Shown piece by piece: positions 1-28,610 of a stretch of DNA of 28,610 nucleotides. The stretch comes from a virus, in the IMG/VR virus record IMGVR_UViG_3300005453_000089, positions 1-28,610 of that record. The stretch is one strand, 5' to 3'. Made by a program: the position numbers and the translations under genes. How positions within the stretch are numbered: position 1 is the first letter of the stretch; each line of letters opens with the position of its first letter. Below the pieces are notes generated by a model. The model saw nothing but the letters and a program-made list of their open reading frames with translations, was not told where the DNA came from and ran no database searches.

Positions 1-226
1 GGAACTGGCGTGGTGTGGAGGGAGTATAGTTCTCCCCTACGATCCCCAATGGAGCTCCGTTGTCCGAACGGAGCAGGAGCTTCTTCTTCGGGAAGGTGTC
101 CCCATTGGGGAGCAGAACCGGAGCCTCCCGAACCTCCCAGTTCAGGTCAGCTTCGCGCGAGGTTTGATCGATATCGGAGGTTGCTTCGACCCCCACCGTT
201 TTGATGATGGAGCAGATTGTCTTCAC
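1..226 (-). CDS. DUF932-like phage protein, N-terminal part (runs off left edge)
   Basis: An open frame on the minus strand starts with GTG at 226 and stays open to the window edge (75 codons). It is too short for most ORF callers. Its translation contains LNWEVREAPVLLP and, later, RSDNGAPLGIVGENYTP. This matches what I know of the DUF932 phage/plasmid family: an xLDWxV segment, then an R-(S/D)D-x-G-x-x-LGxV core. The family has no firmly established role that I can state. The start is supported by AAGGAG about 12 nt upstream and by an AGATAA box exactly 6 nt before the GTG, as at five other starts here. It follows queC by 21 nt and is probably in the same transcript. The family call is by eye. 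Confidence 0.6.
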   Translation of the reverse strand, partial: MKTICSIIKTVGVEATSDIDQTSREADLNWEVREAPVLLPNGDTFPKKKLLLRSDNGAPLGIVGENYTPSTPRQF

Positions 227-247
227 GCCTTGTTATCTCTCCTTCAC

Positions 248-952
248 TCAAGATCTCTTGAGGAGCTGCTCGAGAGGCTTGGCCGTCTCGGCGTAGGAGG
301 TAGGATCTGGAACGCCAGCCAGGAGGAAGGCCTCCCGACGTTCCACGCAAGTCCCGCAATTGCCACAATGGACATCACCGCCCTGATAGCAAGACCAGGT
401 GTAGGCATAATCGACACCCAAACTGGCCCCCAGACGGACGATGTCGGCTTTCGTCTTGCGGACGAAAGGTCGGAAGAGGCGAATCTTTCGCCAGTCAGCT
501 ATCGCAATGGCCCGCGCTAATCGTCGGGTGAACTCTGGCCGGCAGTCCGGGTAGATGACATGATCGCCGGCATGCGCCGCATAGGCCACGCCATCAAACT
601 CGTGTCCAATGGCATGACCGACAGCGATGCTGAGGAGGATCATGTTTCGGTTCGGGACGACGGTCTTCTTCATCGTCTCCTCCGTGTAGTGCCCCTCAGG
701 CACCGGTACGGAGGGATCTGTCTGGGAACTGCCAGGCAGTCCTTTCGAGAGTCCTGACAGGTCGACGATCCATAGGGGCACCCCAGCTTTCTTGGCTTGG
801 TAGGTGGCCATCAGGAGCTCGACCGAATGACGCTGTCCGTAATTGACGGTGACAGCACGTACCTCCCACCCTCGATCTAGTCCATACCAGAGGAGAGTGG
901 TGCTATCAAGGCCTCCTGACAGGAGGACGACAACTTTCTTTCGAGTCTTCAT
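248..952 (-). CDS. queC: 7-cyano-7-deazaguanine (preQ0) synthase QueC
   Basis: QueC converts 7-carboxy-7-deazaguanine to preQ0 using ATP and ammonia. The 234-aa length fits the family. The N-terminal PP-loop ATP site SGGLDST is at residues 12-18. The C-terminal zinc tetrad is present as Cys188, Cys196, Cys199 and Cys202. The ATG at 952 overlaps the queF stop by 4 bases, so the two are translationally coupled. In a phage with a DpdA-like gene, the product is expected to feed DNA base exchange rather than tRNA queuosine only. All recognisable active-site elements are intact and there is no sign of truncation. Confidence 0.96.
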   Translation of the reverse strand: MKTRKKVVVLLSGGLDSTTLLWYGLDRGWEVRAVTVNYGQRHSVELLMATYQAKKAGVPLWIVDLSGLSKGLPGSSQTDPSVPVPEGHYTEETMKKTVVPNRNMILLSIAVGHAIGHEFDGVAYAAHAGDHVIYPDCRPEFTRRLARAIAIADWRKIRLFRPFVRKTKADIVRLGASLGVDYAYTWSCYQGGDVHCGNCGTCVERREAFLLAGVPDPTSYAETAKPLEQLLKRS

Positions 953-1326
953 CGATGACGGGTAGATGTTGCGGTGATAGACACTCCTCCTCGTGATTTC
1001 TGCCTGATGCTCACTCGGATGCTGTGAGGTTCCAGAGCCTCAAACAGATCTCTACAGATGATCGAAGCCAGCTTTTCGCAGAAATGACCTGCGTTTCGGA
1101 AGCTCTGGAGGTAGAGCTTCAGTGTCTTCGACTCCAAACATTTCTGGTCAGGGATATAGTTGATCTCTACCGTATACCAGTCCGGTTGGCCGGTGACTGG
1201 ACAAACGGCAGTGACCTCATCGCTGACCATGGTAACCTCAGTCACTTCAGGAGGGGTTGGAAACGTTTCGAACCCCTGGAAATGAGTGACTCGACTTCCT
1301 AGTGTCTTGAACGGTTCTTCTTTCAT
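949..1326 (-). CDS. queF: NADPH-dependent 7-cyano-7-deazaguanine reductase QueF (unimodular)
   Basis: QueF reduces the nitrile of preQ0 to the aminomethyl group of preQ1. At 125 aa this is a short single-domain form. It keeps the CPVTGQPD block with nucleophile Cys42 and Asp49, and the NADPH signature ESKTLKLYL at residues 65-73. That signature argues for a true reductase rather than the archaeal QueF-like amidinotransferase. One departure is that the usual FHE substrate triad reads F82-C83-E84, so the His is replaced by Cys. The start is well supported by AAGGAG 8 nt before the ATG, inside the end of the upstream gene. Its presence next to queC predicts that the phage makes preQ1, not only preQ0. 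Confidence 0.93.
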   Translation of the reverse strand: MKEEPFKTLGSRVTHFQGFETFPTPPEVTEVTMVSDEVTAVCPVTGQPDWYTVEINYIPDQKCLESKTLKLYLQSFRNAGHFCEKLASIICRDLFEALEPHSIRVSIRQKSRGGVSITATSTRHR

Positions 1327-1913
1327 TGGACGCTCTCCTTGTTATCGGCGATTCGGATGACATCCTCAGGGTCGACGAGATTCAGGAAATCCACCAGTTC
1401 AACGCCGATGAACCGGGCTCGGTAGTTCACTTCTTTCCCTTTCCATTCCCCTATCAGAGGGAATGAGAACTCAACGAAGGTGCGAAGTTGGTCCAGGTGG
1501 AAGGTCTCTTTGGTCCAGAGATCAGTGTACACCATAGTGAGCATCCGATCTCGTTTGTGGATTAGGAGCCAACTTCGAGATCCGGCATTCTTCCATTCTT
1601 CAATGGTCTGAAGCAGCGCCATTCCCCAAGGTGAAATTCCTTTCTGTCGGCTCTTCTCAACACAGGCGAAAGGAGTCCCAATTGTATTCCCACGCTTCAG
1701 CTCAATCGTAAAGACCTTTAGCAATGGCGCCCCAATAGGATCTATCGCAGTGATGTCTCCATAGGCACCGTAGGTCCGCAATCCTTTCTGACTTCGGATT
1801 GTGGCTCGACCCCCTGACTGGGAAGTTCTCCAGAACACGTCGTCTCTCTCATTATGAGTCCACCAGAGGGAGAGGAGCCGACTGATGTCTCGTTCAAATT
1901 GAGCACCTTTCAT
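1323..1913 (-). CDS. PD-(D/E)XK-type nuclease, resolvase-like
   Basis: This 196-aa protein opens with FERDISRLLSLWW and has YGDITAID near residue 53 followed by FTIELKRG near residue 70. The spacing Asp...Glu-x-Lys is the catalytic core of the PD-(D/E)XK nuclease fold found in phage Holliday-junction resolvases and related endonucleases. The sequence does not show which substrate it cuts. It lies between the flap nuclease gene, overlapping it by 20 bases, and queF, and it closes the recombination/repair block. A role in resolving branched DNA is inference from fold and position. No second domain is visible. Confidence 0.6.
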   Translation of the reverse strand: MKGAQFERDISRLLSLWWTHNERDDVFWRTSQSGGRATIRSQKGLRTYGAYGDITAIDPIGAPLLKVFTIELKRGNTIGTPFACVEKSRQKGISPWGMALLQTIEEWKNAGSRSWLLIHKRDRMLTMVYTDLWTKETFHLDQLRTFVEFSFPLIGEWKGKEVNYRARFIGVELVDFLNLVDPEDVIRIADNKESVQ

Positions 1914-2724
1914 TTCTTCGTAGATGGCGGACCACCTCCGTCCACCCTGACAGAGAGATGTCGTCTTCTTCCAATTGCAACTTCGGAAATGGTTTAGGAG
2001 GATTAGGCATCGGGAGCGCGGTGAGCATTCGATTTCGCTTCCTGATATCTTCAGCGTTGCGAATGATTTCCAGGGCCCGGTGTCCTTCAGGGAGATGCCC
2101 GCGGACGAACTTCAGTGCTGTCTGTTTCCCGATGCCTGGAATACCTGGGACATTGTCTGAGGGACAGCCAAACAGTTCCCTCACAATAGTCCACCCGGAA
2201 GGTTCGAATCCGAACTCCTTCCGAAACCACCGAACTCCACGCATCCGGCGGAGGCGTGGTGAATACATGGAAACCTCAGGGGTGAGACACTGGAACAGGT
2301 CAGCATCATCGGAGACCATCACCAACCGATCCTCTTTCGTTATGGAGGAGGCCAGATACGCCAAGGCGTCGTCGCTCTCAAAACCATCGACACAGACCAG
2401 GTTCTTGTAGCCGATCTTGGGCAAATAGACAGAGAGGAGGTTATCAATCTCCCGATAAAGCTCACGCAGGGCCTCCCTCTCCTCAGGTGGGAGTTCCTTC
2501 CGACGCCGTTTCTGTTTGTACTCTGGAAACCAGTCCCTCCGATAGAGGTGAGGATGCTCGAAGCAGAAGACTATTCGGTCGGGCGTAAACGACCTCTCCA
2601 ACTCTTGGAATTCATGCAACGTTGCCAGTATCGCTCTTTGGGCAGAAAAGCTACCCACTTCCCGCCTCCCGATGTACAGGTTGCGGATGCAAAGGAGGCT
2701 GACGTCAATGGCAACGATTTCCAT
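1894..2724 (-). CDS. 5'-3' exonuclease / flap endonuclease (FEN, T4 RNase H-like)
   Basis: The 276-aa protein fits the size of phage T4 RNase H/T5 FEN enzymes, which remove RNA primers and 5' flaps. Visible metal-binding acids include Asp7 in the opening IDVSLL, the FESDDALAYL segment and the VSDDADLF segment. A helix-hairpin-helix-like DNA-binding region reads DNVPGIPGIGKQTALKF. The polymerase of this phage lacks a 5' nuclease domain, so this protein would supply that activity for Okazaki fragment processing. The ATG start has no obvious Shine-Dalgarno, but the protein begins in the usual family manner. It follows a small ORF after 3 nt. Confidence 0.9.
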   Translation of the reverse strand: MEIVAIDVSLLCIRNLYIGRREVGSFSAQRAILATLHEFQELERSFTPDRIVFCFEHPHLYRRDWFPEYKQKRRRKELPPEEREALRELYREIDNLLSVYLPKIGYKNLVCVDGFESDDALAYLASSITKEDRLVMVSDDADLFQCLTPEVSMYSPRLRRMRGVRWFRKEFGFEPSGWTIVRELFGCPSDNVPGIPGIGKQTALKFVRGHLPEGHRALEIIRNAEDIRKRNRMLTALPMPNPPKPFPKLQLEEDDISLSGWTEVVRHLRRNERCSI

Positions 2725-2727
2725 GGA

Positions 2728-2964
2728 TCAAACGTTGAAGGAGTAGTAGCAGAAGTTCCTTGAGTAGTACTCCAACGTGATTCTCACCTGATCGAGGCAG
2801 GGAGATTTGGTGTGGCAGCGTAGCAGATACTCTGCTGCCAACCGGTAAGCTGATTCTTCGGGCGAGGCCCCACTACACCGAAGGTTGCTCTCTTTTCCCT
2901 CAGTGATAATTCGCGCTTCCCAAGAATCAGACGGGACTCTGATGGTTAGGATGTGAAGTTTCAT
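2728..2964 (-). CDS. Small hypothetical protein (78 aa)
   Basis: No family was recognised. The ATG at 2964 is preceded by GAGGAG about 10 nt upstream. A TTG at 2982 is in frame, but the SD sits on top of it, so ATG is preferred. The protein begins MKLHILTIRVPSDSWEARI and is mixed alpha/beta in character, with no membrane segment and no obvious motif. It overlaps the end of the upstream gene by 38 bases and ends 3 nt before the flap nuclease gene. It is therefore in the replication/recombination transcript. Reality of the gene rests on the SD, tight packing and lack of an alternative frame. Confidence 0.6.
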   Translation of the reverse strand: MKLHILTIRVPSDSWEARIITEGKESNLRCSGASPEESAYRLAAEYLLRCHTKSPCLDQVRITLEYYSRNFCYYSFNV

Positions 2965-3331
2965 CTTTCGGAATCTCCTCAATTGGACGGGAAAGTAGCT
3001 TGGCAGTCAGTGTGACCGGAATGCCTCGCTCCTGGTGACAGCGAATCAGCCACTTCTCATTCTGATTGAGGCGCTTTCCTTCCCGGCTGCGTCGCGCCTT
3101 CGGATGGTAGTTCTCCGCCTGGTTCCTTTCGTTGTAGGCCAGAGCTTGGAGACGACGGAAGATGGCCTTGGTAGAGCGGTTCAGCTCTACTGCCAACCGT
3201 CGGGGATGAGCTCCTTCTAGGAAAGCATCCAAGAGACGGTCGGTATCAGCATCCGTCCAAACCTCAGGCTTGGGTCCCTCGAGGTCTAGCAGACCCTTCA
3301 CTGGTAACGCGGTTTGCGTTGGACGCGACAT
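2927..3331 (-). CDS. Putative helix-turn-helix DNA-binding protein
   Basis: The protein is 134 aa from ATG 3331 (a GTG at 3352 would add 7 residues). Its middle reads WTDADTDRLLDAFLEGAHPRRLAVELNRSTKAIFRRLQAL. This looks like a Myb/SANT- or resolvase-like three-helix unit, with an acidic first helix and a recognition helix around STKAIFRRL. The C-terminal half is basic and unassigned. It overlaps the recA stop by 34 bases. It could be a regulator or an accessory recombination factor. The function is not known, and the helix-turn-helix call is by eye. Confidence 0.55.
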   Translation of the reverse strand: MSRPTQTALPVKGLLDLEGPKPEVWTDADTDRLLDAFLEGAHPRRLAVELNRSTKAIFRRLQALAYNERNQAENYHPKARRSREGKRLNQNEKWLIRCHQERGIPVTLTAKLLSRPIEEIPKDETSHPNHQSPV

Positions 3332-4362
3332 TCTTCGTCGATTTGATGCCACACTTGAGCAGTGATCTCTTGGAGCTTGGGCTCCAGGCCCTGTTCTTCG
3401 ATGTGGCGGATTAGCATTTCTGGCGTTCCTTCAAAATCGAACTCCGGGGCCGCAATCCCTCGCTTTCCTTCAGCTTTCACCCAGTGTTTCTGGTCGATCA
3501 GAAACTGGACACAGGATCCGACGTCATCAATTCCGTGCTCGTAGTAGATGGGAATCTGGACGATGCGGTCCTTGCCAATCTTGCCAGTGAGGCGATTCTT
3601 CTTGACCTCAGCAGCACACCAGATTCCTAAGGTTCGCTCTTGGCCCCGGATCATGCGTTTGATCTTTCCGGCAACACTGGTCCAGATTTCGAGGTGAGCA
3701 TAAAACCGCAGTGCTCGACCGCCGCTACGTGTCTTGGTTTCGAATCCCATCCCGAGGTTGTCTCGGGTCTGGCCGATGATGATCAGGATGGAACCTGTCC
3801 GACGTAGGCCAGAGATGACATGGCGGAGGTGTTCGCTGTGGTATTTGGCCTTGCCGTCCCCGTACGAGCCTGTCAGCTCCGTCCCTTTCGAAAGTGCGTC
3901 GAGTTGCTTCCGAAACTTCTCCAAGGAAGCCAACGAACTGAGAGCATCTTGAGAATCCAGAACATAGATGAACGGTTGTTCACCTTCCAACGCAGCATGG
4001 ATGTGAGCGTAAAAGCTCTCAACCGTGTCGCTATAGATGGGGGTTTTGTTCCTCACCTCAGGAGGTTCCATCCGCTCAGCGACCCGCTTGCCGAAGAACC
4101 GCTCGATGTCCATCAGCGCTCCCCCTTCGACATCATCGAAGATGAGCCGATAGTTGTCGAACCTGGGGTTCCGGCAGGCTTCAGCAAAGCAGGTCAAGCT
4201 GAGCCAGGTCTTCCCGGATATTGAATCTCCCACCAGGTAGTAGTACCCTCCCGGGATGAAACCTCGTTGAGGATGGTCAGTACAAGCGAGATTGAGGAGG
4301 GTGCTCCCCGTGGAGAGAGCACCCTCCATTTCGGCCTGGGTATGGCGGGGAATGAAGCTCAT
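3298..4362 (-). CDS. RecA/UvsX-like strand-exchange ATPase
   Basis: This 354-aa RecA-fold ATPase has a Walker A motif GDSISGKT at residues 45-52. Its Walker B-like strand FIYVLDSQDAL lies around residues 131-141. The segment ILIIIGQTRDNLG corresponds to the L2/Gln sensor region of RecA/RadA recombinases. It would form filaments on single-stranded DNA and drive recombination-dependent replication and repair. It sits directly after the gp32-like SSB (ATGA overlap) and two genes after a UvsY-like protein. This recapitulates the T4 UvsX-gp32-UvsY trio in one operon. A circadian KaiC/DnaB-type RecA fold is less likely because of this neighbourhood and the L2-like region. Confidence 0.85.
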   Translation of the reverse strand: MSFIPRHTQAEMEGALSTGSTLLNLACTDHPQRGFIPGGYYYLVGDSISGKTWLSLTCFAEACRNPRFDNYRLIFDDVEGGALMDIERFFGKRVAERMEPPEVRNKTPIYSDTVESFYAHIHAALEGEQPFIYVLDSQDALSSLASLEKFRKQLDALSKGTELTGSYGDGKAKYHSEHLRHVISGLRRTGSILIIIGQTRDNLGMGFETKTRSGGRALRFYAHLEIWTSVAGKIKRMIRGQERTLGIWCAAEVKKNRLTGKIGKDRIVQIPIYYEHGIDDVGSCVQFLIDQKHWVKAEGKRGIAAPEFDFEGTPEMLIRHIEEQGLEPKLQEITAQVWHQIDEECRVQRKPRYQ

Positions 4363-5558
4363 TCCCAGTCGTCATCCAGCTTCAGCTTGTTAGGTTTGGA
4401 CTTTGGAGACGGTTCCTTCTTCAACCGTGCCTCCGTTTCCGCCCAACCGTCTTCATCCTCGTCTTCCTCCTCTTCTGTCTCTTCAGGGAAGTCGTCGTCT
4501 TCGTCCTCTTCAATGACTGGCTTGGGAGCCGGTTTGACAGGTTTGGTGGCCTTCGGAAGCTCCTCTTCCTCATCTATCACTTTGGGTGTAGATTTGGAAG
4601 CTGTCTTTGGAGCGGGTTTGGGAGGAGGTTTTTCGTCTTCCTCGTCCTCTTCCCAGCTTTTCGCTTTGGTAGGCGATTTCGCTGGCGCTTTCGCTTTCGG
4701 AGCGAACTCTTCCTCTTCCTCGTCCTCTTCCAGAGTTGAGGCTGGCTTGGTTTTCGGAGGTTCTTCCTTCCTCCTAGGGGTGTATGGGATTTCGTCCTCT
4801 TCATCTTCTTCCACCTTTCCTGGGTTCACTACCTGGGCCACTGCTTCGCCCTGGTAGAAGATGTCCTTGATCTGGTCGTACGAGAGATGAACGAATACAT
4901 CGTCCAGACACACGACCTTCTCCAAGATCTCGTCCCCGTAAGGCTGTTTCCGAGGCTTGAAGTCGATGCTCTCGGCCTCTAGGTAGCTGAACGAACCGAA
5001 AGTCTTCTCAGTGAATCCGACCCGTAGGGTGAATCCATCCTCAAGGTGGAAAAATCGATCCCACCCTTCTTCCTCATCTGAGTTTCGGATTCGCGCATCG
5101 AGCAACCGCCCGAACAGGTGGTAGGAGACGTCCCAGATCTGCACCCCACGATCTGGGTCTCTCAGGTCGATGATGTTGAAGAGTTGGCGCTGTTTGGGTG
5201 CCAGATCCCGGATGAGCTGTTCGTTCTCTTCCCCTCCATTCCTCATTAACTCGGCCCGATACTCGCAAATCGGACAGGGTTGACGGAGGGTCATTCGAGG
5301 ACAAACGATGGTGTCTTGGTTTCCCCCAATGGAACGGTGGGCATAATAGGTTCGCTCCCAGTGGAGAGAACCTGGGTCCGCATAGGGGTTTCCTTTCCCT
5401 ACCACGTAGGGGAGGATGTCAATGTACATGACCCCAGCCTTGGGCCTGAACATGCTGATCCCCTCCGGGATTCGCAGGCAGGCTGAAAAGGTGCGGGATG
5501 TCTGCTGTTCTGCCCGAGCTCGGGCGTCAGTATAACGACGGTTACTGGTCGCTCTCAT
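4359..5558 (-). CDS. gp32-like single-stranded DNA-binding protein with very long charged tail
   Basis: The first ~245 residues resemble the T4 gp32 core. A zinc-ribbon pattern His-X11-Cys-X8-Cys-X2-Cys (ending CPIC) closely matches the gp32 ligand spacing. From about residue 249 to 399 the protein becomes low-complexity. Blocks of Glu/Asp alternate with Lys-Pro-Ala stretches and end in LKLDDDWE. SSB acidic tails normally recruit replication partners, but this one makes up over a third of the protein. SSB would coat single strands for the polymerase, the UvsY-like mediator and the recombinase. Its start overlaps the 52-aa membrane peptide by 17 bases. The serine-rich ORF opposite the tail is only its antisense shadow. 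Confidence 0.85.
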   Translation of the reverse strand: MRATSNRRYTDARARAEQQTSRTFSACLRIPEGISMFRPKAGVMYIDILPYVVGKGNPYADPGSLHWERTYYAHRSIGGNQDTIVCPRMTLRQPCPICEYRAELMRNGGEENEQLIRDLAPKQRQLFNIIDLRDPDRGVQIWDVSYHLFGRLLDARIRNSDEEEGWDRFFHLEDGFTLRVGFTEKTFGSFSYLEAESIDFKPRKQPYGDEILEKVVCLDDVFVHLSYDQIKDIFYQGEAVAQVVNPGKVEEDEEDEIPYTPRRKEEPPKTKPASTLEEDEEEEEFAPKAKAPAKSPTKAKSWEEDEEDEKPPPKPAPKTASKSTPKVIDEEEELPKATKPVKPAPKPVIEEDEDDDFPEETEEEEDEDEDGWAETEARLKKEPSPKSKPNKLKLDDDWE

Positions 5559-5700
5559 CTTCTTTTCGGTCTTTGGGTTTGAGGTGACGATACTTCCCTC
5601 GGAGGTACCCTACCACCCCGAATTTCATCACCATGTAGGAGACGATCGGTGGTAGGAAGATCACCGCGAGAAGGATCAAAATGATGTCAAGAATTGTCAT
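5542..5700 (-). CDS. 52-aa single-pass membrane peptide
   Basis: A short open frame fits exactly between two recombination genes. It overlaps the UvsY-like gene by 14 bases at its start and the SSB gene by 17 bases at its stop. The peptide starts MTILDIILILLAVIFLPPIV, giving one hydrophobic membrane segment (about residues 3-30). A basic then acidic tail of about 20 residues (KYRHLKPKDRKEDESDQ) follows. Without it there would be a 128-base gap in an otherwise gap-free operon. The function is unknown. A membrane anchor for the replication/recombination machinery, or a small inner-membrane effector, are both possible. The evidence is packing plus composition. Confidence 0.6.
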   Translation of the reverse strand: MTILDIILILLAVIFLPPIVSYMVMKFGVVGYLRGKYRHLKPKDRKEDESDQ

Positions 5701-6202
5701 CGGACTTCGCCTGAGGTTTTCCGGCCATCCGCCGGACGGCTGTCTTGGTCATCTCTTCTACCGCCTTCCTCCCCTCGGGGTCGGTCTTGACGGTAGAATA
5801 GTACCCCAGTGACAGCAGCTTGATCATCATCTCTAACGATGCCTTTTTGGCCTCCAATGCGCCTACAGCAGCTTGGAGGATGTCAAATTGCTGTCGGGCC
5901 TCAAGGAGGTTCTTCTGGGCCTGCTGGACACGCTTGTCCTTGATGACTACATCTTGAATCCCGGCCTCAGTCAGCTTGGCCAACCCGAAAGCTCGCGGGT
6001 CCTGTCGGACCTCACTCGAGACCTGAGCTTCAATCCGCTCACTCTCAATCCGAGCCTGGTCATAAATAGACCGCGCCTCAGCCAGGAGGTTGGAGACGGC
6101 GAAGAAGTTGGTCGGCAGCCGGATGCATTCCTTGTCCAGCGCCATGGGGTCAATCCTGGCGAGTTTCTGTAGATCCTCAACGCTGAATTCGAGCTTTTCC
6201 AT
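5687..6202 (-). CDS. UvsY-like recombination mediator
   Basis: The protein is 171 aa, mostly helical, with a heptad-rich centre. The order of features matches T4 UvsY: an N-terminal helix pair, a basic/acidic helix with ESERIEAQVSSEVRQ, a conserved-looking LTEAGIQDVVIKDKRVQQAQ segment, then a C-terminal hydrophobic helix LGALEAKKASLEMMIKL-like. UvsY loads the recombinase onto SSB-coated DNA, and here it is encoded just before SSB and RecA. The start ATG is preceded by AGATAA exactly 6 nt upstream, whose TAA is also the stop codon of the upstream gene. The assignment is from pattern and context, not strong sequence identity. Confidence 0.6.
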   Translation of the reverse strand: MEKLEFSVEDLQKLARIDPMALDKECIRLPTNFFAVSNLLAEARSIYDQARIESERIEAQVSSEVRQDPRAFGLAKLTEAGIQDVVIKDKRVQQAQKNLLEARQQFDILQAAVGALEAKKASLEMMIKLLSLGYYSTVKTDPEGRKAVEEMTKTAVRRMAGKPQAKSDDNS

Positions 6203-6208
6203 GGCATG

Positions 6209-6427
6209 TTATCTGGTTTCCTGGCAGATTATCTGAGCGATTCGTTCGCGGTCTTCTTCCCCTGCGAACTTCAGTGCTGCCTCGTAGCTGTCGAACAGCG
6301 GAATGAAGGCAGCTAGACCCGAGTTCAAGGGCGCAACGGACTCTGATCCGATGACTCTCACTACGTTCCAGGGATAGGCCTTCATCACGGCCCAGTAGAT
6401 GCGTGATCCGTTGACGGTGTTCCTCAT
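6209..6427 (-). CDS. Small hypothetical protein (72 aa)
   Basis: The ATG at 6427 overlaps the clamp loader stop in an ATGA arrangement, so the longer open frame starting upstream is not the real start. The protein begins MRNTVNGSRIYWAVMKAYPW and contains FDSYEAALKFAGEEDRERIA, an amphipathic helix. No family is recognised. Its position right after the clamp loader ATPase allows the guess of a small accessory subunit, but nothing in the sequence proves it. Its stop codon (AGA TAA) forms the AGATAA box before the next gene. Confidence 0.65.
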   Translation of the reverse strand: MRNTVNGSRIYWAVMKAYPWNVVRVIGSESVAPLNSGLAAFIPLFDSYEAALKFAGEEDRERIAQIICQETR

Positions 6428-7344
6428 CTGAAAATCGCCTCCCAGCAAGCTGCTGCCAGACCGGCATGCTTCGATTCGTGGAAAGGATGTGAGAAGATGT
6501 CGATGACTTTGAAGGCTTGCGCTGCCGCTCGACCACCCCCCAGCAGAACCTTTCTGGCGTAGGCCAGTGTCAGCCACCGGATGGTTTCGGGGTCTTCCAT
6601 CTCCAGCTTCTTCAGCAGTGAAGCAGTAGTGGCCCAGTCCTTCTGGGGGGAGAAGAGTGATCGGACCAACTCGATAGCTTCCTCCTGTTGTTCAGAGGTG
6701 CTCTGAATCGCTTCGATCTGGTTCTCCTCACCCTCGACATGGAGTGCCTGCTCTAGGAGTACCAGCGCCTTCCGAGCCGAACCTTCTGAAGCTTTCGCGA
6801 TCTCATCAAGGACCGTATCCGAGAGATCGCGCTTCTCTCTCTGGAGCACCTTGTCCAACAGTACCAAAATCTCCTTCTCCGTGAGCGCTCGCAGCTTGAC
6901 CTCAGTACAGCGAGTGAGGACCGTTCGAAGCAGCTTCTGAGGATCTGTCGTTGCCAGGAAGAAGTAGACGTGATCAGGTGTGTCCTCCAGAAGCTTCAGG
7001 AGGGCATTCTGGGCATCGTTGGTCAGTTTGTGCGCCTCGTCAATCAACCAGATCCGGACCTTGCCCATCAGAGGTCGGACCAAAGAATGCCGGCGGATGG
7101 TGCGCACCGTTTCGACACCCTTGAAGTCGGCACAGTTGATCTCCAAGAAGTCACCCGGATCGCACTCCAGCTCCTGTGCCAGAATGCGAGCCAGAGTCGT
7201 CTTCCCAGTTCCTGAAGGACCTGAGAAGAGCAAAGCATGAGGCAGGCTGCCTTCTTGCAACATTTTGGACAGGAAGGCTACCGCAGCACCCTGTCCTATG
7301 ATGTCTTCGAACCGTTTGGGTCGGTATTTCTTGTAGAGTTCCAT
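6424..7344 (-). CDS. Sliding-clamp loader ATPase (RFC small subunit/DnaX-like)
   Basis: This 306-aa AAA+ protein starts MELYKKYRPKRFEDIIGQG, the standard opening of clamp loader subunits. Walker A GPSGTGKT is at residues 42-49, the Walker B DEAH is near 108, and the TRC arginine-finger motif follows. It would open the sliding clamp encoded at 9969-11012 and place it at primer junctions. A zinc-binding module like that of bacterial DnaX is not visible, so it is closer to RFC-small or T4 gp44 in layout. It overlaps the polymerase gene by 49 bases. No separate large or delta subunit gene is evident in the window. Confidence 0.93.
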   Translation of the reverse strand: MELYKKYRPKRFEDIIGQGAAVAFLSKMLQEGSLPHALLFSGPSGTGKTTLARILAQELECDPGDFLEINCADFKGVETVRTIRRHSLVRPLMGKVRIWLIDEAHKLTNDAQNALLKLLEDTPDHVYFFLATTDPQKLLRTVLTRCTEVKLRALTEKEILVLLDKVLQREKRDLSDTVLDEIAKASEGSARKALVLLEQALHVEGEENQIEAIQSTSEQQEEAIELVRSLFSPQKDWATTASLLKKLEMEDPETIRWLTLAYARKVLLGGGRAAAQAFKVIDIFSHPFHESKHAGLAAACWEAIFR

Positions 7345-8801
7345 CGGAGGAATTCCTTAACCTCACTTGTTATCTGTTTCGGGTCGTCAGGATGCACAAA
7401 GTATCCGTCTCGGAATTGGAAAGGTTGCTTTCCGTACCAGGACTTCTCTGGGTAGCAGATCTCATACTCGATCTGGGGTGCCACCACCAGCCAATCGAAG
7501 TGACGAGGCAGTTGGTGCATCGTGACATCCTCCACGATGCAGAGGTACTCTCGCAGTTCCTCTCGGACCACATCGGCCACGATGCTATCGTGGATCTGCC
7601 CGACGATCTTGCTTTGGAGCCCAGCTTTTCTCAGCCGGCGGTTGATTTGGATCAGGCTCCAGAGCAGACAGTGAAAGGCTGATCCTTGAATCGGGTAGTT
7701 CACCACAGCGTTCCGTGGGAAGAACCCCTGAACACGGAAACCAGATAGGAGGTCAAAATAGCCACGCTCTTGGTACTTCTGGTACCACTCTTTCCTCCAC
7801 CTCCCATAATCGCGGAATCGACGGTTCCAGAAATCGTCCTCGACCTGCTTTACATGGTACTCGAAGGTTCCAGGCACCGGTTCCTTCTCCATGTCACAAG
7901 CTCCCAATTCACGAATTCCCTTGTCTCGAAGGTGGTCATACAGAGACCGTCCATCCGGTGCCTTTAGGTTCCCCTTCCGAATCCAATCCCACAGAGCTCT
8001 GGCACAGGACTTGTAGAAGTCCCCATAGAATTGCGGGAAGACGAACTTGTTCTTCGCTCCGTACCGGATGTCTTTGGTGACCTGGCTGGGCTCTAGACAG
8101 TAGAGTTGAGCTGCCAGATCTCGGTGCATATCCTTCTTTGGATCGCGAATGTAGCTGATGAAATTCTCGTCCCGGTGATAGGCTGCTGAGACGACAACCT
8201 CTATCCCTTTGAAGTCGTTCTCCACCAACAGACACCCTTTGGAGGGGATGAACAGAGATCGGACCAGACGCGAAGCTTCCTTATCACGGACCGGGAAGTT
8301 CTGGAAATTCGGTGAGTCAGATGAAGACCGGTAGGTCCGGGCCGTATGGAGGTTGAACACCGGATGGATCCGCCCATCCGGTGCGATCTCCTTCTGGATG
8401 CCAAACAGAAACGTTCCCAAGATCTTTTCGATCTTTAGGTATTCACCAATCCTCTGAATGATGGGGACGTCGACCTCCTGGAGCACCTCTTCATCAACCG
8501 ACGGACGTCCTTTCTCCGTCAGCCGAGTGACCGGATACTTCAGCTCTTGATAGAGGATGTATGCCAATTGGTCACGGGAGGCGAGATTGGCATTCTCACC
8601 GAATCGCTTCCGCCAATGTTTCCAGAGTGGATCAGTGACGATCGCATGACGCAGCTTCAAGAGCCTCTGAGAAGCCTCCTCAATCGCCTCCTTCAACCGC
8701 TTCCGATGGATCCGAATGCCATTCTCCTCAACTCGGCTCAGTTCAATGGCACCATGGTGGAGGAGCTGGTAGCCTTCCTGGAGGAAAGGTTTAATCACCA
8801 T
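7296..8801 (-). CDS. Family A DNA polymerase (polymerase domain only)
   Basis: The 501-aa protein holds only the palm-fingers-thumb part of a Pol I-type enzyme. Motif A reads ENDFKGIEVVV (about residue 195). Motif B runs from RYGAKNKFVFPQFYG (about 245-258). Motif C reads GQIHDSIVADV (about 400). The catalytic Asp of motifs A and C are present, but motif C is HDS instead of the usual HDE. Proofreading and a UDG domain are on a separate upstream protein (8791-9972), which overlaps by 11 bases. AGGAG 7 nt before the ATG shows that the polymerase is made as its own chain. It would be the replicative polymerase, working with the clamp and loader encoded beside it. Confidence 0.95.
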   Translation of the reverse strand: MVIKPFLQEGYQLLHHGAIELSRVEENGIRIHRKRLKEAIEEASQRLLKLRHAIVTDPLWKHWRKRFGENANLASRDQLAYILYQELKYPVTRLTEKGRPSVDEEVLQEVDVPIIQRIGEYLKIEKILGTFLFGIQKEIAPDGRIHPVFNLHTARTYRSSSDSPNFQNFPVRDKEASRLVRSLFIPSKGCLLVENDFKGIEVVVSAAYHRDENFISYIRDPKKDMHRDLAAQLYCLEPSQVTKDIRYGAKNKFVFPQFYGDFYKSCARALWDWIRKGNLKAPDGRSLYDHLRDKGIRELGACDMEKEPVPGTFEYHVKQVEDDFWNRRFRDYGRWRKEWYQKYQERGYFDLLSGFRVQGFFPRNAVVNYPIQGSAFHCLLWSLIQINRRLRKAGLQSKIVGQIHDSIVADVVREELREYLCIVEDVTMHQLPRHFDWLVVAPQIEYEICYPEKSWYGKQPFQFRDGYFVHPDDPKQITSEVKEFLRWNSTRNTDPNGSKTS

Positions 8802-9972
8802 ATCCCATCTCTTGTCGTTGAAGCTTTGCCAGGTGCCACTCTAGCAAAGCATCCATGCCACCGTATCGGAGAAGAGTCCGTGGCTCGATCTCGGTGATCC
8901 GATTCAGACGACTCCGACCATTCCCGGTCAGGAAAGCTTCCACCTGCTGGTTGTAGGTAGGGACTCCGAGCCTCACCAGCGCCTGGAACTTCAGAGAACA
9001 GATACCTTGGCGGTTGTCCAGGACATGCGCCGCCAGCATGGTATCCCAACCCCACCTCACCACACCCCGCCCAAAGACGTGACGAGTCCAACGCTCCTCC
9101 ATCTTCAGGTTCGAGGCGATTTTCCAACATCGTTTCGAGAACAGAACCTCGGCAGTCGCAGCTTGCGTCCGGGGAGTCCAAAGGAAGGAGATGGTATGCT
9201 TCCCATTGGAGATGGCACAGGAGAAGATTCGACCCCCTGGCGTCTCAGGCTTTAGACAGTTGGTCTCGTAGTCTACCGCCACCCATCCCCCTTCCTCTAC
9301 AATCTCCCTGATTGTCTGTTCGATCTTGGCTTCATCGAAGGTGCAAACGATAGACCCGGTGTCAACCTGGGGACGGGGTCGATCTACCAGCTCAAAGGCA
9401 CTTCTGAGATGATCTAGGACGGCTCGGTCGAGTACAGGATGGTTGGCACGGAGGAGATAAGCTGGGTGATAGGTAGGACAGAGCCAGAAGTCAGGCAACG
9501 GGATCTGCCACCCAATCCAACGTTCGAGGTTGCCGATGTCCTGCCAGTAGGGGAGCAAGACACTCTGGAGTGCCGATCGTCCCAAGGTGATGACTACCTT
9601 CGGACGTAGCTTCTTCAGGACATTGTTCAGGTTGGGGTAGCAATAGAGGATCTGATCAGGTGTAGGTGTAGCGTTCCGAACCGGCCGACAGATGACCGAG
9701 TTGGTGACCCAGGTGTCCTCATCTAGGTCTACTCCGATTTCATAGAGTTGAGTTCGGAGAAGTTGACCCGAAGTGCCGACAAAAGGTCGACCTTTCTCAT
9801 CCTCAGTCTCTCCTGGGGCCTCTCCTACCACCAGAACCGAACGCTTGCCTTTCCCATAGGGAGGCATCTTGGGAGAACGACAATGCCGGTAGAGCCCACA
9901 GGCACCACACCGTGGCACGGTGGGGATATTCGCCTGATGAGAAGAGAGGGAAGTGTGGAAGAAACCCCTCAT
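8791..9972 (-). CDS. Family 4 uracil-DNA glycosylase fused to DnaQ-like 3'-5' exonuclease
   Basis: Residues 1 to about 190 are a family 4 UDG. The iron-sulfur ligands are Cys22, Cys25, Cys95 and Cys111 (C-X2-C-X69-C-X15-C). The active-site block GEAPGETEDEKGRPFVG is at residues 50-66, and the later motif reads CPTYHPAYLLR. Residues about 200-393 are a proofreading exonuclease with VAVDYETNCL (Exo I Asp/Glu), NLKMEERW (Exo II) and YGGMDALLEW (Exo III). The exonuclease would proofread for the separate polymerase encoded immediately downstream. UDG-like domains fused to phage Pol A enzymes are known (SPO1-type, from memory), but here the chain is broken before the polymerase domain. The start overlaps the clamp stop (ATGA). 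Confidence 0.9.
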   Translation of the reverse strand: MRGFFHTSLSSHQANIPTVPRCGACGLYRHCRSPKMPPYGKGKRSVLVVGEAPGETEDEKGRPFVGTSGQLLRTQLYEIGVDLDEDTWVTNSVICRPVRNATPTPDQILYCYPNLNNVLKKLRPKVVITLGRSALQSVLLPYWQDIGNLERWIGWQIPLPDFWLCPTYHPAYLLRANHPVLDRAVLDHLRSAFELVDRPRPQVDTGSIVCTFDEAKIEQTIREIVEEGGWVAVDYETNCLKPETPGGRIFSCAISNGKHTISFLWTPRTQAATAEVLFSKRCWKIASNLKMEERWTRHVFGRGVVRWGWDTMLAAHVLDNRQGICSLKFQALVRLGVPTYNQQVEAFLTGNGRSRLNRITEIEPRTLLRYGGMDALLEWHLAKLQRQEMGYGD

Positions 9973-11012
9973 TCAGCCTTCTCTTGCTCTTCAGCATTCG
10001 GTTTCCCCAGCACAGTGACGTAGACCCAGTTCTCTCCTTCCACCTTCAACCGTTCATCACTGATTTGAGCGTCCGAATAGTGCTCGGAGAGGTGCGCCAA
10101 TAGATCAGGAGAGATGAAGAACCGCAGCTCTGGACCTCGGTATTGGACACGCTTCACCTCACGATACCAGCCGCTCAGGCCTCGACCTTCAAGGCGGATG
10201 CGATCTTCCCTCAGAGTGACTTCAATCAACGGGTCACCAGCTCTGTCTCGTGCAAAGACAGCCGCTCGTTCACTGGCTTCTTTCAGACCCTGTGGGATAC
10301 GGATGGGATAGCCCTCAAATCGCGTCAGTGGAGAGAGGTCTGGATACTCATCCGCGAACCGCCGACACGACAACACCAACCCTGATTCGTTCCTGAAGTG
10401 AATCCAAGAGGGGGTGAGGCAAACTGATTCCATTCCTAGATCCAAGATCTGAGAGAGGGAGGAACCCCGAACCAATACCTTTTCAGTCAGACCCGTCGGA
10501 AACCGGTAGCGAATCATCTGGAGATTGTCACAACTCTCCATCCCTTTGGGAGTGAGATGAATACAGGTCAGCAGGAACTTCGATTCATCTGTCGAAACAC
10601 AATGGCGTACCAGCTTCAGTGCCTCCAAGAAGGTCTTGGGCAGAGGCTTCCACTGGTCTTCGGATGGGTTCTCAACCTGGTTGATAGGCAGGTGGATCTC
10701 AGCATCCTTCACCATCCCGAAAGCTCGACGCTTCCCTTTGAAGATGACTTCACCATTCTCTCCTTCCTCCACTGTCAATTCGGCATCAGGAAGCTTGTCG
10801 AGGATGTCTCGAAGGACCTGAGCCTGGATGGCACCATTGATTGGGAGGACGGTTCGCTTCCGACAGGCGATCTCGTCATTGAATGTCATGACGACACCAT
10901 CCTGAAAGCAGAAGCAGGAGCTCTGCTCGATGAATTCTCGGGAGCTCAGGCCAGGTTTGACTTGGTCAAGATCCCTGATCAGTTCCTCGCGTTGGATTGT
11001 CGTGGCGCTCAT
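9969..11012 (-). CDS. DNA sliding clamp (beta-clamp-like)
   Basis: The 347-aa length (from ATG 11012) fits three clamp domains. The protein begins MSATTIQREELIRDLDQVKPGL, the typical first helix of a beta clamp. It has repeated beta-rich segments and the domain-2/3 pattern LSCRRFADEYPDL, which is like the FPDY region of bacterial clamps. It would tether the polymerase and repair enzymes to DNA. An ATG at 11072 would add 20 residues that look unlike the family and lie deep in the preceding ORF, so the inner start is preferred. A strong SD is not seen at either. It overlaps the preceding small ORF by 47 bases. Confidence 0.85.
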   Translation of the reverse strand: MSATTIQREELIRDLDQVKPGLSSREFIEQSSCFCFQDGVVMTFNDEIACRKRTVLPINGAIQAQVLRDILDKLPDAELTVEEGENGEVIFKGKRRAFGMVKDAEIHLPINQVENPSEDQWKPLPKTFLEALKLVRHCVSTDESKFLLTCIHLTPKGMESCDNLQMIRYRFPTGLTEKVLVRGSSLSQILDLGMESVCLTPSWIHFRNESGLVLSCRRFADEYPDLSPLTRFEGYPIRIPQGLKEASERAAVFARDRAGDPLIEVTLREDRIRLEGRGLSGWYREVKRVQYRGPELRFFISPDLLAHLSEHYSDAQISDERLKVEGENWVYVTVLGKPNAEEQEKAE

Positions 11013-11172
11013 GTTTGATTCTGAGGTGTTCAGCCAATCGTTTGGGGTAGGCTTTGTCCCGGGACTCCTCATGGAGGAACTTGTACGTCAGCATGACGTG
11101 AGGTTTCCGTCTGGGAATCAACGTCTCTGGCAGTGATCGCCAGACACATCCTCCTGAGAAGTAGATGCGCAT
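10966..11172 (-). CDS. Small ORF downstream of the DpdA-like gene (68 aa)
   Basis: The ATG at 11172 follows the transglycosylase stop almost directly. The peptide begins MRIYFSGGCVWRSLPETLI and has a central HVMLTYKFL strand before a very basic C-terminus (KRLAEHLRIKHERHDNP). I do not recognise a family with confidence. It fills a gap that would otherwise be about 160 bases in a gap-free operon, but its 3' end overlaps the clamp start by 47 bases. A role linked to DNA modification is suggested only by its position. The basic tail could bind nucleic acid. Confidence 0.5.
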   Translation of the reverse strand: MRIYFSGGCVWRSLPETLIPRRKPHVMLTYKFLHEESRDKAYPKRLAEHLRIKHERHDNPTRGTDQGS

Positions 11173-11173
11173 A

Positions 11174-12136
11174 TCAGAATCCAAAGCCTCTCCGATAGGC
11201 TATCGCATGGTCTTCAGCGATAGCAGGGTCCAATCGGTTCTCCCGTGAGGAGATAAAGTTCTCCAACTGTTTCAGGTAGTGGAGGTTCACCATACAACGG
11301 GCCGCATAATCTGTCGGGCATTCTTGGGCCACATTCATTTTCATCTCGTCCTCATCTACCCAGGTCTGAACCTGTTGCAACCAGGCATCAACCTGACTAC
11401 GAATTATCTTGGGGACGTTGGTGTAGTGGGACCATTTTTCAGACCGTTGAGGGGAATCGTTTGAGATCGCTACGAGTGTCGGGGGCCGATCATACCGCCA
11501 CCTCCCTTCTCGATCTCGTTCTGGAATCAGAATCCCCCCATAGGCAGCGATCTTGATCCAACTAGCCGAGTCCACCGACCACCAGGGGTAACGCATCATC
11601 AGCTCCCAGGAAGTCATGGCGAACCCATGCGTCCGCACGATGGGACGGTATTGGTTCGAGGCAGGACACAGCAGCTTGAACAGCCCGTCTGCCCATTTAT
11701 AGTACCCACGTTTCGCCACACCTTGGCCTAGTCCGCCCACACCGAGCAGATCGTAGCCTTTCTCAATGTACCGCTCGACGAACTGGAGCGGCGTCTGGAA
11801 GTGTACTACAGGCACAGGTCGAAGTCCATGCTCTTGCTCGAAGTAGCATTGCACCTCCCAGGTCAGTTGGGGATTCGATATCACGTCCACCGTAGCGAAG
11901 AGGAGGTCTTCATTCCGGAGACACTTCATCAGGTAGGCGTATTGATCGCAGTACAACCTGAAAGCTGACCCTTTCTTCAGAGAGTAGAACGAGAAGTCCC
12001 CTTGGGTCCACCGTCCTGGAGGGGCCTCCAATTCCCGCCCATGCTTTCCAATGCGTTCTTGGAGCTTCAGGACGTGGATGTTGTAGAGGGAGTGCGCCCC
12101 ACTATCGATGAAGAGTGATTCCGAATAGAATTCCAT
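11174..12136 (-). CDS. dpdA: DpdA-like DNA 7-deazaguanine transglycosylase
   Basis: The 320-aa protein has the layout of the TGT/DpdA superfamily. FIDSGAHSLY (Asp11) is at the N-terminus, TVDVI is near residue 84, GVGGLGQG is at 132-139, and RTHGFAMTSW precedes YPWWSVDSASW with Asp189. In this family the two Asp residues carry out base exchange. DpdA replaces guanine in DNA with preQ0 or a derivative, protecting phage DNA from host restriction. No CxCxxC-type zinc cluster of bacterial tRNA TGT is visible. The gene is coupled to folE by a TGATG overlap and lies in a run queD-queE-folE-dpdA, which strongly supports the DNA-modification role. Confidence 0.85.
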   Translation of the reverse strand: MEFYSESLFIDSGAHSLYNIHVLKLQERIGKHGRELEAPPGRWTQGDFSFYSLKKGSAFRLYCDQYAYLMKCLRNEDLLFATVDVISNPQLTWEVQCYFEQEHGLRPVPVVHFQTPLQFVERYIEKGYDLLGVGGLGQGVAKRGYYKWADGLFKLLCPASNQYRPIVRTHGFAMTSWELMMRYPWWSVDSASWIKIAAYGGILIPERDREGRWRYDRPPTLVAISNDSPQRSEKWSHYTNVPKIIRSQVDAWLQQVQTWVDEDEMKMNVAQECPTDYAARCMVNLHYLKQLENFISSRENRLDPAIAEDHAIAYRRGFGF

Positions 12137-12696
12137 CAGTGTGGTGTGTAGGCGAGAGACAGGAACTCTTGGCGAACCTTGCCATCTTTCAAGAATTCCC
12201 CACGGAGTGCACTGGTCACGGTATGGTGACCCTGTTTACAGATTCCCCGTGACTCCATACAGAGGTGACGAGCTCGAATCACCACCCCCACCCCTTTGGG
12301 TTTCAGGTGCGTGTCCAACGCATCAGCGATCTGTCTCGTCAATCGTTCCTGTACCTGAAGTCGTCGAGCGTAAACGTCCACCAATCTCCCTATCTTGGAG
12401 AGGCCGACGATCCTCCCATTCGGAATGTAGGCCACCGTCACAGTCCCGAAGAACGGGGCCAAGTGGTGCTCGCAGTGGGAGTAGAAAGGGAGATCCCTCA
12501 CGACAACCATTTCATCATAGTTCTCTCCTCCATCTTCAAAGGCTCGGAGGATCTTCTCAGGGTTTTGGTGGTAGCCTCGGGTCCATTCCCTCCAGGCTCT
12601 GACCACACGCTTCGGCGTATCCCGAAGCCCTTCACGTTCCGGATCTTCCCCGATGAAGAGGAGAAGATCTCGAATAGCTTTCTCGACCTGTTTCAT
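12136..12696 (-). CDS. folE: GTP cyclohydrolase I FolE
   Basis: FolE converts GTP to dihydroneopterin triphosphate, the entry step of the 7-deazaguanine pathway. The 186-aa length is normal. The zinc/catalytic region [11 protein letters not shown] is present, as is the later RHLCMESRG with the third zinc ligand. The segment [25 protein letters not shown] is a family hallmark. The start is ATG 12696, which overlaps the queE stop as TGATG. A TTG one codon earlier is less likely. In a phage cell this enzyme would push host GTP into deazaguanine production. Confidence 0.96.
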
Positions 12697-13397
12697 CAAT
12701 AGCCTCTCTCAGGGTCTCCACCCAACGGAACTGGAGGTTGAGAACGGGAATCGAGCTGGTCAGCTCGGTAGAGTTTATGCACTTGCCACCCAGCTCGAAA
12801 AGGATCACCGTGCTTCAAGACCCATTGGACGATAGCTCGACGCAATTTGGGATCTTTTCGGTGTCCCCACTCAGGGTGAATCCAAATCACAGGCTGGTTG
12901 GGATTCAGGTAGAATTGGGCATCCCACAGGACCTTCCAATAGAACTCGAGGTCATCGGGCGTCTCGACGATGATCTTGAACTCATGGGCTTTGTCAATAT
13001 TCTCCTTCAGTGGCAGTTTCCACTTCTTTGGAGACAATGTGATCCAGTCGACGTCCCCTTGGATCGGAAAGCCTCCGCTCGTCTCCAAGTGGATGCGTGG
13101 GATAGGGTCTCGATTCGCCTTGAGTGCCGCCACCAGCGGACGCAAGTCGTAGATGCTGGGTTCTCCTCCGGTGATCACCACTATCTCAGCTTTCGTCTCA
13201 GCGGCCTCCTCAGCCAGTTGCTGCTCGTCCATCCGCGGGACCTTAGCCGGTTTGAAGTTCGGATGCCAGGTCCCAGCCGAATCGCACCAGGGGCACTTCA
13301 CCGGACATCCATAGAGCCGAATAAAGAAAGCCCGACGCCCCAGATGAACTCCTTCACCTTGGATGGTGAAGAACCGCTCGTGTACGAAGTATTCCAT
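12696..13397 (-). CDS. queE: 7-carboxy-7-deazaguanine synthase QueE (radical SAM)
   Basis: QueE is a radical SAM enzyme that turns 6-carboxytetrahydropterin into 7-carboxy-7-deazaguanine. The 4Fe-4S motif is C31-X3-C35-X2-C38, preceded by the substrate-site start [21 protein letters not shown] motif typical of SAM binding follows. The 233-aa length is standard. It is coupled on both sides: queD stop/queE start as TGATG and queE stop/folE start as TGATG. It is the committed ring-contracting step of the pathway encoded here. Confidence 0.96.
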
Positions 13398-13861
13398 CAG
13401 AATTTGACGTTGGAGGAGTTCTTCTCGTCCTCGTAGCAGGTGACCGAAACCACCCGCACTCCTCGGCTAAAGCTGCTGGGGTTTCGGTTCAGGATCTCCT
13501 GAACGTTCCTTCCAACCCACCGAGCCAGACCTTCCATCGAACAGTCGGACACCTTCACGATCTTGAAGAGGTGGCGATTATTGGAGACTGCCTGGAACTC
13601 GGCATCCCACTTCAGGAACTTCAGCAGGAGAGGATCATCAAGGTTCAAGAGGATGGTATGGTCGAAGTTCTCATCGAACCACGCCTTGACGTCATCCATC
13701 TTGCCGACGTCCAGGATGAATCCGCATGGGTCCAGCTTGTCGGCAGTCAAGGTGACCTCGAAGTACCAGTTATGTCCGTGAACTTGAGCACAATGCCCAT
13801 CGTGTTTCGGCTGACGATGGGCGGCTGGATACGGACCGAATCGTTTCGTGATCGTCATCAT
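13397..13861 (-). CDS. queD: 6-carboxy-5,6,7,8-tetrahydropterin synthase QueD
   Basis: QueD makes 6-carboxytetrahydropterin from the FolE product. The motif C24AQVHGH30 supplies the catalytic Cys and two zinc His, and His15 is the likely third ligand. ILDVGKMDDVK and FDHTILLN match the family core. The C-terminal CYEDEKNS contains the expected Glu. The 154-aa length is normal for the family. The gene overlaps the preceding DNA-binding-like ORF in an ATGA and is the first of the queD-queE-folE-dpdA run. Two tandem ATGs occur at the start, and the first is used here. Confidence 0.95.
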   Translation of the reverse strand: MMTITKRFGPYPAAHRQPKHDGHCAQVHGHNWYFEVTLTADKLDPCGFILDVGKMDDVKAWFDENFDHTILLNLDDPLLLKFLKWDAEFQAVSNNRHLFKIVKVSDCSMEGLARWVGRNVQEILNRNPSSFSRGVRVVSVTCYEDEKNSSNVKF

Positions 13862-14295
13862 AGCTCTGTTTTCGCACTCTCAGGAGTGGGTTTCAGCCGG
13901 TACACGACCATGACTCGGCGCTCTACCTGACCCCTGACCATCATCCGGTACAGACAAGACCGGACCCGGTCCAGAGAGAGGTCGGCACTCAGTGCGATGG
14001 CGTCCTCGTCTTTCCATTCAGGTGAGAGAACCGCAGCCACTCGTGAGGCATAGGACCCTTTTCGAAAGCCAAACGCATCGATTAAGGTGGGATTTTTGGT
14101 TTTCACCAGCCGGATCTCCGGCGTCTCTTTGATCATGCGGAAGAAGCTCCGGAGCCGAATCGGAACCTGATCTATGTTCAGCTTCTCCGGAACTTGCTTC
14201 AGGTACCTGACGATCTTCTCGTCAGACCACTCGTGGGGATTCTGGAACCCGATCCCTTTCAGAAAGGTAATGGCTTTTCTCCGAAGGATCTGCAT
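13858..14295 (-). CDS. Putative winged-helix DNA-binding protein (145 aa)
   Basis: No family is recognised. The N-terminal ~70 residues are helical. The C-terminal part, DEDAIALSADLSLDRVRSCLYRMMVRGQVERRVMVVYRL, looks like a winged helix with a recognition helix (DRVRSCLYRM) and a beta wing. It sits between the replicative helicase and queD. The 15-nt gap from the helicase stop contains no Shine-Dalgarno but has AGATAA exactly 6 nt before the ATG. Possible roles are a regulator of the modification genes or a helicase accessory factor. Neither is shown by the sequence. Confidence 0.6.
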   Translation of the reverse strand: MQILRRKAITFLKGIGFQNPHEWSDEKIVRYLKQVPEKLNIDQVPIRLRSFFRMIKETPEIRLVKTKNPTLIDAFGFRKGSYASRVAAVLSPEWKDEDAIALSADLSLDRVRSCLYRMMVRGQVERRVMVVYRLKPTPESAKTEL

Positions 14296-14310
14296 GGTGT
14301 ATTATCTGTT

Positions 14311-15705
14311 TTACCAGGAAGAGACGACGCATGGACAAGAGACAGCCAGCTCTGAGGCCGTGTACACCACTCGAGAGGTGCTATGGCGACCACGCCTTGC
14401 TACCACCCAGTTGAGGCGGTAGAGGCCCATCCATTTCTCGGCTTCTGTCTGGTTGATGCCGATCATCCCAGTCACGTGAGCATTCTTCCGCTTGTCTTCT
14501 GAGAAGTTCGAAGGGCCGATCAAGTGAGCCGAATAGGCTGGTGCATCCGTCTGAGTGGCTGTGATCACCAGACAATGAAAGTCAAGGGCGATCCGACGCA
14601 GAATGATCCAGGTGCGATTGACCTGGTGACGGACATCTTGTCGGCTCGTCTCAGGCTCAGGCTTCAAGAGATCGGCATAATCCACCACGATCACATCAGG
14701 AACCCAACCCCGACGGATGAATTCTCGGACGTCGGATTCAATGGCAGAAGCAGAGACGATGTAGCCACCTTGCCGCTTCAGTCGGAGGCGGGGCTCTTTA
14801 GCCCCGATCGATTCTTGGAACCGGGCCAACGCTTCGCAAGCTTCTTTGGCTGAGAGACGTTCTTTGAACTCTCGATCCTCAGCCATCACAGTCCGCTCCT
14901 TCCCTACCACCCTGATCTCTTTAGGCCAGCGAATATGCCCAGGACCGATAGGGCGTCGAGCGATGCGAGTGATCAACCGTTCTTCCACCTCCAATTCGGA
15001 CATGTCTCCGAGGACGTAGTAGAGGACCCGACGCCGGGACTTCAAGGCTCGATATACCATCTCCATCAACCAGAAGGACTTCCCGCGCTTGTCAGGACCG
15101 GCGAAGGCCACGAAACAGGTCCGACGAAGCTGTTGGTGAAAGAATTCGCCTAAGGCACCTGGGAGGTGGATGATGTCTTCTTCCTGTTCCGAACGCAAGG
15201 CTCGACACACCAGCTCTTTATCAAACGGATTCAGCCAGGTGTCAGTGGCGAGATCAGCTCGCTGGAAGTTAACCACCTTGTCTTCTGCCTCCGCCAGCAT
15301 CCCATTTCGGATCATCTGGCCCAGTTCCTCGTGGAGGCGTTCGAGGCGGAGACGCCTGAAATATTGGCCTGCCTTGTCGATGATGAAATCTTCATTCAGT
15401 TCCTCAGGCCGCTGCTCTCTGATGAGGTTGAGGAACTGTTCCATCAACTCGACCTGATCGGGGTCCGTGTTCTTCTCAGCCCATTCCTGGAAGTAGGTCC
15501 AGAGGGCTTCTCTTGGAGGTTGGTGGTACTTGGCCCAATGTTCTCGGCACCACCGCCAACACCGATTGGACCAAGGAGCTCGGAAAGGTCGGCTCTCCTC
15601 ACCCAAGTGAGTCACCAACCGGTCGAGCACCCCCGGATGGAGCGCCGCACCCGCCAAAATCCAGTGCTCTTCCGAGACGGTAAAGTCTTGGACTTTCATC
15701 CTCAA
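14311..15705 (-). CDS. Replicative DnaB-like helicase
   Basis: The 464-aa protein has an N-terminal helical region (about residues 1-160) and a RecA-fold C-terminal ATPase. Walker A is AGPDKRGKS (near 203), Walker B is VIVVDYADLL (near 338), and the later ITATQTDAPAYS region is the DnaB-type motif H3/H4 Gln sensor. It would form the hexamer that unwinds the fork. TTG at 15705 overlaps the upstream stop (TTGA) and has GGAG 7 nt before it. An ATG two codons later (15699) is 13 nt from the same SD, so TTG may be the true start. The organisation suggests tight translational coupling to the unknown gene upstream. Confidence 0.9.
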   Translation of the reverse strand: MRMKVQDFTVSEEHWILAGAALHPGVLDRLVTHLGEESRPFRAPWSNRCWRWCREHWAKYHQPPREALWTYFQEWAEKNTDPDQVELMEQFLNLIREQRPEELNEDFIIDKAGQYFRRLRLERLHEELGQMIRNGMLAEAEDKVVNFQRADLATDTWLNPFDKELVCRALRSEQEEDIIHLPGALGEFFHQQLRRTCFVAFAGPDKRGKSFWLMEMVYRALKSRRRVLYYVLGDMSELEVEERLITRIARRPIGPGHIRWPKEIRVVGKERTVMAEDREFKERLSAKEACEALARFQESIGAKEPRLRLKRQGGYIVSASAIESDVREFIRRGWVPDVIVVDYADLLKPEPETSRQDVRHQVNRTWIILRRIALDFHCLVITATQTDAPAYSAHLIGPSNFSEDKRKNAHVTGMIGINQTEAEKWMGLYRLNWVVARRGRHSTSRVVYTASELAVSCPCVVSSW

Positions 15706-16334
15706 AGGTTATCTCCGATGAGAGACTGCCAGACCTTAAGGGGTCCTCCTGTCAGGAACCACTGGAGAGATTCCGGGTCATGTTGGGCCAGTTTCCATCG
15801 CCATTCTTCATACACCTGAGCTGGAGGTTGAGGGTAGTTTCGATAATCTCTAAAATAAGCAGATTCAATCTGGGGGAACTTCCGGCAGAAGGATGGCAAG
15901 GTCAAACAGCTAGGCACAAAGGGACGTCGATAGTTCCGGAAATACCACCGCATGAGATGGTCGACCCAAATCAGCTTGTTCGTTGCTGGGACATCTTCTC
16001 GAACTATGCCTGAATGGGGATGGAGCAGCTTCAAGAAAGCTCGAATGGCCAGATCCTCGGTACTGTATGGGTAGGGATGATTGCTTCGAAAGTATCGATG
16101 GTGGTTCTGTGCGAATCCTCGATAAGCTCGAATCCAACGTCCCCAATCTGACCAATTGTGTTGGGTGATCAGGTCGGGAAGTGTACTGGTCGAATAACCG
16201 AATGGCGATCGAAACTTCTCGATCAAGAATGGTGGTATGTAGATTCTTCGAGTCGTTTTTTGTTTCATCTCGACAAAAAGTCTGGAGGTTCTGATGTTCT
16301 GTCTTTTTGTCTTGTTCAAACAAAAATTTTTCAT
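15702..16334 (-). CDS. Hypothetical protein between the repeat cluster and the helicase
   Basis: The protein is 210 aa from ATG 16334, or 188 aa from an internal ATG at 16268. The first 22 residues of the long form are encoded by two copies of the AT-rich inverted repeats, so the short form may be the real one. The protein is rich in Tyr, Phe, Trp, Arg and His (NHHRYFRSNHPYPYSTEDL, LMRWYFRNYRRPF), suggesting a nucleic-acid-binding helical protein. No family was recognised. It is coupled to the DnaB-like helicase by a TTGA overlap. By analogy with phage replication modules it could be a helicase loader, which is an inference from position only. Confidence 0.65.
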   Translation of the reverse strand: MKNFCLNKTKRQNIRTSRLFVEMKQKTTRRIYIPPFLIEKFRSPFGYSTSTLPDLITQHNWSDWGRWIRAYRGFAQNHHRYFRSNHPYPYSTEDLAIRAFLKLLHPHSGIVREDVPATNKLIWVDHLMRWYFRNYRRPFVPSCLTLPSFCRKFPQIESAYFRDYRNYPQPPAQVYEEWRWKLAQHDPESLQWFLTGGPLKVWQSLIGDNL

Positions 16335-16550
16335 TCTAGTCGATCTGACTTTTTGTTGATTTGAAAAAAAAATTTCTTTACATTTACACCTCTCACCGAG
16401 AGGTCATGCGAATGTAAATGAGCATGAGCTCTCTCGTTTTTGTCGATCTCACAAAAAGTTTTGTTACAGATTCGAAGGATATTTTTGTCGATCTCACAAA
16501 AAGTTTCGTTGCGGACTGACATCGACTTTGTTTCATCTGAACAAAAAGTT
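16256..16550. repeat. Six inverted-repeat units, about 45 bp apart (candidate origin iterons)
   Basis: Six copies of an imperfect palindrome have arms TTTTTGT and ACAAAAAG. They lie at about 16257-16280, 16304-16326, 16350-16373, 16437-16465, 16482-16510 and 16526-16550. Units 4 and 5 are near identical (TTTTTGTCGATCTCACAAA core). The G of each left arm is at about 16262, 16309, 16355, 16442, 16487 and 16530, giving steps of 47, 46, 87, 45 and 43. One unit position is therefore replaced by a hairpin. The stretch is far more AT-rich than the rest of the window. It lies between the primase/winged-helix genes and the helicase. Confidence 0.75.
16381..16420. other. Nested hairpin in the centre of the repeat cluster
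   Basis: An outer inverted repeat CATTTACA (16381-16388)/TGTAAATG (16413-16420) encloses an inner perfect stem CCTCTC-ACC-GAGAGG (16389-16403) with a 9-nt bulge. It occupies the position where a repeat unit is missing. No T-run follows on either strand, so it does not look like a simple intrinsic terminator. It may be a cruciform or an origin core element. Confidence 0.6.
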
Positions 16551-17008
16551 CAGAGCAGTTCCCCGGGAGTCTCGTCCTCAGGTTCGGAGTAGGCTTCCTG
16601 GAGTTCGCGTTGGATCATCTTCTTCAGTCGGAACATCCTGAGGGTCCTTTCGGTCTTCCCTAGATACGTCGGATGAAAACCGGCCGGTGTGTCGTCGATC
16701 GGGTGCCAGGCATCACGTACCGGTTGAGGGAGGCGGTAGGGAGGGAAGACGCGAACGTGCATCCATCCCGGTGGACGTACCGGATGAGTCGATACCATGC
16801 CCAGTGCCTTCAGTCGACGAAGGATCAGGAACCACTGCCGAAGAGAGAGACCGACCATCATGATGGCTTCTTTGGTCTTATAGTAGGGAGGTGCCAGGTT
16901 GATCAGGTAGGCCATCACCAGAGTCTCCGTTGCGTTAAGCTTTCTCGTGCGAAAATCCCGGATGAGAGCGGCGGGAAGTATCCAGAAGGTATGTTCCTGG
17001 GGGTTCAT
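16550..17008 (-). CDS. Winged-helix protein beside the repeat cluster (possible replication initiator)
   Basis: The protein is 152 aa. The N-terminal segment FWILPAALIRDFRTRKLNATETLVMAYLINLAPPYYKTKEAIMMVGLSLRQWFLILRRLKALGMV has the look of a phage winged helix-turn-helix: a start helix, an ATETLV helix, and a recognition helix near SLRQWFLILRRL. The C-terminus is charged and helical. The gene is coupled to the primase by an ATGA overlap and its stop codon abuts the last repeat unit. DNA-binding proteins encoded next to iterons are often initiators that bind them. That is the inference here, and a transcriptional regulator is the main alternative. Confidence 0.6.
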   Translation of the reverse strand: MNPQEHTFWILPAALIRDFRTRKLNATETLVMAYLINLAPPYYKTKEAIMMVGLSLRQWFLILRRLKALGMVSTHPVRPPGWMHVRVFPPYRLPQPVRDAWHPIDDTPAGFHPTYLGKTERTLRMFRLKKMIQRELQEAYSEPEDETPGELL

Positions 17009-17874
17009 GGGTCCAAACCTGATAAACGCCGAATGAGCCGAATCTCACGAGGGGAAGCAGATCCGGGGTCTTTGGCGTCCAAGACGATGTTCTGTGTTCG
17101 GCCCGGGAAGGTCGAGAGATATCGGCAGAGCTCTCGAGCTCGTTCCTGGGCCACTGGTTCATTGTCGAAGCAGATCGTCCTGAAAGGAATGGCTGCCAGG
17201 CATCGTACCTGGGCCAGTGAGTATTGGGTGCCGAAGAGGGCTCCGGCTCCCGGTCCGATCTTCCAGACATCGAATGGGCCTTCGACAACCACAATTGAAC
17301 TATAGCAGAAATCGAGGCCGTAGACGATCTTTTTGTGTGGGATCTTCTCCTCTTTCGCTGAAGCCGAGAGGTACCGTTGCGCCACATTGCCGATGGCTCG
17401 AGTGGTCCAACTCACCCGTTCTCCCCGAAAGAAGATGGGGATGTAGATGCGCCAGCTGAGTCGTGGGGCGATTCCAATGCCTTCGATCTGCCAGGTTTTG
17501 ACGATCTCATCCGGATCTAACCCACGCTCAATCAGGTAGTTTCGGTGAGCGGGGAGGAGTGGACCTCGGTGGGAAGGTTCCCGCAAGACACCTTCAGCTC
17601 GAGGTACAGGTGGAGGAGGGGCGACTTGGTGCTCCTCCATCCATGCGCGCACCTGATCCCACCGGACACCCAGTGCCTCCCAGACGCGACGTGTCGGCAA
17701 TCCTCCACACCGCCAACAGGAGAAATAGTGGAAGAGCAGGTTGTATCCCAGGTGGAACCGGTGGGAATTCTTCCCACAGAAAGGGCAGTCTAGTTGGATC
17801 CACCCTGGCCGAGCGTGGTGATGTTGCCCGGCGAGGCGAATTTCAATGCCGATTTGCCTGAAGAATGCCTCCAT
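17005..17874 (-). CDS. DnaG-type primase (compact: zinc finger plus TOPRIM)
   Basis: The 289-aa protein makes RNA primers for replication. An N-terminal CHC2-like zinc finger reads CPFCGKNSHRFHL...FSCWRCGG (Cys-X2-Cys...Cys-X2-Cys). The central region has a primase-like strand pattern (WRIYIPIFFRG...TTRAIG). The TOPRIM core shows VVVEGPFDVWKIG with the catalytic Glu and TICFDNEP as the acidic metal-binding segment. It is much shorter than bacterial DnaG (about 580 aa) and lacks a visible C-terminal helicase-binding domain. ATG 17874 has AGGAAG 6 nt upstream, and the TTG two codons earlier is too close to it. It overlaps the SNF2 helicase gene by 32 bases. Confidence 0.9.
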   Translation of the reverse strand: MEAFFRQIGIEIRLAGQHHHARPGWIQLDCPFCGKNSHRFHLGYNLLFHYFSCWRCGGLPTRRVWEALGVRWDQVRAWMEEHQVAPPPPVPRAEGVLREPSHRGPLLPAHRNYLIERGLDPDEIVKTWQIEGIGIAPRLSWRIYIPIFFRGERVSWTTRAIGNVAQRYLSASAKEEKIPHKKIVYGLDFCYSSIVVVEGPFDVWKIGPGAGALFGTQYSLAQVRCLAAIPFRTICFDNEPVAQERARELCRYLSTFPGRTQNIVLDAKDPGSASPREIRLIRRLSGLDP

Positions 17875-19276
17875 CGCCAACTTCCTCGTCCGAATGAGCG
17901 CCGGTCTTTATTGGCGTTCTGGAGCGGAGGTCCTCCAGGAGGGCGGTCAAGAGATCGAGGCTGTCGGAGGTGGCAGTTCCGTGTAGCACTTCCTCCAGGA
18001 TCCGTGCCTTCTTCTGGAGGAGACGCATCTGCTTCTCCTCCAAGGTACCGTGGGCGATGAGATAGGTGATTTGGCAGGTATGGCGCTGGCCGATGCGATG
18101 AATCCGATCTTCGGCTTGTATCAGCTCAGCCGGCGACCAAGGGAGATCAATCGCCACGGCATGGTGGGCTGCGGTGAGGTTGATACCCACCCCTGCTGCG
18201 ATCCAGTTTCCCAGCAAGACCCGAGTCTTGGAATGGTTCTGAAACCGCCGCACCACTTCAGGCCGGAGGTTCTGGGGAGTACGGCCATCAATCACCACGG
18301 CAAGGGGTGATCCGAGCCTCTCCTTCAGCCAGTCAATCATTGCCGTGTGACCGGTGAAAGCTACCAGCTTGAGGTCAGGATTGGCTTCGAGGAAATCACG
18401 AATCCACTGGAGCACCCAGTGGCGCTTCTCTTTGGCTACCCATCGGAGCAGGTAGCCGATTCGCGTGAGCGCCTGGTTGCGAGCAGCACGTTCTACCCGA
18501 TCGGGGCGGATTGTCGCCAGCCACCCTAAAAAATCGTCCTCAGCCATCCGGTAGGTCTCCATGTCTGGCAGTTGGCCGAACACCACACGCCTCTCTTTCT
18601 CAGGTAGTTCATGGAGGACCTCTACCTTTCGGCGTCGAATCATCACATGCTGTCTCAAGATTCGGTGTAGCTCTTTGAGGTTCGTAGCTCCCCGGAACTG
18701 CCACCCCCAAGGGGTCCATCGAGGCGCACAATACCGCCAGGCGAACTTCTCACGAGATGGGAAGAGTTCAGGTCGAATAGCCTTTAGTACCGTCCAGAGT
18801 TCGATGGGACGGTTGGAGAGGGGTGTACCGCTCAGGCCGATTACCGAAGGGACACCTTTGACCAGTCGGAGAGCAGCTTTGGTCCGTTGGGCCGTTCCAT
18901 GCTTGATGAAGTGGACTTCGTCCAAGATCACGCACTTGGGTTTCAGTGCCAAAAGGCTGGGTAGCCAGGCAGCCAAGATGTCATAGTTCAGGACGAAGAA
19001 TTCTCCTTGGAGTTGCTTTACTGCCTCAGGCCGCCCGTTCAACACTTCGAGCGGAATGCGGAAGTGCATCCAGGCCTCGGCTCGCCAGTGGAACTTCACA
19101 CTGGCCGGAGTGACGATCACCACCGGTCGCAGCTCGGGGTGACGATAGATGTAGGCAAGGCTTTGGATCGTCTTGCCTAATCCCATCTCGTCAGCGAGGA
19201 GGGCCCGACCGCCGAACCTTTCAATGGCGGCCAGACCCTCCTCTTGGAAAGGGCGTAGCTGGACCACGTGGACCAC
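17843..19276 (-). CDS. SNF2-family (superfamily 2) DNA helicase/translocase
   Basis: The 477-aa protein carries both RecA-like lobes. Motif I is ADEMGLGKT in the N-terminal lobe, motif II is DEVH, and motif III is LSGTPLSNRP. The C-terminal lobe has VVAIDLPWSP-like and QAEDRIHRIGQ motifs, the SNF2 hallmark of motif VI. Enzymes of this type move along double-stranded DNA and remodel branched structures. In this phage it could do the fork-regression and annealing job of T4 UvsW, which is inference. The start is GTG 19276, with AGATAA exactly 6 nt upstream that also contains the stop of the sigma factor gene. Confidence 0.92.
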   Translation of the reverse strand: MVHVVQLRPFQEEGLAAIERFGGRALLADEMGLGKTIQSLAYIYRHPELRPVVIVTPASVKFHWRAEAWMHFRIPLEVLNGRPEAVKQLQGEFFVLNYDILAAWLPSLLALKPKCVILDEVHFIKHGTAQRTKAALRLVKGVPSVIGLSGTPLSNRPIELWTVLKAIRPELFPSREKFAWRYCAPRWTPWGWQFRGATNLKELHRILRQHVMIRRRKVEVLHELPEKERRVVFGQLPDMETYRMAEDDFLGWLATIRPDRVERAARNQALTRIGYLLRWVAKEKRHWVLQWIRDFLEANPDLKLVAFTGHTAMIDWLKERLGSPLAVVIDGRTPQNLRPEVVRRFQNHSKTRVLLGNWIAAGVGINLTAAHHAVAIDLPWSPAELIQAEDRIHRIGQRHTCQITYLIAHGTLEEKQMRLLQKKARILEEVLHGTATSDSLDLLTALLEDLRSRTPIKTGAHSDEEVGDGGILQANRH

Positions 19277-19282
19277 GAAATG

Positions 19283-19798
19283 TTATCTGGCCCAGGCCTC
19301 TCGAAGGGCCGTGGTGACCTGCTCGACAGTGTCGTTGATCCGCTTCCAGCTCCACCCCTTGGAATGGAGGATCTTTTTCACCTCACTCAGGAGCCGTTTG
19401 GGCGTCAAGGGGCGCCCGATGAGCTCCTGAGGAGTCTCAAGGAGCATCTCTACCAGGAGCCTGGCGTCCTCGCCAAGCTCCTTGACCAGCTCGACCGAAG
19501 GGGAATCGGTCGGTGGAGCTACCCCCGCCATGTCCTCCACCACCTCCGGGATGTAGAAGACTCGCTCTTTGGACCGTTTCATCACTACATCCTTGAGGTG
19601 GGTCCAGATGGTGAAGTAGCACCAACTGGAAAACTGAGTTCCCCGTTCAGGTCTGTACGACTCGACCGCTTTCATGAAGGCCAGGTGGGCCTCCGAAAGC
19701 GATTCTTCGTACGAGATGGGATACCGTTGAGCGGTTTCCCAGGCCAGTTTGTGGATGATTTTCTCAACCGTTCGGTATAGGAGGTCGACGTTTTGCAT
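19283..19798 (-). CDS. Phage RNA polymerase sigma factor
   Basis: The 171-aa protein has a sigma-70 region 2: AQRYPISYEESLSEAHLAFMKAVESY followed by FSSWCYFTIWTHLKDVVMKR, the core-binding and -10 recognition helices. The C-terminal part (TPKRLLSEVKKILHSKGWSWKRINDTVEQV) is helical but not a clear region 4, so the layout is closer to short phage sigmas than to a full ECF factor. It is the first gene of the leftward block, with AAGGAAG before its ATG, and faces the divergent control region. It may direct host RNA polymerase to phage promoters. Confidence 0.8.
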   Translation of the reverse strand: MQNVDLLYRTVEKIIHKLAWETAQRYPISYEESLSEAHLAFMKAVESYRPERGTQFSSWCYFTIWTHLKDVVMKRSKERVFYIPEVVEDMAGVAPPTDSPSVELVKELGEDARLLVEMLLETPQELIGRPLTPKRLLSEVKKILHSKGWSWKRINDTVEQVTTALREAWAR

Positions 19799-20014
19799 AG
19801 GCTTCCTTTCTAGCAGGCCTTACTGGGGCCTGTCAACGTTCAAAAAAGCAGGTTGCGTGCTGAACCTTAAGTCGTTGAGAATCAACATGTGGTGAATTTT
19901 CAAGATGTAAAGAAAATGTACACCGAAAACGCGATTTCGTTGACAACTTCCACAGAGTCAGCGTTTTCCCTGGGTGTAGCAAAAATTTACACGGTGTAAA
20001 AGAGATAACACACC
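19799..20014. promoter_or_regulatory. Divergent control region with several palindromes
   Basis: These 216 bases separate the leftward block from the rightward operon and hold no gene. Visible elements are CAGGCC-N7-GGCCTG (19814-19832), GTTGA-N3-TCAAC (19874-19886), further GTTGA half-sites near 19833 and 19939, GAAAACGC (19925)/GCGTTTTC (19961), TACACCG (19919)/CGGTGTA (19992), and a perfect TTTACAC-G-GTGTAAA (19986-20000). On the minus strand TTGACA, an 18-nt gap and TAGAAA precede the sigma gene but lie very close to its SD. On the plus strand TTGACA at 19940 has no good -10 partner. The palindromes are probable operator sites. Confidence 0.6.
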
Positions 20015-21046
20015 GTGCAATTCCAACAGCTAGTACTCCGTGATTTTCAGGCTCACTCCCACCGAGTGGTGAACTTCGGGCCGGGCATCACCACCATAAT
20101 GGGCCCCACCGACATCGGGAAGTCGGCTATCCTGCGGGCTCTGAGGTGGGCTTGTCTGAACGATTTCGCGGGAGATGATTTCGTTCGCTACGGTGCGAAG
20201 AAGGCAGAGGTCACACTGCTGGTCAAGGAAGGAGGGAAGGAATGGGAGATCCGAAGGACCAAAGGTTCTAGCCAGAACACCTACCATCTGAACGGTAAGG
20301 AATACAAGGCCTTCGGTACTGGAGTCCCTGAAGACATCGAACGACTCCTGAGACTGGCCCCCATCAACTTCCAAGACCAGCATGACCCTCCGTTCTGGTT
20401 CAGTGAGACAGCAGGGGAGGTCTCCAGGAGATTGAACTCCGTCGTAGACCTCTCCCTGATGGATGAGGCTCTGGGGTACGTGGCCGGACAGATCAGGAGA
20501 CTCCAAGAGAAGAGGACCTGGCATGAGGAGAAGTTGAAGTCCTTGGAAGCCGAGATGGTGCAGTTTGAGGGGTTGGAAGAGAAGGCCCGAGATTTTCGAG
20601 AGGCAAAGGCTCTCCTGGCTGAATGGGAGGGGGTCCAGAAGAGGCGACAATCCCTCCAATCTCTGATTGAGAACCTCCTCTCTATCCAAGATCAGGCAGC
20701 CCCACTGAAGAGATTCTGCCAGGAAGGAGAGGCGCTTCTGAAGCAGATCGACGATTGGAGAGAGAAGAAAGCTTCGGTCCAGAGGCTCAGGAGGCTGGTA
20801 GAACAGGCAGAAGAGATCCATCAGACTCTCAAAGAACCCGTCCCTGATTTGGACGAGTTGGAAGAGGCGTGGCAGAAGTTGAAGGAGATTTCTTCTCGTA
20901 AGGAGACTTTGGCCCTCTTGATTGCCAAGGCGTCTGCCTCCTTGGATCAGCTCAATCGTGCCAAAGAAGAGATGGAGAAGGCAGAAGAAAAACTCCATTC
21001 TCTCAGAGGTCAACCTTGCCCTGTCTGTGGCCAACCGTTACCATGA
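20015..21046 (+). CDS. Rad50/SbcC-like ATPase, N-terminal half ending at the zinc hook
   Basis: The 343-aa protein begins with the SbcC/Rad50 N-lobe (LVLRDFQAHSHRVVNF) and Walker A GPTDIGKS at residues 30-37. It includes a Q-loop-like NFQDQHDPPFWFSE. A coiled coil of roughly 170 residues follows, and the chain ends with CPVCGQPLP, so the zinc-hook CxxC (Cys335, Cys338) sits five residues from the stop. Walker B and the signature motif are absent here and are encoded at 22162-22752. The start is GTG, with AGATAA 6 nt before it. The SbcD gene starts inside its stop (ATGA). With its partners it would process DNA ends for recombination. Confidence 0.88.
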   Translation: MQFQQLVLRDFQAHSHRVVNFGPGITTIMGPTDIGKSAILRALRWACLNDFAGDDFVRYGAKKAEVTLLVKEGGKEWEIRRTKGSSQNTYHLNGKEYKAFGTGVPEDIERLLRLAPINFQDQHDPPFWFSETAGEVSRRLNSVVDLSLMDEALGYVAGQIRRLQEKRTWHEEKLKSLEAEMVQFEGLEEKARDFREAKALLAEWEGVQKRRQSLQSLIENLLSIQDQAAPLKRFCQEGEALLKQIDDWREKKASVQRLRRLVEQAEEIHQTLKEPVPDLDELEEAWQKLKEISSRKETLALLIAKASASLDQLNRAKEEMEKAEEKLHSLRGQPCPVCGQPLP

Positions 21047-21948
21047 AACCACTCGCCACTTTCGTCTCGGACATTCACCTCTCGCTCCATCCTCCAGCCT
21101 GTAGGATGGAGGAGGACTGGCTTTCCGTTCAGAAGAGGTACCTGGGCCAACTCAAAGAGATTTCGGAAGGATCGCCTATCTTCATCGCAGGGGATCTGTT
21201 CGACCGGTGGAACCCTCCCCCTGAAGTTCTCCATTTCGCCTTGAGGGAACTACCGGAGAACTGTTTCGCAGTACCGGGCCAGCATGACCTCCTGAACCAC
21301 CGTTTGGACCAGATGCATCGGAGTGGCTATGGAGTTCTGGTGGCGGCAGGGAAGATTCAAGATCTCTCAGGGGGGAAGGAAGAGGTGGTGGAGGGGAGAT
21401 TTCGAGTTCGGGGCTACGGTTGGGGAGAGGAGATCAGGCCTCCCTCCAATGGTCTTCCTGTCTGCCTCCTTGCGCACCGATACATCTGGAAGGAGGGGAG
21501 ATCTCACCCTGGAGCCTCCCCTGAGAACCACTATTCTCAAATGAACCTTTCCGGATACCGGTGGGCTGTCTTCGGTGATAATCACAAGGGATTCGTGATT
21601 CGGCTGAAATTTGGGTCTCTGGTCATCTGCAATTCAGGCACCTTCATTCGTCGGAAGTCAGATGAAGTAGACCTCCAACCTGCGGTCCACGTGATTGATT
21701 CGAAGTTGCAATTCAAATCCTACCTCCTGGACACCTCAGAGGACAAGATCCGTGAGGTTGCGGAGACAGAAGAAGAGAGCCACCCTCTCAATTTGGATGC
21801 TTTCATCTCTTCCCTGGAAGGTCTAGGAGAAGCAGGCCTCAACTTCAGGGAGGCGGTCGAGATGTATGTAAAGAACCACCCTGAACTGCCTTCGGGTGTG
21901 GTGGAGATGCTCCTTCACTCTTTATCTCACCATGAAAACCTTGACTGA
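21043..21948 (+). CDS. Mre11/SbcD-like nuclease (metallophosphoesterase)
   Basis: The 301-aa protein shows the metallophosphoesterase motifs in order: SDIHL (Asp10, His12), GDLFDRW, GQHD in place of the common GNHD, LLAHRY, and GDNHKG where many members have GHxH. It is the nuclease partner of the Rad50-like ATPase, cutting DNA ends and hairpins. The inner ATG at 21043 overlaps the upstream stop as ATGA. The longer open frame at 21016 lies inside the zinc hook code and is not preferred. The C-terminal helical tail could be the Rad50-binding part. It is encoded between the two ATPase halves. Confidence 0.9.
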   Translation: MKPLATFVSDIHLSLHPPACRMEEDWLSVQKRYLGQLKEISEGSPIFIAGDLFDRWNPPPEVLHFALRELPENCFAVPGQHDLLNHRLDQMHRSGYGVLVAAGKIQDLSGGKEEVVEGRFRVRGYGWGEEIRPPSNGLPVCLLAHRYIWKEGRSHPGASPENHYSQMNLSGYRWAVFGDNHKGFVIRLKFGSLVICNSGTFIRRKSDEVDLQPAVHVIDSKLQFKSYLLDTSEDKIREVAETEEESHPLNLDAFISSLEGLGEAGLNFREAVEMYVKNHPELPSGVVEMLLHSLSHHENLD

Positions 21949-22174
21949 GATCGAATACCAACGAATCAAGAAACAGGTTCAGGAGGCACGAGCCTCCTTT
22001 GAACGGGCTCGAGGGGCCTGGCAAGAGATCATGTCTCGGCTGAAGGAAGAGTTCCAGGTCGAGACGATGGAAGAGGCTATGCACCTCCTTGAGGAGATGG
22101 AAGCAGAAGAGAAGGAAGCGGCAGAGAAGGTCAACCAAGCCTACGAAGCCTTTCGAAAGAAATGGAACGCCTAA
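21932..22174 (+). CDS. 80-aa coiled-coil peptide within the split Rad50 operon
   Basis: From ATG 21932 the peptide is nearly all charged helix with heptad-like spacing, for example QRIKKQVQEARASFERARG and AMHLLEEMEAEEKEAAEKV. There is no catalytic motif or membrane segment. It overlaps SbcD by 17 bases and the Rad50 C-half by 13. Together with the roughly 75 helical residues at the start of the C-half it gives about 150 residues. That is close to the N-half arm of about 170, so it may serve as the outer part of the returning Rad50 arm. That is inference. A free-standing accessory peptide is the alternative. Confidence 0.7.
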   Translation: MKTLTEIEYQRIKKQVQEARASFERARGAWQEIMSRLKEEFQVETMEEAMHLLEEMEAEEKEAAEKVNQAYEAFRKKWNA

Positions 22175-22752
22175 GAGATTGGTTTGAGCGGCAGGAGAAG
22201 GACCTCGAGGGTATGCTGGCCCAGAGGGACCTCTTGCGCCGGCAGATCGAAGGCGAGAGGCGGGCTCTCGCCGGTGTCTCAGACCAACTCCAATATGCTG
22301 TCCAAGCTCAGCAGATCCTCCAGAGCCTGGCCCAGACAGTACAGGAGAAGGTCCACCAGAGGATTGTCGAGGTCGTCTCCGCCTGTCTCTCGGCTGTCTT
22401 TGAGGAACCCTACCTCTTCACGATCCGGTTTGAGAAGAAGCGAGGTCGGACAGAGGCACGTCTTTTGTTCGTCCGAGGGGAACTGGAGGTTGATCCTCTC
22501 ACCGCTTCAGGTGGAGGTGTGGTGGATGTGGCTGCCTTCGCTCTGCGTGTCGCTGCTCTCTCGCTCTACCGTCCTCCACTCTCTCGAGTTCTGGTCTTGG
22601 ACGAACCTTTCCGATTCGTCTCTGAGCAGTACCAACCTCGAATCCGGGCCATGCTCGAAGAGATCTCTCAGAAGATTGGGATGCAATTGGTGATGGTAAC
22701 CCACAATCCCATCTATGCCACCGGAACGGTTCTGAACCTCGAAGAAGAATGA
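22162..22752 (+). CDS. Rad50/SbcC-like ATPase, C-terminal half
   Basis: The 196-aa protein opens with about 75 residues of coiled coil and then an ABC-type C-lobe. The signature-like ASGGGVVD lies around 115-122, Walker B is VLVLDEP (143-149), and the H-loop is VTHNP (His181). It lacks Walker A, which lies on the separate N-half. The two halves must meet to form an ATP site. The SGGG replaces the more common LSGGE, a variation also expected in phage Rad50 relatives. It overlaps the coiled-coil peptide by 13 bases and the next gene by ATGA. Confidence 0.88.
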   Translation: MERLRDWFERQEKDLEGMLAQRDLLRRQIEGERRALAGVSDQLQYAVQAQQILQSLAQTVQEKVHQRIVEVVSACLSAVFEEPYLFTIRFEKKRGRTEARLLFVRGELEVDPLTASGGGVVDVAAFALRVAALSLYRPPLSRVLVLDEPFRFVSEQYQPRIRAMLEEISQKIGMQLVMVTHNPIYATGTVLNLEEE

Positions 22753-23291
22753 AACCGGTGAACTGGTGTCGAGAGGTATTGCCTATCATCACTCCAGCTC
22801 AGATCGCCCGACGAGTGAGGGAGATGGCAAGGGAGATTCGGAGAGACTACTTCGGTCGAGATCCGGTGGTGGTAGGTGTGATGAACGGGTCGTTCATCTT
22901 CCTGGCTGATCTGATCCGAGCATTGGAGATGCCTCTCCAACTGGACTTCATGAGCGTCTCTAGCTACCGAGACGGAACTTCACCGGGTGCATTGAAGGTC
23001 ACCAAGGAGATCAGTTGTGACCTCCGCAATCGTCATGTCATCGTGGTGGACGATATTCTAGATACGGGGCGGACGCTGCGGTTCATCGTTCGTACGTTGC
23101 GGCAGAAAGGGCCGGCCACCATCCGTATATGTACCTTGCTGGACAAACCGGCTTGTCGCCAAGTGAAGATCCGAGCAGACTACGTCGGGTTTCAGATTCC
23201 GGATCGATTCGTGGTAGGTTATGGTCTCGACAAGGGCGGGTGGTATCGGAATCTCAGGTTCGTAGGCGTCTTCCGAGAGTCGCCTTCTTAA
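22749..23291 (+). CDS. hpt: Hypoxanthine-guanine phosphoribosyltransferase
   Basis: The 180-aa protein has the full bacterial Hpt pattern: GVMNGSFIFLADLIRAL (residues 43-59), the LDFMSVSSYRDGT loop, the PRPP site VIVVDDILDTGRTL (97-110) with both acidic residues, and the C-terminal VGFQIPDRFVVGYGLDKGGWYRNL. It joins hypoxanthine or guanine to PRPP, giving IMP or GMP. It is translated with the Rad50 C-half through an ATGA overlap and ends the rightward operon. In this phage it may salvage guanine released by DpdA-type base exchange, which is inference. Confidence 0.95.
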   Translation: MKPVNWCREVLPIITPAQIARRVREMAREIRRDYFGRDPVVVGVMNGSFIFLADLIRALEMPLQLDFMSVSSYRDGTSPGALKVTKEISCDLRNRHVIVVDDILDTGRTLRFIVRTLRQKGPATIRICTLLDKPACRQVKIRADYVGFQIPDRFVVGYGLDKGGWYRNLRFVGVFRESPS

Positions 23292-23710
23292 TCTCCTGCT
23301 CGAGAGGGGAGCGTTTTCTTCGTTCGCATCTGGTAGGCATCTTGGATTCGCTTCCAATAGGGGAGCGTGGCACTCTTCTGGTCTCCCCTCGGTCCGCCAT
23401 TGTGCACTCGAGCCATCCGTTCGAAATCCGTCTCCGGGGTCTTCCACCGGCGCATGTAGGCCCGAAAGATGCGTTTAGACCCCTCTGCAGTGAAGACTTG
23501 TTCCCACTTCAGATCAGGGTCGACAGTCTGTGCATCTTGGAAGTAGGCTCGACTGATTTGGGCCGGCCCGAATGACCGACCGTTGTCTCCGATGGCGTCG
23601 GTCTTCCCTCGACTCTCAACCCAGATCAGGGCCTGGAAGAAGTCGTCGAAGGTGTCAGCTTGCGCGACTAGATTGGACGCTAGGAGAGCCAGACAAAAGT
23701 ATCGGCTCAT
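23288..23710 (-). CDS. Secreted lysozyme/lytic transglycosylase-like endolysin
   Basis: The 140-aa protein from ATG 23710 starts with a signal peptide (MSRYFCLALLASNLVAQA, likely cut after Ala18). The fold core follows: ALIWVESRG with Glu32 as the expected catalytic acid, AIGDNGRSFGPAQIS, and RVHNGGPRG. This pattern occurs in a goose/SLT-type muramidase group found in phages and bacteria. It would degrade peptidoglycan at lysis or DNA entry. The longer open frame upstream is not used, because ATG 23710 forms an ATGA overlap with the preceding stop. No holin was recognised nearby. Its stop overlaps the hpt stop from the other strand. Confidence 0.8.
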   Translation of the reverse strand: MSRYFCLALLASNLVAQADTFDDFFQALIWVESRGKTDAIGDNGRSFGPAQISRAYFQDAQTVDPDLKWEQVFTAEGSKRIFRAYMRRWKTPETDFERMARVHNGGPRGDQKSATLPYWKRIQDAYQMRTKKTLPSRAGD

Positions 23711-24015
23711 CTTGTTGAGTAGAGGACCACATAAAGGAGTGGATCGTCTCTTTCGAGAGGGTCGAACTGCCAGCAGAGGACATGCCAATCCTCAAGTTCA
23801 GTGAACTGGATTCGGAGCAGTTCTTCTTGACCCTTAAAGATCGCCAGACCTGGGAATGACCTGTCTCCTTCTACGTGGGAACAAGAATAGATCTCAAGAG
23901 CCTGTTTTCGCTGTCCTTTCAGGAAGAAGAGATAGGCACGAAGTCGGACTTCAGGTGCCACCTCGAATGAGGCATCTGAAATCAGGTCGGGACGACTGAA
24001 GGTAACGCCTCTCAC
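23707..24015 (-). CDS. Hypothetical protein (102 aa)
   Basis: No family is recognised. From GTG 24015 the protein reads MRGVTFSRPDLISDASF and is a soluble mixed alpha/beta chain, with LRAYLFFLKGQRKQALEIY and DWHVLCWQFDP. It has no membrane segment and no signal peptide. The gene is coupled to the lysozyme by ATGA. AGATTA lies 6 nt before the GTG, matching the AGATAA box of other starts at five of six positions. It may be a structural or lysis accessory protein, but there is no direct evidence. Confidence 0.65.
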   Translation of the reverse strand: MRGVTFSRPDLISDASFEVAPEVRLRAYLFFLKGQRKQALEIYSCSHVEGDRSFPGLAIFKGQEELLRIQFTELEDWHVLCWQFDPLERDDPLLYVVLYSTR

Positions 24016-24026
24016 ACTCTATAATC

Positions 24027-24428
24027 TCAATTCTGTTCGGGGTTGAACAGCATCTTCTCTTGAAGGGACTCTAATCGCTTTCGATCGAAAGGCTTCAGCA
24101 CAATAGCCTTCTCCATCAGGTTCTTGAGCGTCTGACTCTTGTCGTCTGTGATGAGGGAAGAGAGTTCAACAGGATCCATCCGATCTCCTATGCTCTCTAC
24201 TATGGTCCGGAGCATCAGGCCCAATCCCTTGAACTGTTCAGCAGTCAGATTGACAAGTTCGAGGAGGTCTTTGTACCCAGAGGCTGCCAGTTCCTTCTCA
24301 GCACTCTGGAGGCACCTCCAGACGATTTCAACCTCCTCCTCGGTGATCCCGAGTTTCGAGGCGATCATGTGATTGGACCATCCGGCCCGCTTGTATTTCG
24401 AGATGTATGCTACATCAAGGGGTTTCAT
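24027..24428 (-). CDS. Helix-turn-helix-containing protein (133 aa)
   Basis: The N-terminal part YISKYKRAGWSNHMIASKLGITEEEVEIVWR is a clear helix-turn-helix of the kind seen in small terminase subunits and resolvases. The rest is helical (ELVNLTAEQFKGLGLMLRTI), with no motif I can name. It overlaps the methyltransferase stop as ATGA. A small terminase role is possible given the head genes upstream, but the usual position of that gene is before the large subunit, which lies outside this window. Function is unassigned. Confidence 0.6.
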   Translation of the reverse strand: MKPLDVAYISKYKRAGWSNHMIASKLGITEEEVEIVWRCLQSAEKELAASGYKDLLELVNLTAEQFKGLGLMLRTIVESIGDRMDPVELSSLITDDKSQTLKNLMEKAIVLKPFDRKRLESLQEKMLFNPEQN

Positions 24429-25063
24429 GGGCGTTGAAAGGCGAAAGATTTGATGCTCTCCCTTCCTCCAATCGTAGTCTCGAGATCGTTGATTTCGAGA
24501 CAGTAGAAATGAATCTCCTTCATGAAGGAGATCAGTCCTTCCTCAGTGAAGTACCAGATATGCTCGTCAGGCTTGAAATGTTTGGAGGTGAGACAGTGTT
24601 CTTCATTGAGGTAAATGGGCATTGAGAGGAAGATCCACTTCGGGTCGGCTTGGAGGATCCATTCTGCCGGATTGGGGAGGTGTTCCAAACTGTCCCAAAA
24701 GGTCAAGATGTCCACCTCTTCTCCCATCTGCCAGCTCCATCCGTAACGGTCCAGCCACTCCAAGGCAACTGGGTTGATGTCGGTCCCGAAGGCATTCCAC
24801 CCTTTCTTTCGAAGTGTCTCGATGAAGATCCCGCTTCCGATTCCGACATCGACCAGCTTGACGTCTGAGGGGTCAATGATCCACCTCTCCAGCATCTTGC
24901 ATCGCAGGTCAAGGAGAATCTGACCCTGGGGAGTATACGCCATCTGGCGATACTTCTCCCAATAGGCTTCATCGTACGGAAACGGTTTCCTGGGTGGGAG
25001 GTATCCGATGCCGTTCTTCCACTTCCATCCTTGGGGTGGAGAGGGTCGATTCATAGCATTCAT
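24425..25063 (-). CDS. Class I SAM-dependent methyltransferase
   Basis: The 212-aa protein carries the SAM-binding motif I LVDVGIGSGIF at residues 70-80, motif II GTDINPVALEW, and VDILTFWDSLEHLPNP as motif IV-like. This is the layout of Methyltransf_11/23-type enzymes. The N-terminal FPYDEAYWEKYRQMAYT is not part of the core fold. The substrate is not evident, and a DNA methylase DPPY-type motif is absent. It overlaps the glycosyltransferase gene by 95 bases if ATG 25063 is used, and ATG 25054 is also possible. Pairing with a glycosyltransferase suggests modification of a virion glycan or protein. Confidence 0.8.
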   Translation of the reverse strand: MNAMNRPSPPQGWKWKNGIGYLPPRKPFPYDEAYWEKYRQMAYTPQGQILLDLRCKMLERWIIDPSDVKLVDVGIGSGIFIETLRKKGWNAFGTDINPVALEWLDRYGWSWQMGEEVDILTFWDSLEHLPNPAEWILQADPKWIFLSMPIYLNEEHCLTSKHFKPDEHIWYFTEEGLISFMKEIHFYCLEINDLETTIGGRESIKSFAFQRP

Positions 25064-25901
25064 TCAGTGCGGCCTCCAATCGGTCTAATGGGATGAATCG
25101 GTCGCAGTCGTGTTCGTACGAGACGCACCGACAGAAATTCTTGGGTGTTACGTGGCGGAGAGGGACCTGACAAGGAGCATCTACCATCTCGGGTCCATTC
25201 AATCCGCCTGCTCCGCCGTGTAGAATGATGGCAGGGACGCCTACCGCCATTGAGAGAGGGATGGCAAAACCGACGGTGCCGACGACAAATCGAGCAGTGT
25301 GGAAGAGGTCGATCAACTGCTCGATCGAAAGCTCCCCTCGTTCGTAGTATTCTGTGGCTCGAAGGGGTCTGGGACCATCGTAGTATTCCAGGGGCGGGTC
25401 AATGTCGGCCACCACGATCGTCTTTAGTCCCCTAGCGTTGCACCAATCAATCGCGAACTGGATCGCACTAGGGTCGGGTCCTCGATTCTTGGCCATCCAT
25501 TCGGTGCGGAGGGTATGAGGACGGATGACGACGTAGTCCTTCCTCTCTGTGGCTGATGGGCGTAGCTGGAGAAAGTATTGTTTCGGGTCGATCCCGGCAC
25601 AGTAGCACAGGCCTTGGTAGAGAGGGATCCTTTGCTTCTGCCAAGGGGTATAGGTGAGCCTCAAGAATTGCTGAGGGGTCGCTTGAGGTGGATTTTTGAA
25701 GAGGGCCGAACTCCGTCGAACGTTCTTCATTTGCGTTCGTAGATGAGAGAATGCCGGAGTACAGGTCACCTGAGGCAGATCCGAATAGATCTGAGGCCAA
25801 GGGGTTTCGATCACACAGTGATCTCTCTGGGATAAGACCTGGACCACACCACGTTGATAGATGTTGTCGCCCAATCCGAGCATCCCGCGGATGTAGATCA
25901 T
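24969..25901 (-). CDS. GT9-like (heptosyltransferase-type) glycosyltransferase
   Basis: The 310-aa protein begins MIYIRGMLGLGDNIYQRGV, the GLGD nucleotide-sugar/acceptor loop typical of the GT9/heptosyltransferase group. The C-terminal domain has the second hallmark, FVVGTVGFAIPLSMAVGVPAIILHGG. It would transfer a sugar, with donor and acceptor unknown. It is embedded between the MuF-like head gene (ATGA overlap) and a methyltransferase. A virion protein or the modified DNA are therefore both conceivable acceptors. Host surface glycan remodelling is a third option. No membrane segment is visible. Confidence 0.75.
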   Translation of the reverse strand: MIYIRGMLGLGDNIYQRGVVQVLSQRDHCVIETPWPQIYSDLPQVTCTPAFSHLRTQMKNVRRSSALFKNPPQATPQQFLRLTYTPWQKQRIPLYQGLCYCAGIDPKQYFLQLRPSATERKDYVVIRPHTLRTEWMAKNRGPDPSAIQFAIDWCNARGLKTIVVADIDPPLEYYDGPRPLRATEYYERGELSIEQLIDLFHTARFVVGTVGFAIPLSMAVGVPAIILHGGAGGLNGPEMVDAPCQVPLRHVTPKNFCRCVSYEHDCDRFIPLDRLEAALNECYESTLSTPRMEVEERHRIPPTQETVSVR

Positions 25902-26743
25902 GGGTTCCTACGCCTTCGAGTCTCCTTGAGGTGTGGGATCCAAGTGCACCGACAGTTCGGGTGAAGGGGAATCTTCCCCCGAGCTTGTTCAATGGTGAAA
26001 ATCTTGCCCTCTTGAGGACGACACTGAGGGCAGACCCTCTCGTCTCCAGCGGTGCTCCATTCTGCCTGAATGCCTAGTTCTTCTACCCCCAACCGTTCGA
26101 ATGCATCCAATTGACCTTCAGCATGAGCGAAGATGATTTCAGTTCGTGCGAGTGTGAAAGCTCGCCTGAACGAGATGTCTTCCAGCTCTGAGACCATCTT
26201 CTCGGCGACCTCGAGGGGTGGCAATCCGACAATCATTGCCTCCGCCAAGATCTGGTTCATTCGGGTGGCGGTGCCCTCTGAAATACCTTTCAGGTTCTCA
26301 AAGGTTCTCGTCGCAAGGAGCTTGACCTTGCTCATCGCCTCAGGAGCGAAGGCGACATGTTGAATGAATTCTTCTGACGAGTCATAAGGAGTCAGGATCC
26401 CAGCTCTATCTGTGCTCAGGAAGGCATTCCGCATCCCTCTCTTGTAGGCGGTGTCGATGTACGTTGCCACCCAAGGCGTGTCGAAAGGGGCGTCAGGGGA
26501 TGGGAACAGCAGAGCTCGCTCGACTTGCTGTTTGAACCACCGGTTGAAAGCCTCGAGTTTCTGGGGGTCGGTTTCGAAGACGAAGTTTCCAGCCAGCCGA
26601 CCCATCCGAGGGACACCGATTTGATCGGCCCAATATTGCCGGATTGCTTTGGCCAGCTGATTGAACCGTCGCTTCATCTCGCTGATGAAGCGCTGTCGAA
26701 GGGTGGTGGTCCGAGTAGGGTCGACCAGAAGCGGATTCTTCAT
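25898..26743 (-). CDS. MuF-like / SPP1 gp7-like head morphogenesis protein
   Basis: The 281-aa protein has an N-terminal helical part and a C-terminal phage Mu F domain: FTLARTEIIFAHAEGQLDAF, then AEWSTAGDERVCPQC, then IPLHPNCRCTWIP. The Cys/His pattern is the characteristic end of this family. Such proteins bind the portal and take part in head assembly or DNA delivery. The gene is coupled to portal (ATGA) and to the glycosyltransferase (ATGA). No extra C-terminal toxin domain, as in polymorphic MuF effectors, is seen. Confidence 0.88.
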   Translation of the reverse strand: MKNPLLVDPTRTTTLRQRFISEMKRRFNQLAKAIRQYWADQIGVPRMGRLAGNFVFETDPQKLEAFNRWFKQQVERALLFPSPDAPFDTPWVATYIDTAYKRGMRNAFLSTDRAGILTPYDSSEEFIQHVAFAPEAMSKVKLLATRTFENLKGISEGTATRMNQILAEAMIVGLPPLEVAEKMVSELEDISFRRAFTLARTEIIFAHAEGQLDAFERLGVEELGIQAEWSTAGDERVCPQCRPQEGKIFTIEQARGKIPLHPNCRCTWIPHLKETRRRRNP

Positions 26744-28056
26744 GGTGTTCCGGTGGGAGGCTGTTCTTCTCGACGAATCACCTCCATCGAATCTCGCAAG
26801 GCCGCATTCGCCTCACTGTCCGTCAACCCCATGATCAAGGTCAGGAAGTAGAACGGCGGCATGACTTGATCTCCTCCAGAGTTGAGGTATTTGGAGAGGG
26901 CATTCGCCTTGAGGTCTGCGATGTTGGCTCGATCTTTCTCAGACGGATTCTCTAGATCCGGCCAATAGACGAGGATCCTCTCAGGTGTCGGCAGGATGCC
27001 CATTGCGACCAATCGTTCGACGAACGGTCGAATCAGATAAGGTGTGAGGTAGCTCTCTTGCCTGCCTCGAACTCGGCGCATCCAGGCTCGAGTGTCTTGC
27101 TCGGAAGCCAATTGAGAGGCTTCTGAACCGATGAAGATGCGCCACGGGACACCGATACCGGCGGCGATGAGCCGGAGTTGGACCTCAATGTGAGGTGCCG
27201 GGTTAGCCACCTCAACCGGAAGCGGATTGGCCCTCATTCCGATCGTGGCCAGGTACCGCTGGAGTCCGTTCATGTAGGCTTCCAATTGCTCCCGGATGCT
27301 CTTCAGGTCAATCTCGGCATCGGAAGTGGCTTCTGTTGCCTCAAGGGAGAGGCCTGGGAATCCTCCTTTCCAGAACATCTCACCTGACCCGCCAGCGATC
27401 TTATGTAGATCCAAGATCCGGTTGAAAACCCGAGCCATCCTCGGTTCACCGTAGATCTGGGAGGAAATGCGGTTGTCAGCAACGTGGATGACTCTCGACC
27501 AGTGCACCTTCTGAGACACCGTGGAGACACCGTCCACCCCACTAAACTGGATGGTGTAGTACTCAGGCCAACCGAATCGCGGGTGGCTCGGATCAGTGAT
27601 GAGCGAGTTGATGCTCAAGACCGATTCGTCGAAGGCTCTCAGGTAGAGGAGTTGGTGCCTTCTCCTGGAATTCAAATCGGCCGGCTCTGACAAGTCTCGG
27701 CCATCGTCTATCCCAATCAAGATCACCCCGTACCGTCCGATACCACTCAGGATATCCGCATGGTAGAGTGTGGGGAAGATCGGGTAGTGAAGGATCAATT
27801 CGTTCCAGGCCCTCTCAAAGTCCGTCTCAACATCTTCTTCAGTCTCGTATACGACGGGAGGTCGAGACCAAGATTCTTCAGGCCAAACGGATACCACCCG
27901 CGCCGCTACATCCCCTCGCTGGAATTTTTCCAGGAAATCTTGCACTGTGAGGGTGGCTGGATGCCCACACTCTGCATCGATGTCTCGTCTTGGGTCGGAC
28001 AGCCTTCGAAACAAGCTGAACCGACTCATGATCTGATTTAACGCACCTCTCACCAT
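26740..28056 (-). CDS. Portal protein (DUF1073/Phage_portal_3-like)
   Basis: The 438-aa protein sits between the terminase nuclease domain and a MuF-like gene, the standard portal position. Its N-terminal DVAARVVSVWPEESWSRPPVVYE followed by LILHYPIFPTLYHADILSGIGRYGVILIG matches the DUF1073-type portal start. The stem/clip area is followed by WRIFIGSEASQLASEQDTRAW. It forms the dodecameric channel for DNA packaging. The ATG at 28056 overlaps the terminase stop by 7 bases, and an inner ATG at 28029 is possible. Confidence 0.87.
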   Translation of the reverse strand: MVRGALNQIMSRFSLFRRLSDPRRDIDAECGHPATLTVQDFLEKFQRGDVAARVVSVWPEESWSRPPVVYETEEDVETDFERAWNELILHYPIFPTLYHADILSGIGRYGVILIGIDDGRDLSEPADLNSRRRHQLLYLRAFDESVLSINSLITDPSHPRFGWPEYYTIQFSGVDGVSTVSQKVHWSRVIHVADNRISSQIYGEPRMARVFNRILDLHKIAGGSGEMFWKGGFPGLSLEATEATSDAEIDLKSIREQLEAYMNGLQRYLATIGMRANPLPVEVANPAPHIEVQLRLIAAGIGVPWRIFIGSEASQLASEQDTRAWMRRVRGRQESYLTPYLIRPFVERLVAMGILPTPERILVYWPDLENPSEKDRANIADLKANALSKYLNSGGDQVMPPFYFLTLIMGLTDSEANAALRDSMEVIRREEQPPTGTP

Positions 28057-28610
28057 AACGCACCGATCCTTTTCTTCTTCTTCGTCAGGAAATTGAATGC
28101 CATCGCGCAGGCGTCCACCTGATCCTTGAAACGACTAGCTGGGAAAGCTCTAAATTCCTCCAACAGCTCTCGGTTCCAAGGTGCCTTCACCATACCTACT
28201 GTCCCGGCTCCAACCTGGGACGCCAGCGGATAGGCTCGAGCCTCCTTGGTACCTGTAGGCCGGATCAGGTGGACTGAGAATCCGGAGAGGTTGGCTGCGG
28301 TGTTCTCTCCTGACTCCTTCCCACCTGAACCGCCTTCAATCTCGACCAGAATCTCAACTTCTTCCCCGTCCTCCTCGGCTGTCTCTCGGATGATCTGTTC
28401 ACGTCTGGCCGAATTCCACTGACCCCGGCGAACATCCAAGATCCAGTACCGTTTCTGATCGTCCACTCCGAACAGAACCCCGACCGAATAAGCTCCCCCT
28501 TCAGTCGTACCGGCCTTATCCCAAGCTCGTACCTTTCGGACGATGTTGGGGGGAGGTTCCGGGACAATCTGAATCTTCTCCACCTCAAACATCCCACCTC
28601 CCAGCGGCAC
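28050..28610 (-). CDS. Large terminase subunit, C-terminal nuclease domain (cut by the window edge)
   Basis: The open frame enters from the right edge and covers 187 codons. It shows the RNase H-like nuclease of large terminases: VRAWDKAGTTEGGAYSVGVLFG with the first metal Asp, ILVEIEGGSGGKESG as the middle acidic strand, and FKDQVDACAMAFNFL with the last Asp. The ATPase half must lie beyond the window. Packaging nuclease activity would cut the concatemer, and the portal gene follows directly. The apparent GTG at 28610 is just the edge, not a start. Confidence 0.85.
   Translation of the reverse strand: MPLGGGMFEVEKIQIVPEPPPNIVRKVRAWDKAGTTEGGAYSVGVLFGVDDQKRYWILDVRRGQWNSARREQIIRETAEEDGEEVEILVEIEGGSGGKESGENTAANLSGFSVHLIRPTGTKEARAYPLASQVGAGTVGMVKAPWNRELLEEFRAFPASRFKDQVDACAMAFNFLTKKKKRIGALW

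Follow-up and report, generated by a model that had tools for sequence, protein, structure and literature searches.

Gene content of the locus

The record analysed (hereafter the window, all 28,610 bases of it) ends inside a terminase gene and is therefore a fragment. It encodes a phage replisome comprising a DnaB-like helicase, primase, polymerase, clamp, clamp loader, single-strand binding protein and recombinase. The genes and features at the locus of interest, where an array of palindromic repeats lies between replication genes, are as follows:

14311-15705, minus strand: DnaB-like replicative helicase (phrog_19, E = 9e-25)
15702-16334, minus strand: helicase-loader-like protein, putative detached C-terminal half of an initiator; start at 16334 (spanning units 1-2) or 16268
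16257-16279, plus strand: iteron unit 1, TTTTTGT-N9-ACAAAAA, with flank ACAAAAAGT on the plus strand
16304-16326, minus strand: iteron unit 2, TTTTTGT-N9-ACAAAAA, inverted as judged by its flank (CTTTTTGT on the plus strand)
16342-16392, no strand: predicted duplex-unwinding element; of all 40-bp windows in the 28.6 kb, the least stable begin at 16342-16353
16350-16372, minus strand: iteron unit 3, one degenerate arm (A9), inverted as judged by its flank
16381-16420, no strand: nested hairpin, in the empty lattice slot between units 3 and 5
16437-16457, plus strand: iteron unit 5, perfect arms, N7
16482-16502, plus strand: iteron unit 6, perfect arms, N7
About 16525-16547, plus strand: iteron unit 7, ending just short of the winged-helix stop codon
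16550-17008, minus strand: 152-residue protein with a predicted winged-helix fold, putative detached N-terminal half of the initiator and candidate iteron binder
17005-17880, minus strand: DNA primase (phrog_47, E = 1e-28)

Elsewhere in the window, DNA polymerase is encoded by two overlapping ORFs (7296-8801 and 8791-9972), which match phrog_17 positions 477-828 and 835-1233. As these are consecutive parts of one family, polymerase is a second split replication gene. Genes resembling those for QueC, QueD, QueE, GTP cyclohydrolase and tRNA-guanine transglycosylase lie at 248-1326 and 11174-13861, a set which suggests 7-deazaguanine modification of the phage DNA.

A regular array of dyads

Six TTTTTGT-N7/9-ACAAAAA dyads occupy about 290 bp (16257-16547) of AT-rich DNA, at lattice points some 45 bp apart. 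Units 1, 2 and 7 have a spacer of 9 bp, and units 5 and 6 one of 7 bp; the conserved flank ACAAAAAGT places units 2 and 3 in the opposite orientation to units 1, 5, 6 and 7. Over the 14 arm bases, five units have at most one mismatch and six at most two; in 2000 dinucleotide shuffles of the array region the corresponding means were 0.01 (maximum 1) and 0.10 (maximum 2), so that dyad symmetry in the array is clearly above chance. No further copy with two or fewer mismatches was found elsewhere in the 28.6-kb window (chance expectation 0.02). Centre-to-centre distances are 47, 46, 86, 45 and 45 bp. The best-fitting lattice is 44.5 bp, and when six non-overlapping units were placed at random 3000 times, only 12 placements were equally regular. 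Coordinates, shuffles and lattice test thus confirm the six evenly spaced palindromes described in the initial annotation, as well as its two-level hairpin filling one slot and the end of the winged-helix gene at the last unit. A spacing of 45 bp corresponds to 4.3 helical turns; units therefore do not share a common face of the DNA, which rules out the idea of one-face phasing and makes a simple planar loop unlikely. Searches of IMG/VR for exact matches to the dyad unit, and of Rfam, gave no match.

AT content in the window peaks at the array segment (33-35% GC per 200 bp, compared to 54% overall), and by nearest-neighbour stability the least stable 40-bp stretch of all 28.6 kb (16347-16386) also falls inside it. 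An AT-rich, easily melted tract is therefore present beside the repeats, as in lambda-type origins. No TTATNCACA was found near the array, even allowing one mismatch, and in this the region does not conform to a DnaA-type oriC.

The nested hairpin has the layout CATTTACA-CCTCTC-ACC-GAGAGG-TCATGCGAA-TGTAAATG. Folded as single-stranded DNA it is more stable than expected (z = -3.5), with none of 200 shuffles equally stable. It could be a priming site, a helicase-loading site or a cruciform, or it could be incidental. Two-level hairpins with an asymmetric bulge, similar in form, occur 5' of the gene in relatives (see below) that have only the loader part of the initiator (L005, 6691-6720; L023, 5326-5383; L048, 5897-5932; L014, 5314-5343), at about 30-80 bp from it, or about 400 bp in L014. 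A second kind of hairpin, with a stem of about 10-16 bp, a loop of mostly 20-30 nt and usually a T run after it, recurs ahead of the initiator gene in L006, L007, L025, L032, L044 and L050, and also at L023 5240-5300 and L055 about 6110-6200; it is perhaps the end of a small RNA. These long-loop hairpins were considered as counterparts of the nested hairpin and set aside: many in the fused forms are terminator-like, and so no homology was drawn.

GC skew, put forward with the initial annotation as a check on an origin here, gave a weak and mixed result. The cumulative minimum (15816) is near the array, but about 0.45 kb away from it and of small amplitude, with co-directional genes on either side. 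Third-position skew of the minus-strand genes changes across the array (permutation p = 0.03). In the contigs of nine relatives, the minimum falls at the locus in L025 alone (0.2 kb from its iterons), skew elsewhere mostly tracking other features. Because of the small amplitude and this single coincidence, skew was given little weight.

An apparently divided initiator

The initial annotation placed primase and winged-helix genes on one side of the array and a helicase with an unknown partner on the other. The layout stands; the unknown gene, however, appears from homology to be the loader half of an initiator. An HMM built from the C-terminal domains of relatives' initiators (with the window sequence one of the ten in the profile) finds it with E = 1e-26, and the aligned domains share a conserved core, W-Y ... 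P ... F--KF--IE. The window gene itself has no direct family match. Its homologues match phrog_2514, 4880 and 391 over the loader domain, these being DnaD-like helicase loader, replisome organizer and O-like families.

For the 152-residue protein, no sequence match was found in Pfam, PHROGs or NCBIfam, and the RepA_N domain models of Pfam and NCBIfam gave none either, so that it falls outside that family as modelled. As a search query it retrieved no relative. AlphaFold2 gave a poor model from the single sequence (pLDDT 49); only the model made with 17 relatives was used (pLDDT 86.9, order H-H-E-H-H-E-E), and as the relatives' alignment went into it, it is not fully independent of the presumed homology. 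The nearest PDB structures in Foldseek were MarR regulators and RepA replication initiators, and the nearest viral models were RepL or replication-initiator proteins; 4pt7, 4pql and 5kbj were listed by Foldseek and HMMER in the RepA_N comparison. Alignment with the winged helices of relatives, which match HTH_36 (Pfam), was weak (hhalign E 0.005, probability 7%). Kinship with them is thus suggested mainly by position and by a fold predicted on their alignment. Binding of the dyads by this protein is plausible, since homologous winged helices adjoin iterons in the relatives.

The winged-helix gene stops at 16550 and the loader ORF is separate and in a different frame, so the array does not lie within an uninterrupted initiator frame as iterons of lambda-type origins do. 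With a winged helix on one side and a loader-domain homologue on the other, the initiator appears to be split in two around its origin. The array can be read on the minus strand past the winged-helix TGA for 72 codons (16331-16549), giving 15-residue repeats (TFCEIDKN...), which are perhaps a relic of a coding linker.

Repeats at the homologous place in relatives

Relatives were gathered by primase searches, which gave 8 and then 57 loci, with some contigs in both. The whole replication segment had no match among GenBank phages. The primase profile had none in bacterial and archaeal genomes, and no host was therefore assigned. Most of the loci have the gene order SNF2 helicase - primase - initiator - DnaB, and in most the initiator is a single protein with an N-terminal winged helix, a linker and a C-terminal DnaD/O-like loader domain. 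In L054, the DnaB homologue (7766-10072; 768 residues) has its helicase homology broken by about 300 residues that start with CLASGSMV and end with VHN, which looks like an intein.

Nine relatives (L006, L007, L008, L025, L031, L044, L046, L050 and L054) have at least three repeats between the winged helix and the loader domain; in the window the array holds this place by position, the two halves being separate genes. In seven (L007, L008, L025, L031, L044, L050 and L054) the repeats are dyads 22-24 bp apart in linker-coding DNA directly past the winged helix. L006 has repeats in the same linker position at 17-bp spacing that are not clearly palindromic, and L046 has a 114-residue winged-helix gene, three GTGCTATGTATAGCAC-type iterons and then a loader gene. 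Dyad symmetry was significant (p ≤ 0.04) in eight of the nine. Repeat sequence varies by lineage while the position between the domains is kept, and dyads in the window stand about twice as far apart as the relatives' 22-24 bp, as though every second site had been retained. Three-copy repeats at 22-24 bp numbered seven in 42 kb of primase-DnaB intervals and none in the remaining 147 kb of the same loci; a three-copy repeat in L049 was left out, as it lies outside the initiator and codes for a repeat protein. A clear three-copy iteron array is missing from about half of the intervals searched, among them those of L003, L016, L026, L032, L035, L037, L039, L048 and L053.

In relatives, the stability of the DNA straight after the last repeat falls in the lowest 0-2.3% for its locus. 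Within 30 bp past the repeats, TATAATAA (one mismatch or fewer) is present in five of nine relatives (0.24 expected); this box is absent from the window. In L014, the closest relative (59% primase identity), an AT-rich intergenic region lies ahead of a short loader gene and follows a gene of 177 codons. This homologous region has CAAAAATTTTTG-type palindromes 18-37 bp apart (cluster at 5032-5140), with 18 such matches across the locus against 2.5 expected. No relative above 80% identity turned up in the collections searched.

Comparison with known origins

In lambda, ori lies in gene O, flanked by the initiator's DNA-binding part on one side and its helicase-loading part on the other, and has imperfect inverted-repeat iterons beside an AT-rich unwinding tract, with four iterons in lambda and six in the Stx phages 933W and P27 (PMC7466680). 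Dyad iterons and a predicted unwinding tract between initiator parts are likewise found in the window and its relatives. In contrast to these phages, the window has a putative initiator of two genes with the probable origin between them, a spacing of about 45 bp and a nested hairpin inside the array; it also encodes its own DnaB, primase and polymerase, and its proteins have no Phage_rep_O-type match.

In RepA_N plasmids (pSK41, pTZ2162) and the PLE satellite origin, an N-terminal winged helix binds semi-palindromic iterons; the ori of pSK41 is central in rep, where it codes only for a dispensable linker, and the protein has a DnaD-related fold (PMC5703833, PMC7145576). The relatives described here, with repeats and an unstable tract in the linker DNA of an initiator gene, share this anatomy with pSK41 and lambda. 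The window differs in having no match to the family, a DnaB gene as partner and an apparently split initiator. Its layout also resembles that of SPP1, where genes 38, 39 and 40 are consecutive and separately encode an origin-binding protein, a helicase loader and a DnaB helicase, and where oriL, with repeats and an AT-rich unwinding element, lies within gene 38 (PMC6316719). Separate genes for binder (a candidate in the window), loader (putative in the window) and helicase, repeats and a known or predicted unwinding tract are common to both, whereas the origin of the window phage would lie between genes rather than within one, and its loader would be a DnaD/O-like C-terminal domain.

A putative theta origin and its alternatives

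The candidate replication origin of the initial annotation is supported by nine relatives with repeats and a low-stability tract at the same place among primase, winged helix, loader domain and DnaB. On sequence grounds, the array segment is very probably the iteron-type theta replication origin of this phage. It has the layout of lambda and RepA_N origins in a variant form, with a split initiator, about doubled spacing and six units around a melting tract and hairpin. From the array, its position and low stability, the homology of the loader half, the predicted winged-helix fold and the recurrence in relatives, we infer binding, melting, helicase loading and initiation at this site. Dimers of the winged-helix protein would occupy the six dyads, bending or wrapping the DNA, and the resulting strain would open the AT-rich tract at the centre of the array (16342-16392). 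The winged-helix protein may hold the loader-domain protein at the origin, where the loader would deliver the phage DnaB helicase; the phage primase, which starts synthesis, and polymerase would then act.

A local transcriptional operator array, at which the winged-helix protein or another regulator acts on its own gene or on the operon of loader and helicase, the site having no role as an origin, is an unlikely explanation. The resemblance of the predicted fold to MarR-type regulators and the position of the array upstream of the loader and DnaB genes, on their coding strand, would fit such a role. However, a sigma-70 promoter scan found no site in the array region, the units are missing from other intergenic regions (including the divergent one at 19799-20014), and six units spread over 290 bp, with the least stable tract of the genome among them, are more than an operator would call for. 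In relatives, moreover, the equivalent repeats are part of a coding sequence, and any promoter of that gene would lie upstream of them.

It is less likely still that the array is coding, with one initiator produced by read-through of the TGA (16550-16552) together with frameshifting on the T9 run near 16364-16372, or that the split is a sequencing artefact; either way, an origin of the lambda style would remain. The winged-helix frame is open past its stop to 16331, overlapping a loader frame open from 16403, and as 45 bp is 15 codons, units 5-7 stay in frame. Against this, joining the halves takes two recoding events or errors, the joined frame is also missing in L014 (the closest relative and an independent contig), and TGA is an ordinary stop in adjacent overlapping genes. 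Least probable, and barely credible, is that a plasmid prophage uses the array as a centromere-like partition site: parS or parC sites are typically regular dyad arrays, but among the annotated genes of the record (a fragment, so that partition genes could sit outside it) neither ParA nor ParB was recognised, and the neighbouring genes are replication genes.

The primase tree joins the window, L014 and L003 (which has a fused initiator) in one clade (100/96), and sets split and C-only forms within groups of fused ones; fission from a fused ancestor is therefore the simplest reading. L046 lies elsewhere in the tree, which requires a second fission event, apparently an independent split of the initiator around iterons. 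Because the gene is split at the linker, the window origin would be intergenic and free of coding constraint. A more speculative proposal, possible but doubtful, is that the initiator gene broke at its own origin to give a two-protein initiator, and that the unconstrained intergenic origin then acquired six units, spaced twice as far apart as in the family, around a melting tract at the centre and a hairpin serving as a specific helicase/primase loading or priming site.

The probable origin of a widespread, uncultured phage group has thus been placed by anatomy alone. Across this group the iterons appear to vary freely in sequence and spacing, yet they stay between the DNA-binding and loader halves. 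In pSK41 Rep the linker is dispensable, which poses the question of whether an initiator linker has any function beyond holding the origin; two apparently independent fissions may provide a natural test of it.

Follow-up and report, generated by a model that had tools for sequence, protein, structure and literature searches.

The window, that is, the whole stretch of DNA analysed here, is a virus record of 28,610 bases and represents a fragment. Four genes encoding chains A to D lie on its + strand, with the following features.

20015..21046, + strand: chain A, Rad50 N-lobe, repeat arm and C-terminal zinc hook; 343 aa, GTG start
20102..20125, + strand: Walker A GPTDIGKS, A residues 30-37; G30, G35 and K36 invariant (n=73 A chains)
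20462..21016, + strand: arm of A (residues 150-334), roughly three units of 44 residues each, with helices modelled at 146-183, 187-273 and 280-329
21017..21028, + strand: zinc-hook CPVC, A residues 335-338; C335 and C338 invariant (n=73)
21043..21948, + strand: chain B, Mre11/SbcD-like phosphodiesterase; 301 aa, ATG start
21932..22174, + strand: chain C, conserved small protein with two helices (6-41 and 46-79); 80 aa
22162..22752, + strand: chain D, short N-terminal coil followed by the Rad50 C-lobe; 196 aa
22504..22521, + strand: ABC signature region ASGGGV in chain D; SGGG is residues 116-119
22588..22608, + strand: Walker B VLVLDEP, D residues 143-149; D147 and E148 invariant (n=54 D chains)
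22702..22704, + strand: H-loop histidine H181 of D (VTH), present in 53 of 54 D chains

The stop of A and the ATG of B overlap by 4 nt, B and C by 17 nt, and C and D by 13 nt. A preliminary description of this DNA had proposed a Rad50 split at the zinc hook with the Mre11 gene in between, and this is borne out both by the window genes and by 70 of 96 distinct loci. Chain A does stop five residues past the hook CxxC (CPVC at 335-338 of 343 residues), and the order given for the rest, a nuclease, an 80-aa helical chain and then a chain with signature, Walker B and H-loop, was found to be correct, with overlapping genes. The A/B junction showed no RNA structure of the kind that would signal recoding (z 0.09).

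According to Pfam, the - strand genes of the window include a RecA-like protein, a clamp-loader ATPase, a family A DNA polymerase, a 5'-3' exonuclease and an SNF2 helicase, and a phosphoribosyltransferase gene lies 3' of D on the + strand. Because RecA-like, clamp-loader, polymerase, exonuclease and helicase genes share the window, the gene neighbourhood is compatible with a role of A-B-C-D in replication and recombination.

Homology and catalytic residues of the chains

Chain A matches AAA_23 in Pfam (E 3e-14) and, below the cut-off, the first 30 of the 52 positions of Rad50_zn_hook (0.0013); AAA_21 and SbcC_Walker_B (PF13558) are both matched by chain D below the cut-off. When compared with PDB sequences, the A profile finds archaeal Rad50 chains (best Rad50 E 2e-15), and the top row for the D profile is an ABC transporter (E 1.1e-11) followed by Rad50 3qkr_B (2.2e-11), with 1ii8_B also matched. 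The AlphaFold model of A (mean pLDDT 89.6) has the Rad50 N-lobe 1f2u_A as its best Foldseek match (E 2.6e-7), and VIA-align groups SMC, RecF and Rad50 N-lobes together with Z 12-15 in the best rows. With NCBIfam, the A and D chains tested, those from the window and from three bacterial loci, reach Rad50 and SMC models only far below the cut-off.

Two alignments of A were made, one of 51 chains (A4) and a later one of 73 (A5). A5 leaves out L004, L025, L046 and L047 (contig-cut, partial or long-tailed), the full-length L071, the hookless L068, and L065, L066 and L070. Residues G30, G35, K36, Q122 (Q-loop), N141, C335 and C338 are invariant among the 73 sequences, and CxxC is absent from the alignments of C (0/49) and D (0/54). 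Start codons were chosen by profile position, which leaves the D lengths uncertain by some residues. All 51 A chains scanned match PHROG 16465 ('exonuclease') and all 54 D chains match PHROG 15167 ('ATPase'); these are two separate families whose descriptions do not name them as halves of Rad50. Distances among A chains and among D chains are correlated (r 0.68, with 500 shuffles reaching at most 0.23), as would also be expected of any co-inherited genes.

Chain B matches Metallophos in Pfam (E 3e-9), a calcineurin-like phosphoesterase family, and its profile finds P. furiosus Mre11 in the PDB (3.5e-9). The ligand positions H12, D51, H81, H145 and H181 are kept in 46 of 46 B chains and D10 in 45, with one gap. 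Two motifs deviate in the window, where GNHD reads GQHD and GHxH reads GDNH. The asparagine of GNHD is replaced by Q in 31 of the 46 chains, and the first histidine of GHxH by D (GDxH) in 42; the GQHD variant could lower the nuclease activity of B.

Distribution in viruses and bacteria

Viral scans gave 4 loci with chain A and 59 with chain D, and the D alignment gave 390 relatives, 80 of which were kept. The gene order, whose recurrence elsewhere the preliminary description had regarded as a check, was found again: among 96 distinct loci, counting the window, 70 have the genes arranged A-B-C-D on a single strand, a recurrence far beyond chance. Most of the remaining loci are cut contigs (BCD 6, D 5, A 3, CD 3, AB 2), and other arrangements are ABD (4) and ACDB, ABDC and ADB (one each). 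Among 69 complete sets, an overlap or a gap of at most 30 nt is found for A/B in 51 and for B/C in 33, and other genes intervene within the module at some loci.

Two named phages, Bacillus phage vB_BboS-125 and Microcystis phage Mvi-JY20, carry split A and D, presently annotated as 'chromosome segregation protein' and 'hypothetical protein'. An AP2 gene fills the gap in place of Mre11 in vB_BboS-125, where Mre11 comes after D. In Magritte, A and D are at opposite ends of the genome and A has no CxxC, and Tunturi_5 has D with no AAA_23 match. A phage-wide tblastn search, a weak detector, gave 9 records for A, 6 for D and 1 for B, and two more such searches, with divergent relatives as queries, yielded no new phage.

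Searching 84,980 cellular species genomes with 14 A-chain queries gave 91 relatives. The 80 kept are mostly from Bacillota and, by record title, mostly from Thermoactinomycetaceae, Tissierellia and thermophilic Clostridia. A corresponding search with D gave 72 pattern matches and no relative, a negative that is attributable to the search pattern because the A-based search did find relatives. Within the 80 loci, B is near A in 79 and D in 77, an ORF matching the C profile adjoins the end of A in 75, and in 78 the A chain has CxxC among its 44 C-terminal residues. The two CxxC exceptions are a locus at a contig edge (L159) and one whose A frame is interrupted, with a hook in the second of its two pieces (L188). 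The usual order is B-A-C-D, the B-A order being absent only from L151, L152, L214 and L229.

Neighbours of the bacterial module in NCBIfam are RecA, RecX (below the cut-off; one locus tested) and RNase Y. Judged by similarity to Thermoflavimicrobium proteins, 50 of the 67 loci with enough flank have recA upstream and rny downstream, and 17 have neither. Because the B-A-C-D genes recur in Bacillota chromosomes, and in most cases between recA and rny, the module is a chromosomal operon and not a phage-only trait. Among 149 Bacillota genomes, D was found in 26 (E<=1e-20), with 27 of 28 places in frames of 155-282 aa and one in a frame of 702 aa. In a tree of D, in which L214 is entered twice, the 72 bacterial chains group on one side, joined by vB_BboS-125 and L229 (support 0.78).

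The 702-aa frame (L231, in genome G100) joins Mre11, N-lobe and C-lobe in one chain whose lobes are separated by almost no arm. The arm and hook have evidently been lost in this lineage, and they would seem dispensable in some relatives because this fusion head has no arm.

A full-length SbcC, which the preliminary description had held would speak against its reading, was searched for in 36 viral and phage records (31 IMG/VR contigs of 57-100 kb and 5 GenBank phages) and was not found; none of these records has a completeness class of 90% or more, and the window itself is fragmentary. AAA_23 matched once in 34 of the records, twice in one and not at all in one, in frames of 294-472 aa, the second match being weak (E 8e-4, 22 positions). 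SbcC_Walker_B did not exceed the cut-off in any of the 36 and gave four weak matches in frames of D size (189-279 aa). For 24 module genomes, TIGR00618 (E<=1e-10) identified a long SbcC/Rad50-like frame in two, of 1327 aa in Desulfofundulus and of 896 aa in a Thermoplasmata MAG, and a frame of 500 aa, the size of an A chain, in a third genome, with none in the other 21; matches were obtained in 11 of 14 controls. By sequence comparison, full-length SbcC is thus nearly absent from the module genomes sampled.

The arm, the zinc hook and the small chain

That the hook is at a free C-terminus, as first described, holds generally, since CxxC is found in the last 60 residues of 77 of 79 complete A chains. 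The two exceptions are Magritte, with no CxxC, and Escherichia phage IME392, where the relative of A is a 926-aa frame with an internal CxxC. Viral A chains have 2 to 18 residues, usually 4-8, after the second hook cysteine.

The length of the arm varies in steps. Counted from D150 to the first hook cysteine, viral arms have 139-146 (19 chains), 179-194 (47), 229-237 (6) or 268 (1) residues. The 74 bacterial arms have 203 (1), 249-257 (8), 293-298 (56), 344-345 (8) or 438 (1). The lengths are best described by common steps of 45 and 46.5 residues, for which the resultants are 0.87 and 0.97; jittered lengths reach no more than 0.43 and 0.42 (200 trials; kinship ignored). The bacterial arm is also a repeat in sequence, its profile matching itself best at lags 47 and 94 (z 2.9 and 2.5; lags 15-109), and the best self-match of the viral arm profile, a weak one, is at lag 44 (z 2.0). 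Chains C and D keep to 80 (sd 6) and 180 (sd 15) residues, and their lengths do not follow that of A (r -0.07 and 0.16, respectively; 69 viral loci, kinship ignored). On these sequence data, the arm of A is built of a whole number of units of 44-47 residues, independently of the lengths of C and D. The outer part of the arm most likely pairs with itself or with another A chain because C and D do not follow it in length; the modelled helices of A (146-183, 187-273 and 280-329) fit self-pairing and A:A pairing alike.

Chain C is modelled by AlphaFold as two helices (6-41 and 46-79) joined by a short loop (pLDDT 96), and it is likely to fold as an antiparallel hairpin. Its alignment has a conserved glycine (G28) and a conserved loop region. 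No PDB sequence matched C better than E 0.04, and the structure searches gave a single Foldseek match at E 6.9 and none with VIA-align at Z >=2, which is not proof of a new fold. Assignment of C to a known family was rejected, as coiled-coil-type Pfam and PHROG matches are scattered, occur in at most 4 of 49 members and are not consistent. With the viral C profile, bacterial C is detected (E<1e-3) in 35 of 68 cases, compared with 0 of 68 shuffled sequences and 1 of 253 arm pieces. In one viral record of 98.6 kb, C is about 14 kb from A, and C can lie away from D. The two-helix model and a location sometimes apart from D argue that C is a conserved extra subunit and not a piece broken off D, and its presence in viral and bacterial lineages and its mobility also speak for a subunit. 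The idea of a Rad50 made of separate chains is retained, with the correction that C is a subunit of its own and not one of those chains.

Proposed assembly of the complex and relation to known systems

In Mre11-Rad50, two heads bind ATP and close on DNA, and they open so that Mre11 cuts; phage T4 gp47/gp46 is grouped with Mre11-Rad50/SbcCD. The present locus resembles these systems in having Rad50-type N- and C-lobes, a zinc-hook CxxC and an Mre11-type phosphodiesterase alongside. We consider it probable (about 0.8) that it encodes a naturally split, four-chain Mre11-Rad50 (SbcCD-type) DNA-end nuclease, for which we infer assembly, zinc binding, nuclease activity and the position of C. Chain A, with N-lobe, Walker A and Q-loop, would join in trans with chain D, with signature, Walker B and H-loop, in one ABC head, and two such heads would hold ATP and DNA in a clamp and gate the nuclease, a dimer of B. 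From its free C-terminal hook, each arm would contribute two cysteines to a shared zinc. Because the hook ends the A chain itself, one zinc ion could clip two A arms together with no need of a returning coil. The short coil of D would pair with the base of the A arm only, and C probably sits against the arm or where A and D meet.

It is possible, and is put forward tentatively, that these machines form a separate branch of Mre11-Rad50 in which the arm is no antiparallel hairpin but a parallel, zinc-clipped A:A rod of interchangeable 44-47-residue units, that D completes no more than the head, with C as a new subunit, and that the module stands in for SbcCD in many Bacillota recA-rny operons, with viruses sharing the design. 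A rather unlikely arrangement is that C and D together form the returning arm, antiparallel to the whole A arm, with the hook at the apex as in canonical Rad50. It would agree with the window, where the A arm has 185 residues (D150 to C335) compared with about 155 for C plus the D coil, and with a distant full-length phage relative that has 307 residues after CxxC against 276 for C plus D. However, the arm of A ranges from 139 to 268 residues in viruses and from 203 to 438 in bacteria in whole units that C and D do not follow, and C is confidently modelled as two helices with a loop. The balanced arms of the preliminary description are a coincidence of the window and are not seen in the family, where A varies in steps and C and D are constant, so that the two equal arms of the canonical protein are not found. 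Because the steps of about 44-47 residues have no counterpart in C or D, simple antiparallel pairing of C plus D with the entire A arm is unlikely.

It is far less probable still that A and D act in different complexes instead of forming a single ATPase. The two are encoded by distinct genes, which at some loci are separated by further genes and in Magritte stand at opposite ends of the genome. The motif sets of A and D are complementary, however, and both viruses and Bacillota keep the pair linked with Mre11, in two different gene orders. Decay commonly shows itself as split frames, and a decayed or misassembled full-length SbcC would account for them; the split point, the overlaps and the gene in the gap are nevertheless kept in 70 of 96 loci, and the catalytic and hook residues are invariant. 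Decay, frameshift and assembly error are ruled out by this conservation of arrangement and key residues, which agrees with the initial view that the split was not a random frameshift.

The split four-chain reading departs from known Rad50 proteins in several respects. In Rad50/SbcC, a single chain carries both lobes, and the hook sits between two arms, midway along a coil hairpin; here, chain A ends shortly after the hook and the C-lobe is encoded by a separate gene. Compared with Rad50/SbcC and T4 gp47/gp46, the module adds the small subunit C and an arm built of repeats. The N and C parts are likewise separate in the P. furiosus Rad50 ABC-ATPase crystals (1f2t, 1f2u, 1ii8 and 3qkr; chains A and B). 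Those PDB chains are laboratory constructs without the hook, whereas the split in this locus is natural. Because the P. furiosus head in the PDB consists of separate N and C chains, a divided Rad50 head can assemble.

Rearranged genes of the complex are also represented by Mre11/Rad50 fusion proteins in viruses, plasmids and bacteria, as described in PMC3175470. Those fusions join Mre11 to Rad50, whereas here Rad50 itself is divided and the Mre11 and Rad50 genes in the window are separate; the armless fusion in L231 is nearer to those proteins than to the split module. No description of a split Rad50 was found in the open-access literature searched, which mostly does not include subscription papers. 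The split Rad50 module is a widespread variant of a known machine and, within that literature, undescribed.

The textbook Rad50 is one chain with a coil hairpin and the hook at its apex, and a natural, conserved split right after the hook departs from it. The module offers a ready system for studying the function of arm and hook, as the arm could be lengthened or shortened by single units and the hook, being terminal, deleted. Many Bacillota without a full-length SbcC match would also gain a candidate Mre11-Rad50 beside recA, one that is missed by searches for full-length SbcC.

Genes around the module in the window

The module consists of A (Rad50 N-lobe, arm and C-terminal hook), B (putative Mre11-like nuclease), C (an 80-aa helical protein) and D (Rad50 C-lobe). 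It is followed directly by another gene:

Window 22749-23291 (+): phosphoribosyltransferase gene (PF00156, E 1e-33)

The start of this gene and the stop of D share four bases, and judging from the sequence the gene looks co-transcribed with A-B-C-D.

DNA polymerase A is likewise split over two genes in the window according to Pfam:

Window 7296-8801 (-) and 8791-9972 (-): one carries the polymerase domain as a gene of its own, and the adjoining one carries a uracil-DNA glycosylase domain fused to a following 3'-5' exonuclease domain

The genes at 248-952 and 11174-13861 (-), judged by eye, presumably resemble QueC, a tRNA-guanine transglycosylase-like protein, FolE, QueE and QueD, and it is possible that they form a set for 7-deazaguanine DNA modification.

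Variation among related loci

The Mre11 catalytic motif GNHD is GQHD in chain B of the window (21280-21285), and Q replaces N in 31 of the 46 aligned B chains, a change that may affect how well B cuts. The usual layout of the module is not kept everywhere. An AP2-domain gene stands in place of Mre11 between A and D in Bacillus phage vB_BboS-125; the Rad50 halves of Microbacterium phage Magritte are separated by ~93 kb along the linear record, and its chain A lacks the zinc-hook CxxC. The reading frame of A is broken in one Thermoactinomycetaceae MAG, leaving two pieces of 205 and 298 codons; the second has a hook (CPTC) close to its end. The vB_BboS-125 locus also has an Mre11-like frame at 5983-6960, inside an annotation gap where locus tag 00037 is absent.

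A fused relative

One cellular-genome locus, L231, encodes these parts in a single frame:

L231 6155-8260 (-): 702-aa fusion of Mre11, Rad50 N-lobe and Rad50 C-lobe

The arm is nearly absent, and by its predicted protein this frame is a naturally armless Mre11-Rad50.
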